A DNA stretch of 64,000 nucleotides from Desulfobacca sp. (GTDB lineage: Bacteria > Desulfobacterota > Desulfobaccia > Desulfobaccales > Desulfobaccaceae): the NCBI GenBank assembly GCA_020725545.1, contig DYEV01000024.1, positions 1-64,000 of the forward strand, written 5' to 3'. The notes below the pieces were generated by a model, which saw only the letters and a program-made list of their open reading frames with translations, did no database searches and had not been told where the DNA came from. Made by a program: the position numbers and the translations under genes. The number at the start of each line of letters is the position of its first letter. The stretch's first letter is position 1. Below, in pieces: positions 1-64,000 of this stretch.

Positions 1-66
1 CGGGCCGGTGAGATTAAAATTGAATGGCTGGTCCGGTGTTGTTCCCACAGGACCAATTATACATAT

Positions 67-98
67 ATTTCACAAAAGTACAAGTTCGCTTGTGAAAT
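67..98. promoter_or_regulatory. 9-bp inverted repeat, possible operator
   Basis: ATTTCACAA (67-75) and TTGTGAAAT (90-98) are perfect inverted arms separated by 14 bases in AT-rich DNA just before a weak ORF. The symmetry and the TGTGA half-site are reminiscent of a CRP/FNR-family operator, but the spacer is longer than usual for that family. A hairpin in RNA is equally possible. Seen directly; the role is inference. Confidence 0.3.
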
Positions 99-123
99 TT
101 AACAATTTTTTTCATTTTCTCAG

Positions 124-489
124 ATGACTGAAGAGTTACAAATTCTTTTTATCAGAATAGAGTCATTCTTCTATATGGCTGCGCCCGCCTACGCCTTGCC
201 GGCCGGCCACAAGCTCATGGAAATCCTCAGCGGTCCCAAAAAGATGCCGCTGATCTTCGCTTCGAAGATCTTCAGCGGCGAGACCAACATGTATGCCGAT
301 TATGACGGCCTCTTGATCGTCAATGTGGCCGCCCCCCGGGATATTCCCCTCATTAGGAAGCGGGCGGCCATCGAACGGGCCGCGGCCATCGCCCGCCGTC
401 AGGGCACGGCGGCCTCTGCCGGGACTGCCCGGAGTGCCTCTGTCCTCGTGGGGGTTTTGGCAAGGGCGGGTAAGGGGGCCAGTGCATGA
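124..489 (+). CDS. doubtful ORF, possible gene fragment
   Basis: This 121-codon ORF is not recognised. Codons from about 200 to 380 look coding (KIFSGETNMYADYDGLLIVN and an Ala/Arg-rich helix after it), but the first 20 codons are AT-rich and the last 30 are low-complexity Ala/Gly. No good ribosome binding site precedes the ATG. It may be a remnant of a longer gene or spurious. Confidence 0.2.
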   Translation: MTEELQILFIRIESFFYMAAPAYALPAGHKLMEILSGPKKMPLIFASKIFSGETNMYADYDGLLIVNVAAPRDIPLIRKRAAIERAAAIARRQGTAASAGTARSASVLVGVLARAGKGASA

Positions 490-625
490 TAAGAAGAGGC
501 TGTGGTCAAAGGGGCTGACGGGCGCCGGTTCAGGGAGCTATGCCCTTCCTGCTCCTTGTTGGCCCGCCGGGGCTAGCCGAATCCCAACGGCCAGAATCGG
601 CTTGCAGCCCGCCGCCGGGTGCTCA

Positions 626-1456
626 TCAAGTTACGGCGGCAAAATCCTGCCCCCCGGCGCCATGCCGACGGGCGATCTTTTTGAGCATGTGGGCCAGGCC
701 GACGCCCAGGGTGTAGACCGAGTCGGTGTCCAGGTTGCGATCGGCGGTGGCGTCAAAAAAGACGTTCAGGCTGGACTCCAGGCCATCGTCGGGCCGCCAG
801 TAGCAGATCATGATGGGCACCTTGGGCAGCGGGAAGAGGACCACCGAAATATCGGAGTTCAGATGTTGTGCGGCCCGGTGGCCGCTGAACAGGTTCACCA
901 GATCATCAAAGAGATCGGGGTAACCGTCGGCCACCCGCTTTAAAGGCTCTTCACACTGCCGTTGGAACAGGGGATAGCGTTCCCGGCCCTCCTTCAACTC
1001 CCGGAGCGTCACCCAGACATTGGCCAGGGGCAGACCTTCGCTGTGGAGGATGTAATTGAGCACAGGCACCGCCACCCAGGGATTGATATGGATGTCGGCG
1101 CTCAGGTTCCCCGCCGTGTCAATACGGAAATCCTTGCCCAATACTTTCAGCGTCAGATGGTTGTTGGCAAAGGTGCCGCCGAGCCGCGCGGCTGCGGCGG
1201 CCAGATCCAGCTTGGCCACTTCAGCCCGGAGGTGCTTGACATACTCCACCCCCGGTTCAAAAGGCTTGCGGGTATTGTCCGTCTCCAGCAGCTCCGCGGC
1301 CAGCTCCGAGGGCAGATGGGGACACTCGGCCAAGTGGCGCTGATTCAGATAGACGGCGCTGGCAAAAGCCAGACAGGTCTTTTCACCACATTGGCGGCAG
1401 TTGGACTTATCCAATAATTGATAGATTTCTACCGGGGTTTTCGATTTCTGCGGCAC
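626..1456 (-). CDS. Fe-S cluster domain / DUF3786 protein
   Basis: A 276-residue cytoplasmic protein with a GTG start behind GGAGAG spaced 6 bases. The N-terminus (about residues 19-50) carries a four-cysteine pattern, CRQCGEKTC followed by ECPHL, typical of the 4Fe-4S domain shared with corrinoid Fe-S proteins of the Wood-Ljungdahl pathway. The remaining ~200 residues match the general look of DUF3786, whose function is unknown to me. It stands alone on the minus strand, divergent from the aromatic operon. The family is common in strict anaerobes. The Fe-S call is firm; any role in C1 or corrinoid metabolism is inference. Confidence 0.75.
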   Translation of the reverse strand: MPQKSKTPVEIYQLLDKSNCRQCGEKTCLAFASAVYLNQRHLAECPHLPSELAAELLETDNTRKPFEPGVEYVKHLRAEVAKLDLAAAAARLGGTFANNHLTLKVLGKDFRIDTAGNLSADIHINPWVAVPVLNYILHSEGLPLANVWVTLRELKEGRERYPLFQRQCEEPLKRVADGYPDLFDDLVNLFSGHRAAQHLNSDISVVLFPLPKVPIMICYWRPDDGLESSLNVFFDATADRNLDTDSVYTLGVGLAHMLKKIARRHGAGGQDFAAVT

Positions 1457-1618
1457 AGCAGTCTCTCCGATGAACTTTGATATTAAAAAGGAGCTTTATA
1501 TAACATAATTTCCCCCGCCGCCAAAGTAAAGATACCCAACCACTCCCGCCCGGGGGAGCCTGGAGCAGGGCCTTGCCGGCGCAGCCAAAGGTCCTGGCAG
1601 ATTTTTGCCATAAAATTC

Positions 1619-1647
1619 TTGACAGGTTCTCGTAAATCTGTTTTATT
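1619..1647 (+). promoter_or_regulatory. sigma70-type promoter for the aromatic operon
   Basis: TTGACA (1619-1624) is followed after 17 bases by TTTATT (1642-1647, 4 of 6 matches to the -10 consensus). Transcription would start near 1655, giving about 30 bases before the leader peptide ATG at 1684 and about 230 bases before the first structural gene at 1882. Confidence 0.5.
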
Positions 1648-1683
1648 ACCACCAAGAATAAGGACAGGAGAAGGCGAGTGGGA

Positions 1684-1737
1684 ATGGTCCAGGCCGGTTT
1701 TGCTTTTTATTATTATTTTTATTTTCCCTGGCCCTGA
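1684..1737 (+). CDS. aromatic leader peptide (attenuation)
   Basis: ATG at 1684 opens a 17-codon ORF reading MVQAGFAFYYYFYFPWP and ending at TGA 1735-1737. Nine of 17 residues are aromatic (4 Phe, 4 Tyr, 1 Trp), eight of them packed between codons 6 and 14. A purine-rich stretch (ggagaaggcgag) precedes it. It lies between a promoter and a terminator hairpin directly upstream of Phe/Tyr pathway genes, the arrangement of classical leader peptides such as PheL and TrpL. Its job would be to sense charged tRNA-Phe and tRNA-Tyr by ribosome stalling. The composition is seen directly; the mechanism is inferred from the family of systems. Confidence 0.8.
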   Translation: MVQAGFAFYYYFYFPWP

Positions 1738-1738
1738 C

Positions 1739-1803
1739 CCCTGCGCCCTCGCTGCCCAAAAATTAACTTATTGAAATAGTAAAATAAAAGCTGTGGCGCA
1801 GGG
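1739..1803 (+). promoter_or_regulatory. putative antiterminator helix
   Basis: CCCTGCGCC (1739-1747), starting one base after the leader-peptide stop codon, is perfectly complementary to GGCGCAGGG (1795-1803). This helix would take the last two bases of the terminator's 5' arm and nearly all of its loop, so the two structures compete. A ribosome reaching the stop codon would mask 1739-1747 and allow termination. One stalled on the Phe/Tyr codons before 1726 would leave it free. Confidence 0.6.
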
Positions 1804-1824
1804 AAGGCGACCACGGCTTTTTTT
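1789..1824 (+). terminator. attenuator (intrinsic terminator) of the aromatic operon
   Basis: AGCTGTGG (1789-1796) pairs with CCACGGCT (1811-1818) with one U-G pair, followed by a run of seven T (1818-1824). It sits 52 bases after the leader peptide stop and 57 bases before the ADH synthase start, so it would stop transcription before the operon when aromatic amino acids are plentiful. Confidence 0.75.
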
Positions 1825-1881
1825 ATTGAGGCCAGGGTTGCCGCTCCCGTGCCGAGGCCGCGGCAGGTAAAGGAGAAGAAC

Positions 1882-2691
1882 ATGATCGGCAAAATGATCC
1901 GTCTGGAGCGCATCCTCAACCGGGAGACCAATCGTACGGTCATCGTCCCCATGGACCACGGGGTGACGGTGGGGCCCATCGACGGCCTCATCGATATGAA
2001 GACGGCGGTGAACAACGTGGCCATGGGCGGCGCCAACGCCATCGTCATCCATAAAGGTCTGGTGACCACCGGCCATCGGCGGCGGGGCCGGGACGTGGGC
2101 CTCATCGTGCACCTGTCCTCTTCCACCAGTCTGTCGCCCTTCCCCAATGCCAAAACCTTGGTTTGCACCGTGGAAGAGGCCATCAAACTGGGGGCCGACG
2201 CCGTCTCCATTCACATCAATATCGGCGATGGCACGGAACGGGAGATGTTGGCCGATTTCGGCCAGGTCGCCCGGGACGCCCGGGATTGGGGCATGCCGCT
2301 GTTGGCCATGATTTATCCCCGGGGTGAAAAGATTAAGGACGAATACGAACCCAAGGTTTTGAAACATGCGGCCCGCCTGGGTGCGGAAATCGGTGCCGAT
2401 ATTGTCAAAGTGTCGTATACCGGCGCGGTGGAGACCTTCCGGGAGGTGGTCCAAGGCTGTCCGGTGCCGGTGGTCATCGCCGGCGGCCCCAAGATGAGTT
2501 CCGACCGGGAAATCCTGGAAATGGTGAAGGGGGCCATCGAAGCCGGGGGGGCCGGCGTCTCCATCGGCCGCAATGTCTTCCAGCACCGCAATCCCACCCG
2601 CATGGTGGGGGCCATCAGCCTCTTGGTGCATGAAAACAGCACCGTGGACGAGGCCCTGGCCTTCCTGCAGACACCGGATGTGGAGCGCTGA
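1882..2691 (+). CDS. 2-amino-3,7-dideoxy-D-threo-hept-6-ulosonate synthase (ADH synthase)
   Basis: A 269-residue class I aldolase-type TIM barrel of the FbaB/MJ0400 family. In the archaeal-type route to dehydroquinate it makes ADH from an aspartate-semialdehyde-derived partner and a deoxy-ketohexose phosphate, replacing DAHP synthase. The active-site start [11 protein letters not shown] (about residues 23-33) and the Schiff-base lysine in IVKVSYTG (about K176) are visible. The ATG at 1882 is chosen because AAGGAG lies 8 bases upstream. Translation runs straight into the next gene with one base between stop and start. A plain fructose-bisphosphate aldolase is the main alternative, but pairing with type II DHQ synthase argues for this call. 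Expression is probably set by the upstream attenuator. Confidence 0.88.
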
Positions 2692-2692
2692 G

Positions 2693-3685
2693 ATGAAACA
2701 GGTGTGGGTAAAAGTCGATCCCTGGGACAAGAAGCGGGTGACCACCGCCCTGGAGGGCGGCGCCGATGCCGTCTGGGTGCCGCCCGGCCATGCCGCTGAG
2801 GTCAAGGCCTTGGGCCGCATCACCGTTATTGCCGCAGACGGCGATCTGGTCCCGGGAAAGGATATCATGGAAGCCACCCTGACCAGCGCGGCCGATGAGG
2901 CGGCCATCGTCAGCCAGGCCCGGACCCATCCCGTGGTCATCCACTGCGCCGACTGGACCATCATTCCTTTGGAAAACCTCATCGCCCAAAGCCAGAATCT
3001 CTTTGTGGAGGCGGCCTCGGTGGCCGAGGCTCGGACCTTTCTGGGCATCCTGGAGCGGGGCGTGGACGGCTTGGTTATCACCACCAGTGACTTGGGCGAA
3101 CTGAAACGCCTCCTGAAATTAGCCAAAGAGGTCTCGCCGCCGGTGGAACTGACCACTGCCGCAGTGGTCAGCGTCAAGCCCCTGGGGATGGGCGACCGGG
3201 TCTGTGTGGATACCTGCACCACCATGGCGCCGGGGCAGGGCATGCTGGTGGGCAACTCTTCCGCCGCCCTCTTCCTGGTGCATGCTGAATCTTTGGAAAA
3301 CCCTTACGTGGCGGCCCGGCCCTTCCGGGTGAATGCCGGACCGGTGCATGCCTACATCCGGGTGCCCGGTAACAAGACCCGCTACCTGAGCGAACTGGCC
3401 GCCGGTGACGAAGTCCTGGTGGTGGATCACCAGGGCCAGACGCAAGCGGCCACGGTGGGTCGGGTAAAGATTGAAAAACGGCCCCTGCTTTTGGTGACCG
3501 CGGCTCATGAGGGCAAAGAGTTCGCCACCATCCTCCAGAATGCGGAGACCATCCGCCTCACCCGCCCGGATGGCGCCGCCGTGTCGGTGGTCCATCTGCA
3601 ACCCGGCGACCAGATTCTGGTGGCCCTGGAAGAAGCCGGCCGTCACTTCGGGCACAAGGTCACGGAAACGATCCTGGAGAAGTGA
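2693..3685 (+). CDS. 3-dehydroquinate synthase II
   Basis: A 330-residue enzyme of the archaeal-type DHQ synthase family (MJ1249). It oxidatively deaminates and cyclises ADH to 3-dehydroquinate using NAD, in place of AroB. The ATG lies one base after the ADH synthase stop, so the pair is translationally coupled. Recognisable stretches are the N-terminal KQVWVKVDPWDKK, the central VDTCTTMAPGQGMLVGNSS, and the C-terminal beta-rich half with VNAGPVHAYIRVPG. The length fits bacterial members, which are a little shorter than the methanogen enzymes. It supplies the substrate for the aroD product downstream. Confidence 0.9.
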   Translation: MKQVWVKVDPWDKKRVTTALEGGADAVWVPPGHAAEVKALGRITVIAADGDLVPGKDIMEATLTSAADEAAIVSQARTHPVVIHCADWTIIPLENLIAQSQNLFVEAASVAEARTFLGILERGVDGLVITTSDLGELKRLLKLAKEVSPPVELTTAAVVSVKPLGMGDRVCVDTCTTMAPGQGMLVGNSSAALFLVHAESLENPYVAARPFRVNAGPVHAYIRVPGNKTRYLSELAAGDEVLVVDHQGQTQAATVGRVKIEKRPLLLVTAAHEGKEFATILQNAETIRLTRPDGAAVSVVHLQPGDQILVALEEAGRHFGHKVTETILEK

Positions 3686-3848
3686 GCGGCGGTTTCTGAG
3701 GTCTTTTTTAAAAATGTTATTAACCTGCCTTCTGACGGATGTTTTTCGGGAACCTCAGTGACTGCTTTCTGCTCACATTGTCTGAACGCTGGCGATTTTG
3801 CGAAAAGCAGCAGATCTCAGCAGGCTGCGGTCTTACCAAAAAATAGGC

Positions 3849-4208
3849 ATGGAAAAAATATTAGCCGAGCGCCTCGGTAAGGCCAAGCTTGCTGCCCCAG
3901 AATCTCAGGCCGTGGCTGCATTGAAACATTACCTCAAGGAGATTTACGGCGAATGATTCCGAGGTCTGTATCTCTTCGGATCCTAAGCCCGCGGAGATTT
4001 TCAAGAAGACTCCGATGTGGATCTGCAGGTAGCTTCATCTGGCGAGGTCAACCCCTGTCGGGAAATTGATCAACTCAGCGCCCTGGTCGCCGCTCTCTGT
4101 TTGCGTTAGGGGGTATTCCTGACCATAGTACCGATACCCGCAGATTGGCTGATCAGTCGTCAAAGCCCTCTATGTATGCGGGTACGCCAAGAAGGGATGC
4201 CTTTGTGA
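3849..4208 (+). pseudogene. MNT-type nucleotidyltransferase, nonsense-broken
   Basis: One uninterrupted reading frame of 120 codons encodes a minimal nucleotidyltransferase but carries three internal stops: TGA 3954, TAA 3984 and TAG 4107. Reading through gives the hallmark GLYLFGS-stop-ARGDFQEDSDVDLQV, the GSxARG...SDxD active site, and the usual end SPLCMRVRQEGMPL. No frameshift is needed. The final TGA (4206-4208) overlaps the HEPN start as TGATG, the normal order of MNT antitoxin then HEPN toxin. Intact family members adenylylate or otherwise neutralise the partner toxin. With stops of all three kinds, including one in the active-site loop, it is dead. Confidence 0.8.
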
Positions 4209-4618
4209 TGGAGTCTCAGGAGATTAACCTCATGTATGGCCAAGCCCGGCGATATTTGGCCTCAGCCGAGCTCTTACGACGAGAACATGATGATGATTCT
4301 GCTATGAGCCGCCGGCATTATGCCATGTTCTATACTGCCGAGGCTTTCCTGCTGGCCCACGGCCAGACCTTCGCCAGCCATCGGGAGGTAATCAGCACCT
4401 TCGCCAAAGTTCTGGTAAAGGGAGGATCTGTTCCCAAAGAAATGCACCAATAGTTGCGTGAGGCCTGCGACAAAGGCCAGCTGAGTGCTTATGAATGCCT
4501 TTCCGGCATCGGCGCTGCAGAAGTTGCTCCTATGTAGGCGAAGGCGGCAGAATTTGTCGCCCAGGCCACAAAAATATTACAACAGGATGGTTTTTTGCCA
4601 GGAGATTTAGCCGGATAG
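4208..4618 (+). pseudogene. HEPN-domain toxin-like protein, nonsense-broken
   Basis: The 136-codon frame starts at an ATG overlapping the MNT stop and has in-frame TAG codons at 4451 and 4535 before its own stop at 4616. Residues read as an all-helical HEPN domain of the UPF0332 kind, with SRRHYAMFYTAEAFLLAHG carrying the conserved Arg/Tyr/Phe signature, followed across the first amber by LREACDKGQLSAYE. It forms a toxin partner to the upstream MNT gene and both are decayed. The pair is wedged between the DHQ synthase and pheA, so it probably inserted into an existing aromatic operon. Confidence 0.72.
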
Positions 4619-4685
4619 CCCTAAAGAGCGCGCAAGACAGCCAGCGCTATTCTTTTTTTGACCCCAAAAATCGACACGGTTTCCT

Positions 4686-5771
4686 ATGACAGACAAAAAC
4701 AGCCTCCGACAACAGATTGACGCCACCGATGAAGAGCTCCTGGCCCTCATCAATCGGCGTTTAAAGCTGGCGCAAACCATCGGTGAAATAAAGAACCGGG
4801 AAGAGTTGGGGGTTCTGGACCCCAAGCGGGAGCAGGAGGTCCTGGACCACCTGCGCCGCTATAATACCGGCCCCCTCACCGACGACGGGCTGCGCAATAT
4901 CTTTCGGGAGATCATCTCTGCAGCCCGCCAGGTGCAGCGGCCTCTCTCGGTGGCCTTCCTGGGCCCCGAGGCCACCTTTACCCACTTGGCGGCCATCAAA
5001 AAATTCGGCCGCTCCACCCTCTTTAAGCCTCTGCCCACCATTGCCGAGGTTTTTATGGCCGTGGAGAAAGGTAACCAGCACCTGGGGGTGGTGCCCATCG
5101 AGAACTCCACCGAAGGGGTGGTGAACGAGACCTTGGACCACTTTGTGGATACGAAGATGCAGATCTGCGGCGAGATTTATTTGGAGATTTCCCATGATCT
5201 GATCTCCCGCTCCGGCCAACTGCAGGATATCGAAATAATCTATACCCACCCTCATGCCTTTGGCCAATGTCGACAATGGCTGCAACGCCATCTCCCCCAG
5301 ATCCCGGTCTTGGAGGTCAGCTCCACCGGCCTGGCGGCCCAGAAGGCGGCCCACAATCCCAATTCCGCGGCCATCGCCAGCGGTTTTGCTGCGGCCCTCT
5401 ATGATCTGCGGGTGGTGGAACCCCACATTGAGGACCACCGGGAAAACGCCACCCATTTCTTTATCATCGGGCCGTATACCCCCGGCGCCACCGGTCAGGA
5501 CAAGACCTCCATGATCTTTGCGGTAGTTGACGAGCCGGGAGCCCTTTATCAGATGCTGCGGCCATTGGCCCAGCGGGGCATCAACATGACCCGCATCGTC
5601 TCCCGGCCCATGAAGACCATTGCCTGGCGCTATCTGTTTTTCGTGGACATCGACGGCCACCGGGATGAACCGGCGGTGGCGGCCTGCCTGGCGGAAATGG
5701 AAGCCATGAGCGCCTTTTTTAAAATCCTCGGCTCTTTCCCCCGAGCCGAGGCCGTGGAGAAGATCAGTTGA
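4686..5771 (+). CDS. pheA: bifunctional chorismate mutase / prephenate dehydratase
   Basis: A 361-residue P-protein that converts chorismate to prephenate and then phenylpyruvate, the committed branch to phenylalanine. Order: AroQ-type mutase (about 1-90, LRQQIDATDEELLALINRR), dehydratase (about 95-275, FLGPEATFTHLAA and PIENSTEGVVNETLD; NATHFFII stands where the TRF-type motif lies), and a C-terminal ACT domain (about 280-355, DEPGALYQMLRPLA) that should bind phenylalanine. Its stop overlaps the next start by four bases, giving coupled translation. Control is likely double: allosteric through ACT and transcriptional through the attenuator, although the decayed TA pair leaves a ~1 kb gap where a second promoter could lie. 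Confidence 0.95.
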   Translation: MTDKNSLRQQIDATDEELLALINRRLKLAQTIGEIKNREELGVLDPKREQEVLDHLRRYNTGPLTDDGLRNIFREIISAARQVQRPLSVAFLGPEATFTHLAAIKKFGRSTLFKPLPTIAEVFMAVEKGNQHLGVVPIENSTEGVVNETLDHFVDTKMQICGEIYLEISHDLISRSGQLQDIEIIYTHPHAFGQCRQWLQRHLPQIPVLEVSSTGLAAQKAAHNPNSAAIASGFAAALYDLRVVEPHIEDHRENATHFFIIGPYTPGATGQDKTSMIFAVVDEPGALYQMLRPLAQRGINMTRIVSRPMKTIAWRYLFFVDIDGHRDEPAVAACLAEMEAMSAFFKILGSFPRAEAVEKIS

Positions 5772-6472
5772 CGCCCTATCGGCTGTGCATCCCCATCATA
5801 GCCGGAAGCCATGCGGCGGCCTGCCAGGCCTTGGCCCGGATTCAGCCCCTGGGCTACCTGGCGGAACTGCGCCTGGACTATCTCCCGGACCCGGACGTGG
5901 CCGCCCTCTTGGCTACGCCCCGGGGGCCGGTGATCGTCACCAACCGCCTGCCAAGTGAAGGCGGCCGTTGGCAGGGGCCGGAGCGACAGCGGCAGCTTTT
6001 GTTGGAACAGGCGGTGGCCTTAGGGGCCGACTATGTGGATATAGAATTCAACGCGGACCCACGCTGGCGCCTGGAAATGCTGGCCGGCCGCGGGCAGAGC
6101 CGGATCATTCTCTCCTGGCACGATTTTACGGGTACCTCCAGCCCGGCGCGCCTGGCCGACACCCTGCTGGCCATGGCCGAAGCAGGCGCCGACATCATTA
6201 AGATTGTCGCCACGGCCCAGTCGCCGGCCGCGGCGCTGGCCCTGTTGGCCCTCATCCCCGCAGCCCGGGAGCGGGGCCAAGAGATCATCGCCTTCGCCAT
6301 GGGGTTGGCCGGCAAGTATTCCCGACTGGTGGCGCCGCTGCTGGGCAGCTACCTCACCTTTGCGGTCCTGGAGGCGGGGCAGGAATCGGCCCCCGGACAA
6401 CTCACGGTCCAGGAATGTTTGGCGGTTTGGCAAATAATAGGTCAGGGATCAGAGGTCAAGGGCCAGGAGTAA
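5768..6472 (+). CDS. aroD: 3-dehydroquinate dehydratase, type I
   Basis: A 234-residue class I dehydroquinase converting 3-dehydroquinate to 3-dehydroshikimate through a Schiff base. The lysine is in GADIIKIVATA (about residue 142) and the catalytic histidine in LSWHDFTGT (about 118). The start is a TTG that overlaps the pheA stop (TTGA); no ATG is available at the conserved N-terminus YRLCIPIIAG. Length is normal for type I. The C-terminus runs into low-complexity GGTCAG-like bases. Confidence 0.9.
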   Translation: MTPYRLCIPIIAGSHAAACQALARIQPLGYLAELRLDYLPDPDVAALLATPRGPVIVTNRLPSEGGRWQGPERQRQLLLEQAVALGADYVDIEFNADPRWRLEMLAGRGQSRIILSWHDFTGTSSPARLADTLLAMAEAGADIIKIVATAQSPAAALALLALIPAARERGQEIIAFAMGLAGKYSRLVAPLLGSYLTFAVLEAGQESAPGQLTVQECLAVWQIIGQGSEVKGQE

Positions 6473-6551
6473 GAGAGCGGGCAGCAGAAACGGCAACAGG
6501 GTGACCAGTTTTGCATGCGCCTGCGGCTTGCCAAAGATCTTGAAAATCGGT

Positions 6552-6575
6552 GGTACAGGCTTTCCAGCCTGTGCC
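6552..6575. repeat. dispersed palindromic repeat, copy A
   Basis: GGTACAGGC (6552-6560) and GCCTGTGCC (6567-6575) form a 9-bp hairpin with a TTTCCA loop. The same layout (GGTA...GG, TTCC-type loop, inverted arm) recurs at 42738-42764 and 24726-24743. It lies between aroD and aroE, upstream of the chosen aroE start. Confidence 0.55.
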
Positions 6576-6608
6576 GGCATCCTAGCAGAACAGAAACTCA
6601 CAACTCCC

Positions 6609-7448
6609 ATGATATCAGGCACAACCACAGTCTTCGGCATTTTCGGGCAGCCGGTGGCCCATTCTCTCAGTCCGGCCATGCACAACGCCGCCTTTGCGGC
6701 CCTAGGGGTTAACGCCGTCTACGTGGCCTTCCCAGTGACTGACCTGGGACAGGCGGTGGCGGGTCTGCGAGGTCTGGGAATCGCCGGCGTCAGCGTCACT
6801 ATTCCTTTCAAAGAGGCCATCATCCCCCTTCTGGATGAGGTGGCTGAAGAGGCCCGCACCATTGGCGCGGTAAACACGGTCGTCAATCGGGGCGGCCGGC
6901 TCTGGGGGACGAATACCGATTGGCAGGGGGCCCTGGCGGCCTTGCAAGACCAAGTCGATCTGGCCGGACAAAAAGTCCTGGTGCTGGGAGCCGGGGGCGC
7001 CGGGCGGGCCATTGTCTACGCGTTGCGCCTGGCCGGCGGCCGGGTCTGGGTGACCGATGCTGAGGCCGGCCGAGCCCAAACCTTGGCCCAAGAATTCGGC
7101 GTCACTGCCGTGCCGTGGGTCGAGGCACCGCAGCTAGCCGCGGCCATCCTCATCAATGCCACACCCGTGGGCATGGCCCCCCAAGACCAGGCCATTCCTT
7201 ATCCGCCGGAACTTCTGACCCAGGTGCAGGTTGTTATGGATATTGTTTATAAACCCCTGCAGACCCGCCTGCTGCGAGAGGCCGCGGCCCGGGGCTGCCG
7301 GACCATCGACGGCCTGGAAATGCTCATTTATCAGGGTGTGCGCCAGTTTGAGTTGTTTACCGGCCGGAGCGCCCCGGTGACCATCATGCGCCAGGCCGCC
7401 CGGAGTGCCATGCCCCTGAGCGAAAATGGTTCTTCGCAGACCGCTTAG
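6609..7448 (+). CDS. aroE: shikimate dehydrogenase
   Basis: A 279-residue NADP-dependent enzyme reducing 3-dehydroshikimate to shikimate. The substrate loop AHSLSPAMHNAAF (about 16-28), catalytic lysine in TIPFKEA, aspartate in NTDWQGAL and the nucleotide-binding GAGGAGRAIVYAL are all present. The ATG at 6609 is preferred over one at 6501, because the extra 36 codons would translate the palindromic repeat and match nothing expected. No clear ribosome binding site is seen there, so the start is not certain. It ends in TAG. Confidence 0.93.
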   Translation: MISGTTTVFGIFGQPVAHSLSPAMHNAAFAALGVNAVYVAFPVTDLGQAVAGLRGLGIAGVSVTIPFKEAIIPLLDEVAEEARTIGAVNTVVNRGGRLWGTNTDWQGALAALQDQVDLAGQKVLVLGAGGAGRAIVYALRLAGGRVWVTDAEAGRAQTLAQEFGVTAVPWVEAPQLAAAILINATPVGMAPQDQAIPYPPELLTQVQVVMDIVYKPLQTRLLREAAARGCRTIDGLEMLIYQGVRQFELFTGRSAPVTIMRQAARSAMPLSENGSSQTA

Positions 7449-7561
7449 CACGTGGGCCATTCAACATGAGTAGCTGACCCCAACAACCAACAACTAAACA
7501 ACTAACAACTATAACCTACGGACCGGCCACGAACTCCTCATCTCCAAGGATAGCCATATTT

Positions 7562-8833
7562 ATGACCACCGCAAGAGAAATAGCTCCCGTTGTTACCGTC
7601 GACGCAGTCATCACCCTGCCCGGCTCGAAAAGCTTCAGCCACCGCGCCTTGATTGCCGCGGGGTTGGCTGATGGCACCAGCACCTTGCGCAACCTCTTGC
7701 AGGCTGACGACACCCGCTATACAGCCCAGGCGCTGCAGGATCTGGGTTGCCGCATTGCCTGGAGCCGGGAGCTTTGTCAGGTCACCGGCACGGGGGGGCA
7801 CCTGCAGGTGCCGAAGGAACCGATTTATTTAGGAGATTCCGGGACCTCCATGCGTTTTCTGACTGCGGTGGCTGCCTTGGGGCAGGGCCGTATTGTTCTC
7901 ACCGGTTCGGCCCGCCTCTGCCAGCGTCCCATCCAGGACCTGCTGTCGGCCCTGGCCGGCCTGGGCGTGGAAGCGGTCAGTGAACGCCACAACGGCTGTC
8001 CGCCGGTCGTCGTGCAGGCCCGGGGGCTGGCCGGCGGTCCCACCAAGGTGGCCGGCGCGGTCAGCAGCCAATTCCTGTCGGCCCTGTTGCTCATTTCGCC
8101 TTTTGCGGCCCGGGATGTGGAAATAGAGGTGGTGGGCGAGCTGGTGTCCCGTCCCTATGTGGACATCACTCTCAGCGTTATGGAAGATTTCGGCATTGCC
8201 TATTACCGGCAGGGCTATCGTGCCTTTGCTGTTCCCGCCGGACAACAGTATCAACCGCAGGATTATGAAATAGAAGGTGATGCTTCCAGCGCCTCTTATT
8301 TTCTGGGAGCCGCAGCCATCACCGGCGGCCGGATCCGACTCACCAACCTCAACCCCAAGTCCTGCCAGGGAGACAGCGGTTTTCTCCACGTTTTGGCAGC
8401 CATGGGCTGTCAGGTCTCGGTCGCCGTTGACGGGGTTGCATTGCAAGGGCGGCCATTGCAGGGTATCCACATCAATATGGCCAACATGCCGGACCTGGTC
8501 CCCACCCTGGCAGTGGTCGCCGCCTTTGCCCAGGGTGAGACGGTGATTACCGGCGTGCCCCATCTCCGCTACAAGGAGTCCAACCGCCTGGAAGCGGTAG
8601 CCACGGAGCTGGCCAAAATGGGGATTGCCGTCCGCGAGACGAACGACGGCCTGGTTATTACCGGCGGCCGCCCACACGGGGCGCTCATTGCCACCTACAA
8701 TGACCACCGCATGGCCATGAGCTTTGCCCTGGCCGGCCTGAGGACTCCCGGCGTCAGGATCGCCGATCCGGGCTGCGTCGCCAAATCATTTCCAGATTTT
8801 TGGAAATATTTCGACACGTTGGGGAGGAAATGA
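7562..8833 (+). CDS. aroA: 3-phosphoshikimate 1-carboxyvinyltransferase (EPSP synthase)
   Basis: A 423-residue enzyme joining phosphoenolpyruvate to shikimate-3-phosphate. Seen are LPGSKSFSHRALIAAGLADG near the N-terminus, LGDSGTSMRFLTAVAALG (about 90-107), the central SSQFLSALLL and the C-terminal YNDHRMAMSFALAGL. A ~110-base gap of AC-rich simple sequence separates it from aroE. Shikimate kinase and chorismate synthase are not in the window, so the pathway here is incomplete. Confidence 0.95.
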   Translation: MTTAREIAPVVTVDAVITLPGSKSFSHRALIAAGLADGTSTLRNLLQADDTRYTAQALQDLGCRIAWSRELCQVTGTGGHLQVPKEPIYLGDSGTSMRFLTAVAALGQGRIVLTGSARLCQRPIQDLLSALAGLGVEAVSERHNGCPPVVVQARGLAGGPTKVAGAVSSQFLSALLLISPFAARDVEIEVVGELVSRPYVDITLSVMEDFGIAYYRQGYRAFAVPAGQQYQPQDYEIEGDASSASYFLGAAAITGGRIRLTNLNPKSCQGDSGFLHVLAAMGCQVSVAVDGVALQGRPLQGIHINMANMPDLVPTLAVVAAFAQGETVITGVPHLRYKESNRLEAVATELAKMGIAVRETNDGLVITGGRPHGALIATYNDHRMAMSFALAGLRTPGVRIADPGCVAKSFPDFWKYFDTLGRK

Positions 8834-8980
8834 AGAACCGGCCAGTCCGGTTCCTGGAACGTCCGGCCTGGCCGGCTAAGCCGAGCCCTGCCATTGGCAG
8901 GTTACGACATATTGGATCTCTGGGCCACCCCCCATCGCTGCCCTGGCCCAAAGGTTCTGCTGCCCAGAGCTGTTCTGTCT

Positions 8981-9619
8981 TTAATCTCGTTTGTGCCGCC
9001 GCCCAAAACAGAGCAAGGTGATCAGCCCCAGACCAAAGAGGCCCAGCGTGGTGGGCAGAGGTACAAAAGCCCCCTTGACATTGTCCATCAGCCACCAATG
9101 GGCATTATCCTTTTCCACATGACGGAAAGTCACCAGATCAATGGGGCCAAGTTTGACATCCTGCCAGACAAACTCCGGGGTCAATGCAAAGGTGCTGCTG
9201 CCCACCGGATTGCCAGCCAGGTAGCCGGTGACCGTCAGTTCTTTGGAACCGTAGCTGACAAAATTGTTGTTCTGAGCCCAGGTGGCGAAATACGCCCCCT
9301 CCAAGACAAAGGGTTGGGCCGCAGCCATGGCTACCACTTCATAGCCGCCGTCCAGACCGCCGTTATAGGCGGCGTTGGGTTTGCTGGGGAAGGCTATCTT
9401 GGTATTGCCGAAATAATTCTGGTAAGCCTTGACGTTGACCACCTCCACGTCTTTCCAGAAGAATCCCTGATAATCATCGGGTACGACTCCCCACATACCC
9501 TTGTCATTGGGGGTGGCCAGGTCATCAAAGGTGAGTTCGAAGGTGGTCAGGGCACCGGCCGGGAAGACCCAGCAGACTGTGACCAACAGCATAACGACAA
9601 GATGACATACTTTCCACAT
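8981..9619 (-). CDS. PEP-CTERM sorting domain protein (DUF4465-like)
   Basis: A 212-residue exported protein: signal peptide (about 1-23, hydrophobic, ending GALT), a beta-rich body resembling DUF4465-type extracellular domains (GFFWKDVEVVN, YEVVAMAAAQ), then a C-terminal tail VPLPTTLGLFGLGLITLL followed by the basic GRRHKRD. That tail is a PEP-CTERM sorting signal (variant PLP), recognised by exosortase and tied to exopolysaccharide-linked secretion. The exosortase is not in the window. It converges with aroA. Confidence 0.8.
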   Translation of the reverse strand: MWKVCHLVVMLLVTVCWVFPAGALTTFELTFDDLATPNDKGMWGVVPDDYQGFFWKDVEVVNVKAYQNYFGNTKIAFPSKPNAAYNGGLDGGYEVVAMAAAQPFVLEGAYFATWAQNNNFVSYGSKELTVTGYLAGNPVGSSTFALTPEFVWQDVKLGPIDLVTFRHVEKDNAHWWLMDNVKGAFVPLPTTLGLFGLGLITLLCFGRRHKRD

Positions 9620-9742
9620 GTGATTGCCTCCTCAAGAAGGGAAAAATCATTGCCAATATTCGTGGTGTATTATTGACATCGACTGCTGCGGGGAAATCTT
9701 GAAAATTGGCAAAACTGGCGATGGGCCCGGACCGGCTTGCTT

Positions 9743-10909
9743 TTATAAGGCTCGCAGAGCTTCCACGATGTTCAGGCGCGCGGCCCGCACGGCCGGCAGG
9801 AAACCGCCCACTAACCCCATAACCAGCCCAAAGAGGAGGCTTTTGCCGGCGATGTCCGGCGTCAGGGAGAAATTGAAGGCGACCTCGGAGAACGTCGCCC
9901 AATTGGTGGTGGAGATGGTAAAAAACTGCATGAGGGAGGCGGCCCCCAGACCGACCGCGGCGCCGATCAGGCCGATGAGCAATGATTCCAGGAGAATGGC
10001 GCTGAGGATATTGCTGCGGGCAAAGCCCAAGGCCCGGAGGGTGCCGATTTCCACCGTGCGGGTGGCAACAGCCGCATACATGGTAATCATGGCGCCCAGG
10101 ACGGCCCCCAGACTGAAGATAATGGTGAGGACCAGTCCCAGCAGGCGGATAAAATCGGCCATCCGCTTTGACTGGTCCTCATAAAAAACGATCTCCCGTT
10201 TCACTTGCACCGGCAGGCGGGGATCGCTTTCCAGTCGGGCCTTCAGGGGGGCAAAATCCCCGGGCGTGCGCAGCCGCAAAAGAACGCTGGAGAAGAGAGG
10301 CCGGCGGAAGGCCTGCTGCATCTGGTCGATATCACCCCAGATTTCCGAGCTGAAGGCGGTGTTGCCGGCGTCCAGGATGCCTACTACGGTCCAGTCCCGC
10401 ATGGCGAAGCGCAAGGTTTCTCCCAAACCGGCGCCGGAAAACCGGCGGGCGATGTCCTGGCCGGTGACGATCTCCGAGGAGCCCGGCCGGAACATGCGCC
10501 CCGCCGCCAACTTCACCTCCGGCCGCAGCTCCAGGGCGATGGGCGAAACCCCCCGGATGGTGACGTTGGAGGGCGAATCGGTCCCACGCTTGCGCAGATT
10601 AAACAGGACAATCAACTCTGGCGACACCAGCGGCTGGCCTCGTTGATCCAAGGCAATCTCAGGTTGGGAGGCCACGATGGCGGCCTTGTCCCGCTCGAGG
10701 ATGCTCTGGACTTCTGATTCGGCCGAGGCCCGCAAGACCACGGCATTGTCGTAAGAACCGGTGGCCACCAGGGTCTGGCGCAAACCTTCGGCCAGCATCA
10801 AGACCGCGGCAAAAACAAAGACCACCAGGGCCATGCCGCCGGCCGTGAGAATGGTCGTGAGCCGCCGGGTCACCAGGTTGCGGTAGCTGTAACTAAGGGG
10901 AATTTTCAT
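9743..10909 (-). CDS. FtsX/MacB-type ABC transporter permease
   Basis: A 388-residue membrane protein with one N-terminal helix (RRLTTILTAGGMALVVFVF), a ~230-residue periplasmic MacB-like core, and three C-terminal helices of the FtsX domain (LGLVLTIIFSLGAVLGAMIT, SAILLESLLIGLIGAAVGLG, SLLFGLVMGLVGGFLPA). This suits lipoprotein export or efflux of the LolCE/MacB/DevC kind. No ATPase or membrane-fusion gene is adjacent, so its partners must be elsewhere. A lipoprotein gene lies 30 bases upstream on the same strand. Confidence 0.85.
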   Translation of the reverse strand: MKIPLSYSYRNLVTRRLTTILTAGGMALVVFVFAAVLMLAEGLRQTLVATGSYDNAVVLRASAESEVQSILERDKAAIVASQPEIALDQRGQPLVSPELIVLFNLRKRGTDSPSNVTIRGVSPIALELRPEVKLAAGRMFRPGSSEIVTGQDIARRFSGAGLGETLRFAMRDWTVVGILDAGNTAFSSEIWGDIDQMQQAFRRPLFSSVLLRLRTPGDFAPLKARLESDPRLPVQVKREIVFYEDQSKRMADFIRLLGLVLTIIFSLGAVLGAMITMYAAVATRTVEIGTLRALGFARSNILSAILLESLLIGLIGAAVGLGAASLMQFFTISTTNWATFSEVAFNFSLTPDIAGKSLLFGLVMGLVGGFLPAVRAARLNIVEALRAL

Positions 10910-10939
10910 AAGTGCAAATTAGAGACCGTTCAGGTTGTC

Positions 10940-11446
10940 CTATATGAATCTTTTGGCATAGGCAGCCACCTCGTTGGCCGTTTTTTGGACGGCAAAATCG
11001 AAGGAGCCGCCGAACGCGCCGGAAGTAATCTCACCCTCCGATTGGATTTTAGCCAGCTCTTTATTATTCTGGTCTAAAAACCTGACTTCGACCGTCAGGG
11101 TGCCTTTCCCGGCACTGCCGATGCCGCCCCAAAACCAACGGGTAACCTGGCTGCCGGGATTATACTGGATAAACCGATAGCTGATTTTTAATCCCGGCCC
11201 TCTGGTAAACCCTCCTTCGGTAAAGATAAGGTGCGACAGCTTGGTCTGGAAAGAGGTGTTCACCTCTGCAGGCACAGATACGGTGGATTTATCCTCGATA
11301 ATCTCGGCCGCCGTGTACTTGTCTGGCGCCTCCGCGGGGGTGATTACCATGGTCCGACCGGCCCCGCAGCCGCAGAGCCACAAAGATATGATGAGAATGC
11401 CAAATATCTGCAGCAATCCCGAGAATTTGGAAAAAAATCTGTCCAT
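10940..11446 (-). CDS. DUF4410-type lipoprotein
   Basis: 168 residues with a lipoprotein signal: hydrophobic segment then LWLCGCGAGR, cysteine near residue 22. The body has the beta/alpha pattern of DUF4410, with KISYRFIQYNPGS and a Gly-rich stretch, ending in a helical KTANEVAAYAKRF. The ATG at 11446 has GAAGGAGAG close upstream, unlike a further upstream ATG. It is probably anchored in the outer membrane. It lies directly ahead of the FtsX-type permease and may share its transcript. Function unknown. Confidence 0.75.
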   Translation of the reverse strand: MDRFFSKFSGLLQIFGILIISLWLCGCGAGRTMVITPAEAPDKYTAAEIIEDKSTVSVPAEVNTSFQTKLSHLIFTEGGFTRGPGLKISYRFIQYNPGSQVTRWFWGGIGSAGKGTLTVEVRFLDQNNKELAKIQSEGEITSGAFGGSFDFAVQKTANEVAAYAKRFI

Positions 11447-11542
11447 GGTTCTCTCCTTCTGAGTTAGATTCACCTCATGGCCCGGCCAAGGTTTGAAGGT
11501 GATGCCAGGGCCAACCTTCTGCCTTATACCTCTGGCCTCCTT

Positions 11543-13603
11543 TTAAAGCTTGCAGGTTCCATGAATGGAGCTGCAAGTATCGGCGTAAAGTTGATCGATC
11601 CAGTCCTCCCGGCGCAAATAGCCCAGGGGCGTGATGCCGCAGGTGGGGCAGGTCCGCTGTTGGGCCAAGCGGCGCAGCAGGGCGTGCATGGTAATGAGAA
11701 AAGCCGCATGGCTCCAAGTAAGGGGCGATACCGATAGGGCTTCGCCGGTATGCGGGTGATATTGTTCCGGCAGGACCCCCGAGGGCAAGGCCCTTTGGGC
11801 CACCAGGTCCATGAGGTTGACGGCCTCTTGCAGCTCAGCGTCGCTGCCGGCCTTTTGGATGAGGTAGGCCGCCAACCACAGCGTACAGATAATCCAGGGA
11901 TTGCCCGGGGTGGTGGGATCAACCCGGTAGTAGTAATCATCTTCGTAGCGGGCCAGACCGGGGCAGGGGCTGTCCACCCAAAGGCGTTCCCGGACGGCGG
12001 TCATGGTGGCCAGCAGCCTGGGGTCATCGGCGGCGTACAGGCCAAAGGCAAACAACCCCGCCAGACTGGCATCACAGATCGAGTCGGCGACGAGGGTGCC
12101 GTCGCGGCGCCGTTGCAAGAGGCGGCTGAAGCGTTCCAATTCAGGACGCCACAGGTGCGCCGAGGCCGCGTCCCGAATCTCCGCAGCCACCCGGCGGTAT
12201 TTATCAGCCCGATCTTCTTCGCCGAAAACGGTGCAGAACAGGGAAGCGGCAGTGAGCCCGCCAAACACCGCCCCCACGGTGAAAGCCGAAATCCCCCGGC
12301 GCTCTTCCCAGAGGTCATAAGACGGCGCCGGCAGGCCGGTTTGGGATTCCCGATATTGACTCATGAATTCTGCGGCCCGCTTGATCAGGGGACGATACAA
12401 CGGCTTGATGAACTCAATATCCCGATAAAGGACAAAATGGTGCCACAGGGCCCAGACCACCAGAGCGGTGGAATCCTCCTGAATGGGCAGCTGGTTTTGC
12501 CCCTCGGCATACCAGGGGTGCCAAGAGGAGGCCAGGGTGCCGTCAGGGTTGTATTTGTGCAGCCAATAGCCAGCCCCCTCGATGAGTTTGGCCATAAACT
12601 CAAAAAATCGCCGGGAAAGCGTATCATAACCGGTCAGGTCTAAGGCATGGGCCACCAGGGCGCCATCCCGGGGCCAGACATAGGCATAGGTATCCCGATT
12701 AAATTGGATGACGTCCGAATCGGTGGCCGCCACAATGCCTCCCTGCCAATCGATCTGGGTATTCAGCACCAACAGGCTGCGGCGGTAGAGGTTTGCCAGG
12801 GTTTCGGGGACCAGGTCCAGGGGCGGGGTTTCCTTGCGTACCCACAAGCGCCAATAAGCCGCGGTCCGATCGATGAGGAAGCGGGGCTGTTTGTAGCGCA
12901 CCAGGGCGTCCAGCCGCCTTACTTCCTGCCAGCTCTGGCAGGCGGCCAGCCAGAAGGCGGCGGCGGCCGAAGCCTGACCGGGGATGGTCAGGGTCAGACC
13001 AATGACCGAGTCCACCGACCCCTGGGCGATGGGGTTGCCGGAGAGCTCCCCGTCCTCCGCATCCCGGAAGGTCCCTTCCCGGCCTCGCGTGCCCTTCTGA
13101 CCGGCAGCATATTGGGACAGGCCCCCACCCCCCACCACCATGCCGTTGGCCAGGAAATAGCGGGCCCCTTTATAATGCACCAGGCCGCCGGTCTCCGGAT
13201 CAAAGGCGGCGGTGTCGCCCACGTCATTGCCGGCAATGCTCAGGTCCAGGTGCAGGAAGAGTTTGACCAGACGCTCCCGGGGGAGCAGATTGATGACGGT
13301 GATATCTTTTAGATAGATATTTTCATGGAACTCCACCGCATCCCGACAGATGAGGCGCAGTTGCAGCTCTGGATGGAACAGACGCACCCGGGTTACCAGA
13401 CTATCGCCCTCATAGCGTCTGTCCATCTCCCAGTCTGGGCCGAGCCAGGAGAAGCGGCCGTCCACCCAGACGCCAAACCGGGAGTGGGCCCCCCCCATGT
13501 GATTTTCCTGGCCCACATGGGGAAAATAGAGGTCCCGTAGGGTATAATGGCGATCAAAGGCCAGCAGCAGACGGCCGTTGCCGATGGGCAGATCACGGGG
13601 CAT
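11543..13603 (-). CDS. glycoside hydrolase family 15 (glucoamylase-like)
   Basis: About 686 residues in two parts: an N-terminal beta-sandwich (about 1-260, IGNGRLLLAFDRHYTLRDLY) and an (alpha/alpha)6 barrel typical of bacterial and archaeal GH15. The barrel shows VWPRDGALVAHALDLTGY and the acid residue region YDLWEERRGISAFT. A second glutamate is expected near the C-terminus (about SPLTWSHAAFL), where I see no obvious Glu. No signal peptide is seen, so it probably acts in the cytoplasm on glycogen or on trehalose/dextran-type glucans. The start at 13603 (MPRDLPIGNG) fits family N-termini better than 13648. Confidence 0.85.
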   Translation of the reverse strand: MPRDLPIGNGRLLLAFDRHYTLRDLYFPHVGQENHMGGAHSRFGVWVDGRFSWLGPDWEMDRRYEGDSLVTRVRLFHPELQLRLICRDAVEFHENIYLKDITVINLLPRERLVKLFLHLDLSIAGNDVGDTAAFDPETGGLVHYKGARYFLANGMVVGGGGLSQYAAGQKGTRGREGTFRDAEDGELSGNPIAQGSVDSVIGLTLTIPGQASAAAAFWLAACQSWQEVRRLDALVRYKQPRFLIDRTAAYWRLWVRKETPPLDLVPETLANLYRRSLLVLNTQIDWQGGIVAATDSDVIQFNRDTYAYVWPRDGALVAHALDLTGYDTLSRRFFEFMAKLIEGAGYWLHKYNPDGTLASSWHPWYAEGQNQLPIQEDSTALVVWALWHHFVLYRDIEFIKPLYRPLIKRAAEFMSQYRESQTGLPAPSYDLWEERRGISAFTVGAVFGGLTAASLFCTVFGEEDRADKYRRVAAEIRDAASAHLWRPELERFSRLLQRRRDGTLVADSICDASLAGLFAFGLYAADDPRLLATMTAVRERLWVDSPCPGLARYEDDYYYRVDPTTPGNPWIICTLWLAAYLIQKAGSDAELQEAVNLMDLVAQRALPSGVLPEQYHPHTGEALSVSPLTWSHAAFLITMHALLRRLAQQRTCPTCGITPLGYLRREDWIDQLYADTCSSIHGTCKL

Positions 13604-13722
13604 GGCGAGGATTCTCCCAAGTTCTGAAAAATTATGAAGGGCACCCAAAAACTATGGTAAACTTCCTTAACGGTAAGGGAAAATTTACACCTGTCAAGGA
13701 AAATATTGTCTCGGGGGGGGCG

Positions 13723-16404
13723 ATGTATATGACGCTGAGTGACTACCTGCGCCGACAGGCGGCAGCCCATCCGGACCGGACGGCCATCGTCAACGTGGTG
13801 GCCGGCACCGTCCAGAAGCTTTCCTACGCCCAGCTCCATGACCAGTCCCGGCGGGTGGCTGCCTGGCTCCTGGCCCAGGGGTTCGGCCCCCGGGGCCGGG
13901 GCCTGCTTATCATGGAGAACCGGCCGGAGTGGCCCCTGAGTTACTTCGGCCTGCTTCTGGCCGGGGGCACAGCGGTGCCGGTGGATGTGCAATCCCGGCC
14001 GGAACATATTGCTTACGTCCTGGAGCAGACCCAGACCCAGGTGGTCTTTGCCTCGCCCCAGGCGCCCTTGGCCGCCATCGCCCAGGCGCCGTCGGTGCGG
14101 CAGGTGGTGTTGGCCGGCCCGCCGCCCGCCTGTGGGTTCCCTGGCATCCCCTTTGCGGAGCTGCTGCAGACCCCGCCAGCTGAGGTCCTGCCCCAGGTGG
14201 AAGTAGACGATCTGGCCTCCATCATCTATACTTCGGGGACCACCGGCCTGCCCAAGGGCGTAATGCTTACGCAGAAAAATTTTGCCGCCAATTACGAGGG
14301 GATTGCCGCGCTCCGGGCCGTGACCCCGGAAGACAACTTTTTGGCCCTGCTGCCTCTGTTCCATGCCTTTCCCTTTACCGCCACCCTTTTGCTGCCCCTG
14401 TTTACCGGGGCCACGGTAACCTTCATCGATACCTTGAAGGCCGAACCGGTTTTGCGCTGCCTCAAAGAACAGCGGGTGACCATCCTGCCGGTGACGCCTC
14501 AGGTGCTGCAGCATTTCTATCGGGGCATCGCGGCCCGCTTGGAGCAGCTGCCCCTGGGTCTGGGCCGCGTGCTGCCCCGGGCCCTGGAACTGGCCCGGCG
14601 CTGGCGAGAGCGGGGCGGCCCTGATCTCAGTGGCCTTTTGACCAGAAGGTTTCGCCAGGCTCTGGGCGACCAGTTCCGCTTCTTTGTGAGCGGCGGCGCC
14701 AAACTGCCCGAGGAACTGGCCGAGAACTTCGGCCGCCTGGGGTTTACCGTCCTGGAGGGCTACGGCCTCACCGAAACCGCACCGGTGGTGGCCATCAACC
14801 CCCCGGAAGCCCCCCGCCTGGGCTCGGCCGGCAAGCCGTTGGTGAACGTGGAGGTCCGCATCGACAACCCGGATGCGCAAGGCGTGGGGGAGATCCTCAT
14901 CCGCGGGGACAATGTCATGGCCGGCTATTTTGAGAATGAAGCCGCCACTCGGGCCGTCATCCAGGATGGTTGGTTCCGCAGCGGTGATCTCGGACGCTTC
15001 GATGCCGACGGTTATCTCTATGTCCAGGGCCGCATCAAAGACATCATCGTCCTCAGCTCCGGCAAGAACATCTCCGCCGAAGAGGTGGCCCAGCATTATC
15101 TGCAGGCTCCGGCCATCAAAGAGATCTTCATCCTGCCGGATGCAAGGCAGGAAAAGCTGGCCGCAGTGATCTTCCCGGATTTCGACTATTTCCGGCAGAC
15201 CGGCGAAACGGATGTCTACAGTCGGGTCAAATGGTATCTGGATTATTATTCCCAACAATTGGAGCCCTATAAACGGGTGCGGGATTTTGTCCTGACCAAC
15301 CAGGAGCTGCCCAAAACCCGGTTGGGCAAGATCCGTATGCAGGAGGCGGCCAAGATCTACCAGGAGCGGGCCGGCAAACCCTATCAGGCGAAAAAGTCGG
15401 CGCTCCAGGAAGACCTCTCAGAGATCGGCGTCGAGGTGGTCCGGCTCCTCATGGCCAAAAGCGGCCAACCGGTCATTGCCCTGGACGACCATTTGGAACT
15501 GGACCTGGGGCTGGATTCCTTGGCCCTGGTGGAGCTGGCCGCGGCCCTGGAGGAACGCTTCCACGTGGCCATCAAGGAAACGGGTTTTGCCGATCTCTTT
15601 ACCGTGGGCGAATTGGTCCGGTTTGTGGAAGGCCTGCAGCCCGGCGAACGGGAACCGGCTGCCACGGTCCAACGCTCCTGGGCGGAAATTCTGCAGCAGG
15701 ACCCCCCTGCGGCACTGGTGCGGCGCATTGAATTGGGCGCCCCCCTGGGGGCCAGCCTGTTCACCTGGTTCTGCTCCCTCAAGTTCGGCCTGCTGGCCAA
15801 GGCCTTTTTCCATCTACAAGGCCGGGGCCAGGAGAATCTCCCCCAAGGCGCCGCCCTTATCTGCCCGAATCATACCAGCTACTTGGACGGCTTCCTGATT
15901 TTTCTGGTCACACCCCACGCCCGGCGCCAGAACCTCTTTTTCCTGGGCTCCACCTATTATTTTGAACTGCCCCTGATCCGGCCCCTAGTGAAGGCCCTGC
16001 GGGTTATCCCGGTGGATTCGGCCCGCCATTTGGTGGAGGCCATGCAGGCTGCGGCTTATGTGCTGCGCCACGGCAAGCTGCTCTGCGTCTTCCCCGAGGG
16101 GGCCCGCTCCATTACCGGCGAATTGCGGGAGATCAAGAAGGGCGTGGTCATCCTGGCCAAAGAGCTTGGCGTGCCCGTTGTCCCAGCATTTATCCAGGGC
16201 TCCTATGAGGCCTGGTCGCCCCTCATGACCTGGCCCCGGCCGCACCGCATAATGGTAACCTTCGGTCCGCCCCAAAACTTCACTCAACTGGTGGCAGCCG
16301 GCCGCAGCCAGCGGCCGGAGGCGGGGGAGGAGGAAGCGGCAGCGCTGGGACTCCGCCAGATTATGGCGGCAATGCAAGAAAAAGGCAGAAAAGAAGGGAA
16401 ATGA
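13723..16404 (+). CDS. AMP-dependent acyl ligase - ACP - acyltransferase fusion
   Basis: About 893 residues with three domains in order. First is an ANL-type acyl-adenylating ligase (about 1-530; IIYTSGTTGLPKG near 167, GYGLTETAPVV, GRIKDIIVLSSGKNIS). Next is an acyl carrier domain (about 560-640) with the phosphopantetheine serine in LGLDSLALVEL. Last is a PlsC-type acyltransferase (about 680-880) with NHTSYLD near 716 and FPEGARS near 793. It could activate a free fatty acid, hold it on its own carrier and pass it to lysophospholipid or another acceptor, like E. coli Aas but in reverse domain order and with a built-in ACP. The start at 13723 is the first ATG after the divergent promoter region; 13729 is equally possible. 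Confidence 0.88.
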   Translation: MYMTLSDYLRRQAAAHPDRTAIVNVVAGTVQKLSYAQLHDQSRRVAAWLLAQGFGPRGRGLLIMENRPEWPLSYFGLLLAGGTAVPVDVQSRPEHIAYVLEQTQTQVVFASPQAPLAAIAQAPSVRQVVLAGPPPACGFPGIPFAELLQTPPAEVLPQVEVDDLASIIYTSGTTGLPKGVMLTQKNFAANYEGIAALRAVTPEDNFLALLPLFHAFPFTATLLLPLFTGATVTFIDTLKAEPVLRCLKEQRVTILPVTPQVLQHFYRGIAARLEQLPLGLGRVLPRALELARRWRERGGPDLSGLLTRRFRQALGDQFRFFVSGGAKLPEELAENFGRLGFTVLEGYGLTETAPVVAINPPEAPRLGSAGKPLVNVEVRIDNPDAQGVGEILIRGDNVMAGYFENEAATRAVIQDGWFRSGDLGRFDADGYLYVQGRIKDIIVLSSGKNISAEEVAQHYLQAPAIKEIFILPDARQEKLAAVIFPDFDYFRQTGETDVYSRVKWYLDYYSQQLEPYKRVRDFVLTNQELPKTRLGKIRMQEAAKIYQERAGKPYQAKKSALQEDLSEIGVEVVRLLMAKSGQPVIALDDHLELDLGLDSLALVELAAALEERFHVAIKETGFADLFTVGELVRFVEGLQPGEREPAATVQRSWAEILQQDPPAALVRRIELGAPLGASLFTWFCSLKFGLLAKAFFHLQGRGQENLPQGAALICPNHTSYLDGFLIFLVTPHARRQNLFFLGSTYYFELPLIRPLVKALRVIPVDSARHLVEAMQAAAYVLRHGKLLCVFPEGARSITGELREIKKGVVILAKELGVPVVPAFIQGSYEAWSPLMTWPRPHRIMVTFGPPQNFTQLVAAGRSQRPEAGEEEAAALGLRQIMAAMQEKGRKEGK

Positions 16405-16407
16405 GGC

Positions 16408-17112
16408 ATGGCAGAGTCTGAGGCCTGGCCCCGGACAGTGGCCGCGGCCCGGGCCTGGCAGGCGCGACTGCAGAATGCGATAGAGCTCAGACCGTTGCCC
16501 GGGCCGCCCTGCCGCCTCGCCGGCGTGGATGCAGCCTATGAGAAAGAGGAACGGCGTCTCTACGGCGCCGCGGTAGTCCTGACCTGGCCGGAGCTGGTGC
16601 TGGTGGAAGCAGTCGGTGCCAGCGGTCCGGTGCCCTTTCCCTATATCCCCGGCCTGTTGAGCTTCCGGGAGGCCCCCATCCTGGCGGCCGCGGTCCGGAA
16701 ATTACCGCAACCACCCGATGTCATTCTGGTGGATGGTCAGGGTATCGCCCACCCTCGGCGGTTGGGTTTGGCCAGTCACTTAGGTCTGCTCTTGGGAATT
16801 CCGACCATTGGCTGTGCCAAAAGCCGCCTCTGGGGTGAGATGGGGGAGTTGGGAGAGGAAAAGGGGAGTTATTGTCCGTTGACCGCCGGTGGAGTAGTGG
16901 TGGGTTGGGTGCTCCGCTCCCGAACCGGCTGTCGGCCGCTGTTCATTTCCCCGGGCCACCTCATAACGCTGGAGGAGTGTCTCAAGGTGGTCATGAACTG
17001 CCTGGGGCCTTATCGCCTACCCCTGCCGCTGCGGGCCGCGCATCTCTGGAGCAACCGGTTGCGGCGCCAAGAGATGGCTGCCAGCTCCGGCGGGGCGGGG
17101 AGGAAGCCCTGA
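16408..17112 (+). CDS. nfi: endonuclease V (deoxyinosine 3' endonuclease)
   Basis: A 234-residue repair nuclease that nicks DNA near deaminated adenine. Acidic metal ligands are in LAGVDAAYE (about 34) and ILVDGQGIAHPRRLGLA (about 110). GCAKSRLWG follows the usual GVAKS-type motif, and the C-terminal ISPGHLITLEECL is family-typical. It starts three bases after the ligase fusion stop and is probably cotranscribed. The tail beyond about residue 215 is poorly conserved-looking. Confidence 0.92.
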   Translation: MAESEAWPRTVAAARAWQARLQNAIELRPLPGPPCRLAGVDAAYEKEERRLYGAAVVLTWPELVLVEAVGASGPVPFPYIPGLLSFREAPILAAAVRKLPQPPDVILVDGQGIAHPRRLGLASHLGLLLGIPTIGCAKSRLWGEMGELGEEKGSYCPLTAGGVVVGWVLRSRTGCRPLFISPGHLITLEECLKVVMNCLGPYRLPLPLRAAHLWSNRLRRQEMAASSGGAGRKP

Positions 17113-17120
17113 CCAAGACG

Positions 17121-17330
17121 TTAACGACCGAAAGTCGGCGACTGGGTAGCCCGGATTTGCAGATCGCGGTTTTGGTCTTGCTGATGCCATTGCCGCTTCG
17201 GGCATAAGCAGGTGTGCTCGTTCCGGCAATGTTTCTCCGCCGGATTCCATTCCAGCCAGAGGCATTGCTGGCAAACTCCCTGCACGTCGGCATTGATGCA
17301 GATAACTCCCATTTTTTGCCAAGCCGCCAT
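17121..17330 (-). CDS. small Cys-rich protein, possible zinc ribbon
   Basis: 69 residues with cysteines spaced VICINADVQGVCQQCLW, then EKHCRNEHTCLCP: six Cys and two His in 45 residues, suggesting one bound metal. GAGGAG lies about 9 bases before the ATG. It converges with endonuclease V and ends 8 bases from it. No family recognised. The C-terminal third looks unstructured. It could be chance, but the ribosome binding site and clustered Cys favour a real gene. Confidence 0.45.
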   Translation of the reverse strand: MAAWQKMGVICINADVQGVCQQCLWLEWNPAEKHCRNEHTCLCPKRQWHQQDQNRDLQIRATQSPTFGR

Positions 17331-17764
17331 CCGCGGTCAACTCCTCGCTCCTGGTGCGCCAGGGTCTTGCTGAGGGGTGGATAGTATCTGTGGCGGGCTT
17401 GTCCCCCGCCCCAGCCTCACGATATTCTTACTGCCCGATGATCAGGCTCTAATATGACTTGGTGTGGCGGCTCTGTCAAGTGAAATTATGCGCAAGGGGT
17501 CAAGACAGCTCTGATATTTCTGTCATTGATTTTTTGACAATCTCCTCGCAGTCTGCTAAGGAGCCAAGATGGTTGCAGAAATAGCCCTGACCTAGCTCGG
17601 GCCAAAAATATCGCGGGGACGCCTGGTTTTGAAAAACATTGTGCAATCAATTTTTTCGGATTAGAATTCCTGGCTAAGGGAATAATACGCTGACGACATT
17701 CGGCCTGAGAGATTATCAGGAGGGGCCGGTGCCGCCGCAAACCTTTTGGAATGAGGATTGACTC
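17331..17764. other. intergenic region before the por operon
   Basis: No convincing gene. A hairpin GGCGGG/CCCGCC (17392-17410) resembles the dispersed repeats. A weak promoter-like pair is TTGTGC (17639-17644), 17 bases, TAGAAT (17662-17667), about 100 bases before porC. A minus-strand 84-codon ORF here has no ribosome binding site or protein-like features. Confidence 0.4.
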
Positions 17765-18322
17765 ATGTTAGAAATCCGCTTTCACGGGCGGGGCGGGCAG
17801 GGGGCGGTCACTTCGGTGGAGCTCTTGGCTACCGCTGCCATTGAAGAAGGCAAGTTTGCCCAGGGCTTTCCCAGTTTCGGGCCGGAGCGTCGGGGCGCCC
17901 CGGTTTTAGCCTTCCTGCGCATCGACGACCAGCCTATCCGCCTGCGCTGTAAAATCGCCAACCCTGATGTCATCCTGATCCTGGATCCCAGCCTGATCCG
18001 CATCCAGAAACCGGCTGCGGATCTCAAACCCAACGGCATCATTGTCCTCAACACTAATAAATCCCTGGCCGAAGCCCGGCAGGAGTATGGTCTGACCCAT
18101 ACTTTGGCGGTGGTGGACGCCAACCAGATCGCCAAACAGGTCCTGGGGGTGCCCATCACTAATACCACCATGCTGGGCGCCCTGCTGCGGGCCACCGAGT
18201 GTGTTAAACTTGACTCCTTGAAAGGGCCGCTGCAGGAGCGCTTCGGACCCATGGCCGCGAAAAATATTGCTGCCTTGGAAGAAGCCTATAAGCAAACCGT
18301 GGTGGAGGAGGCCAAATCGTGA
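17765..18322 (+). CDS. porC: 2-oxoacid:ferredoxin oxidoreductase, gamma subunit
   Basis: 185 residues of the gamma domain of four-subunit pyruvate-type oxidoreductases. The N-terminal MLEIRFHGRGGQGAVTSVEL is the standard opening, and FPSFGPERRGAPV is a conserved loop. It helps form the CoA-binding interface. The start is the ATG at 17765. The end overlaps porD by four bases. First gene of a seven-gene operon. Confidence 0.92.
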   Translation: MLEIRFHGRGGQGAVTSVELLATAAIEEGKFAQGFPSFGPERRGAPVLAFLRIDDQPIRLRCKIANPDVILILDPSLIRIQKPAADLKPNGIIVLNTNKSLAEARQEYGLTHTLAVVDANQIAKQVLGVPITNTTMLGALLRATECVKLDSLKGPLQERFGPMAAKNIAALEEAYKQTVVEEAKS

Positions 18323-18612
18323 GTAAACCACTGGATCAAATCACCTGGCAGGAAATTGAACTGGGCGCCCTCCTCCGCAAACCCGGCAGCGCCCGGGAAT
18401 ACCGGGTGGGCGATTGGCGCTCGCAACATCCCGTCTGGACCAAAAGCCGCTGCATCCGCTGCGGCGTCTGTTGGACCGTCTGCCCTGAGCCGGCCATCAT
18501 CCAGGAACCGGGCGGCTATTTTGACATGGATCCCTATTATTGCAAAGGCTGCGGCACCTGCGCCCGGGAGTGCGTCACCGGCTGCATCACCATGGTACCG
18601 GAGGAAGAATAA
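18319..18612 (+). CDS. porD: 2-oxoacid:ferredoxin oxidoreductase, delta (ferredoxin) subunit
   Basis: 97 residues with two 4Fe-4S clusters: CIRCGVCWTVCPE and CKGCGTCARECVTG. It passes electrons from the thiamine diphosphate-bound intermediate to ferredoxin. It overlaps porC by four bases and porA by one base (TAATG), so all four subunits are translationally linked. Confidence 0.93.
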   Translation: MSKPLDQITWQEIELGALLRKPGSAREYRVGDWRSQHPVWTKSRCIRCGVCWTVCPEPAIIQEPGGYFDMDPYYCKGCGTCARECVTGCITMVPEEE

Positions 18613-19787
18613 TGGGCCACCGCAAAGGTATGGAAGTTTCGATTGCCGTAAGCCACGCGGTGGCGTTGGCCCGGGCCGAGGCCATTGCCGCCTATCCCAT
18701 CACCCCTCAGACCCATATTGTCGAACATCTCTCTTCCATGGTGGCCAACGGCGAGCTGGAAGCGGAGTTTGTCAACGTCGAATCGGAACATTCGGCCATG
18801 AGTGCCTGCATCGGCATGTCCGCCACCGGCGCCCGCACCTACACCGCCACCAGTGCCCAGGGTCTGGCCCTGATGCATGAAATCCTCTTCATCGCCTCGG
18901 CCCTGCGTCTGCCCATCGTCATGACGGTGGCCAACCGGGCCCTGTCCGGCCCCTTGAGCATCTGGAATGACCACAGCGATATTATGGCCGCCAAGGACAT
19001 CGGCTGGATCCAGATCTTTGTCAAAAACGGTCAGGAAGCCTTTGACCACACGGTCATGGCCTTTAAGATTGCCGAGAATTCCAAGGTCCTCCTCCCCACC
19101 ATCATCAACATGGATGGTTTCATCCTCACTCACGTGGTGGAGGCCATGAATTTTGTGGATCAGGAGATGGTGGATAAGTTCCTGCCACCCTATTCCCCCC
19201 GGCATACCTTGGATCCCAAGAGTCCGGTGACCATGGGCGCCTTTGCCATGCCCGAAATCTATACTGAAGTGAAGATGAAACACCAGGTCACCTTGACGGA
19301 TTCCCAGCAGGTCATCACCTCGGTGTGGGATGAATGGGCCAACCTGACGGGCCGGGCTTATAAACCGGTGGAGCGCTATAAAGCTGATAACGCCAGTACC
19401 CTCTTCCTGACCATGGGCTGTTTGGGCGAAGTCGCCGAGATCGCCGTGGACGAACTGCAGGCGGCTGGAGAGTCCGTGGGTCTCATTGAGCTCCGCCTCT
19501 GGCGGCCTTTCCCCTTCGCAGAGTTGCGCGCCGCCCTGGCCGGGGCCAATTTAGTGATTATCTGCGACCGGGCCCTGTCGCCCGGTGGCGCCGCCCCGCC
19601 GGTCTTGGCCGAAGTGCGGAGCGCCCTCTATGCCCTGTCCCACCGGCCCCAGACCTTGGGCTATATCATCGGCTTGGGCGGCCGGGACGTCAGTCCCGAG
19701 TCCTTTAAAGATATTTATGCCAAGGCAAGGATGGAGATTGCCCAAGGCCCCAGCCAGGAATTTTATCTTTATGGAGTGCGCGGCTAA
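18612..19787 (+). CDS. porA: 2-oxoacid:ferredoxin oxidoreductase, alpha subunit
   Basis: 391 residues of the PorA family: pyrimidine-binding domain with AIAAYPITPQTHIVEHLS, FVNVESEHSAMSACIGMSA and TATSAQGLALMHE, then a transketolase C-terminal-like domain. The pattern is closer to pyruvate than to 2-oxoglutarate or 2-oxoisovalerate enzymes, but the substrate cannot be fixed by eye. The ATG at 18612, overlapping the porD stop, is chosen over an in-frame codon inside porD. Confidence 0.9.
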   Translation: MGHRKGMEVSIAVSHAVALARAEAIAAYPITPQTHIVEHLSSMVANGELEAEFVNVESEHSAMSACIGMSATGARTYTATSAQGLALMHEILFIASALRLPIVMTVANRALSGPLSIWNDHSDIMAAKDIGWIQIFVKNGQEAFDHTVMAFKIAENSKVLLPTIINMDGFILTHVVEAMNFVDQEMVDKFLPPYSPRHTLDPKSPVTMGAFAMPEIYTEVKMKHQVTLTDSQQVITSVWDEWANLTGRAYKPVERYKADNASTLFLTMGCLGEVAEIAVDELQAAGESVGLIELRLWRPFPFAELRAALAGANLVIICDRALSPGGAAPPVLAEVRSALYALSHRPQTLGYIIGLGGRDVSPESFKDIYAKARMEIAQGPSQEFYLYGVRG

Positions 19788-20794
19788 TGGATAAATTCGG
19801 AGTGGCCAACAGCCAGAAATATGATGTATATGCTTCCCGGCTCATGCCCCGGGAGGAGTTTTTTACCTCCGGCCACCGGTCCTGTCAGGGTTGCGGCGAG
19901 GCCTTGGCGGTCCGCTGGGTCTGCAAGGCCGTGGGCAAAGATGCCATTATCGCCCACGCCACCGGTTGCATGGAGATCGTCTCTTCCGGCTATCCCCAAA
20001 CTTCCTGGATGCACCCCTGGATCCACGTGGCCTTTGAAAACACCTCCGCGGTGGCCGCCGGCATCGATTCGGGTCTGCGCATCCTGCACCGCAAAGGCAA
20101 GATCGATCATATGCCCAAGGTGCTCGCCATGGGGGGTGATGGGGCCACCGCCGACATCGGCCTCCAGTCCCTCTCCGGGGCCATGGAGCGGGGCCACAAT
20201 TTTACCTACGTCTGCTGGGACAACGAAGCCTACATGAACACCGGCATCCAGCGCTCCAGTTCCACGCCCTTCGGCGCCATGACCACCACCTCGCCGCCGG
20301 GCAAACAGAGCTTCGGCCAGAGCACCTGGAAAAAGAACATGGTGGCCATCGCCGTGGCCCACGGCATCCCCTATGTGGCCACCGCCAGTCCCAGCTACCC
20401 TTTTGATCTCTATTTCAAGGTCAAAAAGGCCCTGGAGACACCGGGGCCGGCTTATATTCATGTTCTGACGGTCTGCCCCACTGGCTGGCGCTCGGCCACC
20501 GACTTAAGCGTCCGCCTGGGCCGCCTGGCCGTGGAAACCGGGGTCTTCCCCCTCTACGAAGTGGTGGAGGGCCGCTACCGCCTGACCGTGGAAGTGCCCA
20601 AACTGAAACCGATCACCACGTATCTCAAACCCCAGGGCCGCTTCCGCCATCTCCGGGAACCCCAGATCAATTTTATTCAACAGCAGATTCTGGAGCGCTA
20701 TGAGCTCTTAATGAAAAAATGCGAAGCCCCGTATCCGGAATTTCCGTCGCTGGTTCCCTCTGAAGAAGGTGCATTATGGATCTCCAAAGACTAG
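19787..20794 (+). CDS. porB: 2-oxoacid:ferredoxin oxidoreductase, beta subunit
   Basis: 335 residues carrying the thiamine diphosphate site (GDGATADIGLQSLSGAMERG with the later CWDNEAYMNTG) and the cluster cysteines HRSCQGCGEALA, CMEI and a late Cys. The start overlaps the porA stop by one base (TAATGG). The 3' end overlaps the next gene by 19 bases, tying the diaphorase-type genes to the oxidoreductase. Ends in TAG. Confidence 0.92.
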   Translation: MDKFGVANSQKYDVYASRLMPREEFFTSGHRSCQGCGEALAVRWVCKAVGKDAIIAHATGCMEIVSSGYPQTSWMHPWIHVAFENTSAVAAGIDSGLRILHRKGKIDHMPKVLAMGGDGATADIGLQSLSGAMERGHNFTYVCWDNEAYMNTGIQRSSSTPFGAMTTTSPPGKQSFGQSTWKKNMVAIAVAHGIPYVATASPSYPFDLYFKVKKALETPGPAYIHVLTVCPTGWRSATDLSVRLGRLAVETGVFPLYEVVEGRYRLTVEVPKLKPITTYLKPQGRFRHLREPQINFIQQQILERYELLMKKCEAPYPEFPSLVPSEEGALWISKD

Positions 20795-21228
20795 AAGGCA
20801 TTCTCTCCCGTTATGCCTGCCAGCCGGCCGACCTGATCCCGGTGCTGCAGGATATTCAGGACAGCTACAATTATCTCCCCAAAGATGAATTGAAGGTGGT
20901 GGCGGAGCGCCTGCACCTGCCCCTGGCTCAAGTTTTTAGCGTCGCCACCTTTTTTACCATGTTCAGCCTGGTCCCCAAAGGCAAGCACGTCTGCAAGGTC
21001 TGCGTGGGTACCACCTGCCACCTCAAGGGCGGTCAACGGCTGGCCGAATCCCTCAGCAACCGCCTGGGGGTGGACATCGGCTACACCACCAAAGACATGA
21101 ATTTCACTTTGGAAACCGTCGCCTGCCTGGGCTCCTGCGCCCAGGCGCCGGTGATGATGATCGACGACACCTACTATGCCCGGGTAACAGTGGACAAGGT
21201 TCCGAAAATATTAAAGAAATATCAATAA
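20776..21228 (+). CDS. NuoE/HndA-type 2Fe-2S subunit
   Basis: 150 residues of the 24-kDa complex I subunit family: a helical N-terminal bundle and a thioredoxin-like domain with the four ligands CVGTTCHLKGG and CLGSCAQAP. It sits at the start of a three-gene NADH-oxidising module directly attached to porB. The same module occurs in NAD-linked hydrogenases and formate dehydrogenases; here the partner is a 2-oxoacid oxidoreductase. Confidence 0.92.
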   Translation: MDLQRLEGILSRYACQPADLIPVLQDIQDSYNYLPKDELKVVAERLHLPLAQVFSVATFFTMFSLVPKGKHVCKVCVGTTCHLKGGQRLAESLSNRLGVDIGYTTKDMNFTLETVACLGSCAQAPVMMIDDTYYARVTVDKVPKILKKYQ

Positions 21229-21326
21229 CAGTTGTCTGGCCGGCCCGTTCCCCGGAGCTATCGACCCGGGGAGCCAAACAGTGACTCTCACTTTAGTGCC
21301 AGAGACCTTCAACACGAGAACGACCT

Positions 21327-23180
21327 ATGCCTTTCATCGAATCAGTTGATCATCTGACGGAATATCGACGGCGGGTCCGGGCTGCCCGTGACCCCCAACA
21401 GCTTCAGGTCTTGGTCTGCGGCGGCCCCGGCTGCCTGCCCCTGGGCAGCGAAGAACTGGCCGCGGCTTTTGCCGCGGAAATGGAAGCCAGAGGCATTGCC
21501 GGCAAGGTCCTGCTCAAGACCACCGGCTGCCACGGCCTCTGTTCCCATGGGGTGCGCGTCCTCATCCGGCCCCAGGAAATTTCTTATCAGAAGGTGACTG
21601 TAGAGGATGTCCCGGAGATCGTCGAAACGACTCTCCTGAGCGGCGGCGTGGTGGAACGCTTGGTCTATCATCACCCTGAGAGCCAGGCCCCTTGTCCCCA
21701 CAAAATGGACATCCCCTTTTATCAGACCCAGAACCCGCTGGTCCTGCGCAAGCTCGATGTTATCGATCCGGAAAGCCTGGACGATTATCTGGCTTTGGGC
21801 GGCTACCGCACCCTGCGCAAGATCCTCTTCCAGATGACCCCGGAGCAGGTCATCGAGGCCGTGGAAAAGTCGGGGCTACGGGGCCGGGGTGGCGGCGGCT
21901 TCCCCACCGGCCGCAAATGGCGCCTCTGCCGGGAGGCCCAGGCGCAACCGAAGTTCGTTATCTGCAACGGCGATGAAGGCGACCCGGGGGCCTTTATGGA
22001 CCGGGCCGTCATGGAAGGCGATCCCCACGCGGTCATCGAAGGCATGATCGTCGGCGGTTATGCCATCGGGGCCATGCGGGGCTATATCTACGTCCGCCAC
22101 GAATATCCCCTGGCCGTCAAACGCCTCCAAAAAGCCATCGACCAGGCCCGGGAATTCGGCTTGCTCGGGACCAATATCCTGCGTTCCAATTTCTCTTTTG
22201 ATATACAGATTAGCCAGGGAGCCGGTGCCTTTGTCTGCGGCGAAGAGACCGCCCTCATTGCCTCCATCGAAGGCAAGATCGGCGAACCCAATCCTCGGCC
22301 GCCCTACCCGGTCCAGGCCGGCCTCTTTGGCCTGCCCACGGTCATCAACAACGTGGAAACCTGGGCCAACGTCCCGGAAATCATCAACATGGGGCCGGAG
22401 TGGTTCGCCGCCATGGGCACCGACAAGAGCAAGGGCACCAAAATCTTCTCCCTGGTGGGCGCGGTGAACAACACCGGTCTGGTGGAAGTGCCTATGGGCA
22501 CCAGCCTCCGTCAGATCATCTTTGGCATGGGCGGCGGTATCGCCCACAACCGGGAGTTTAAGGCAGTCCAGACCGGTGGTCCTTCCGGCGGCTGCATCCC
22601 GCCCCAATACCTGGACCTGCCGGTAGATTACGACAGCCTCCAGCAGGTGGGCTCCATCATGGGCTCCGGCGGCATGATCGTCATGGACAACCATGACTGC
22701 ATGGTGGACGTGGCCCGCTATTTCATCAGTTTCCTCATGGAAGAATCCTGCGGCAAGTGCACTCCCTGCCGGGAGGGGCTGAAACAATTAATAACCATCC
22801 TCAATGAGATCACCACCGGTAAGGGTGAGGCCCACCATGTCGACCTGATGGAGGATATCTGTCAGACCATGGCCACCGCCTCCCTCTGCGGCTTAGGGCA
22901 GTCCGCCGCCAACCCGGTGCGCAGTACCTTGAAATACTTCCGGGAAGAATACGAACGGCATATCCGGGATAAAAAATGCCCGGCCAAGGTCTGTCGACAG
23001 CTCCTGATCTACACCATCGATCCCAATGAGTGCACCAGTTGCCTGGCCTGCGTGCGGGAATGTCCGGTGGGCGCCATCAGCGGCCCGAAAAAGGAGCCCC
23101 AGGTCATCGATCAGGATATCTGCGTGAAATGCGGTCTCTGTGTGGATGCCTGCCAGTTTGACGCGGTCAAGGTGGAATAA
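21327..23180 (+). CDS. NuoF/HndC-type flavoprotein (NADH-binding) subunit
   Basis: 617 residues, longer than plain NuoF. Order: N-terminal thioredoxin-like 2Fe-2S domain (about 27-110; CGGPGCLPLG, TTGCHGLCSHG), FMN/NAD domain (GLRGRGGGGFPTGRKW near 190, CNGDEGDPGAFMDRAV), SLBB domain, 4Fe-4S N3 motif ESCGKCTPCREG, and a C-terminal two-cluster ferredoxin (CTSCLACVRECPVGA, CVKCGLCVDACQFDA). This is the architecture of electron-bifurcating hydrogenase beta subunits, so bifurcation is conceivable. Separated from NuoE by 98 bases. Confidence 0.93.
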   Translation: MPFIESVDHLTEYRRRVRAARDPQQLQVLVCGGPGCLPLGSEELAAAFAAEMEARGIAGKVLLKTTGCHGLCSHGVRVLIRPQEISYQKVTVEDVPEIVETTLLSGGVVERLVYHHPESQAPCPHKMDIPFYQTQNPLVLRKLDVIDPESLDDYLALGGYRTLRKILFQMTPEQVIEAVEKSGLRGRGGGGFPTGRKWRLCREAQAQPKFVICNGDEGDPGAFMDRAVMEGDPHAVIEGMIVGGYAIGAMRGYIYVRHEYPLAVKRLQKAIDQAREFGLLGTNILRSNFSFDIQISQGAGAFVCGEETALIASIEGKIGEPNPRPPYPVQAGLFGLPTVINNVETWANVPEIINMGPEWFAAMGTDKSKGTKIFSLVGAVNNTGLVEVPMGTSLRQIIFGMGGGIAHNREFKAVQTGGPSGGCIPPQYLDLPVDYDSLQQVGSIMGSGGMIVMDNHDCMVDVARYFISFLMEESCGKCTPCREGLKQLITILNEITTGKGEAHHVDLMEDICQTMATASLCGLGQSAANPVRSTLKYFREEYERHIRDKKCPAKVCRQLLIYTIDPNECTSCLACVRECPVGAISGPKKEPQVIDQDICVKCGLCVDACQFDAVKVE

Positions 23181-23290
23181 GAGAGTAGAGGTGAGAGGCC
23201 AGAGGTAAGGGATCAACACGACCGTCAGGTCAGCTTCCATCCCTTTGCCCTCTTCCCTTTTTCCCTCCAACAGCAAAAGTGGAGTTCATC

Positions 23291-24007
23291 ATGGGGGAAG
23301 TTAGTTTTTACATCAACGATCTGTATACCAGCGCCCCGGTCGGCACCACTCTCCTAGAGGCCGTCCGGTCTATGGATATCGAGATTCCAACCCTCTGCCA
23401 TCATCCCGATCTCAAGTCCGAGGGGCAATGCCGCCTCTGTCTGGTGGAGATCGGCGACTGGCCCCAGACCCGTTTGGTCAACTCCTGCACCTATCCCGTG
23501 GAAAAGGGCTTAAAGGTGCAGACCCATTCCGAGAATGTTCTGCAGGCCCGCCGCCTGGTCCTCGAACTCCTCTTGGCCCGGGCCCCCAAGGCCGAAATTA
23601 TCCAAAAACTGGCCGCCGAGCACGGCATCAGCCAGTCCCGCTTCACCTCCGAGGATCCGGAAGAACTCTGTATCCTCTGTGGTCTCTGCGTCCGCACCTG
23701 CCGGGATATCGTCGGCGTCAGTGCCATCGGCATGATCAACCGCACCCCCGCCAAAATGGTCTCCACCCCCTTCAAAGAGCCCTCCGAGGTCTGTATCGGC
23801 TGTGGTTCCTGCGCCTTTGTCTGCCCCACCGGCGTCATTACCTATACCGAAAAGAACGGCATCCGCAGCATCTGGGGCCGGGACTTCGAGCTGGTGGCCT
23901 GCGAGACCTGCGGCAGCTACATCGCCCCCCGGGCCTCCCTGGAATATTGGGCCAAACAGACGGGCGACCCCGTGGAGCGCTATTACATCTGTCGCAACTG
24001 CCGTTAG
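23291..24007 (+). CDS. HoxU/NuoG N-terminal-like iron-sulfur subunit
   Basis: 238 residues: plant-type 2Fe-2S domain (about 5-80; CHHPDLKSEGQCRLCLVE), then two 4Fe-4S clusters (CILCGLCVRTCRD, CIGCGSCAFVCPTG) and an extra CETCGSY/CRNCR tail that may hold another metal. It resembles HoxU and lacks the H-cluster domain of hydrogenase large subunits and the molybdopterin domain of NuoG. It would wire NuoF to the ferredoxin subunit or an outside partner. The ATG at 23291 has GTGGAG upstream. Last gene of the operon, ending in TAG. Confidence 0.88.
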   Translation: MGEVSFYINDLYTSAPVGTTLLEAVRSMDIEIPTLCHHPDLKSEGQCRLCLVEIGDWPQTRLVNSCTYPVEKGLKVQTHSENVLQARRLVLELLLARAPKAEIIQKLAAEHGISQSRFTSEDPEELCILCGLCVRTCRDIVGVSAIGMINRTPAKMVSTPFKEPSEVCIGCGSCAFVCPTGVITYTEKNGIRSIWGRDFELVACETCGSYIAPRASLEYWAKQTGDPVERYYICRNCR

Positions 24008-24152
24008 GACAGGGAGAAAGGAAGAGGGCAACGGGAAAAGCAGGACACCATCTGGCTGGCGTAATGCCAGCGTTTAGTCTGCCCGGCCAGCATAGGGGGT
24101 TTAACTAAGCCGGCGGCAAGAAGCAGATGACATGCCGCCATAACCAAAGTTA

Positions 24153-24197
24153 GCAACAAGGCCGGGGCGAACCAGCGGCTCGCCCCGGCCTTGTTGC
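24153..24197 (+). terminator. 18-bp perfect hairpin after the por operon
   Basis: GCAACAAGGCCGGGGCGA (24153-24170) is exactly complementary to 24180-24197, with a 9-base loop. It lies 146 bases after the last gene. There is no T-run after it, so it may act as a processing or stability hairpin, a bidirectional block, or a terminator needing factors. Confidence 0.55.
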
Positions 24198-24273
24198 CTG
24201 CCTCGCCATTAATCCCTTTTCCCTTCTCCCTCTCTCCCTCCCTTGAGCCTCACCGAGGCGCCGGCGGCGCCTG

Positions 24274-24438
24274 TCAGCAGCCGGGTTCGCCGGGATGGCC
24301 GCAACAATCCCGAAAGTGTCTGATCTTCAGCCAGTTGTTGCGAAGGAAGCGATGCAGTTTTTCCGGCCAAGGTTGGGGGCCGGCGAGATTGCTGAAAAAA
24401 GCCCTGATATCGGGACGAGGGTGTTTCGTCTGGCACAT
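24274..24438 (-). CDS. 54-aa basic protein ending CCGHPGEPGC
   Basis: ATG at 24438 with AAGGAG six bases upstream opens 54 codons ending at TGA 24274. The peptide starts MCQTKHPRPDIRAFFSNLAG, is basic and helical in the middle (PEKLHRFLRNNWLKIRHFR), and ends with CCGHPGEPGC directly before the stop. The three clustered cysteines with Pro-Gly turns suggest a small metal- or redox-active tail. I have an impression of similar short C-terminal motifs in other anaerobes but cannot name a family. It stands alone between the por operon and suhB. Confidence 0.7.
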   Translation of the reverse strand: MCQTKHPRPDIRAFFSNLAGPQPWPEKLHRFLRNNWLKIRHFRDCCGHPGEPGC

Positions 24439-24792
24439 GCTGGTCTCCTTTGCAACCCAGGTTGAGCCTTGCTAATCCACAATGTTCGGTTGAGCAAAAA
24501 ATTGTTGCAAAAGCGCTGAAAAGGAGGGAGCAAAGGGCACAGCCCCCCAACCTAGTCCTTCCCCTTAAATTTTGCAAACAGTTGCTAAAACTCCTTATTT
24601 TCCTCTCCCCCTGGGGGCTCAGCATGACCCGCAAGAGGGGGAGAAGTTCAGGGCATCGGACAATTTGTTGATTAGAGCGAATTTTCCTGCCCCTTCCCTC
24701 ACCGCCCCGAGGGACAACTGGTAGCGCCGACCTCCAGGTCGGCATCTGGAAGACACATCCCCAAAGGTCTGGCCTGCCTTACAACATCCCCT
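24439..24792. other. intergenic region with dispersed hairpin copy
   Basis: No gene supported. GCCGACC (24726-24732) and GGTCGGC (24737-24743) form a hairpin with TCCA loop, preceded by GGTAGC: the same palindromic family as 6552-6575. It is about 50 bases beyond the suhB stop and may terminate or protect that transcript. Confidence 0.45.
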
Positions 24793-25575
24793 TCAGATCT
24801 GCAGGGCCGCCAGGAGCTGCTCATGCAACAGGCCGTTGCTGGCCGCCACGGTATCGCCGGTCAGCGTAAACGGTGTGCCATCGAAGGCGGAAACCTGCCC
24901 GCCGGCCTCTTCCACAATTAAGACAGCGGCCGCAGTATCCCAGGGTTTGAGGCCTTCTTCCCAGAAACCGTCCACCCGGCCGGCCGCCAGATAACACAGA
25001 TCAATGGCCGCGGAACCTGGGCGGCGCACGCCCTGGGACTGCACCAACAGTCGTCTGAGCCGGAGCATGGTCTCTTCCAGGCGTTCTGCCACGTTATAAG
25101 GGAAGCCGGTGGCCAGAAGAGCCCGGTCCAGGTCGCGGATGGCTGACACCCGGATGGGGGCATCATTCAGCCAGGCTCCCTGACCTTTGACGGCCTCAAA
25201 CAACTCATCCCGCAATGGGTCATAGACCACCCCATATTCCACCACCCCCTGGCGCTGCCAGGCGATGGAGACGCAAAATAACGGGAAATTGTGGGCAAAA
25301 TTAACGGTGCCATCCAGGGGATCAATGATCCAGCGGCCCTGCCCCCCGTCGTCGGTAAAGGCGGACAGCCCCGCTTCTTCGGCCACAAAACCGCAGTGCG
25401 GAAAGGCCTGGGAAAGACGCTGGATAATCAGTTGTTGGCTCTGCAGGTCGCTTTCCGTCACCGGATCGTGGTGGCCTTTCAGGGTGATTTGATGAATCTG
25501 GGCAAAATTGCGCCCCAGCAAGGCTCCGGCCTCCCGGGCCACCTCCCGGGCCGTCTGTCGGATCTGGTTCAACAC
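24793..25575 (-). CDS. suhB: inositol monophosphatase family protein
   Basis: A 260-residue Mg-dependent phosphatase. Metal and catalytic motifs are visible: DPVTESDLQSQQLI, VAEEAGLS, IIDPLDGTVNFAHNFPLF (the IDPLDGT signature) and the late GLKPWDTAAAVLIVEEAGG. The GTG at 25575 is chosen because GGAG lies seven bases upstream and it overlaps a small upstream ORF by seven bases. Likely activities are inositol-1-phosphate, NADP or fructose-bisphosphate phosphatase, or an SuhB-like RNA-polymerase-associated role. Confidence 0.92.
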   Translation of the reverse strand: MLNQIRQTAREVAREAGALLGRNFAQIHQITLKGHHDPVTESDLQSQQLIIQRLSQAFPHCGFVAEEAGLSAFTDDGGQGRWIIDPLDGTVNFAHNFPLFCVSIAWQRQGVVEYGVVYDPLRDELFEAVKGQGAWLNDAPIRVSAIRDLDRALLATGFPYNVAERLEETMLRLRRLLVQSQGVRRPGSAAIDLCYLAAGRVDGFWEEGLKPWDTAAAVLIVEEAGGQVSAFDGTPFTLTGDTVAASNGLLHEQLLAALQI

Positions 25576-25754
25576 GGTTCCACTCCGATCACGTCGTTGG
25601 CGATGCATTTTGGTTCTGCCCCCGTCACCCAACCGCCGGGCAGCTTGGTGCTGTCGCCGTGGCTTACCAGAAGATTGCCAAAGGCGTCGCCTGTCAGTGC
25701 AGTGAGGATAATCTTATCCTGATCGCCAGGATGGTTTTTGTCGCCATCTCTCAT
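25569..25754 (-). CDS. small ORF overlapping suhB start
   Basis: 61 codons from ATG 25754 (an in-frame ATG at 25805 would give 78) ending at TGA that overlaps the suhB GTG (GTGTTGA). The sequence looks protein-like (KIILTALTGDAFGNLLVSHG, then GWVTGAEPKCIANDVIGVEP) and not low-complexity. The suhB ribosome binding site lies inside it, which implies coupled translation if it is real. No strong site precedes its own start and no family is recognised. Confidence 0.42.
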   Translation of the reverse strand: MRDGDKNHPGDQDKIILTALTGDAFGNLLVSHGDSTKLPGGWVTGAEPKCIANDVIGVEPC

Positions 25755-25873
25755 GCCGCACCAGACTCTTGCCTGGCAAGGCATTATACCATATGGCAAA
25801 GACAAAGGGGAATCACGCCGAGGCAGCTTGGGCTGCGTCCCGGGGCGATTCCCCCAGTTGGTGGCAGGGTGCC

Positions 25874-26467
25874 TTACTTCTTAAAGATATCGGTTCGGGT
25901 GATATTCATAAAGCGGGCGGCCTTGCCGGGTTCTTTATAATAAATCCGGACCTCGTCGCCGCTTTCCCAGGTCTCCGGGGGGCGATCCAGATGCTCTTCT
26001 GGGACACTGACGACTACATAGAGTTTCTGGCGGGCGGAATACATGGTCACGGTTTTGGTCTGCTTATCAATAATCGGGAGATTTTTCCCGGCCACCAGGG
26101 GGTCATCTTTAGCCACGCCGGTTTTCTTTTCCACCACCTGAATGGGAATGTCTATGAATCCCTGGACTTTGGGGTCAAAAATGGTGACGATTTTTTTATC
26201 CAAATCCAGCTTCATACGCAAGCCGGCCTTTGGTAAGGGCCCCGTTTCCATGGGATCGGTGGGGAGAACATAGCTATGGGGTGGGAGGGTATTGTAATCC
26301 GGGTTGCCGGGCTCGGCCTTTTTATCCTGGATCAGGGTGACGAGCCGTTTCTCTTTATCAAAAGCCACGACCCGACCTTGATCCACCTGTCCCAATTCGC
26401 CGCAGCCCAGGAGCATACTCAGGGGCAAGAGGATAAGGACAGCTCCGAACAGTGAACGTTTTCTCAT
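25874..26467 (-). CDS. lipoprotein, DUF4881-like
   Basis: 197 residues with a lipoprotein signal: MRKRSLFGAVLILLPLSMLL then GCGELG, cysteine at 22. The rest is a beta-rich periplasmic domain with VDQGRVVAFDKEKRLVTLI and a second similar half (NLPIIDKQTKTVTMYSARQ). It resembles DUF4881 proteins of sulfate reducers, which I recall near TauE-type exporters; function unknown. It is followed upstream by the TauE gene with a 28-base gap, in one minus-strand cluster. Confidence 0.7.
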   Translation of the reverse strand: MRKRSLFGAVLILLPLSMLLGCGELGQVDQGRVVAFDKEKRLVTLIQDKKAEPGNPDYNTLPPHSYVLPTDPMETGPLPKAGLRMKLDLDKKIVTIFDPKVQGFIDIPIQVVEKKTGVAKDDPLVAGKNLPIIDKQTKTVTMYSARQKLYVVVSVPEEHLDRPPETWESGDEVRIYYKEPGKAARFMNITRTDIFKK

Positions 26468-26495
26468 AATCGCCTTCTCCTTCCTGTGACCAGGG

Positions 26496-27557
26496 TTACT
26501 TCTGCTGCTGGGCTTTTTTCATGGCCACTTCCCGTCTGGCCCCGGCCACCATGCGCAGGAAAATATAAAGGGACATACCGGCCACCAGACCGAGGATGAG
26601 CACCGTGGCACCGCCGTCTAAATAGGCGGCGTAAGCGGGCATCTCTCTGGCCATGAGCTTGAGGACGATGGAAAGGGCGCAACCGATGACCGCCAGCCCA
26701 AAGGCGATGCGGATGCCATAACCTTTGATATACTTCGTGGCCACCGTGCCGATCTGGGCCCCCATGGAGGCGCCGATGAGCATGATGATGGCCGCCACCA
26801 GCTCGGTCCGGCCTTTGTAGGTATAGGTGGCGGTACCGTACAGACCCGAGATCATCACTTCAAAGAGGTCAGTCCCAACCGCCACGTGGGTGGGACAGCC
26901 GATGAAGTAGATGAGGGCCGGCATGCGGATAAGGCCGCCGCCGATTCCCAGGATGCCGGCCAGCCAGCCGGTGAGGAAGCTGACGACAATGGGCAGCCAG
27001 GCGGAGCAATAAATCTGGGCTGTCTTAAAATGCACCATGGGCGGGATTTTGATGGCATGGAAGGTCTTGTGCCATTCCAGACCGGTGGCCAGTTTGTCAA
27101 TTTCGCCACCCCGGGCCAGGGCTTCCCGCTCCTTGCGCCGTTTCTTGGCCACATCAGCAAAAACCATCCAGGCGATCAGTCCCAACAGGATGAGGTAGAG
27201 ATAGCGGACCACCTTCTCCACGGAGCCGATGCGCTCCAGCCACATGACCATCTGGGCCCCCACCTCGAAGCCGGCGACGGTGCCCACTATCATAATGATA
27301 CCGAGCCTATAATCAACGTTGCCGAACTTGCCGTGCCGCATGGTGGAGATCAGGGATTTGCCAGCCATGTGGGCGATGTCGGTACCGATGGCGAAGGCCA
27401 TGGGGAAACCCAGGATATTCAAGCCCGGCGTCACCATCCAAGCGCCGCCCATCCCGAAAAAACCGCCGATAATGCCGACGCCGATCCCCAAAATAATCAG
27501 GCCGGGCCAGAAGATTTTGACTCCGGCAATGGGCATCATAACATAGAAAAATTCCAT
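26496..27557 (-). CDS. TauE/SafE family sulfite/anion exporter
   Basis: A 353-residue inner-membrane protein with about eight helices in two halves, each opened by a Gly-rich stretch: GVGIIGGFFGMGGAWMVTP and LAGILGIGGGLIRMPALI. The insertion between them (about 135-180) is cytoplasmic and charged. The family moves sulfite, sulfonates or sulfolactate-type anions. In a sulfate reducer it may handle sulfite or related anions. Neighbours on both sides are small accessory proteins often seen with it. Confidence 0.88.
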   Translation of the reverse strand: MEFFYVMMPIAGVKIFWPGLIILGIGVGIIGGFFGMGGAWMVTPGLNILGFPMAFAIGTDIAHMAGKSLISTMRHGKFGNVDYRLGIIMIVGTVAGFEVGAQMVMWLERIGSVEKVVRYLYLILLGLIAWMVFADVAKKRRKEREALARGGEIDKLATGLEWHKTFHAIKIPPMVHFKTAQIYCSAWLPIVVSFLTGWLAGILGIGGGLIRMPALIYFIGCPTHVAVGTDLFEVMISGLYGTATYTYKGRTELVAAIIMLIGASMGAQIGTVATKYIKGYGIRIAFGLAVIGCALSIVLKLMAREMPAYAAYLDGGATVLILGLVAGMSLYIFLRMVAGARREVAMKKAQQQK

Positions 27558-27575
27558 ATATACCTCCCAGCTTTT

Positions 27576-27872
27576 TTAGTGTTCGGCCAGTTCTCGGGAT
27601 GACAGGTCAATGCCGATACGCGCCATGATAAAGTCGGTGATAATCCCAAAAAGCAGGCCGACGATGGGAATCGTGATGACAGTCACCACGGTGAACCAAA
27701 AGTGGCTTTCATTATAGAGATTGGTCCACCAGGCTTCCCAACCGGTGAAATTCCGGGTATCGGCCACTACAACCAGAGGCTCGGCCTTGGGGCCCGCGGC
27801 CAGGGCTAAACTGGGTGCCAGCAGGATCGTCATAATGGTGAAACTAAATAATTTACTCAGAAACCGCCGCAT
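27576..27872 (-). CDS. small membrane protein, DVU0150-like
   Basis: 98 residues: N-terminal signal or anchor (SFTIMTILLAPSLALA) and one further helix (FWFTVVTVITIPIVGLLFG) with acidic/aromatic GWEAWWTNLYNESH between. It resembles the DVU0150 family of Desulfovibrio, conserved beside TauE-type exporters. It is 18 bases before the exporter gene and probably forms part of the transporter. Confidence 0.72.
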   Translation of the reverse strand: MRRFLSKLFSFTIMTILLAPSLALAAGPKAEPLVVVADTRNFTGWEAWWTNLYNESHFWFTVVTVITIPIVGLLFGIITDFIMARIGIDLSSRELAEH

Positions 27873-27890
27873 AATTTATTCCCTCCATAA

Positions 27891-28301
27891 TTAACGCACT
27901 AGAGTTACTTCGCAGGGGGCGTTGGCTACCACCTTGCCGGCGGTGCTCCCCATGAGAATCCTGGCCAGACCACTCTGCCCGGTCGCTCCCATGATAATCC
28001 GATCGAACTTTTCCTCTTCGGCCAACCGGATGATGTTATTGGCTGGCACCAAGCCGATCTCGAAGACGGTCTCCACTTCGATACCTTTGGCGGCAAACAT
28101 GGCCTTGGCCTCGTCCAGCCAATCTCGGTATTCCTCGTTCAGCTTGTCCTGAATATTGCGCATTTCATCCAGAATGGTGCCGGCGGCCGGAGCCACCGAC
28201 ATGATGGTGATTTTGGCACCCTGCTTTTCCGCCAGCTCCAAGCCGCGTTCCAGGGCCTTGCGGCTGTGCTCAGAGCCGTCGATGGGTATCAATACTTTCA
28301 T
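27891..28301 (-). CDS. universal stress protein (UspA family)
   Basis: 136 residues with the UspA fold: N-terminal MKVLIPIDGSEHSRKALERG and C-terminal ATP-binding motif IIMGATGQSGLARILMGSTA. The ATG at 28301 is seven bases after AAGGAGG. It is the first gene of the minus-strand cluster leading to the exporter and lipoprotein. Role: ATP-binding stress or regulatory protein, possibly acting on the exporter. Confidence 0.92.
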   Translation of the reverse strand: MKVLIPIDGSEHSRKALERGLELAEKQGAKITIMSVAPAAGTILDEMRNIQDKLNEEYRDWLDEAKAMFAAKGIEVETVFEIGLVPANNIIRLAEEEKFDRIIMGATGQSGLARILMGSTAGKVVANAPCEVTLVR

Positions 28302-28817
28302 GTACACACCTCCTTAAAAAATAATTTCTTCCAACCCACTGGCGCGGTTGCCGACAAGATGATGACTTCACGAAAAGGAATGAGCAATACCTATGCCAAG
28401 ATCGTTCGAACGGGGGCTTAAGCAATTGTTAAGAAATTACAAAGCACTTAGGCAGCAGGGACTTCCTTGGCATTCATCCGCTTGTCAAGAATTTTTACAA
28501 GGTGTAAAACAGCCGGCAATGCTGGCGCCCCTCGAGATAAAAAAACCTTGGGCTTTCTTAGAAAGAAAAAAATCGGCGGGACCTTTGGGCAAAGAGCTGG
28601 CTTGATCATGCGGGACGACGGAAAACGGCAGAACTGCTGAAAATCATTCGAATTATGGCTGCATTCAGCATACCGCATAAAAAAAACGACGTGATGCCAG
28701 GGGCTCAGAAGAATGTGTTTTGCAGTTCTCTTCCCGAAAGGGCATGGAGTATGCTATATTTATCACAAGGGGCTTTCCTCCCGCTGACAAGCCTCATTAC
28801 CTAAAAGGAAGGCGGCT
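28302..28817. other. divergent intergenic region
   Basis: 516 bases between the usp cluster (minus) and the PEP-synthase-like gene (plus). A 70-codon plus-strand ORF at 28393-28605 lacks a ribosome binding site and is not called. The region contains AT-rich stretches and the sigma54-like site at 28740-28755. Confidence 0.4.
28740..28755 (+). promoter_or_regulatory. possible sigma54 (-24/-12) promoter
   Basis: GGCATG-N4-ATGCT places GG and GC exactly 12 bases apart, matching the spacing of TGGCACG-N4-TTGCW with some mismatches. The start of transcription would be near 28767, about 50 bases before the GTG of the next gene. No enhancer-binding protein is in the window. Confidence 0.35.
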
Positions 28818-31475
28818 GTGGGCACTATCCTTGGCAACCTCAAGACGTTATGGCGATCCTTAGTGAAAAAGGAGGCCGTAGAGGAGGACATCGGTGGTGT
28901 CTTTCGCTTCAAATACGGCCTTTTCAAGGAACTGTTAAATTCCAATACCCAATTGTTGAATATCATTACCGACATGGAGGAAAAGCTGAAAGGGCACCAA
29001 CTCTTCGGCATGTCGTATATCCGCGCCAACGCCAGCCGGGCCGTCTTCCATGCCTTCCGCATGGTGAAAAGCCTGGATGTCCTCTCCGGCCATCGCTATA
29101 GCCAGCTCTATCCGGTCCTCGAGGAGATTCACCAGAAAATCAAAGCCGAACTGGAAACCAAAAGGGAAGGGACGGCTGCGGCCTTGGTCTTACCGTATGC
29201 TGCCATTTTTAAAGAGATGGTGGATGTGGTGGGCGGGAAGAACGCCCATCTGGGGGAAGCCCAAAACCGTCTGCAGCTGCCGGTGCCCCTGGGTTTTGCC
29301 ATCACCACCAATGCCTATGACGCCTTTTTGGCCCACAATGATCTGGTGGAAGAAATCAACAAGAGGAAATTAGCTATAGACATCAATGATGTGGAGAGCA
29401 TCCGGCAGACCAGCGAAGAAATTCAGGCCCTAATAATTGCCGCCCAGATGCCCCCGGCCTTGGAGCAGGCCATTTTAGAGGCCTATGAGGACATGGCCCG
29501 CCAACTGGGCCGCGGCGAGGCCTTGCGGGTTTCTCTGCGCAGCAGCGCCATTGGTGAGGACAGCGACCTGTCCTATGCCGGCCAATACCTGACAGCCCTG
29601 AACGTGACCGCAGACAGACTGCTCTCCACATATAAAACCATTGTGGCCAGCCTCTATACCCCCCAGGCCATCTCTTATCGCCTGGTGAAAGGGATCCGGG
29701 ATGAAGACACCGCCATGAGCGTGGCCTGTCTGCAGATGGTTGACGCCAAGGCTAGCGGCGTCATGTATTCCCGCCATCCGGTGCGCATCCTGGAGGACAA
29801 CATCATCATTAATGCGGTCTGGGGTTTGGGTCCGTATGTGGTGGAGGGGATTCTGACCCCGGATACGTATATTGTTGCCAAAGATGCCGATTTCACAATA
29901 CTCTCCACCCAGGTCATGCCCAAACCGGTGCAATTGGTGAATAATCCTACCGGCGGGGTGGAGGAGCGGCCCGTCCCGCCAGAGAATCAGGAGGCCCCCT
30001 GTCTCACTCCGGAGCAGATGCAGACCCTGGCCTCCTATGCGCTTCAGTTAGAAAAGCATTACGGTGTGCCGCAAGATATTGAGTGGGCCTTGGACCAGGA
30101 AGATCGCCTCCTGATTTTGCAGTCCCGACCGCTGCGTCTGAAAAAGCCCACCGCCGGTGACGTTCAGGCCATCCCGCGTCTTGAGGGGTATCCCCTGTTG
30201 GTAGAGGGTGGCGCCGTTGCCTGTGCCGGAGTAGGCTGCGGCCCGGCCTATTATGTCCGTGACCTGGCGGATTTAAAGGATTTCCCCGACGGTGGGGTCC
30301 TGGTGGCCAATCATTCCTCCCCCCAATTCGTCATCGTCATGGGCCGGGCTGCAGGCATTGTCGCCGACCATGGCAGTGTCAGCGGCCACATGGCGGCCTT
30401 GACCAGGGAGTTTGGGGTACCCACCATTTTGGGGGCTGAGGGGGCCAGCAAAGCCATTGCGCCGGGCACTGAGGTCACCGTGGATGCTTACTCCGGCCGC
30501 GTCTATCAGGGCCGGGTGCGGGAACTGTTGGAGTTGCAGCAGCCGCGGGAGACTCACATGCAGGGTACGCCGGTCTATCAGACCCTGCGGCGGGTGGCGG
30601 ACCTGGTTATCCCTTTAAATCTGGTAGATCCCCAAGCCCCCACCTTTACAGCCGAAAACTGCCAGACCCTCCATGATATCTCTCGCTTTGTCCATGAGAA
30701 CTCTTATAAGGTCATGTTTCAGGTCAGCGACCTGGTCTCCTATGAGAAAGGCGGGGCGGTAAAATTGACCGCCCCCATCCCCCTGGATCTGTATATCGTG
30801 GATCTGGGGGAAGGGTTACGGGATCGGGACCCCCGGGAGACCACGGTAACCGTTGCGAATATTGCCTCGGTGCCCTTTCAGGCCTTGTTGCAGGGGATGC
30901 TGCATCCGGATTTGCAGGGAATAGAACCACGTCCCATTCATGTTTCTGGTCTTCTGGCAGTCATGCGTGAGCAGATGCTGGCGCCCGTTGGCGATCGCTT
31001 CGGTGACCGCAGCTATGCGGTGATTTCCGGCAAATATCTCAATTTCAGCTCCCGGGTAGGCTACCATTACAGCGTCCTGGACGCCTACTGCGGCAACACC
31101 ATTAATAATAATTACATAACCTTTTCCTTCAAAGGGGGGGCGGCCGATGACGTCCGCCGCAATCGCCGGGTCCGGGCCATTGCCAGAGTTCTAGAGCATT
31201 ATGATTTTGCCGTAGCCGTTAAAGGAGATCAGGTCCAAGCCCGTTTTTTAAAATACCCCTGTCCGGTTATTGCCGAAAAACTAGAAATGATCGGCCGCTT
31301 GCTGCTCTTCACCCGGCAGATGGATATGCTCATGAACAGCGAGTACAGCGTTGAACTCGTGGTTCAAAACTTTTTAGCCGGCAATTACCGGCTGGACCGC
31401 CTCAGCCTCGGGCAGAGGGAACCGGAGCCAAGCGAGTCGACTGAGGTGCCGTCTACAGAAGTACGACGGGAATAA
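28818..31475 (+). CDS. PEP/pyruvate-binding protein, PEP-synthase-like (paralog 1)
   Basis: 885 residues. Parts in order: an N-terminal helical domain (about 1-110), a pyruvate-phosphate-dikinase-type ATP-grasp domain (about 120-460; RVSLRSSAIGEDSDLSYAGQ, ASGVMYSRHPVR, DIEWALDQEDRLLILQSRPL), a phosphohistidine swivelling domain (about 480-570; DHGSVSGHMAALTREFGVP with the expected His), and a ~300-residue C-terminal domain I do not recognise. The PEP-binding TIM barrel of true PEP synthase is absent, so it may phosphorylate something else. GTG start behind AAGGAAGG. A close paralog lies at 35471-38071 on the other strand. Confidence 0.85.
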   Translation: MGTILGNLKTLWRSLVKKEAVEEDIGGVFRFKYGLFKELLNSNTQLLNIITDMEEKLKGHQLFGMSYIRANASRAVFHAFRMVKSLDVLSGHRYSQLYPVLEEIHQKIKAELETKREGTAAALVLPYAAIFKEMVDVVGGKNAHLGEAQNRLQLPVPLGFAITTNAYDAFLAHNDLVEEINKRKLAIDINDVESIRQTSEEIQALIIAAQMPPALEQAILEAYEDMARQLGRGEALRVSLRSSAIGEDSDLSYAGQYLTALNVTADRLLSTYKTIVASLYTPQAISYRLVKGIRDEDTAMSVACLQMVDAKASGVMYSRHPVRILEDNIIINAVWGLGPYVVEGILTPDTYIVAKDADFTILSTQVMPKPVQLVNNPTGGVEERPVPPENQEAPCLTPEQMQTLASYALQLEKHYGVPQDIEWALDQEDRLLILQSRPLRLKKPTAGDVQAIPRLEGYPLLVEGGAVACAGVGCGPAYYVRDLADLKDFPDGGVLVANHSSPQFVIVMGRAAGIVADHGSVSGHMAALTREFGVPTILGAEGASKAIAPGTEVTVDAYSGRVYQGRVRELLELQQPRETHMQGTPVYQTLRRVADLVIPLNLVDPQAPTFTAENCQTLHDISRFVHENSYKVMFQVSDLVSYEKGGAVKLTAPIPLDLYIVDLGEGLRDRDPRETTVTVANIASVPFQALLQGMLHPDLQGIEPRPIHVSGLLAVMREQMLAPVGDRFGDRSYAVISGKYLNFSSRVGYHYSVLDAYCGNTINNNYITFSFKGGAADDVRRNRRVRAIARVLEHYDFAVAVKGDQVQARFLKYPCPVIAEKLEMIGRLLLFTRQMDMLMNSEYSVELVVQNFLAGNYRLDRLSLGQREPEPSESTEVPSTEVRRE

Positions 31476-31650
31476 AACGATACGGCGTCAGAGGTAAGTC
31501 CTGCTCCTTCGGTTTTTGCTATTGGCCACAGGTCACTGACCACTGCTTTAGGCGTCGAGGCCAACAAAACTAATGATAACAGACGAGCGCCCAGCAGGCA
31601 GCGGGCTTCAGCTGGCCCACCCCAGGCCACTATCCTGGAGGCGATTCTGG

Positions 31651-33306
31651 ATGGTAGATGAGAAATATCGACAATTTTGGTGGCAGATTACCCTCACAAA
31701 AATTCTTTTCTCCATCCTCCCCCTTATCCTCTTGGTCTTCGTACTTTATGGCCATTTTAGCGACGCCTATAAAACCAAAGTCCTGGAGGCACTCAGAACT
31801 CTGGCCACTAACCGCCAAGGGGCCCTGGATCTGTTCCTGGAGGAACGAATTGCCCAATTGGTGACGTTGGCCAACACCAATTCACTGGCCCAGCTATCGG
31901 ATGAAGATTATCTGAATCGAGTCTTCAATATTGTGCAGGCCCACTCTCGGTCCTACATCGATTTGGGGGTCATTGACGAAAACGGCGATCACCTGGCCTA
32001 CGTGGGCCCCTATTACAATATCCTGAAAGGAGTCAATTATCGCAACGAACCTTGGTTCGACGCGGTCTTGAACTCCGGTGTTTTTGTCAGCGATGTCTTC
32101 TTGGGGTTTCGCAAGGTGCCCCACTTTATCATCGCCGTCCTGGTGCGGGAGAAATACCGAAGCTGGATCATACGCGCCACCATTGATTCCAATGTCTTGG
32201 AAAATATTGTCCAGGCGGCCCACATCGGCAAAAGTGGGGATGCCTATCTCGTTAACCGGGACAATTTATTGCAGACCAAACCCCGGTTTGGAGGGAATCT
32301 GTTGGAAAGGCCTCCCGGCCCGGATTTTTCTGCGACCGTGGGGCTGAGGGTGGAAGAAATAACCGCCGGGACCGATCCCGCTTTGTTCGCGGCCATCCAG
32401 ATTAAGACGAAACGCTGGGTCCTGGTCATTCGGGAAGATCCCCGAGAACCCCTGGCACCCTTGCTGCGCACCAAATACCTGCTGGGCTTGCTCTCCCTTT
32501 TGGGATTGAGCCTTATAGTCATCGGGTCGGTTTATACCACAAAAAAAGTCTTGGACCGCTTGATCCTCAGTGATCTGGAAAAGGCCAGAAGTGATGAGGT
32601 TCTGCTGCACGAAAGCAAAATGGCCGCCCTGGGCAAACTGGCGGCGGGCGTGGCTCACGAAATCAACAATCCTCTGGCGGTCATCAGCGAAGAGGCGGGC
32701 TGGATGAAGGACCTCCTCCAAGAGGATGACGTCAAGGCGAGCCCCCACCTCCAGGAGTTTCAGGAATCCATCAAAAAAATCGAGTATCATGCCAACCGGG
32801 TCAAAAAGGTGACGCACCGGCTGCTAGGTTTTGCTCGCCGAATGGAACCGACTATGGAAAAGGTCATGATCAATGCGGTCCTGGAAGAATGTGTCGGCTT
32901 CCTGGAAAACGAGGCTCGCTATCGCAATATCACCATCGAGAAAAAGCTGGCTGACGATCTGCCCACTATTGCCAGCGATCCCAGCCAGTTGCAGCAGGTG
33001 TTTTTGAATATTCTCAATAATGCCATTGACGCCATCGGCAAGGACGGGGTCATTACTCTGAAAACCTTCCATGAACCTGAAAGTGAGCAGGTGGTGGTGC
33101 AGATCGCTGATACCGGCCCGGGGATCTCCAAAGATCTGTTGCCGAAAATATTCGACCCGTTCTTCACCACCAAAGAGGTGGGGAAAGGCACCGGCCTGGG
33201 CTTATCCATCTCCCATAGCATCATCGAAAAACTGGGCGGCAACATGTCCGTGGACAGCGAAGTGGGACATGGCACTACCTTTACCATCGCTTTACCGATC
33301 AAGTGA
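31651..33306 (+). CDS. sensor histidine kinase with Cache-type domain
   Basis: 551 residues: TM1 (about 19-37), an extracytoplasmic Cache-type sensor (about 38-275; IVQAHSRSYIDLGVIDENG, GPYYNILKGVNYRNEPWF), TM2 (about 280-300), then HisKA (ALGKLAAGVAHEINNPLAVI, phospho-His) and HATPase_c (FLNILNNAIDAIG, IADTGPGISKDLL, KEVGKGTGLGLSI). The ATG at 31651 has GGAGG nine bases upstream. Cache domains sense small organic acids or similar ligands. It leads a kinase-receiver-kinase-receiver series. Confidence 0.9.
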   Translation: MVDEKYRQFWWQITLTKILFSILPLILLVFVLYGHFSDAYKTKVLEALRTLATNRQGALDLFLEERIAQLVTLANTNSLAQLSDEDYLNRVFNIVQAHSRSYIDLGVIDENGDHLAYVGPYYNILKGVNYRNEPWFDAVLNSGVFVSDVFLGFRKVPHFIIAVLVREKYRSWIIRATIDSNVLENIVQAAHIGKSGDAYLVNRDNLLQTKPRFGGNLLERPPGPDFSATVGLRVEEITAGTDPALFAAIQIKTKRWVLVIREDPREPLAPLLRTKYLLGLLSLLGLSLIVIGSVYTTKKVLDRLILSDLEKARSDEVLLHESKMAALGKLAAGVAHEINNPLAVISEEAGWMKDLLQEDDVKASPHLQEFQESIKKIEYHANRVKKVTHRLLGFARRMEPTMEKVMINAVLEECVGFLENEARYRNITIEKKLADDLPTIASDPSQLQQVFLNILNNAIDAIGKDGVITLKTFHEPESEQVVVQIADTGPGISKDLLPKIFDPFFTTKEVGKGTGLGLSISHSIIEKLGGNMSVDSEVGHGTTFTIALPIK

Positions 33307-33369
33307 GCATTGCCCGGGGAGACCTCACGGTTTGACAACACCTTTGGAAAAATCTGAAAGGAGCGCGAT

Positions 33370-33771
33370 ATGGAGACATTCCGGATTCTGATTGTGGACG
33401 ATGAAGATGATTTTCGGGAGGCCATCATGAAGCGTCTCCGGGCTCGCAAAATGGAAGTGGCAGGCGCCAACAGCGGGCCCAAGGCCCTGGAGATGCTGGA
33501 TGAACAAGAATTTGACGTCATCGTCCTGGACGTCAAGATGCCGGGCATGGATGGCATTGAAACCTTGCGGGCCATCAAACAGAAAAAACCGTTGGTGGAG
33601 GTAATTATGCTCACCGGTCATGCCTCAGTGGAATCGGGCATCCAGGGCATGCAGTTGGGCGCCTTCGATTATGTCATGAAGCCGGTGGCCCTGGATGACC
33701 TCATGGATAAACTCCGGCAGGCTTATGAAAGAAGAGTGTTACAGTTGGAATATGGCCGCAAGAACATCTAG
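33370..33771 (+). CDS. single-domain response regulator 1
   Basis: 133 residues, a receiver domain only: acidic pocket ILIVDDEDDFRE, phospho-acceptor Asp in FDVIVLDVKMPGMDG, Thr in MLTGHASVES, Lys in DYVMKPVAL. No output domain, so it must act through protein contacts or as a phosphorelay intermediate. AAAGGAG precedes the ATG. Its nearest partner is the upstream Cache kinase. Confidence 0.93.
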   Translation: METFRILIVDDEDDFREAIMKRLRARKMEVAGANSGPKALEMLDEQEFDVIVLDVKMPGMDGIETLRAIKQKKPLVEVIMLTGHASVESGIQGMQLGAFDYVMKPVALDDLMDKLRQAYERRVLQLEYGRKNI

Positions 33772-33797
33772 TTACTGGATGGGGCCGAGACAAAAAC

Positions 33798-34748
33798 ATG
33801 ACGGACAGCACCCCTCACCTCCCCGGACAGGAATCATGGCCGGGGCTCTGGCATCATTTAGCCGTTTATGGCAGCTCCTGGCTTGTCGCCATGTTGGCCA
33901 TCATTCTGGGGATGTTCGTCAGCCTGCTGCTAGGGCTGGTTGCCGCGCTGGCGGCGGGGCTCTCTTTTTTGACGATACATCGCTTGCTCCGGCAGAAAGC
34001 CGTCGCGGATCAGGAAAAACACCTGGTCGATGAACAATTGCTGCAATCTCAGAAACTGGCTGCTCTAGGGAAACTATCCGCCGGGCTGGCTCATGAGATC
34101 AACAACCCTTTGGCCATCATCCGGCAGGAAGCCGAGTGGCTGCTGTTTTTGTGCCGGCAGTCCGAGCCTCTGGACATGACGGAAGCGATCAGCGGTCTGC
34201 GCCAAATACTCAAACAGGTGGATCGCAGCCGGGAAATTACGACAAACCTTTTGAATTTTGCCCGGCGGCAGCAACCGATTGTCCAGGCGGTGAACCTGAA
34301 CCGCTTAGTGGGAGATATGGTGCGCCTGGTGGCCAAAGAGACGGAGCAGCGCCGGATTACCGTCGTCACGCAACTGGCCCCGGATCTGCCGTCCATCAAT
34401 AGTGACGCGCCGCTGCTGCGCCAGGTGATCCTAAACCTCTTGAATAATGCCATGCAGGCCATTGATCAGGATGGCACCATTACCATCAGCACCCAGCCGA
34501 CCGAGCCGGAAGCCATCCTCATCCAGATTCATGACACCGGTTGCGGCATCTCCAAGGAGCTCCTCCCCCGAATCTTCGACCCGTTTTTTACCACCAAACC
34601 TCAAGGCAAGGGCACCGGTCTGGGTCTATCCATCTGCCACGGCATCATTGAACGTTTAGGGGGGACCATCACGGTGGCCAGCGAAGTAGGGAAAGGCTCC
34701 ACTTTTACCGTGAAGCTGCCCATCACCCTGACGCCCAAGGAGATTTGA
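33798..34748 (+). CDS. membrane-anchored histidine kinase without sensor domain
   Basis: 316 residues: a short N-terminus, one hydrophobic hairpin (about 23-60; SSWLVAMLAIILGMFVSLLL) and then HisKA (ALGKLSAGLAHEINNPLAII) and HATPase_c (ILNLLNNAMQAID, DTGCGISKELLPR, GKGTGLGLSICHG). With no loop between the helices it may sense membrane state or a partner protein. It lies between the two receivers and its stop is two bases before the next ATG. Confidence 0.9.
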   Translation: MTDSTPHLPGQESWPGLWHHLAVYGSSWLVAMLAIILGMFVSLLLGLVAALAAGLSFLTIHRLLRQKAVADQEKHLVDEQLLQSQKLAALGKLSAGLAHEINNPLAIIRQEAEWLLFLCRQSEPLDMTEAISGLRQILKQVDRSREITTNLLNFARRQQPIVQAVNLNRLVGDMVRLVAKETEQRRITVVTQLAPDLPSINSDAPLLRQVILNLLNNAMQAIDQDGTITISTQPTEPEAILIQIHDTGCGISKELLPRIFDPFFTTKPQGKGTGLGLSICHGIIERLGGTITVASEVGKGSTFTVKLPITLTPKEI

Positions 34749-34750
34749 AC

Positions 34751-35146
34751 ATGCCCACAGGACCGAGTATCCTCCTGGTCGACGACGAGGAACGTTTCCG
34801 CCAGAACCTGAAGAAAATGCTGACGGCGCATGGCCTGACGGTAACTGCCGTCGGCAGCGGCGACCAGGCCTTGGCCGAATTGGCCAAACAGCCGTACGAC
34901 GTCATGCTCCTGGATATGCGGATGCCGGGTCTCAGCGGCTTGGAGACCTTGGCGATTCTGAAAAAGGACTATCCGGAGACGGAGGTCATCGTCCTCACCG
35001 GCCACGCCTCCGTGGATGCGGCTGCAGAGATCATCCGGCTGGGCGGCTTCGAATTCCTCCTGAAACCCTGCCCCTTGGAAGAGATTATCGCCAAGATCGA
35101 ATCGGCTTATGAACGCAAATTAGCCCGCCAGGAGAGACCCGGTTGA
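34751..35146 (+). CDS. single-domain response regulator 2
   Basis: 131 residues, receiver only: ILLVDDEERFRQN, Asp in YDVMLLDMRMPGLSG, VLTGHASVDAA, FLLKPCPLEE. The ATG at 34751 has AAGGAG eight bases upstream; a TTG at 34745 overlapping the kinase stop is the alternative. Similar in layout to receiver 1, so the two kinase/receiver pairs probably arose by duplication. Confidence 0.92.
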   Translation: MPTGPSILLVDDEERFRQNLKKMLTAHGLTVTAVGSGDQALAELAKQPYDVMLLDMRMPGLSGLETLAILKKDYPETEVIVLTGHASVDAAAEIIRLGGFEFLLKPCPLEEIIAKIESAYERKLARQERPG

Positions 35147-35238
35147 AAGGAGGCGGGTAACACTTTCTGGCCACCGTCTTGACAGACAATTAATATGCCT
35201 TTGTCCATGTAAATAATCATATCAAGATGAGGCAGCTG

Positions 35239-35436
35239 ATGCGGACGGCTTTGAATCTGGATGACGAGCTGTTGGCCCGGGCCAGCGCATTGACCGGGAT
35301 TAAGGAAAAGACCACCTTGGTCCGGCTCGCCCTGGAGGCCCTCATCTCAAGAGAATATGCGAAGCGATTGGCCGCCCTGGGCGAAATCGAGCCTGACCTG
35401 GAAATGATCCTGCGCCGCCGGTTGACGGCAGGTTGA
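35239..35436 (+). CDS. VapB-family antitoxin, orphan
   Basis: 65 residues with a ribbon-helix-helix start: MRTALNLDDELLARASALTG then TTLVRLALEALISREYAKRL, typical of VapB DNA-binding antitoxins. GAGG lies six bases upstream of ATG 35239. No PIN-domain vapC follows: the next gene is on the opposite strand 35 bases on. Either the toxin was lost, or the protein is a stand-alone regulator. Confidence 0.8.
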   Translation: MRTALNLDDELLARASALTGIKEKTTLVRLALEALISREYAKRLAALGEIEPDLEMILRRRLTAG

Positions 35437-35470
35437 TGAGCTAAACAGTGGCTTCTGCCGGTGCCGCGAC

Positions 35471-38071
35471 CTAACCTGCCGCCTGGGCGGGTAAGACAAA
35501 ATTCTCAATATCATCAATGAGCTTCTGATAATAATAGTTCACCTGGTCCTGGTTCAGCATGACCATATCCAGTTGCCGGGTATGGACGCTGACGTAGCCC
35601 AAGATGCGCAGCCGCTCCAACATAAAGTCCAGGGGCTCATCTTCCAGCCGGGCAAAGACTGAATCGCCTTTGATATCCACCTTAAAATGATATCTGGTCA
35701 GCACTTCCTGGACTAAGCGGGCCCGCCCCAGACGCCGGCCGAAGTCGGCGCCGCCGCCTTTAAAGGCAAACCGGATGAAGTTTTCATGCCGATCTTCCCC
35801 CGCCAAAGTCTCCACCGTCGAAAAATGGAAGCCGAACCGAGAGGACAGGTGACAGAAATTTTTGGAAATCATGAAATAATTCAAGTTGCCATAAAAACCA
35901 ACGTTGGCGGCGTCCAGTTCGGGACGGCTGGCGGCCTGACCTAAGATGGACATAAACCCCCGCGCGTCCACGGGGGGCGGCCCCTCCCACTTTACCGCGG
36001 TAATCCCCTGCCAGAGAGCCAGCATGGGGATGGAGGCGATATCCTCGATGTGAACCTCTTTACCTGGGGTATCCTGGCGCAGGCCATCTTCCAGATCCAA
36101 CACCCACCATTGCATGGGTACATCGGCGACCAGACGTTTGATGAAATGTTTGGAAAGCTCTTTGTTGGCATCGTAATCAAAGAGTTCCCGCACCGCCACC
36201 TCGTGGGCAAACCGCAGGATGTCGTGAAAGGTCTGGCAGGATTTGGTCTTGAAGTCAGGGCTGTCCGGATTGGTCAGGTTGAGGGGGCTGATGAGCTTCA
36301 GGACCTCTTGGAGGGTCTCGTAGACCGGCGTCCCCACCATCAGGCTGGTGCGTTGCGTGGCATGGGCCAGCAAACTCTCCACTTTTCCCTCATAGACGGT
36401 GAGCCCGTCCGCATCCACGGTAATCATGGTGCCGGGAGGAATTTTTTGAGTGGCCACGCCGGTGTTGAACAGAGCCGGGACGCGAAATTCCCGGGCCACA
36501 TTGGCCAGATGGCCGGTGATGCCGCCCCGGTCCGTGACCACTGCCGCGGCCCGGGAGAGCAGGGGGGCCCAACTGGGATGGGGCACCGCGGTCACCAACA
36601 CCGCACCGCTGGGGAAACTCAGCAGGTCGGCATTGGTGGCCACCAAATAGGCCTCGCCGGCCGCCACCCCGGGACTGGCCATCTGGCCGCCCTGCAGTAA
36701 CGGCGGCTGCGACACCAGTTCTTGTGGACCAGCCTCCTGGCGGGCTTCCTGTTCCATCTGCTGCAACGGCCGGCATTGCAGGATGTAGAGGCGGCCGTGC
36801 TGATCGAGGCACCACTCAATATCCTGGGGGCCCTGGAAATGCTCCTCCAGGCGCAAGGCGATGTCAGCCAACTCCAAGACCTGCTCATCCGTCAGGGCCG
36901 GGGTTTTCCCTTCAACATCCAGTTCCTCCCGGCAGACCCCCTCTTCCGGCAGGCAGACATATTTTTGTTGCTTATCGGCGATCTCTTTTTCCAGGATGGC
37001 GAGGGGTTTGCTGCGGGAAATAACATACAGGTCCGGGGAACTGCTGCCGTCCACCACCAGTTTGGCCAAACCATGCACCGCATTGATGACAATCTCTTCC
37101 CGGCGGCTATCGGTGGGGTGGCGGGAATACATGACCCCACCGGCTTTGGAGTCCACCATCTGCATGCAGCCCACACACATGGCCACGTCTTCATCCCGAA
37201 TACCTTTGTTGAGGCGGTAGGTGATGGCGGTGGGGGCATATTTGCTGGCCAAAATTTCCTTATAGACCGTCAGCAGATTGTCGGGACTGACATTGAGCTC
37301 CGAGCGATATTGGCCGGCAAATGAGACATTCTTGCTATCTTCGCCGATGGCGCTAGACCGCAGGGAGACGGTCACCTTCCCTCCCAGGTCTCGGGCGAGA
37401 TTGTCATAGGCCTGGTGCATGGCCTCGGCCAAGGCCGGGGGTATCTCGGCGTTGATGATAAGCATCTGGATTTCGGAGCTGAGGCGATAGATGGTGGCCA
37501 TATCCTCCAGTTCCATGGACTGGATGCGTCGATTGATCTCATCCTGGAGTTCATTGTGGGCCAGGAAGAGTTCATAGGCAGCTACCGTCATCACAAAGCC
37601 GTCGGGCACGGTGAGCCCCGGGACCTGGTTGCGCAGCTCCCCCACGTTGGCCATCTTGGCGCCGACCCGGTCCGCCATCTCTTTGGTAACCTGGGACAAC
37701 GGCAGGACCAGATCCACCTCCGGAATGGCCCGGCGTTTGCTGAGCACTTCTTCTAATCGGGTCTGGATCGAACTAAAAACCGGTTCCAGACTGGCATATT
37801 TATTATTGGTCAACTCATTCAGGGAGCGGATGAGCGAGAAGACATTGACACTGACCGCGGTGGCGTGGGAGCGGATGAAGTTCATGCCAAAGGGTTGACT
37901 GCTGTGCAGGGCCAACTCCATTTCGGTCATGAGGTGCAAAGCGGTATTGTTGGCAGCCAACAGCATCCGAAAAGCATGGTATTTTTTCCGAAAGCTCTCC
38001 CGCAGCTCTTCCAGGGAAGCAGGGGGCTTCCTCGCCAACCGTTGTTTCAGCCAGTTTAACAAAGGCGCCAT
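35471..38071 (-). CDS. PEP/pyruvate-binding protein, PEP-synthase-like (paralog 2)
   Basis: 866 residues with the same layout as the 28818 gene: helical N-terminus (about 1-110), ATP-grasp domain (TVSLRSSAIGEDSKNVSFAG, AGGVMYSRHPTDS, DIEWCLDQHGRLYILQCRPL), swivelling domain with canonical histidine (VTDRGGITGHLANVAREF) and the same ~290-residue unrecognised C-terminal domain (LNYFMISKNFCHLSSRFGFH matches paralog 1's YAVISGKYLNFSSRVGYH). It too lacks the PEP synthase barrel. Convergent with the two-component cluster. Confidence 0.85.
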   Translation of the reverse strand: MAPLLNWLKQRLARKPPASLEELRESFRKKYHAFRMLLAANNTALHLMTEMELALHSSQPFGMNFIRSHATAVSVNVFSLIRSLNELTNNKYASLEPVFSSIQTRLEEVLSKRRAIPEVDLVLPLSQVTKEMADRVGAKMANVGELRNQVPGLTVPDGFVMTVAAYELFLAHNELQDEINRRIQSMELEDMATIYRLSSEIQMLIINAEIPPALAEAMHQAYDNLARDLGGKVTVSLRSSAIGEDSKNVSFAGQYRSELNVSPDNLLTVYKEILASKYAPTAITYRLNKGIRDEDVAMCVGCMQMVDSKAGGVMYSRHPTDSRREEIVINAVHGLAKLVVDGSSSPDLYVISRSKPLAILEKEIADKQQKYVCLPEEGVCREELDVEGKTPALTDEQVLELADIALRLEEHFQGPQDIEWCLDQHGRLYILQCRPLQQMEQEARQEAGPQELVSQPPLLQGGQMASPGVAAGEAYLVATNADLLSFPSGAVLVTAVPHPSWAPLLSRAAAVVTDRGGITGHLANVAREFRVPALFNTGVATQKIPPGTMITVDADGLTVYEGKVESLLAHATQRTSLMVGTPVYETLQEVLKLISPLNLTNPDSPDFKTKSCQTFHDILRFAHEVAVRELFDYDANKELSKHFIKRLVADVPMQWWVLDLEDGLRQDTPGKEVHIEDIASIPMLALWQGITAVKWEGPPPVDARGFMSILGQAASRPELDAANVGFYGNLNYFMISKNFCHLSSRFGFHFSTVETLAGEDRHENFIRFAFKGGGADFGRRLGRARLVQEVLTRYHFKVDIKGDSVFARLEDEPLDFMLERLRILGYVSVHTRQLDMVMLNQDQVNYYYQKLIDDIENFVLPAQAAG

Positions 38072-38561
38072 CGCTCTATCCCGTTTTTCCCGCTAGCCTT
38101 GCCGGCAAAGAGGTGATATCAATCTTTTCAGGTGTCAACGCCGGATTACTTGATAACTTTTCGGAGCCGCACGGCGGCGTCGAGATCAAGGTTTTTGCAG
38201 CCACTTTTTATATTCACAGCGGTCAGGAACTTTGCCACTCGGGAAAATCCAGTTAGGCCTGGGGCTTGGCCCAATGTCTGCAAGTCCTGCCTCCAACAAT
38301 TTAGAAGCTAACGCAAAACCCCTTCACCTTAGTCCTCTGCCCCTGCCAGGGGGCTTGGCCTTGCCCACAAATGTTGCGCAAAGGCAGGGGGTGAATTATA
38401 ACTATCCCGAACGCTCTTTCCGCCTCCGCCCAGCCAACTTGTGAGTAACGCTAAGGCGGGGTGGAGAGGAGATTAAGGAATTAACAGGATCTTTTCTGTC
38501 TAGCGGCAATCCACCCTATCCCGAAAAGGGGTTTTGAAACAATTTCTAACATACTTTCGGC
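38072..38561. other. intergenic region upstream of paralog 2
   Basis: About 490 bases between two minus-strand genes with no supported gene; a 70-codon ORF at 38232-38444 lacks signals. The sequence near 38300-38400 is C- and T-rich and unstructured to the eye. Confidence 0.35.
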
Positions 38562-38588
38562 AAAAAAAAAAGCGGGCCTTGCCCGCCT
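38562..38588 (-). terminator. intrinsic terminator of the nickel locus
   Basis: On the minus strand GCGGGC, a three-base loop and GCCCGC are followed by ten T (A-run 38562-38571 on the plus strand). It lies about 45 bases after the DUF4198 stop, ending that operon. Confidence 0.88.
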
Positions 38589-38633
38589 GGTATCGTTGCC
38601 AGCAAGAATAATTCGGCAACAGTTGGTTTTCTG

Positions 38634-39416
38634 CTATTTCCCCGCTCCCGGCCACTCGGTGAACTGCACCCAGAGCACCGCGCCGTATTCCGCGGTCCGT
38701 TTTTTGCCCTCGTGCATAATGGCGTCTTTTTCTTCGTTCAGGGCCGCAAACCCCCACCAGCCGGCCGCAGGCACGGCAAAGGTGAAGACCCCGTTCTTAT
38801 CGGTTTTGACCACCTGAGCCACGAAATAATCATTGGGCGCGCTCACCTTGCCGCCGGGGTTCCAGAATTCCACTTCCACATCACAGTTGGCCACGGGTTT
38901 GCCCTTGAATTTCACCAACCCTTGGAAGACGTTGCCGGCATAGAGGCCAAAGGGCCGGGTCAGAGGGATGATCTCGGCCTTGAGGCCCACTTCCTGATCC
39001 CAGTTGTCCTCAGCCCCCAGGGCGGCCACATAGGTCTTGGTCTGGTGCACGATGAACTTCTCTTCGGCCGGCTCCCAATAGGGCGTGGGATCGAAATAGA
39101 AGGCATAGACCCCGGGTTTTTTCAAGGCGTAGGTGGTCTGCCAGGCCTGCTGGTCCAGGACCTTGGTCTCCTGGATGGTACCCAGGAGGTCGGTCTTGTC
39201 CTTGCCTACCTTGACGCCGAAGGCCTTGGGTTTGGCCATGGGCATGCCCTTCTGTTCAAACGGGTGGAGAAAGGCCAGGGTCAGGTTGAGATCGGTGCTG
39301 TCTCCCTGCACGACCATGGATTTGTCCGGCAGAATGAGGCCGAAATGGGCCTGGCTGGCATTAAGGGGGGCTAGAAGCACTGCTGCCACAATGCCAATCA
39401 AGATAAACAGATGCAT
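38634..39416 (-). CDS. DUF4198 (NikK/GlpM-like) exported protein
   Basis: 260 residues: signal peptide (MHLFILIGIVAAVLLAP ... SQAHFGLILPD) and two beta-sandwich domains typical of DUF4198, with a mature N-terminus beginning at histidine (AHF) that could bind metal. Family members accompany nickel/cobalt ECF transporters as periplasmic or membrane-tethered binding components. ATG 39416 is used because GGGAG lies six bases upstream. Last gene of the locus, followed by a terminator. Confidence 0.8.
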   Translation of the reverse strand: MHLFILIGIVAAVLLAPLNASQAHFGLILPDKSMVVQGDSTDLNLTLAFLHPFEQKGMPMAKPKAFGVKVGKDKTDLLGTIQETKVLDQQAWQTTYALKKPGVYAFYFDPTPYWEPAEEKFIVHQTKTYVAALGAEDNWDQEVGLKAEIIPLTRPFGLYAGNVFQGLVKFKGKPVANCDVEVEFWNPGGKVSAPNDYFVAQVVKTDKNGVFTFAVPAAGWWGFAALNEEKDAIMHEGKKRTAEYGAVLWVQFTEWPGAGK

Positions 39417-39455
39417 GACAATCTCCCTCATAAATTGAATAGAATATTATAGTTG

Positions 39456-40475
39456 CTAAAAATTATAGACAAAGGACAAGACCGGTGTGACTGCGGCCTC
39501 GCTGTTTTTGCCAGCCACGTCCACCTGCACTCCCAAGGCAAAGCCCAGTTTCTCGGAATACATATATTCAATGCCAGGCAGGACAGAGATCAGGGTCTCG
39601 GGCGGCACATTGGCCTTGCGGCCAAAGAGACGACCGGCGCCATAGGAGCTCAGGACCTCGAAAAGGGCGATCCATTTCGGAGTAATAATATATTCTGCGG
39701 CCAGATTGACGGTGACCACATCCCGGGGATAAATACGCTGGTCAAGCCCGATGCCGTTTTCATCCTCACCCCTCTGGGAGTAGGCAGTGGCCATGGAGTA
39801 CCAGACATTGGCATAGAGGACAAAGGGTTTCAGGCACTTGGACAGATCAAAGCCCGTGGTAAAAACGTACGAGCCACCGCCGATGACATCAGTCCCCAGG
39901 CGGGCCGGGTGGGGACGGCGAAACCGGCCGGTGGGGAAATCAGTGGTAAATTGCAGAGTGACAGTGGGGATTGTTGGGGTTTCCTTAATTAATTGATATT
40001 TCCAGGTCAGGCTCACATCAGCGATGCCCCCGGAATTGGCGGCACTCTCACCGTTCGGTCCGCGCATCCTGGGATTGACGTCGTGGGCCCAGTTGTGGAT
40101 GTAGGGCACCACGGCAAAGACCTCCAGGTTATCCCAAAGGCCATAAGTCATTTTTACTTCCCCATAAAATTGCTTGAAATTCCCCCCTGCGGTCTGGCGG
40201 CGCCAGTTGGGTGAGAGACTGTCGGTGATAAAACCCATCTGGAAAAGGGGCTGGATGGCAAAACTGCCCTTTTCCGCAGGGACCGCGGTTTCTGTAATGA
40301 TGGGGCCAAAGGTTGGTGAACATTCCGGTTCCGTCCCTTTTGCCTGACCTTCCTCCTGAACTTCGGCGGCCGGAGCCGGCTCCGCGGGTTCGATGGCGTT
40401 AGCCGTTGACCAGGCGGTCAGGACCGCCAAAACAACAAGAAGTGGCGCCACGGTTCGGAACCTTATCCTTCTCAT
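39456..40475 (-). CDS. outer-membrane channel-like protein (transporter family)
   Basis: 339 residues with a signal peptide (TVAPLLVVLAVLTAWSTANA) and a body of alternating beta strands ending in aromatic LSFVYNF, as in outer-membrane beta barrels of the MetA-pathway phenol-degradation/transporter type. GGAGGAGATATACC precedes the ATG. Its first 77 bases overlap the end of the ATPase gene. Placed in a nickel uptake locus it may be the outer-membrane entry route for the metal. Confidence 0.78.
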   Translation of the reverse strand: MRRIRFRTVAPLLVVLAVLTAWSTANAIEPAEPAPAAEVQEEGQAKGTEPECSPTFGPIITETAVPAEKGSFAIQPLFQMGFITDSLSPNWRRQTAGGNFKQFYGEVKMTYGLWDNLEVFAVVPYIHNWAHDVNPRMRGPNGESAANSGGIADVSLTWKYQLIKETPTIPTVTLQFTTDFPTGRFRRPHPARLGTDVIGGGSYVFTTGFDLSKCLKPFVLYANVWYSMATAYSQRGEDENGIGLDQRIYPRDVVTVNLAAEYIITPKWIALFEVLSSYGAGRLFGRKANVPPETLISVLPGIEYMYSEKLGFALGVQVDVAGKNSEAAVTPVLSFVYNF

Positions 40476-41157
40476 GGTATATCTCCTCCAACATGACGGG
40501 TTTGATTTCACAATGATCCAGATGGAGATGACAGCAATTATGCACCGTGTGATGCAAGAAATCCGGTTCGTGGGAGACGATAACAAAAGGAATATGTAAC
40601 TCCTGAATAATATGAATGAGGCGATGTTTCGTCTTTTCATCCAAGCCGCTGGTGGGCTCATCCAGGAGCAGGACCCGGGGCTGCATGGCCAGGACCGTGG
40701 CCAGGGAAACCAGGCGTTTTTCGCCGCCAGAGAGTTTATAGGTCACCCGGTCCTCAAAACCGCTCAGACCCAACCGCTCTAAGGTAGCCAAGGCGATCTC
40801 CTTGGCTGCCGCCGGTGATTTTCCCTGATTCAAGGGGCCGAAGGCCACGTCCTCCAGGACTGTGGGGCAGAAGAGCTGGTCGTCGGCGTTCTGAAAGAGG
40901 AGCCCGATCTGCTGCCGGACCGGGACAAAATCTTTTTCGGTCTTCACTTCGTTGCCAAAGATAATAATGCGCCCGGCCTGGGGCCGCAGCAGGCCCATGA
41001 TGAGGTGCAGGAGGGTGGTCTTGCCGCTGCCGTTGGGGCCGATGAGGCCCAGGTGATCCTCAGGACCCAGCTGAAAGCTGAAATTCTGGAAGACCGGGCT
41101 GGCCGCGCCCGGATAGGCAAAGGTGATGCGGTCGACGACAATCAAGGGTTCGGCCAT
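40399..41157 (-). CDS. cbiO: ECF-type nickel/cobalt ABC transporter ATPase
   Basis: 252 residues: Walker A GPNGSGKTTLLHLIMG, Q-loop LLFQNADDQLFCPTV (typical of CbiO/NikO), signature YKLSGGEKRLVSLATVL and Walker B VLLLDEPTSGLD. Energises CbiMQ. The start MAEPLIVVDRITF at 41157 lies seven bases after the cbiQ stop. The C-terminus extends 77 bases into the porin gene. Confidence 0.93.
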   Translation of the reverse strand: MAEPLIVVDRITFAYPGAASPVFQNFSFQLGPEDHLGLIGPNGSGKTTLLHLIMGLLRPQAGRIIIFGNEVKTEKDFVPVRQQIGLLFQNADDQLFCPTVLEDVAFGPLNQGKSPAAAKEIALATLERLGLSGFEDRVTYKLSGGEKRLVSLATVLAMQPRVLLLDEPTSGLDEKTKHRLIHIIQELHIPFVIVSHEPDFLHHTVHNCCHLHLDHCEIKPVMLEEIYHEKDKVPNRGATSCCFGGPDRLVNG

Positions 41158-41164
41158 GGCTTCC

Positions 41165-41935
41165 TCATACCAGGCGGGGCAGGCGCCATTCGGTGAGCAG
41201 GATGGCCGCCAGGGCCAGCAGTGAACCGGCCAGGAAGACGCCATCCCGGCGCTGCCAGGAAAAGGTTCTGAGACTGTAAAAAACACCCCGGAAGCCCCGG
41301 CAGAGCATGGCCTGGAAGACCCGTTCGGCCCGGTCGGCGCTGCGCACCAGCAGCATGGCGGCCAAGTAAGCAAAAGCGCGATAGGTATGCATATTTGTCC
41401 GGGGCCGGAAGCCGCGCATCTTCATGGCCGTACGCAAGCGTTGATATTCTTCCTCAAAAACATAGAGATACCGGTATGTAAAGAGCAACAGGTGGCAGAG
41501 CTTGGGCGGCAATTTCAGGCTGTGCAGGGACTGCCCCAGGGTCACCACCGGCACCGTGGCGATGAGGGCGATGAGGCCGATGATGATGGCATTGGACTTC
41601 AGGGTAATGAGAGCACTAAACCAGATGCCTTGTTTCGTAGCTGTCAAGGGGCCGACGGTAAACAGGGGATCGCCGGGGTAACTGAAGGGCAGGACCAGCC
41701 AGAGGAAAAAGATAAAGCTGTTGACGGCCAGCAATTTACCCAGGACTTGGCGCCAGGGCAGCCAGGCCAGAAACAGCCAAAGGACGGCCAGGGTCAAGCC
41801 GCCCAGAACCGCGGCCAGGGATTGGGCCACGGCTATGAGGGTGGCAAAGAGGGCGGCCACGACGATCTTGCCCCGGGGGTCCAACCGGTGGGCCAGGGAG
41901 CTCCCTTCGGAAAACGGCTCAGCAATGCCGCTCAC
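41165..41935 (-). CDS. cbiQ: ECF-type nickel/cobalt transporter membrane protein
   Basis: 256 residues, about five helices, with the coupling motif FRAFAYLAAMLLVRSADRAE and AMLCRGFRG. The N-terminus is LDPRGKIVVAALFATLIAV. It overlaps the cbiL-like gene by four bases (translational coupling) and precedes cbiO by seven. Partner of CbiM. Confidence 0.92.
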   Translation of the reverse strand: MSGIAEPFSEGSSLAHRLDPRGKIVVAALFATLIAVAQSLAAVLGGLTLAVLWLFLAWLPWRQVLGKLLAVNSFIFFLWLVLPFSYPGDPLFTVGPLTATKQGIWFSALITLKSNAIIIGLIALIATVPVVTLGQSLHSLKLPPKLCHLLLFTYRYLYVFEEEYQRLRTAMKMRGFRPRTNMHTYRAFAYLAAMLLVRSADRAERVFQAMLCRGFRGVFYSLRTFSWQRRDGVFLAGSLLALAAILLTEWRLPRLV

Positions 41936-42588
41936 GATTTCCCCTGTTTCTTGCTCAGGAAATAAGCCCAGAGACCAAAGATCCCCAGGATATAGCCCAG
42001 GCCGCCGATGATGTCAGTGAGGGAGGTGCGGTGCACCATCAACTCGGCCAGCATCTCCTTTACCGGCGCCAACTCCCGGGCCAGCACCCTGGCCACGGCC
42101 TCTTCCAAGGCCTGGGTGTCCACCGGTTTGGCTGTACTGGCGGGGCTGGCTGGCAATCCGGTTGCAGTTGGCACGGCCGGAGCTGGGGAGGGGGCGCTGG
42201 GAGCTCCGGTTGTCGAGCCGCCGGGGAGATATTTCTCCGCCTTCAACAACCATTCACCCTGATGGCCCATGCCGGCTTCCACCACGATGAGGAGATCGGC
42301 CCGTTTGGCCGCGGCCTCCGGTGGGATGGCAAAGGCGAATTTCCCCTGGGCATCGGTCTGGCCGGTGACCAAAAGCTGGCCGGTCTGCTTATCGCTCACC
42401 AGCACTTGCCCCTCTTTGACGGGCGTGTCCGGCACCAGCTTGCTTTCGACGAAGATGGTATTGCCTTCCGGGTAGGCAAAAACTATAAGCCGGTGGGCTA
42501 AGCCCGGAGCGGCATATACCAGCAACGTCAGTATGGCAAGGAGGCCAAGAATCAGGCGGCGACCGGAACGAGAGAGTGGCGGCATCAT
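41932..42588 (-). CDS. CbiL/NikL-like accessory protein
   Basis: 218 residues: signal peptide (LLAILTLLVYAAPGLAHRL, His at the mature start), a beta domain resembling nickel transport protein NikL (VFAYPEGNTIFVESKLV, VLVSDKQTGQ), a Pro/Ala/Thr-rich linker (about 125-155), and one C-terminal helix (IIGGLGYILGIFGLWAYFLS). ATG 42588 has GGAG close by. It probably presents metal to CbiM from the periplasmic side. Confidence 0.8.
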   Translation of the reverse strand: MMPPLSRSGRRLILGLLAILTLLVYAAPGLAHRLIVFAYPEGNTIFVESKLVPDTPVKEGQVLVSDKQTGQLLVTGQTDAQGKFAFAIPPEAAAKRADLLIVVEAGMGHQGEWLLKAEKYLPGGSTTGAPSAPSPAPAVPTATGLPASPASTAKPVDTQALEEAVARVLARELAPVKEMLAELMVHRTSLTDIIGGLGYILGIFGLWAYFLSKKQGKS

Positions 42589-42945
42589 GTTTCTCCAACG
42601 TTTTTGCAAGATTGTAATTTTATTGTATTAGAAGTCACTGGCGCACCAAGAATATACAAGCCTGCTGCCAAAATGAGGCCTGGGCGGCAATGAGGCGGAA
42701 AAAAAGCGGTGGAAGAGACCGCCGGCCTCTTCACCATTGCACAGGTTGGAAAACTTGTGCTACCATCGTTTGCTGCTTGACCGCCGGCAGCTTATCAGGT
42801 TGATAAAGTGGATGGCCTTCCCTAAGTCAACCGGATTGGCGTGGGCGGGCGCGGCGGCTTGCCCTCCTGAGAAATAGATTTTTCTGAAAACCGGAAAAAC
42901 AGAAGCCGAAAACGGCGTATAGTTTACTCCCTATACTGCCCTCTG
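42589..42945. other. intergenic region inside the nickel locus, with repeat
   Basis: No gene. Contains a palindromic repeat at 42738-42764 (GCACAGGTT paired to AACTTGTGC, GGAA loop, then TACC), the same family as 6552-6575 read from the other strand. A short GCCG/CGGC hairpin with T-rich tail lies near 42905 on the minus strand and may weakly end the cbiM message. The gap suggests cbiL onward has its own promoter. Confidence 0.45.
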
Positions 42946-43551
42946 CTAGGCATACAACTTGGCCAACAGCGCCGGCTGGGTCTTACGGAAATATTGATAA
43001 ATAAACAGGGTCACCAGACCCTCGATGATCATGACCGGCAGGTGGGCCGCCAAGGCCAGTTGGGCAGCCGGCCAGAATGCCTCGCCGGTGAAGACCAGAG
43101 CGGCGGCCATGAACAGGCCGCTCAGCAGGATGGCCGTAAAACCGCAGGCAAAGGCCCCCACCGCGGCAATGGTCCCCGGCTGCCGCAATAAGGGCCGAAA
43201 AAGATAATAGGCAATAACTGCGGGTGCAGCCATGATAACGGTGTTCACCCCCAGGACGGTGAGGCCGCCGAACTGGAAGAGGAGGGCCTGCAGAAACAGG
43301 GCGACGAGGATGGCTGGCACCGCCACCCAGCCCAAAAGCAGCCCCATGAGGCCATTCAAGACCAGATGGGCGCCCACCGGCCCCACCGGTACGTGAATGA
43401 GGGTGGCCACAAAAAAGGCGGCCGAGAGGATGGCTACCCGGGGGATAGCTTCGTAATCCATCTTTTTCAGGCCGATGGCGGTGCCCACAACGGCCAGGGC
43501 CGCACCGCCGGCCAGGACCGCTGGACTTAAAACCCCTTCGGAGATGTGCAT
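42946..43551 (-). CDS. cbiM: ECF-type nickel/cobalt transporter substrate-binding protein
   Basis: 201 residues, about six helices, opening MHISEGVLSPAVL: the invariant His2 at the N-terminus that binds Ni or Co. Also VPVGPVGAHLVLNGLMGLLL with the second His. In this family the first ATG must be used because the amino-terminal residues make the metal site. Neighbours (CooT-like nickel-binding protein) favour nickel over cobalt. Confidence 0.95.
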   Translation of the reverse strand: MHISEGVLSPAVLAGGAALAVVGTAIGLKKMDYEAIPRVAILSAAFFVATLIHVPVGPVGAHLVLNGLMGLLLGWVAVPAILVALFLQALLFQFGGLTVLGVNTVIMAAPAVIAYYLFRPLLRQPGTIAAVGAFACGFTAILLSGLFMAAALVFTGEAFWPAAQLALAAHLPVMIIEGLVTLFIYQYFRKTQPALLAKLYA

Positions 43552-43577
43552 AGTCGCAAGCCTTTCCCGTCGGCCAG

Positions 43578-43690
43578 AAAAAAGGCCATCAAGGCATACT
43601 CCTCCCCGAGGAGAGGATGTTCAGCCTTCATGGCCTGATGAGTTCTTACTGGCAGAACAAATTTCCCGGAGGTTCACCTCCGGCCTGCTT
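43578..43690 (-). promoter_or_regulatory. structured leader with terminator before cbiM
   Basis: On the minus strand three hairpins come in a row: CCGGAGG-TGAA-CCTCCGG (43683-43666), GTTCT...AGAAC (43658-43642), and a long one (43635-43584) whose ends GGCCATGAAGGC / GCCTTGATGGCC enclose a GAGG/CCTC helix and are followed by six T. The last is a terminator about 30 bases before the cbiM ATG. The layout is that of a riboswitch or attenuator. No cobalamin box is seen, and I cannot assign a class with confidence. Confidence 0.6.
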
Positions 43691-43742
43691 GTTTATATAA
43701 AAAAGCTTGTGAGATTGCAAGGGGCAAGAGACCCCGCAAAGA

Positions 43743-43931
43743 TTACTTTGCTTGGAGAATAATCTTGTGTTCGCCCAAACGGAGTTGATAAAAGGCGGCC
43801 TTGACCACTTTCTGCTCCCCAAAGATGCTCACCAGCCGCAGGCTGTCGCCCTCCGGTTCAATGATATCCACATCCGGCAGGAGAACCTCCTCCCGGCCAT
43901 TTTTCAGAAGAAATGCTGTTGCTTCGCACAT
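43743..43931 (-). CDS. CooT-family nickel-binding protein
   Basis: 62 residues: MCEATAFLLKNGREEVLLPD then a short beta-rich body ending KVVKAAFYQLRLGEHKIIL. It matches the CooT family, whose Cys2 helps bind nickel. ATG 43931 is preferred to 43979 because the family begins at MC and GGAGAG lies upstream. Small nickel chaperone-like proteins accompany CODH or hydrogenase maturation. Located just upstream of the cbiM leader. Confidence 0.82.
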   Translation of the reverse strand: MCEATAFLLKNGREEVLLPDVDIIEPEGDSLRLVSIFGEQKVVKAAFYQLRLGEHKIILQAK

Positions 43932-43977
43932 AAGACCGTTCTCTCCTTCCTGGCCAACAAGCAATCGGTCCTTGGAC

Positions 43978-44027
43978 AAAAAAAAACCATGAGAGACTGG
44001 CGCGTTCTGGCGCCCTGGCCTTCATGG
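43978..44027 (-). terminator. intrinsic terminator after tRNA-Sec
   Basis: On the minus strand CCATGA (44027-44022) pairs with TCATGG (43992-43987), with an inner GGCGC/GCGCC helix, followed by nine T (43986-43978). It lies about 105 bases after tRNA-Sec and about 45 bases before the cooT ATG, and could end the tRNA transcript or attenuate cooT. Confidence 0.6.
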
Positions 44028-44132
44028 CTGTAAATACATCGCGGCTTGCCTTCCGCCAAACTGACGGCGTTAATTTAATATAGCCTATGCCCCAGTCTTG
44101 TCAAGGTGAAAATTACCCGCTCCTCATGCAGT

Positions 44133-44227
44133 TGGCGGAAGTGCATGGGAATCGAACCCACCCATCGCCTCGCGACGATACACCGGATTTGAAGTCCGGG
44201 GGCCCCACCAGTGAGCCTTGCACTTCC
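44133..44227 (-). tRNA. selC: tRNA-Sec (anticodon UCA)
   Basis: A 95-base selenocysteine tRNA including encoded CCA. The 8-bp acceptor stem GGAAGTGC/GCACTTCC, the anticodon loop CTTCAAA with UCA (44190-44192 on the plus strand as tga), the long variable arm ATCG-TCGCGAGG-CGAT and TTCGATT in the T loop are clear. It proves that UGA is read as Sec in this genome; selD at 51382 is a user. Confidence 0.96.
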
Positions 44228-44752
44228 GCAGAAAAATAATTAACATATTTATTATAACTTGAGCTCTGCCATTGGCAAGCCCTTTTGCCGCAGGCAGTGA
44301 AAAGCCCGGCCTTCGCCCTCCTTGGGCGGCTGGCTGGGTCGACACCGGGGTGGAAGCGGCGCCGGGAGCTATGGCCAGGAAAGTTTTTGCAATTACCTGT
44401 CAGAGACTCTTGCGTAACCTCCCCGATTATGCTACCAAATATTTGAGAAGAAATAGCTTCCTGCCCGAGTGCCGGGACTGGCCAAGAAGTCGAGGCAGAG
44501 GTGGAATAGTTTTCTGCAGGCAAGCAAAATCCGCCATCTTGCCGCATTCACGTTAATCACAGGACCGGCGACAGCCAAAACTAGCCTTGCACCAGAGCCG
44601 TGCTCCGCGATAAGGCTGCACAAGGTATTCAGGGGAGCAGTGCACCAGGAGTGCTGGTCAACGGTAGCGGCCTGATCCCCAGGACTTCGGCCAGGAACCT
44701 CGCCAGGCGTGTTATTAACAATTTTGCCAATCTTTAGAGTGTATACGTTATC
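44228..44752. other. intergenic region, no supported gene
   Basis: 525 bases between tRNA-Sec and the S41 genes. A 94-codon plus-strand ORF at 44272-44556 overlaps minus-strand ORFs of equal quality and has no family features. Nothing else stands out. Confidence 0.35.
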
Positions 44753-46099
44753 ATGAAGCTAAAAATGCTGCGAGTTGTCTTTGCCAAGTTGCGGTTCACC
44801 CGGCGGTGGACCCTCGTCGGCCTGGTGTTTCTGCTGGTGCTCGGCTTTTTCGTCAGGGTAGCGCCTGCGCCTGCGGTTTCCTCCCAGGCATACGCGCAAC
44901 TACGTCTCCTGGTGGAAGCCCTGTATGAGATCGATAATAAGTATGTGACCGAAAAGAAGGAGCGCGACCTGATTTATGGGGCCATCCGGGGTCTGGTGGC
45001 GTCCTTGGATGCCAATTCTTCCTTCCTCACCCCCGCCGAATATCAGGAATCACAGAGCAAGACGGCGCCGGCCGAAGCGGATGCGGGCCTGGAGCTGTCC
45101 GTCAAGGATAATCTGCTCACCGTTATTGCCTCGTTGGAGGGCGGACCCGCCTGGCAGGCCGGCATCCGAGCCGACGATCACATCCTCAAGATCAATAATC
45201 AATCCACCCGGGCCATGACGGCCTTGGAGGCCGCCAAAAAGTTGCAGGGCCCGCCTGGCACCAAGGTCAAATTGCAGTTAATCCGCACCGGTCTGGCCAA
45301 ACCGCTGGATCTGGAAGTAACCTTGGAACGCCCTGCCGTGGAAAGCGTCAGCCACTATCCTCTGGAAGACGGTTTCCATTATATCCGCCTGCGCAATTTC
45401 AAAGAACGGTCTGCCCAGGAACTCCAGCAGGCCCTGCGCGCCAGCCAAAGTGGAACGACACCCCCCCGAGGGATTATCCTCGATCTGCGCAACACCGCTG
45501 GCCCGCAGTTTGAGGAGGCCAGACGCCTGGCCTCTACCTTTGTAGGTAATGAGCCGATTTATACGGTCAAGGGTCGCCAGAACGGGAATAAACAGACTTT
45601 TACCGGCCTGAAAGAATATCAGGTTCTCAAAGAGAGAGTGCCTCTGGTGGTGCTGGTGGATCAGGGCACGGGGCGGGCTGCTGAAATTCTGGCCGGGGCG
45701 CTGCAGGCCCAATATGGCGCGGTCCTCATGGGCTACAAGACCTTTGGTGATTGCGCCGTCTCCAAAGTTTTCCCGTTAAAAGACGGTTCGGCCATCATTG
45801 TCAGCGTCGGTTATTGCTATACCCCCCGAGAACAGCTGATCCAGGGTAAAGGGTTGGAACCTGACATCTCGGGCCCCAACAAAGACGGTGAAGAGCAACC
45901 GGTGGCCACGCCCCCCAAACCGGAGAAATCCAAAAAGATCCCAGATGTCCAGGAAGTTCGCCAGGATCCCTTAGTCGTCCAAGCCCTCAATAAATTGAAA
46001 AATTGGGGCCGCCAGGGTGCTTCCCAGCAGCAGCTGCCCCGCACCCTGAAAAAAAAGCAGGTGGCCGGTTCCCAGGGTTTACCAGAAGAACTCTCTTAG
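44753..46099 (+). CDS. S41 peptidase homolog without catalytic residues
   Basis: 448 residues: N-terminal helix (LVGLVFLLVLGFFVRVAP), PDZ domain (about 110-190; AGIRADDHILKINNQST), S41 core and an extra C-terminal tail. In the core, the active Ser of GSASASE is replaced (GTGRAAE), the Lys of TFGKGSVQ by Asp (TFGDCAVS) and the Gln by Ser. All three residues of the Ser-Lys-Gln triad are gone, while the fold and PDZ stay. It is likely a regulatory pseudoprotease or scaffold for the intact paralog that follows 33 bases later. Confidence 0.85.
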   Translation: MKLKMLRVVFAKLRFTRRWTLVGLVFLLVLGFFVRVAPAPAVSSQAYAQLRLLVEALYEIDNKYVTEKKERDLIYGAIRGLVASLDANSSFLTPAEYQESQSKTAPAEADAGLELSVKDNLLTVIASLEGGPAWQAGIRADDHILKINNQSTRAMTALEAAKKLQGPPGTKVKLQLIRTGLAKPLDLEVTLERPAVESVSHYPLEDGFHYIRLRNFKERSAQELQQALRASQSGTTPPRGIILDLRNTAGPQFEEARRLASTFVGNEPIYTVKGRQNGNKQTFTGLKEYQVLKERVPLVVLVDQGTGRAAEILAGALQAQYGAVLMGYKTFGDCAVSKVFPLKDGSAIIVSVGYCYTPREQLIQGKGLEPDISGPNKDGEEQPVATPPKPEKSKKIPDVQEVRQDPLVVQALNKLKNWGRQGASQQQLPRTLKKKQVAGSQGLPEELS

Positions 46100-46132
46100 T
46101 CGATACCCCAGCAATCTGAGGAAAAAGCCAGT

Positions 46133-47467
46133 ATGAATATGAATTATCCAACAACCACGGAGAGTCCCAGGGTGCCCGTGTTAAGGCGGGGTTATGCTGT
46201 CCTCAGTCTGCTGCTCGGGCTGCTCCTGGTTTTATCCGCCACTGCCACACCTGCCTTCCCCCTGACGGAAGAGAGCCGGGAAAATCTGGCGGTCTTTGCC
46301 GAAGCCCTGGGCATTGTGGAAGACAACTATGTGGAGCCCCGAGATATCAAAAAACTCATCTATGGAGCTATTCGAGGCATGGTGAGCAGCCTGGATTCCC
46401 ATTCTGCCTTCATGGCTCCGGAAGAGTTTAAAGAACTGCAGATCGAAACCAAAGGCAGTTTTAGCGGCATCGGTATCGAGATCACCCTCAAAGATAACCT
46501 CCTCATCGTCGTCTCGCCCATTGAAGGGACCCCGGCCTATCGGGCCGGCTTGCAGGCCGGCGATCGGATCATCAAGATCGACGGTCAGAGTACGAAGAAG
46601 ATGAGCCTGCTGGATGCGGTGCGCAAGATCCGGGGAGCCAAAGGCTCCGCCGTCACTTTAACCATCATGCGGGAGAATGTGGATAAACCCAAGACCTTTA
46701 CCCTGGTCCGGGAAATTATCCCCATCCGCAGCGTGCGGGTGCGGCATTTTGACGACGGCATCGGCTACATCCGCATTACCAACTTTCAGGATAAAACCGA
46801 TCATGATCTGCAACAGGCGATAAAAGACCTCAACACGAAATTCAAACCACTCCGGGGCTTGATATTAGATTTGCGCAACGATCCCGGCGGCTTATTAGAT
46901 CAGGCCATTAAGGTGGCCGATGAATTCCTCACCTCCGGCCTCATCGTCTATACCGAAGGCCGGAATAAGGCCCAGACCAACCGGTTCTATGCCCAAGACA
47001 GTGGCAGTGAACTAGAAAAAAGCATCCCCTTGGTCATCTTGATTAATGAGGGCAGCGCCTCAGCCTCCGAGATTGTGGCCGGAGCCATGCAGGACCGCAA
47101 ACGGGCCACCCTCGTGGGGACCAAAACCTTTGGCAAGGGCTCGGTCCAGAGCATCGTCCCCCTGGAGGATGGTTCCGCCCTGCGTCTGACGACCGCTTAT
47201 TACTATACCCCCTCCGGCCGAGTGATCAATGAGAAGGGCATTCAACCCGATCTGTTGGTGGAGATGCCGGCCATCCCAGAAGGCAAAACCGTCAAAGACC
47301 TGCGTCAGGAAGCCTTGGAACGGCGCATGAAAGGTGAAGATCTGGCGGATAAAGCCTGGACGGTCCCCATCTCTGCTGCGGAACTGGAAAAGGACCCACA
47401 ATTGGCCCGGGCCCTGCAAGTGCTGCGCCAGGGAATGGCGGCCAAGACCTCGGAGGCCAAGCGCTAA
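46133..47467 (+). CDS. S41 C-terminal processing peptidase (active)
   Basis: 444 residues: signal/anchor (YAVLSLLLGLLLVLSATATP), PDZ (about 95-170; AGLQAGDRIIKIDGQSTKKM) and S41 core with GSASASEIVAGAMQD (catalytic Ser) and KTFGKGSVQSIVPL (Lys, Gln). It cleaves C-termini of periplasmic proteins. In tandem with its dead paralog, probably cotranscribed, and followed by a strong terminator. Confidence 0.94.
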   Translation: MNMNYPTTTESPRVPVLRRGYAVLSLLLGLLLVLSATATPAFPLTEESRENLAVFAEALGIVEDNYVEPRDIKKLIYGAIRGMVSSLDSHSAFMAPEEFKELQIETKGSFSGIGIEITLKDNLLIVVSPIEGTPAYRAGLQAGDRIIKIDGQSTKKMSLLDAVRKIRGAKGSAVTLTIMRENVDKPKTFTLVREIIPIRSVRVRHFDDGIGYIRITNFQDKTDHDLQQAIKDLNTKFKPLRGLILDLRNDPGGLLDQAIKVADEFLTSGLIVYTEGRNKAQTNRFYAQDSGSELEKSIPLVILINEGSASASEIVAGAMQDRKRATLVGTKTFGKGSVQSIVPLEDGSALRLTTAYYYTPSGRVINEKGIQPDLLVEMPAIPEGKTVKDLRQEALERRMKGEDLADKAWTVPISAAELEKDPQLARALQVLRQGMAAKTSEAKR

Positions 47468-47549
47468 TCAGAGCCGGGCTGGCCTAACCTCTGCGCGGAC
47501 AAAGCCACATCGCCCGGCTGCCCCGCGGGAGGGCGCCGTACTTACCACT

Positions 47550-47585
47550 TCCCCCTGCCGTCAGGGAGCGAGCAGGGGGATTTTT
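47550..47585 (+). terminator. intrinsic terminator after the S41 pair
   Basis: TCCCCCTGC (47550-47558) pairs with GCAGGGGGA (47572-47580), perfect 9 bp, followed by five T (47581-47585). It ends the protease operon before der. Confidence 0.85.
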
Positions 47586-47682
47586 GTCAGTCGGCGGTTG
47601 ATAGTTGATAGTTCTCAGTTGAAAGTTGATAGATATGAGTTGCTCATTGGAAGCAGAGATTGCTCCGTACCATGCCAAAACC

Positions 47683-49053
47683 ATGCAGAAGCCGACGCCA
47701 CCCTTCGTGGCCCTCATTGGCCGCACCAATGTGGGGAAGTCCACCCTTTTCAACCGCCTCACCCGGCAGTCCCGGGCCTTGGTGGACGATCAACCCGGCG
47801 TGACCAGGGATCGTCTTTACAGTCCCGTCACCTGGCAAGACCGTTCTTTTATCCTCATTGATACTGGCGGCTTCGGGGGTGCGAACGATGGACTCAGCCG
47901 GGAAGTGCGTCGTCAGGCCGAGACCGCGGCAGCCGAAGCCGACCTTATCCTTTTCCTGGTGGACGCGACCCGGGACATCCAAGCCGACGATCTGGACGTG
48001 GCCGAATTCCTGCGCCGGGCCGGGAAACCGGTCCTGCTGGTCGTCAACAAAGTGGACGGCCCCAAACAAGAGGCCCTGATCCCGAGCTTTTATCAACTCG
48101 GTTTCAGCCCCCTCTATCCCGTGTCCGCAGCCCATGGCCTGGGCGTCGAAACCCTGTTGGAGGCCATCGCCAGCCATCTGCCCCCAGCAGCTGAGGCCGA
48201 GGCACTGCCGACGGGGCTGCGGGTGGCGGTCCTGGGCCGGCCCAATGTGGGGAAGTCTTCTTTTATTAATCGGGTTCTGGGCCAGGAACGGCTGTTGGTC
48301 AGCGACACCCCCGGCACCACCCGAGATGCGGTGGAGACCCCCCTGCTGTGGGAAGGACGCCCTTATGTCCTCATCGATACCGCGGGCATCCGCCGGCGCA
48401 GCCGCGTCCAGGCGGACCTGGAACGGGGTATGGTCTGGCAGGCCCTGCGGGCCTTGGAGCGGGCCGAGGTAGTGCTGTTCCTGGTGGACATTTCTGAAGG
48501 ACTGACGGAGCAGGATCTGCGGATTTTAGGTCTGGTGGCCCAAGCCGGCAAGGGCTGCCTCATTGGGTTGAACAAGTGGGACTTACTCAAAGGTTCGGAA
48601 AAAGAGAAACAACATACGTTAGATTGGCTGCGCACTAACTTGCGCGTGATGCCCTATGCGCCGTTGTTGCCGTTGTCGGTGGCCACCGGCTATCAGGTGG
48701 CCAAAGTCTTTCCCCTGATTGAGAAGATTGCCGCACAATGGCAATTCCGAGCCGGGACCGGGGAATTGAATCGCCTCTTTACGGAAATTGTCAACGCCCA
48801 GCCGCCCCCGCGCTTTCGCCACCGCAGCGTCAAGTTTTACTACATTACCCAAGCCGGGACCCGGCCGCCCACCTTTATCATCTTCACCAACATCCCGGGG
48901 GCGGTGCCGGAATCATACCGGCGCTACCTGAGCAATCAGCTGCGGGAGCGTTTGGACCTGCCGTATGCAGCCATCCGGCTGCATTTTAAGGGCAAAGAAC
49001 GCCGCCGCGGTCGAACCGGTGGCGGCGCGACCTCACCTTCGGGCCGTCTCTGA
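47683..49053 (+). CDS. der: ribosome biogenesis GTPase Der (EngA)
   Basis: 456 residues with two GTPase domains in tandem: GRTNVGKSTLFNRL / DTGGFGG / NKVDGP, and GRPNVGKSSFINRVLGQ / DTAGIRR / NKWDLL, then a KH-like C-terminal domain. It binds and matures the 50S subunit. The ATG at 47683 (MQKPTPPFVALIG) fits the family; ATGs at 47626 and 47635 are possible but add residues that align with nothing. Confidence 0.95.
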   Translation: MQKPTPPFVALIGRTNVGKSTLFNRLTRQSRALVDDQPGVTRDRLYSPVTWQDRSFILIDTGGFGGANDGLSREVRRQAETAAAEADLILFLVDATRDIQADDLDVAEFLRRAGKPVLLVVNKVDGPKQEALIPSFYQLGFSPLYPVSAAHGLGVETLLEAIASHLPPAAEAEALPTGLRVAVLGRPNVGKSSFINRVLGQERLLVSDTPGTTRDAVETPLLWEGRPYVLIDTAGIRRRSRVQADLERGMVWQALRALERAEVVLFLVDISEGLTEQDLRILGLVAQAGKGCLIGLNKWDLLKGSEKEKQHTLDWLRTNLRVMPYAPLLPLSVATGYQVAKVFPLIEKIAAQWQFRAGTGELNRLFTEIVNAQPPPRFRHRSVKFYYITQAGTRPPTFIIFTNIPGAVPESYRRYLSNQLRERLDLPYAAIRLHFKGKERRRGRTGGGATSPSGRL

Positions 49054-49073
49054 AGCTTCGCCTAACAGCGCAG

Positions 49074-49343
49074 TTACTTAACTACGCGTAATTTGCGTTG
49101 GGTGCGGGAGCCGTCCGATTGACGAAAACGGAGTAGGTTCTTCCGGTGTGATTGGGCGTGCAGGAGATTATTTTTGACCCGGATCCCACTAATCAAAAAA
49201 AAGGCGATGACGGCTTTTTCCCATTCCGGGGTGGGATGAAAATCTTCCATGATTTCCTTGTAGTGGGTTAATTGACTCGCCAGATCTTTTTCGTCCAGGG
49301 ATAAAATCTGTGCGGCCAGCTCTTCTACCGTTTTTTGAATCAT
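49074..49343 (-). CDS. conserved-looking small protein, function unknown
   Basis: 89 residues, charged and helical (MIQKTVEELAAQILSLDEKD, SQLTHYKEIMEDFHPTPEWE) with one hydrophobic stretch (AVIAFFLISGIRVKNN) and a basic tail. GGGAGG lies ten bases before the ATG. Convergent with der. No family recognised. Confidence 0.6.
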   Translation of the reverse strand: MIQKTVEELAAQILSLDEKDLASQLTHYKEIMEDFHPTPEWEKAVIAFFLISGIRVKNNLLHAQSHRKNLLRFRQSDGSRTQRKLRVVK

Positions 49344-49492
49344 AGAAGGTACGCCTCCCAGTTAAGTCGAGCCTCGCCATGCATGTGCAATAGTTATAGG
49401 CCAACTGCAGGGTGTTTGTCAACAAAAAGGTGCTTGGGGGCCAATATTTATTTTGCAGTAATTATCAATAGTTATCCGGGCTGCGGGAATTT

Positions 49493-50233
49493 TTAAAAAA
49501 TGTCCGAATCCGTAAAATTTTCCAGATGTTGGATGACCGTCAGAAGTCCGTTCACTTCATATTCAAGAATCTTCAAGCCCTGCGCGGCCGTAGCCGGCCC
49601 GGGATCCCCCCAGACGCCTCCAGGCCAATAGCGCCGTTTCTGCCGGGTCAGGATATATTTGGGAAAAGCCGGCCACTCCGCCGGGGCGGTGCCCTGGACC
49701 AGTTCCGGCCGGATGGCCAGGACAATGGCGGTTTCCACTTCGCCGGCATGGGCGTCCCCGGGAGTCTGAATAAGGGTGGGGTCCTGGCGCAGGGCCTCCC
49801 GGAGGAGATCCAGGACATTGACTACGGCTACTTTGATGTCGGGAAAGTCTTGCAAGAGCTGTTCCCCAGCCTCAATGAGGGCGGCCACATGGGTGCCGCC
49901 GGCATGGCCCGTGAGAAAAATAATGTGGCGGCAGCCCATGCGGTAGAGGGAAGTGGCCACATCCCGGGCCAGCAGTCGGACCGCCGCGGCCGAGATGCTG
50001 ATGGTGCCGGGATGGTCACTGGTGGAGCGGCAGAGGCCATACGGGAGCGGCGGCGCCACCAGAACCGCCCGGCGCGCCGCGACCCGTTCGGCCACCTCCT
50101 GGGCGTGAAGCAGGTCAGTGTTCAAGGGCAGGTGCGGACCGTGCTCCTCCACTGAACCACAAGGGATGAGCACAGTCTGGGTCTGCTGCAACGCCGCTTC
50201 CACCTGCGGCATGGTCATGGTTGCCAGCAACAT
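49493..50233 (-). CDS. creatininase family protein
   Basis: 246 residues: LIPCGSVEEHGPHLPLNTD carries the metal-binding Glu/His/Asp, with HIIFLTGHAGGTH and DAHAGEVETAI later. Family members hydrolyse cyclic amides or act in cofactor maturation (MftE, ArfB-type); the substrate here is unknown. GAGGAG precedes the ATG by seven bases. Divergent or cotranscribed genes do not fix its role. Confidence 0.9.
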   Translation of the reverse strand: MLLATMTMPQVEAALQQTQTVLIPCGSVEEHGPHLPLNTDLLHAQEVAERVAARRAVLVAPPLPYGLCRSTSDHPGTISISAAAVRLLARDVATSLYRMGCRHIIFLTGHAGGTHVAALIEAGEQLLQDFPDIKVAVVNVLDLLREALRQDPTLIQTPGDAHAGEVETAIVLAIRPELVQGTAPAEWPAFPKYILTRQKRRYWPGGVWGDPGPATAAQGLKILEYEVNGLLTVIQHLENFTDSDIF

Positions 50234-50392
50234 CTGAGGACTCCTCTGCAGGCCGGGGCCGAGGGCCAGGGTTCAGTAGTCAGTCTGACGACAAGTTCAG
50301 ATCTTGGCCTCCGTTCAGGATGACAAAATATGGGCCCTTTGGCAAGAAGCTCCGATATTTTTCTCTAGGCCTGGCTCCTTCTTTTTTTGGGC

Positions 50393-50957
50393 TCACGGCT
50401 CACGGCTCACGCTTCCCTGCAGACGCGTTGGGATGCCCAAGTGGGACAGCATCGCCGCCGCGCCCCGCGGCACCAACTTCTGGCAGTCGCCTCCCGCCGC
50501 CATCACCTGGCGCACCTCAGTGCTGGTCAAGCCCTTGGCCGCCAGGGGCCGACGCCATAACACCTCCACGGTGAGTCCCAAAGACTGGAACATCTGCAGC
50601 TTCCGTTCCCCCCACTCATCATAAATGGTCAAGAAAAAAAACCGCCCTGAGGGGCATATAATACTGATAGAGGTCGGGGAAATTGATGGGGAACGGCACC
50701 AGCGAAAAGTCCGCGGCCGGCCAGCCGGCCTCCTCCAAGGGCTGTTGCACCACCCGATAGCGCTCGTACAAAGTCAGGGGATTGCGCTCCGGGGCGCTGC
50801 GGCCCGGATCGGCCGGGTCAAACCTGATCAGGGTGGGATCGGGATTGGTAATGCCAATCACCAAATGATGGCAGCGGGTCTTGGCCGCCTCCAGATAGCG
50901 CAGATGATCAAGATGGAAGATCTGGAAGCGACCGTGGGCCACACCGGTTTCATACAT
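50393..50957 (-). pseudogene. NMN adenylyltransferase (NadM type), frameshifted
   Basis: Reading starts at ATG 50957 (GGGAGG nine bases upstream) with GVAHGRFQIFHLDHLRYLEA, the nucleotidyl-transferase HxGH-type site. It runs to MPLRAVFFL and then needs a shift to continue as TIYDEWGERKLQMFQSLGLT and LTSTEVRQVMAAGG, the ISSTxxR-type motif. The break is in eight consecutive A (50634-50641, plus strand); seven would restore the frame. A sequencing error in the homopolymer, slippage-based recoding or a true mutation are all possible. Total length would be about 188 residues, normal for archaeal-type NadM in NAD synthesis. Confidence 0.8.
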
Positions 50958-51149
50958 GCCTCGCATCCTCCCAGGATTGGCAGGTTGACGGGTAGAGATT
51001 GGGGAGGTTGGCGCTTCTCGGTCTTTTTATGGCTTACCCGAAAAGCAGACCACGGGCAAGAAAAATGCTGAACTTGGTAATATATGCAAACAACACCAGG
51101 TTATTGGTTTTTATCTATAAAAAAACAATTATTTATTGAATTTATCAAT

Positions 51150-51178
51150 TTGACAAATTGAAAATCTCTAGTTACAAA
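51150..51178 (+). promoter_or_regulatory. promoter upstream of selD
   Basis: TTGACA (51150-51155), 17 bases, TACAAA (51173-51178, 4 of 6 matches to TATAAT), in AT-rich DNA. Transcription would begin near 51185, about 200 bases before the selD ATG. Confidence 0.5.
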
Positions 51179-51231
51179 TAAAATATGCTTTTTAGAGGTA
51201 AGTTATTTCATTCCGACCCTTTTACCTGAAT

Positions 51232-51275
51232 CAGTCCTCGTGCGGCTGCCGGGACTGAGTAAGCCGTTTTTTCTG
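51232..51275 (+). promoter_or_regulatory. competing hairpins with T-run in selD leader
   Basis: CAGTCC (about 51232) can pair with GGGACTG (about 51252), while CGGCT inside that loop can instead pair with AGCCG just before TTTTTT (51270-51275). The second form looks like a weak terminator, the first like an antiterminator, so selD may be controlled by attenuation. Confidence 0.35.
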
Positions 51276-51381
51276 GTTCCTGCTTCGATTCTCACTTTCC
51301 AATCATCCCGCCGCAACCGCACGTCATCAGGAGAGTCCACCGCGCCCATCTTGTGGGACGTTGTGAGCCCAGTGGAGTAAG

Positions 51382-52434
51382 ATGCAATCCGAAGACCGTC
51401 AGCCGTTAATGGAGCAGGTGCGGGCCGCGGGTTGAGCTGCCAAGATTCCTCCCGGTGAATTGGAGGAAATTCTGGCGGCCCTGCCCCGGCAGCAGCATCC
51501 CGATCTGTTGGTGGGCATGGAAACCGCCGACGATGCCGGAGTGTATCGTCTTAGCAGTGAGATAGCCCTCATCCAGACGGTGGATTTTTTCACGCCCATC
51601 GTCAATGATCCCTATCTGTTCGGGCAGATCGCCGCGGCCAATGCCCTGAGCGACGTCTATGCCATGGGCGGCCGGCCCTTAACGGCCATGAACATCCTTT
51701 GTGTTTCCCTGAAAATGGTCGCCAAGGAGGACCTGGCGGCCATCTTGCGGGGCGGGATCGACAAGATTCATGAAGCGGGCGCCCTGTTGGTGGGCGGACA
51801 CAGCGTCGAGGACCAGGAATTGAAATATGGCCTGTCCGTTACCGGCATCGTCCATCCGGACCGCATCCTGACCAATGCCGGCGCGCAGGTCGGGGACAGT
51901 CTGATTTTGACCAAACCGCTGGGGACGGGGGTTCTGGCCACAGCCAGCAAAGGCCGGTTGGCCTCGCCGGCGGTGGAACAGCAGGCGGCTGATCTCATGC
52001 GCACCTTGAACCGGATTCCCGACGATGTTTTGGCCAGCGGCACGATCCATGCGGCCACCGATATTACCGGTTTCGGCTTTTTGGGCCATGCCCTGGAGAT
52101 GGCCAAGGGCTCCCAAGTCGTGCTGACCGTGTTCGCCTCTCAGGTGCCGGTGCTGGCCGCGGCCCTGGAATTCGCCGCCATGGGCTTGATCCCGGCCGGC
52201 AGCTTCGCCAATCGCCGTTTCTGCGAGCACCACCTCCAGGTCTCCTCCGGAGTGAAGCCGCTCCTCCTGGATCTCCTGAGCGATACCCAGACCAACGGCG
52301 GTCTCCTCCTGGCCGTAGCCCCGGCTGCCGCTCCCCATATCGTCCGCCGCTTTCAGGAAGAAGGGCTGGCGGCCACCGCCATCGTCGGCGCAGTGACCGC
52401 ACCGGGGCCGGGGGTCATCCGGGTGGAGCCGTAG
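51382..52434 (+). CDS. selD: selenide, water dikinase (selenoprotein SelD)
   Basis: 350 residues including selenocysteine at codon 18 (TGA 51433-51435; context AAG-U-AAKIPP). SelD makes selenophosphate from selenide and ATP. GTGGAG is six bases before ATG 51382, which lies upstream of the in-frame TGA, so ORF finders start too late. Motifs after the Sec: GMETADDAGVYRLS, NALSDVYAMGG, VGGHSVEDQELKYGL. A SECIS-like stem follows the TGA and tRNA-Sec lies at 44133. First gene of a selenium-type cluster. Confidence 0.93.
51446..51468 (+). promoter_or_regulatory. SECIS element in selD
   Basis: TTCCTCC (51446-51452) and GGAGGAA (51462-51468) form a 7-bp stem with loop CGGTGAATT containing GGU. The stem begins ten bases after the UGA. 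Size, distance and loop GGU match bacterial SECIS hairpins read by SelB. Confidence 0.78.
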
Positions 52435-52551
52435 GAGAGTGGTCAGTTCTCAGTGACCAGTGGTCAGAAGAATTTTTTCAGCCCACCACTCCTGGCCTGG
52501 GTTGAGACCTTTAAACTTTGACCTCATACCTTATGTTAGGGGGGAGTGAGT

Positions 52552-53643
52552 ATGGCCGCAAAGGGGAATTTCTTTGCCACCCGCCTCGGCATGATCGTCG
52601 TCGGCGCCGTGGTGGGGATTTTGGCGCCGGTGCTGGAGAAATTGGGCAATCCTGGCAATATGGGCATCTGCGTGGCCTGTTTTGACCGGGATATTGCCGG
52701 TGGGGTGGGGTTGCACCGGGCCGCGCTGGTGCAGTACCTCCGGCCGGAAATTATCGGCTTTACCCTGGGGGCCATGGTGGCTGCCTATCTTTTTAAGGAA
52801 TTCCAACCCCGGGCCGGGTCGGCGCCGGTGGTCCGCTTTTTCCTGGGGGTCTTTGCCATGATCGGTGCCCTGGTCTTTTTGGGCTGCCCCTGGCGGACCC
52901 TCTTCCGGCTGGCCGGCGGCGACGGCAACGCCATCTTCGGGCTGCTGGGGTTGGTGGCCGGCGTTTACATCGGCACCCTCTTCTTCAAGGCCGGTTATAA
53001 TTTAGGGCGCACGCAGGTAACCTACTCATCGGTGGGCTGGCTCCTGCCGCTGACCATGTTGGGCTTTTTGATCCTTATGTTCATCTTTCCGCAGATCCCT
53101 GACCAGGGCCAGAGCGGCATCCTCTTTTATAGCGTCAAAGGGCCGGGAGCCCAGCACGCCCCGCTTTTCATCTCCCTGGCCGTGGGGTTGGGCGTGGGTT
53201 TCATCTGCCAACGGAGCCGCTTCTGCACCATGGGGGCCTTCCGGGATCTGATTCTTTTCCGCCAGATCCACCTCTTCTCCGGTATTGTGGCCCTGTTGGT
53301 GGCCGCCTTTATCACCAACCTGATCCTGGGGCAATTTAAACCGGGTTTTGAGAATCAGCCAGTGGCCCATACCATGGAGCTGTGGAATTTCGCCGGCATG
53401 TTGTTAGCGGGTCTGGCTTTTGCCCTGGCCGGCGGCTGCCCCGGCCGGCAGATCTTTCTGGCCGGTGAGGGTGACGGCGATGCGGCGGTTTTCGTCCTGG
53501 GCATGATCGTCGGGGCCGGGTTTGCCCATAACTTCCAGTTGGCCAGCTCCCCCAAAGGGGTGGGTGAGTATGGCATTGCGGCCACCATCATCGGTCTCCT
53601 CGTCTGCCTGGGCATCGGTTTTACCATGCAGCAGAAGGCTTAA
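52552..53643 (+). CDS. yedE: YedE-family putative selenium transporter
   Basis: 363 residues, about ten helices in two halves related to YeeE/YedE: MGICVACFDRDIAGG, FLGCPWRTLFRLAGGDGNA, FICQRSRFCTMGAFRD and AGGCPGRQIFLAGEGDGDA. The paired cysteines (CVACF, GCPWR, RFCTMG, GCPGR) would pass a selenium or sulfur atom across the membrane. GGGGAG precedes ATG 52552. In selenium-using bacteria this gene neighbours selD and a TusA/SirA protein, as here. Confidence 0.88.
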   Translation: MAAKGNFFATRLGMIVVGAVVGILAPVLEKLGNPGNMGICVACFDRDIAGGVGLHRAALVQYLRPEIIGFTLGAMVAAYLFKEFQPRAGSAPVVRFFLGVFAMIGALVFLGCPWRTLFRLAGGDGNAIFGLLGLVAGVYIGTLFFKAGYNLGRTQVTYSSVGWLLPLTMLGFLILMFIFPQIPDQGQSGILFYSVKGPGAQHAPLFISLAVGLGVGFICQRSRFCTMGAFRDLILFRQIHLFSGIVALLVAAFITNLILGQFKPGFENQPVAHTMELWNFAGMLLAGLAFALAGGCPGRQIFLAGEGDGDAAVFVLGMIVGAGFAHNFQLASSPKGVGEYGIAATIIGLLVCLGIGFTMQQKA

Positions 53644-53663
53644 GGTGAAAAGGAGGTTTACCC

Positions 53664-53882
53664 ATGAGTGAAACGGTGGACGCCCGGGGCTTGTCCTGCC
53701 CCCAACCGGTGCTCCTGGCGTTGGCAGCCATGAAAAAGTTGGACAAAGGAGAATTGACGGTCCTGGTGGATACCGACACCTCCAAAGAAAACGTCCTGCG
53801 GGCTGCGGCCAGCCAAGGCTGGCAGGAGGCCGGGGTTGAGGAAAAGGCAGGTTCCTACCAGATTAGATTGAGTAAAGGGTAG
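53664..53882 (+). CDS. TusA/SirA-like sulfur (selenium) carrier
   Basis: 72 residues with the CPxP motif: VDARGLSCPQPVLLALAAMK. TusA folds carry a persulfide or selenide on that cysteine. AAGGAGG precedes the ATG. It lies 20 bases after yedE and two before the next gene, matching the YedE/YedF pairing of selenium metabolism. Lacks the second domain of YedF. Confidence 0.9.
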   Translation: MSETVDARGLSCPQPVLLALAAMKKLDKGELTVLVDTDTSKENVLRAAASQGWQEAGVEEKAGSYQIRLSKG

Positions 53883-53884
53883 CC

Positions 53885-54445
53885 ATGGGTTGGCGGGAGA
53901 TCTTTAAGCGCCGCCCGGCCGCGGCCCCGGCAGCCCTGGAGCCCACTGCCATGGGGGCCGGCATCTTGGTCTTTGAGAATACCAGCGAAGTGATCCGGGC
54001 CGAGAAGCTCCTGAAGGAAGCCGGCTGGCCAGTCCGGGTTATGGGGCCGCCGCCGGAGATTCAAAAGGGCTGCGATCTGGTCATCGAGTTCCCTCTGATG
54101 GAAAAACTGGGGGTCCTGCGGGTGCTGGCCGCCCAGAAGCTGGCACCCCTGGAAGTCGTGCCGGTCAACAGTCCGCTCCTGCAGCCTGTCAGCCTTTTCC
54201 AGACCAAAGATTTCGGGGAATATCTCATGGTGCGGGCGGCCAACATGAAGCTCACCGTCCACAAGGCCAGTCGCCGCATCGTCAATGTCTCCGGTGGCGG
54301 TTGTCCCGACGTGCCCTACCTGGCCCATGCCCTGGTGGGCCAGACCCTGGAAACCGCCCCGGCCCCCAAAGACCTGGGGCACACCCTCTGCGGTTACGCC
54401 CTGCAGTTGGCCTACGAGGAGATGCAACGCCAGTGCTCGCCGTGA
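53885..54445 (+). CDS. DUF3343 protein
   Basis: 186 residues: a DUF3343 domain in the first half (AGILVFENTSEVIRAEKLLK, GWPVRVMGPPPEIQKGCDLV) and a second region (about 105-185) with SGGGCPDVPYLAHALVG and a late cysteine (LCGYALQLAYEEMQRQCS). DUF3343 is small, of unknown function, and often lies with YedE/SirA and double-cubane reductase genes. Coupled to the following gene by a 13-base overlap. Confidence 0.82.
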   Translation: MGWREIFKRRPAAAPAALEPTAMGAGILVFENTSEVIRAEKLLKEAGWPVRVMGPPPEIQKGCDLVIEFPLMEKLGVLRVLAAQKLAPLEVVPVNSPLLQPVSLFQTKDFGEYLMVRAANMKLTVHKASRRIVNVSGGGCPDVPYLAHALVGQTLETAPAPKDLGHTLCGYALQLAYEEMQRQCSP

Positions 54446-55308
54446 TCGGCACGGTGCCCGAGGAGTCTTTTCCGTTGGTAGAGGGCGAAACTGCCCTGGA
54501 GGGGGAACGGCTGAGTGTGGCCGGCCAGCTCTGCCCCGTCCACCGGGGCACCCCCGCTCTGCTGGCCGCCGCGGTGGTCACCGCCCAGACCTTGGGCCAA
54601 CCGCCCCCCCAGGGCTGCTTGGCCGGGGATATCGGTCTCGGGGACGGCAGCAGGCGTCTCTACGCCTATTTAGAAAAAGAGCTGCCCTTGCGACAGTATC
54701 AGACCCTGTGTTTTCATTACCTCCAGCCCGATGTGGACTGGCACAACCGGGTCATGTTTGCCATCGAGGCCATGGTTCGGCGGCCCCTCCTGATTGCCGA
54801 TGCCGGTTACATGTATGTGGCCAAGATGAGCGGCCAGGCCGGGGAGTATGATCTCTTTACCCCGGATATCGGCGAACTGGCCTTTTTGGCGGATGAAGAA
54901 GCGCCCCACCCTTTTTACACCCGGGGCTTTATCCTCCATGAGGAAAATCTGGCCCCGGACCTGATCCGCCGGGCCTACGAATTTGACAACGCCGCCAAGT
55001 ATCTGTTGGTCAAGGGGCAAACCGACTACATCGCCTGCCGCCAGGGGATTCTGGCCACGGTCCGTGAGCCCACTGTGGCAGCATTGGAACCCATCGGCGG
55101 CACCGGCGACACCGTCACCGGCATCGCCGCCGCCCTCTTGGCGGCCGGGTATGACCTCGCTGCAGCCGCGGTTGCGGCCGCCCGGGCCAACCGTCTGGCC
55201 GGACTGCTGGCCAACCCAACCCCGGCGACGCAGGTGGCGGAAATCATCCACTTCATTCCCAGGGCACTAACCGAGGTCCTGGCCAAGCCCTTGCTGCATG
55301 ATGGATAA
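54433..55308 (+). CDS. NAD(P)H-hydrate dehydratase-like ribokinase-fold protein
   Basis: 291 residues starting at GTG 54433 inside the DUF3343 gene (MLAVIGTVPEE; an upstream ATG at 54301 would give a low-complexity tail). The ribokinase-type anion hole GGTGDTVTGIAAALLAAG near 225 and DAGYMYVAKMSGQAG near 118 suggest a kinase or dehydratase of the NnrD group. The substrate is unknown. In this cluster it may act on a selenium- or thiol-containing metabolite. Confidence 0.7.
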   Translation: MLAVIGTVPEESFPLVEGETALEGERLSVAGQLCPVHRGTPALLAAAVVTAQTLGQPPPQGCLAGDIGLGDGSRRLYAYLEKELPLRQYQTLCFHYLQPDVDWHNRVMFAIEAMVRRPLLIADAGYMYVAKMSGQAGEYDLFTPDIGELAFLADEEAPHPFYTRGFILHEENLAPDLIRRAYEFDNAAKYLLVKGQTDYIACRQGILATVREPTVAALEPIGGTGDTVTGIAAALLAAGYDLAAAAVAAARANRLAGLLANPTPATQVAEIIHFIPRALTEVLAKPLLHDG

Positions 55309-55558
55309 CAACCATTCTGCTCCGGACAAAGGCCTAACGCCGCAAATGACCCTGCTGGAGATTATGTATCGCTGGCGGGCCAGTGAAAACGTCTTTCGGG
55401 CCTACGAAGGCCAGGCCGGGGTCTGCCTGCGCTGCCAGGCCCTCTTTGATACGCTGGAGGATGTGGCCCGGAAATACCGCCTGGATCTCCAAGCCCTGCT
55501 GGCCGATCTCCAGACGCTCATCAACGCCCTCCCGCCGGAATCACGTGAGCTCTTATGA
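55298..55558 (+). CDS. DUF1858-like small protein
   Basis: 86 residues: after an unstructured start, MTLLEIMYRWRASENVFRAY, then CLRCQALFDTLEDVARKYRL: the DUF1858 helical pattern with a cysteine pair (C43/C46 approximately) where the family has CxxC. It probably binds a sulfur or selenium atom or a cluster. Overlaps the preceding and following genes by 11 and 4 bases. Confidence 0.75.
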   Translation: MMDNNHSAPDKGLTPQMTLLEIMYRWRASENVFRAYEGQAGVCLRCQALFDTLEDVARKYRLDLQALLADLQTLINALPPESRELL

Positions 55559-56355
55559 ATCCACCCAAGTTGGCCTGCTGTAATTTTATCAATCAAGCAA
55601 AGCAGTTGCATGAGTTTGCCCGAGACCATGGTTTTGCCGGGGTAGATTGGACCTTTGTTGACCCCGACCTGCCCCTCCATCCAGCCGCGGTCCGGGAGAT
55701 GCAACAGGTGCTGCAGACCCTGTCTCCCCTGGAAGTTCGCTATCACTGCGCCTTTGCCCAAACCGATCTGGGTGATGATGACCCGGCCAAAGCGGCCTTG
55801 GCCTTGAAGATTTTCCAGGCTACCTGCCGCCTCGTGGCGGCTGTAGGCGGCCGCTATCTCACCGTGCACATCGGTTTGGGCCGGGATTCCACCACCGACC
55901 TGGGTTGGGAACGCACTGTGGCCCGACTCCGGGACCTGGTGCAGTTTGCCGCCAATGCTCGCCTCCGCCTCTGCCTGGAAAACCTGGCCTGGGGCTGGAC
56001 CAGCCGCCCTGACCTCTATGAAAAGCTCCTGCGCAAATCCGGAGCTTGGGCCACGTTGGACATCGGCCATGCCGCAGTCTGTCCAGCGGTGGTGAGCTAG
56101 CACTTCCGTCTGGCCGATTTCGTCCGTCCACAGCCGGAGCGCTTCTGCAATGCCCATGTTTACCACCTGGAAACCGAGGCCGGGCATCTGCCGCCGCAAT
56201 CCCTCGAAGACATCCGGGACCGCTTAGACCTGTTGACCGAACTGCCTCTGTGCGACTGGTGGGTCCTGGAACTGCGGGAGGAAACGGGCTTGCATACGGC
56301 CCTGCCCATTATCCGGGAATACTTTGTCCAGCGTCAGGAGCAGGTGGCGGGATAG
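55555..56355 (+). pseudogene. xylose-isomerase-like TIM barrel with in-frame amber
   Basis: 266 codons in one frame, interrupted by TAG 56098-56100 at codon 182. Before it: NFINQAKQLHEFARDHGFAG, YLTVHIGLGRDST, RLCLENLAWGW, ATLDIGHAAVC. After it: HFRLADFVRPQPERFCNAHV and the final LELREETGLHTALPIIREYF. Both halves clearly belong to one AP-endonuclease/sugar-isomerase-type barrel (metal ligands Glu and His on each side). No frameshift. Possible sense: nonsense mutation (CAG to TAG would do), sequencing error, or amber recoding. Confidence 0.75.
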
Positions 56356-56493
56356 TTAGTACTCAGCGGTCAGAATTATTGTCAGGGCAGCTTCGGCATG
56401 ACACGCCCAACGCAGGCCAAAGGCCGTCCAGGATGGGTAATAGGCAAAAGTCGAAACTCAAGGAGAGCAGACCTGCCGACCCCGTACGATGAC

Positions 56494-57746
56494 ATGTGGG
56501 AAAAACTCAGCCTGGATTTGCAGGCTCATGAGGGCCTCCTGGCGGTCTTGGGGAAATTTTACGGGGACATCTATTTAACCCAGGATAAACGGCTGAAAGG
56601 TATGGAATACTTGGATTTGGTCCTATCGGAAGTGCACGGCCTCCGGATCTAGGAGCTCCAGGACGCCAAAGCCCAGGGCCGCAAGATCATCGGCACCTTC
56701 TGCGTCTTTGTCCCCGAAGAGATCATCCTGGCGGTCAACGGCGTCTGTGGGGCCTGGGCGCCGGGGCTGAAATCGGCAAAGAGGCCGCGGAAAAGATCCT
56801 GCCCCGCAATACCTGCGCCCTCATCAAGTCCTTCGTGGTCTTTAAACTGGCTCGGCTCTGCCCCTTCATCGCGTCCTGCGACCTGGTGGTTGGCGAGACC
56901 ACCTGCGATGGCAAGAAGAAGGACTATGAAATCTTTGCGGGCTATGCCCCGGTCTATGTCATGGAAATTCCGCAGATGAAAAATGCCTGCGACCGGGACC
57001 TCTGGAAGGCCGAAACCCTGCGATTCAAAGATAAAATTGAAGAGATTACCGGCAATGCCATCACCGCGGAGAAGTTGGCCGGGGCCACCAAGATCGTCAA
57101 AGACCGGCGCCGAGCTTTGCAGCGCCTGATTCAATTGCGGGCTGCAATACCGACCCCCATCTCCGGCCGGGATGTGCTGCTGATTAATCAGGTGAGCTTC
57201 TACGATGATCCCATCCGCTTTACCCAGCAGATCAACAAACTCTGCGATGAGTTGGAAGCAAGGGTGCAGGCCCATCAGGGCATTGTGCCAGAGAAAACCC
57301 CCCGCCTCATGCTCTCCGGCTGCCCCATGGCGGTGCCCAACTGGAAGTTGCCTTATATCGTCGAATCCTCGGGTGCGGTCATTGTCGGCGAGGAATCCTG
57401 CATCGGTACCCGCAACACCCGGGACCTGGTGGAGGAGAAGGCCCAGACCTTGGAGGCAATGCTGGACGCCCTGGCCGACCGCTACATGCGCATTGACTGT
57501 GCCTGCTTCACCCCCAACACCGAGCGCTTGGACAATATTACCGCCATGGCCAAAGACCTCAAGGTCAATGGTGTCATCCATTACGGCCTGAGTTTCTGCA
57601 CGCCCTACGCCACCGAAGCCTTTAAAGTGGAAAAGGCCCTCCAGGCCGCCGGTATCCCCATGCTGGCCATTGAGACCGACTACAGCATGGAGGACGTGGA
57701 ACAGCTCAAGACCCGGGTGGAGGCCTTTGTGGAGATGATCAGGTAA
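56494..57746 (+). pseudogene. double-cubane-cluster anaerobic reductase, amber plus frameshift
   Basis: About 417 residues if repaired. Family: 2-hydroxyacyl-CoA dehydratase/benzoyl-CoA reductase type, closest to E. coli YjiM-like double-cubane reductases. Motifs: LAVLGKFYGDIYLTQDKR, GTFCVFVPEEIILAVNGVC, ESCDLVVGETTCDGKKK (Cys), LSGCPMAVPNW, GEESCIGTR. It is broken by TAG 56650-56652 (between HGLRI and ELQDAK) and by one missing base near 56745 in TGTGGGGCC, after which the frame continues to the end. Dead gene, error, or recoding; the activator next to it is intact. Confidence 0.78.
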
Positions 57747-57867
57747 GACCCAGAAGTAAAAGGCCAAGGGGAGCTCCGGCCATGGGCAGGCGAGTTGGCC
57801 GTCCCTTGGCTTTTCCCTCTTCCCTTCTCCCCAACCCTGGTATGGCAGGGCTGTACGAGTCCCATGT

Positions 57868-58668
57868 ATGTCTAAGGCGAAATCAGCGGTGGCCGGTCTG
57901 GACATCGGCTCCCGTTCCATTGAACTGGTGGTCTTGGCAAACGGCAAAGTGGTGGACTCCCGGCGGGTGGCCACCACCTTCGATCCGTTGGCCCAATGCC
58001 GCCGCCTCCTGGCGGACCTGCCCGACCTGCCCATGGTAGCCACCGGCTATGGCCGCAAGCTCCTGGTGGACGGTCTGCCGGAGCGGCGCATCACAGCTAT
58101 TACCGAAATCCAGGCCGATGCCCTGGGGACCCATTACCTCTATCCCGAGGCCCGCACCGTTCTCGATATCGGCGGTCAGGATACCAAAGTCATTGCCCTG
58201 GGCCCGGCCGGCAAGGTCATCAAGTTCGAAATGAACGACCGCTGCGCCGCCGGCACCGGTAAATTTCTGGAGTTCATGGCCACGGCCCTGCAAGTGCCCC
58301 TGCCGGAGTTCGGCGATTTCGCCCTGCAAGCCGACAAGCGCCTGCAGATTAACAGCATGTGTACGGTTTTTGCCGAAAGCGAGGCCACCTCCCTCATGGC
58401 CCGGGGCGAAAAAGCCGCCAACATCGCCATGGGCCTCCATCTGGCCATTGTGCAGCGCACCCTGGCCATGCTGCGCCGGGTCAGCGACACCCCGCCCTTT
58501 CTCTTTGCCGGCGGCGTCGCCCACAATGCCTGCATGCGGGTCCTGCTGGCCGAAGCCCTGGCACCACCCCTGATTATCCCCGAGGAGCCCGATATGGTCG
58601 GGGCCTTGGGCGCCGCTCTATCCGGTCAAAAACAACTGGCAGGTGGGGAAGAACATATACATCGGTAA
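57868..58668 (+). CDS. ATPase activator of 2-hydroxyacyl-CoA dehydratase type (YjiL-like)
   Basis: 266 residues, ASKHA fold: AGLDIGSRSIELVVLANGK (ATP site), VLDIGGQDTKVIALG, NDRCAAGTGKFLEFMA with the cluster cysteine, NSMCTVFAESEATSL (second cysteine) and FAGGVAHNACMRVLL. The dimer bridges one 4Fe-4S cluster and injects a low-potential electron into the partner reductase using ATP. Partner is the preceding double-cubane gene. Intact reading frame. Confidence 0.93.
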   Translation: MSKAKSAVAGLDIGSRSIELVVLANGKVVDSRRVATTFDPLAQCRRLLADLPDLPMVATGYGRKLLVDGLPERRITAITEIQADALGTHYLYPEARTVLDIGGQDTKVIALGPAGKVIKFEMNDRCAAGTGKFLEFMATALQVPLPEFGDFALQADKRLQINSMCTVFAESEATSLMARGEKAANIAMGLHLAIVQRTLAMLRRVSDTPPFLFAGGVAHNACMRVLLAEALAPPLIIPEEPDMVGALGAALSGQKQLAGGEEHIHR

Positions 58669-58675
58669 AATCAAT

Positions 58676-58705
58676 TTGACAGATAGAAAAAAGTCGTTAT
58701 ACAAT
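58676..58705 (+). promoter_or_regulatory. sigma70-type promoter
   Basis: TTGACA (58676-58681) with TATACA at 16 bases (58698-58703) or TACAAT at 18 bases (58700-58705; 5 of 6). It begins about 10 bases after the activase stop and could start the transcript for the 59019 ORF, mvhD and the iron-sulfur protein. Confidence 0.6.
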
Positions 58706-59018
58706 AGAGATCGTTAAGAACCAAATTTCTTTTCGGATACCATCCATGGCAGTATTTTTCGGCTTTACCTGACGCCGTCAGGACAATCTACCCGGGTTTG
58801 GTAGGGACGGGGCCAGGCCGAAGAATACCCTGCAGATGTAGTTCTCTCCTTTAGTTCCCTTCAGTTTGGCTCAGTTCAAGGCTTCCAGGGCAAACCCCGC
58901 CGGCAGCGCCGGCCGCAGGTCTGCACCTGCTGATGGCGCTCCAGGTCTCCCGTTTTCTCAGTCCCAGGCTGGCCGGGGCACTTATCCCGTGATCCGGCGC
59001 AAGGTACCGAGGTTTTCT
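58706..59018. other. leader region of the mvhD operon
   Basis: About 310 bases with no supported gene. An in-frame extension of the next ORF to 58866 is Ser/Arg/Pro-rich and low in signal. Nothing structured stands out. Confidence 0.35.
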
Positions 59019-59267
59019 ATGGTTGGCTCCACGCCGGGCCTGTCTCAGGTCGTGGCCCTCTTTCAACTCCAGACCATTCAACTCATCCCTCAGGACGCAA
59101 ATCGTCTGGTGCCGGTTGCCACCCTGGATGTGGCCGAGGTGGCGGCTTTGGCGATAACCCTGCGCATGTCTGCGGCGCTGTCCGACCTGCAGGCCGACGG
59201 CGCCGCCGGGAATAAACCCAACCTTGTCATTGTCTCACAGGAGGACTGGTATGACCCAACGCTTTGA
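59019..59267 (+). CDS. small protein of unknown function
   Basis: 82 residues from ATG 59019 with CGAGG six bases upstream: hydrophobic/helical (LSQVVALFQLQTIQLIPQDA, VATLDVAEVAALAITLRMSA), no motif known to me. It overlaps the mvhD start by 17 bases, suggesting coupling. The ORF extends upstream to 58866 but without better signals. Confidence 0.45.
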   Translation: MVGSTPGLSQVVALFQLQTIQLIPQDANRLVPVATLDVAEVAALAITLRMSAALSDLQADGAAGNKPNLVIVSQEDWYDPTL

Positions 59268-59691
59268 ACCAAAGATTCTCTGTTTCTGCTGCCAGTGGTG
59301 TTCCTACGCCGCCGCCGACCTGGCCGGGTCCATGCGCATGCAGTATCCCACCAACGTCCACATCCTCAAGGTGCCCTGCACCGGCCGGGTGGATATCAAC
59401 CACATCCTCAAGGCCTTCGAGGTGGGGGCGGACGGCGTCTTTCTGTCTGGCTGCCTCTTGGGCGACTGCCATTACCTGGAGGGCAACTATTTTGCCACGA
59501 CTCGCGTAAAGCGGGCCAAACAGATCCTGCAGAGTATCGGCATCGATCCGGCCCGGGTGGAGATGTTCTACAACTCCTCAGGCATGGGGCCGCAGTTTGC
59601 CCAATGCTGCACCGAGTTCACCGAGCGCATCCGGCAGTTGGGACCCCTCCGGAAAAAGGCCCCTCAGCCCCAGGCTGCCGCAGCCGCTTAG
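59251..59691 (+). CDS. mvhD: MvhD-type hydrogenase/Hdr iron-sulfur subunit
   Basis: 146 residues: ILCFCCQWCSYAAADLAGSM (2Fe-2S ligands), VPCTGRVDINHILKAFEVGA, GCLLGDCHYLEGN. MvhD links a hydrogenase or formate dehydrogenase to heterodisulfide-reductase-like proteins. ACAGGAGG precedes ATG 59251. Directly followed by an HdrCB-like gene, so the pair moves electrons between NAD(P)H/H2-type donors and membrane or soluble acceptors. No HdrA gene is next to it. Confidence 0.92.
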   Translation: MTQRFEPKILCFCCQWCSYAAADLAGSMRMQYPTNVHILKVPCTGRVDINHILKAFEVGADGVFLSGCLLGDCHYLEGNYFATTRVKRAKQILQSIGIDPARVEMFYNSSGMGPQFAQCCTEFTERIRQLGPLRKKAPQPQAAAAA

Positions 59692-59745
59692 GTCCTGCTG
59701 TTGCCCTATTCCCTGAAACCGCCAGAGTGTGGAGGCACAACGTAT

Positions 59746-61044
59746 ATGACCGAAAAAGTTCTGGAACTGAAACATGCTCCCGGCACATCCTTCCGGGAGC
59801 GGGTGATGGCAATGCTGCCGGACGGCGGCAACCTCAACGCCTGTTTGACCTGCGGTACCTGCGCCGCCGGCTGCCCGGCCACCGGCCTGGAAGGCCTGGA
59901 CCCCCGGAAATTCCTGCGCATGGCCTTCCTGGGCATGGACGCAGAGGTTACCACCACCCCCTGGGTCTGGATGTGCACCATGTGCAAACGCTGCGTCCAT
60001 GCCTGCCCCATGAATATCAACATTCCAGCCCTGGTCTACGAGGCCCGGGCCTCCTGGCCCCGGGAACAGCGGCCCCGGGGCATCCTCCGGTCCTGCGATG
60101 AGGCCCTGCGCAATGCCAGCGGCTCCGCCATGGGCACCAGCGAAGAGGACTTCAAGTTCGTGGTGGAGGACGTCCTGGCCGAAGTCCGGGAGGCCGATCC
60201 CCGCTTCGCCGACATGGAAGCCCCCATCGACAAGGTCGGCGCCACGTTCTTCCTCAACCAGAACTCCCGGGAGCCGGTCACCGAACCCGAGGAAATGGTA
60301 CCCCTGTGGAAGATCCTCCATATCATCGGGGCCGATTGGACCTACGGCAGCATCGGTTGGGGCGGCGAGAACTACTGCATGTTCCTGGCTGACGACGAGT
60401 CCTGGAAGAAAGTCACCAGCCAGACGGCTAAGCAGGCCGATGATTTGGGCTGTAAATACTACATCAGCACCGAATGCGGCCACGTCACCTACTCCCTGTG
60501 GGAAGGACTGCAGCGGTTTCAGATCCCCCACAAATTTGAGCTGGTCCCCATCGTCCGCCTCTATGCCCAATGGATCCGGGAAGGCAAGCTCAAGGTCAAC
60601 TCCGACTGGAACAGGGATCTGAAGGTCAAATTCACCTGCCAGGACCCTTGCAATATAGTGCGCAAATCCTACGGCAACATCTGGGCCGAAGATCTGCGCT
60701 TTGTCTGCCGGACGTTGGTGGGCGACGAGAATTTTATTGACATGACCCCCAACCGCCTCAACAACTACTGCTGCGGCGGCGGCGGTGGGGCGCTCCAGGC
60801 CCCCTATAAAGAGGAACGCCTGGCCTACGGGCGTTTCAAGAACGACCAGATCGTGGCCACGGGCGCTTCCTACTGCATCACTCCCTGCCACAACTGCCAC
60901 GCCCAGATCCACGAATTGGGCGAACACTACGGCGCCGGCTATCGCACCGTCCACCTCTGGACTCTGATCTGCCTGTCCCTGGGCATCCTGGCGGAAAACG
61001 AACGGATTCATCTGGGACCGGACCTGGCGCAGGTAGGTCTGTAA
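59746..61044 (+). CDS. TmcB/HdrCB-like iron-sulfur protein
   Basis: 432 residues: N-terminal two-cluster ferredoxin domain (CLTCGTCAAGCPATG, CTMCKRCVHACPMNINIP), a middle region, then CCG-type domain signatures TECGHVTYSLWEG, TCQDPCNIVR, NNYCCGGGGGALQ and CITPCHNCHAQIH. This combines HdrC- and HdrB-like parts, as in TmcB/HmcF of sulfate reducers. It takes electrons from MvhD or a quinone-side complex. ATG 59746 follows GGAGG. Ends before a strong terminator. Confidence 0.85.
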   Translation: MTEKVLELKHAPGTSFRERVMAMLPDGGNLNACLTCGTCAAGCPATGLEGLDPRKFLRMAFLGMDAEVTTTPWVWMCTMCKRCVHACPMNINIPALVYEARASWPREQRPRGILRSCDEALRNASGSAMGTSEEDFKFVVEDVLAEVREADPRFADMEAPIDKVGATFFLNQNSREPVTEPEEMVPLWKILHIIGADWTYGSIGWGGENYCMFLADDESWKKVTSQTAKQADDLGCKYYISTECGHVTYSLWEGLQRFQIPHKFELVPIVRLYAQWIREGKLKVNSDWNRDLKVKFTCQDPCNIVRKSYGNIWAEDLRFVCRTLVGDENFIDMTPNRLNNYCCGGGGGALQAPYKEERLAYGRFKNDQIVATGASYCITPCHNCHAQIHELGEHYGAGYRTVHLWTLICLSLGILAENERIHLGPDLAQVGL

Positions 61045-61128
61045 AGGCAGTGAGCAGCGGACGGCAGGGACCGGGAAGGGTGATAGGGCCTTCCAAGTGC
61101 TGCAGCTGAAAAGATTTCCGGCCCACAC

Positions 61129-61173
61129 AGATTCCCGGATGAGCGGATCCTTTCCCTCTCCGGGAATCTTTTT
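61129..61173 (+). terminator. intrinsic terminator after the mvhD operon
   Basis: AGATTCCCGG (61129-61138) pairs with CCGGGAATCT (61160-61169), perfect 10 bp, followed by T (61169-61173). Loop 21 bases. It lies 85 bases after the iron-sulfur gene. Confidence 0.85.
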
Positions 61174-61274
61174 CGGGCAGGATGTGGTAAGACATTTCCC
61201 TTGCCCTGGGAGACCTTTCCTGCTACCATGATCAGCACTATGATCGTAACTCAGAGGAATCGGGGCGGCAAGGT

Positions 61275-61463
61275 ATGATCCAAAAGGTGGTGCGGCGCCG
61301 GCGGCTGAACGCCGCGGCATCCTGCCAGGAAGACCTGGCCTATTGGCTTTCCCGGCCACCGGAAGAAAGGATCGCGGCGGTGGAGTTGCTGCGCCGGCAA
61401 TACTATGGAAATACAGCCAGACTTCAAAGAGTGGCTCGAGTTGTGCAACGTTCACGGCGTTGA
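61275..61463 (+). CDS. small basic protein paired with nucleotidyltransferase
   Basis: 62 residues, basic and helical: MIQKVVRRRRLNAAASCQED, LAYWLSRPPEERIAAVELLR, then QYYGNTARLQRVARVVQ. I recall similar short proteins directly upstream of MNT/AbiEii-like nucleotidyltransferases, where they act as the other half of a toxin/antitoxin-like pair. It overlaps the next gene by 59 bases. Confidence 0.7.
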   Translation: MIQKVVRRRRLNAAASCQEDLAYWLSRPPEERIAAVELLRRQYYGNTARLQRVARVVQRSRR

Positions 61464-61851
61464 GTATCTCATCGTTGGGGGGTACGCCCTGGCCTGGCAT
61501 GGTGCCCCGCGTTTCACCGGTGATCTTGATCTCTGGGTTAAACCAGAGCGGGAAAATGCCAGAAGGATTCTGGCGGCGCTCTCAGTCTTCGGCTTCGCCG
61601 GCTTGGGCCTGCAGGAGGACGATTTCCTTCAGGAAAATATGGTCGTGCAGCTCGGCTATCCTCCTGTCCGCATCGATCTGATTACCTCGCTCACCGGCAT
61701 TACTTGGGAAGAGGCCTGGAAAAACCGGGCGGTTGGGAATTATGGCAATGTACCGGTCTCTTTCCTTGGCCGGGATGAGCTGATCGCCAACAAAAGGGCT
61801 TTGGGACGGAAGCGGGACCTGGCTGATTTGGAGACCCTGGGAGTTGTCTAA
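61405..61851 (+). CDS. nucleotidyltransferase (DUF6036/AbiEii-like)
   Basis: 148 residues: VEYLIVGGYALAWHGAPRFT then GDLDLWVKPERENARRI: the G-G/D-x-D nucleotidyltransferase site, followed by VQLGYPPVRIDLITSL and DELIANKRALGRKRDLADLE. This type transfers nucleotides to tRNA or protein, often as part of an abortive-infection or toxin/antitoxin pair with the small gene overlapping its start. Intact, unlike the MNT remnant at 3849. Confidence 0.85.
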   Translation: MEIQPDFKEWLELCNVHGVEYLIVGGYALAWHGAPRFTGDLDLWVKPERENARRILAALSVFGFAGLGLQEDDFLQENMVVQLGYPPVRIDLITSLTGITWEEAWKNRAVGNYGNVPVSFLGRDELIANKRALGRKRDLADLETLGVV

Positions 61852-61923
61852 GTTCAGGTTGGGATGGGAAGAGATAATATCCAATCTCGGCCTTGAGCGC
61901 AGCTGAGAAAGACAGGTGCGGGT

Positions 61924-62394
61924 ATGCTGACCATTGATATCCCCGGTTACAAAATCCTGAAGTTAAAGCATTTGGTCACGGATTACAACGGCACCATCGC
62001 CGTGGACGGCAAACTGGTGCCTGGGGTGGCCCCCCGGCTCACGGCCCTCTCCCGGGACCTGGAGATCCATGCCATCACGGCCGACACCTTCGGCCTGGTG
62101 CAGCAGGAAGTGGCCGGGCTCCCCTGCCAAGTTGTAATCATCGGCAAAGAAGACCAGGCCGGGGCAAAACTGCGTTATATCCAAGGGTTGGGGCCGGAGC
62201 AGACCGTCTGTCTGGGCAACGGCCGCAACGATCACCTCATGCTCAAGGCGGCTGCTCTGGGCATCGCCGTGTTCCTGGCCGAAGGGGCCGCCGGCGTGAC
62301 CATCCAGGCCGCCGACGTCATCACCTCATCCATCCTGGACGCCCTGGATCTGCTCCTCCATCCCCTGCGCCTGACCGCCACCCTCAGGTCTTAG
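61924..62394 (+). CDS. HAD-family phosphatase (soluble P-type ATPase-like)
   Basis: 156 residues: motif I LVTDYNGTIAVDGKLVPG, motif II/III region EIHAITADTFGLVQQ, and GNGRNDHLMLKAAALGIAVF with Asp for motif IV. The second acidic residue of DxDxT is Asn (DYNGT), as in the COG4087-type 'soluble P-type ATPase' group. Probably a small phosphohydrolase. Ends in TAG. Confidence 0.85.
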   Translation: MLTIDIPGYKILKLKHLVTDYNGTIAVDGKLVPGVAPRLTALSRDLEIHAITADTFGLVQQEVAGLPCQVVIIGKEDQAGAKLRYIQGLGPEQTVCLGNGRNDHLMLKAAALGIAVFLAEGAAGVTIQAADVITSSILDALDLLLHPLRLTATLRS

Positions 62395-62565
62395 CGCCCC
62401 GCCTGCCTCCAGGGATTACAACCGAATTCTCTATGAGTCGGAGAAAATCCCTGATTATGGGCTTTTGCCGCAGCCAAAAGCCATCGCTGGGGTTAGGGGA
62501 GGGAGCAGGGGGCTGTGTCCCCTGGCCCCCTCCCCTCAAACACTCTGCCAGCAACCCTAAACAGA

Positions 62566-62598
62566 ACTGCCCGGCACCGCAGCGCAGCACCGGGCAGT
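62566..62598 (-). terminator. terminator of mdh
   Basis: ACTGCCCGG and CCGGGCAGT (62566-62574 and 62590-62598) form a 9-bp stem around a GCAGCGCAG-rich loop; on the minus strand it is followed by TTCTGTTT. It lies 25 bases after the mdh stop. Confidence 0.75.
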
Positions 62599-62622
62599 CT
62601 CCTCAAGTTCTTCTGCACGCCA

Positions 62623-64000
<1,378 letters not shown>

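Follow-up and report, generated by a model that had tools for sequence, protein, structure and literature searches.

Members of the Desulfobaccales carry two S41 genes in tandem, the first encoding a catalytically dead protein and the second an intact CtpA-type protease. We found the dead state to be real, old, and conserved, with purifying selection acting on the dead gene. We give about even chances to the reading that the dead protein serves as a dedicated CtpA subunit, always in the resting state, that would pair with the live CtpA.

A dead S41 protein precedes an intact CtpA-type protease

The pair lies in the window, the whole 64,000-nucleotide stretch of Desulfobacca sp. DNA that was analyzed. 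The dead, CtpA-like gene (44753–46099, + strand; 448 aa) was defined from its open reading frame, Pfam, and AlphaFold, and the live gene (46133–47467, + strand; 444 aa, S310/K335/Q339) from its open reading frame, Pfam, and TIGR00225. Both reading frames are complete, and 33 bases lie between them, placing an intact paralogue where an earlier note on this DNA had seen one. In each protein, a PDZ domain and a Peptidase_S41 core follow a hydrophobic stretch at the N terminus; the full layout of the dead protein is an N-terminal signal/anchor helix, an N-terminal dimerization region, the PDZ domain, the cap/core, and a C-terminal helix. PDZ families matched both proteins, and the PF03572 (Peptidase_S41) scores were 116.6 bits for the dead and 201.8 bits for the live protein, with a cut-off (gathering score) of 24. 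With TIGR00225 (S41 C-terminal processing protease), the live protein reached 353.5 bits, above the 218.6-bit cut-off, and the dead protein 200.2 bits, below it. No other S41 domains were found in the whole genome (2.94 Mb, 99.96% complete).

Catalytic positions of the dead protein were assigned by alignment to the live protein (S310, K335, Q339). Around the catalytic Ser, encoded by TCA in the live gene (47060–47062, + strand), the dead protein reads VDQGTGRAAE and the live protein INEGSASASE. In the dead gene, also on the + strand, the Ser is replaced by Arg308 (CGG, 45674–45676), the Lys by Asp333 (GAT, 45749–45751), and the Gln by Ser337 (TCC, 45761–45763). The earlier note had likewise reported all three residues as lost, describing the first change as a "Ser to Arg/Ala region"; the exact change is Ser to Arg.

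The dead state is conserved and maintained by selection

To find orthologues, we used the S41 model and the dead protein as queries against 79 related genomes. The class referred to here is Desulfobaccales, Desulfobacca acetoxidans included. All three catalytic residues were missing in 27 of 27 class orthologues of the dead protein. The former Ser is Arg in 26 of them and Gln in one; the Lys position holds Leu (20), Asp (four), Asn (two), or Glu (one), and the Gln position Thr (20), His (three), Ser (two), Val (one), or Asn (one). All 22 full-length live partners were intact, and S-K-Q was present wherever the region had been assembled. The earlier note had regarded intact residues in close orthologues as the mark of a recent loss; among the 79 genomes, none of the 27 orthologues was intact. 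With 27 independent orthologues dead, recent loss and sequencing error were both rejected. Two class members (G018 and G028) were without the pair. Their assemblies were also without the essential neighbor der, so we rejected a loss of the pair in these genomes and attribute its absence to a locus missing from the assemblies.

The reading frame of the dead gene was open in all 27 genomes. Its pairwise dN/dS, estimated for twelve pairs by two methods, was 0.05–0.42, somewhat above that of the live gene. The dead state is therefore both common to the orthologues and kept by selection, as in a conserved pseudoprotease. Together with the constant tandem order, this upholds the conservation that the earlier note had proposed to check by alignment.

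Gene order around the pair

The usual gene order in the class is transketolase N, transketolase C, dead S41, live S41, and der, which encodes the Der (EngA) GTPase and lies at 47683–49053 (+ strand) of the window. The dead gene came before the live gene in all cases, with 4-base ATGA overlaps in seven genomes, and the tandem position was retained in 23 of the 24 genomes where it could be judged. The same arrangement recurred in independent assemblies across the class, which rules out chance or an assembly artifact. The one exception was G024 (locus L080), where the two S41 genes are 1.85 kb apart; a methyltransferase-like gene and further sequence lie between them (L080 1551–3400). A promoter scan 5′ of the pair gave no + strand sigma-70-like site before either gene.

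On the 3′ side of der, most class members carry a creatininase-family gene (window 49493–50233, − strand). A small conserved gene with no assigned function (family F6; window 49074–49343 region, − strand) also follows der, and the member of this family at locus L065 had no Pfam match. Further along the window, SelD (selenophosphate synthetase; 51382–52434, + strand) is apparently a selenoprotein, with an in-frame TGA at 51433–51435 in the motif AAGUAAK, and a YedE-like transporter gene starts after it at 52546.

The dimerization region is the least divergent part of the dead protein

The hydrophobic positions that build the CtpA N-terminal dimer have been described (PMC8764530). Using these positions, we located the interface of the dead protein at L50, L53, I74, I78, L81, V82, and L85, within an N-terminal dimerization region of residues 46–97 (44888–45043, + strand). 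The equivalents of Pseudomonas aeruginosa L46, L70, I74, M77, L78, and L81 were hydrophobic in nearly all dead orthologues, and the F49 equivalent was L, I, A, Y, or F. The C-terminal helix (residues 399–416; 45947–46000, + strand) lies inside the C-terminal dimerization region and is preceded by the motile loop. At the position of P. aeruginosa Leu426, a zipper position of this helix, the window's dead protein apparently has Lys414.

In 22 matched genomes, the dead/live divergence ratio was 1.03 for the N-terminal dimerization region, 1.09 for the C-terminal helix, 1.52 for the PDZ domain, and 1.90 for the core, and it differed between the dimerization regions and the core (Mann–Whitney p = 4e-5), although the ratio partly reflects the live N-terminal region being itself variable. 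The dimerization region was the least divergent part of the dead protein and among the most divergent parts of the live protein.

Switch residues and the active site are remodeled

In the CtpA of P. aeruginosa and Helicobacter pylori, the active state is permitted or stabilized by His84/85, Phe104/105, Arg161/162 (Arg168 in CtpB), and a motile-loop Glu (PMC12749690, PMC11021448), and the F105R substitution locks the H. pylori CtpA hexamer in the resting state (PMC12749690). In the window's dead protein, the active-site His (P. aeruginosa His84) is replaced by Asn88 (45014–45016, + strand), and this His is gone in 27/27 orthologues. The PDZ-hinge Phe (H. pylori Phe105, P. aeruginosa Phe104) is replaced by Glu108 (45074–45076, + strand) and is non-aromatic in 27/27. 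The PDZ sensor Arg (H. pylori Arg162, P. aeruginosa Arg161, CtpB Arg168) is replaced by Gln165 (45245–45247, + strand); this position is Gln in 25 of the 27 and Arg in two. The motile, trans-interacting loop is short in the window's dead protein, and its conserved Glu is absent from every dead orthologue (27/27). In the oxyanion region, Ala249-Gly250 (45497–45502, + strand) takes the place of Pro-Gly in the DLRN(D/N)PGG loop, the Pro being changed to Ala in 27/27 and the following Gly to Arg in 19/27. The live proteins retain all switch residues and the oxyanion-loop Pro/Gly, with the motile-loop Glu present in 21 of 22. Because the loss extends past the catalytic triad to the residues of the conformational switch, a permanently resting subunit is the more specific reading of the dead protein.

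The dead clade has also acquired invariant residues of its own: A249, S261, D303, and T306. Asp303, which is Asn in the live protein, was invariant in 27/27 and lies near the near-invariant Arg308 (residues 303–308, window 45659–45676). An Asp303–Arg308 salt bridge could possibly fill the former active site.

Predicted structures resemble resting and active subunits

AlphaFold models of the two proteins had mean pLDDT values of 84.6 (dead) and 86.0 (live). The best match of the dead model was P. aeruginosa CtpA (8sxe_B; VIA Z 39.6, rmsd 2.6 over 359 residues). This CtpA-like model, together with a PF03572 score over the gathering score and the PDZ matches, supports the earlier claim that the dead protein keeps its PDZ domain and fold. 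The dead model resembled chain B of the CtpA–LbcA complexes (Z 38–39.6), which would be the resting chain, and 9ku0_D, from the all-resting F105R form of H. pylori CtpA (Z 39.3). Compared with CtpB, it matched the resting form (4c2e, Z 36.0) better than the active form (4c2c, Z 24.5). The live model gave the opposite pattern with CtpB (active 4c2c, Z 32.9; resting 4c2e, Z 23.9), and it matched the active chains 9jr1_B (Z 37.5) and 8sxg_A (Z 36.0) and chain A of the CtpA–LbcA complexes (Z 35–36). These models, one prediction per protein, are suggestive of a dead copy in the resting and a live copy in the active conformation.

Distribution and origin

When 247 genomes of the phylum were searched with a dead-protein profile, class members scored at least 612 bits and all others at most 385 bits, the level of ordinary CtpA. 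Within this phylum sample, the pseudoprotease is restricted to the class. In a tree built without acidobacterial rows, the dead and live class proteins grouped against all other CtpA (support 92/87), and the dead and live groups were each divided alike by the class's two families. These data are best read as a single duplication before the two families split, although the dead clade's long branch leaves this less than certain.

Dead S41 proteins of Acidobacteriota form a second clade and stand alone; they were present at 35 loci (L090, L091, L098, L100, L104, L110, L124, L129, L134, L138, and others), and no second S41 was found within these loci. Here, Ser is changed to Gly (35/35), Lys mostly to Asp, His to Asn (34/35), the hinge Phe to Lys (30/35), and the oxyanion-loop Pro to Ala (26/35). 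Catalytic loss in this clade appears to be independent. Unlike the Desulfobaccales pair, the acidobacterial proteins have no live S41 adjoining and usually keep the Gln. The first tree, which included the acidobacterial rows, placed the dead class copy with them (86% SH-aLRT). However, a larger tree in which the dead and live Desulfobaccales copies were held together had a higher likelihood (+29.8) and was not rejected (p-AU 0.82). We therefore set aside a shared origin; the grouping is unsure on these trees and may be due to long-branch attraction.

Elsewhere in the phylum, several members have ctpA behind ftsE-ftsX-envC, and for 29 of the 31 FtsX domains detected an S41 gene was no more than about 3 kb away. 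The FtsX extracellular domain (PF18075) was detected in 0 of 29 class genomes (G000–G028) and in 31 of 50 other phylum genomes. The FtsX module was thus lost where the dead CtpA was gained, a coincidence that counts as one evolutionary event at most, and we make no causal claim from it.

A permanently resting subunit as the proposed role

The CtpA hexamers of P. aeruginosa and H. pylori are trimers of dimers, and each N-terminal dimer has one active subunit, its identical partner being at rest (PMC11021448, PMC12749690). We propose that a tandem duplication of ctpA in the class ancestor yielded two genes, one for a live protease and one for a copy locked in the resting, inactive state. This copy has lost the Ser-Lys-Gln triad, the oxyanion-loop Pro, and the residues needed for PDZ swing and activation, and has retained the N-terminal helices with which CtpA subunits dimerize. 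The dead and live proteins could then pair through these helices as a heterodimer, of which the dead copy would be the permanently resting half. In such a dimer, the dead partner may hold, shield, or present the substrate and determine how active the live subunit is, and the live copy would cut. We infer the complex, its stoichiometry, an activating or restraining effect of the dead partner, and the substrates, which are perhaps cell-wall hydrolases, as with other CtpA. Regulation of the live protease by the dead protein is plausible, since the dimerization region is kept, some genomes have the two genes overlapping, and the sole S41 partner is encoded alongside. That the half-of-sites asymmetry has been made genetic, with an active S41 subunit and a permanently resting one forming an obligate heteromer throughout the class, is a bolder claim, which we advance tentatively and consider somewhat more doubtful than not.

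Some observations count against a resting subunit, namely the loss of the motile loop, the apparent Lys414 at the zipper position, and the 1.85 kb gap in G024. In P. aeruginosa, the motile loop and the Glu entering the active subunit are supplied by the inactive subunit of the neighboring dimer (PMC11021448). As the dead protein has neither, the published hexamer is not simply transferable to the pair, and a mixed assembly would have to differ from it, for example through live–live contacts via the C-terminal helices.

Other roles for the dead protein were weighed against this one. It could act alone, as a periplasmic peptide or ligand binder or a chaperone in the manner of IRBP, next to a neighbor that is merely its parent gene. 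Non-catalytic reuse of the S41 fold is known (IRBP/RBP3 chains matched the dead model at VIA Z 14.9–18.6), the acidobacterial clade stands without a live S41 alongside, and the new invariant pocket residues suggest retooling. However, the tandem position is nearly constant, and it is the dimerization region, not the pocket, that diverges least; we consider this reading unlikely. We rate as rather improbable a negative regulator or decoy whose PDZ domain would bind the same C-terminal peptides, or which would poison the live protease in mixed dimers. Retention of the PDZ domain and the N-terminal dimerization region suits such a role, as does the loss of the switch residues, with which a mixed dimer could stay resting. 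Yet the dead gene is constantly co-expressed ahead of the live one, with translational coupling in several genomes, so that inhibition would be permanent unless some other signal lifted it; a simple peptide decoy is also at odds with the loss of the peptide-sensing Phe and Arg.

New chemistry in the former active site seems very improbable. Most orthologues have a Cys after the position of the lost Lys (G-L-C-G, G-D-C-A) that might serve, but this Cys is Gly in the three f1/g2 genomes and hence not universal, the oxyanion loop is altered too, and an invariant alternative nucleophile–base pair was not recognized. Scarcely credible is a decaying pseudogene from a recent duplication. The missing catalytic residues and a core whose amino-acid divergence is about twice that of the live gene would fit decay, but the protein was already dead before the families of the class split, its frame has stayed open throughout, and its dN/dS is well below 1; the conserved orthologues refute it.

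Relation to known systems

The closest parallels to a permanently resting partner are the CtpA proteases of P. aeruginosa (with LbcA) and H. pylori, which have the same domain order and fold and are closely related to the live protein (336 bits). Their N-terminal dimers, with one active and one resting subunit, show the state proposed for the pair; the difference is that both subunits come from one gene, whereas here a second gene encodes an inactive copy without the motile loop. CtpB of Bacillus subtilis shares the PDZ-gated fold and N-terminal dimerization, and its resting and active crystal forms served as the yardstick for our models. However, it forms a homodimer whose two subunits can both be active, with no dead paralogue as partner. 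IRBP/RBP3, a vertebrate ligand carrier without a PDZ domain, is also a non-catalytic S41 fold, but its structural match was far weaker (Z <19). Bacterial pseudoproteases also include Csp proteins, which belong to the subtilisin family. In Clostridioides difficile, the Csp pseudoproteases (CspC, and CspA with CspB) signal to or through a protease system (PMC12880746); they act in spore germination and not with an envelope CTP. The ClpP/ClpR complexes of cyanobacteria and plastids likewise combine a protease with catalytically inactive paralogous subunits (PMC7966870, PMC6508832), but they form an unrelated ATP-dependent protease, and co-assembly is proven there and inferred for the S41 pair.

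In the open-access literature, we found no paper linking a pseudoprotease with CtpA or a pseudoenzyme with a tail-specific protease, and no S41 pseudoprotease partner; within that literature, the pair is undescribed, as the earlier note had supposed. The kind of arrangement is known, inactive paralogues occurring in protease complexes such as those with ClpR, while the protein family involved, its fixation across a whole class, and the connection with half-of-sites activation of CtpA appear to be new.

In a CtpA hexamer built from the product of one gene, the resting and active roles cannot be told apart by experiment, which has kept it an open question why just half of the subunits become active. 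If the Desulfobaccales pair is a heteromer, these roles are split into two genes, each of which can be mutated and tested alone. The dead protein would then be, to our knowledge, the first S41 pseudoprotease partner, and it would represent a third route for the control of envelope proteases, beside adaptor lipoproteins and substrate binding.
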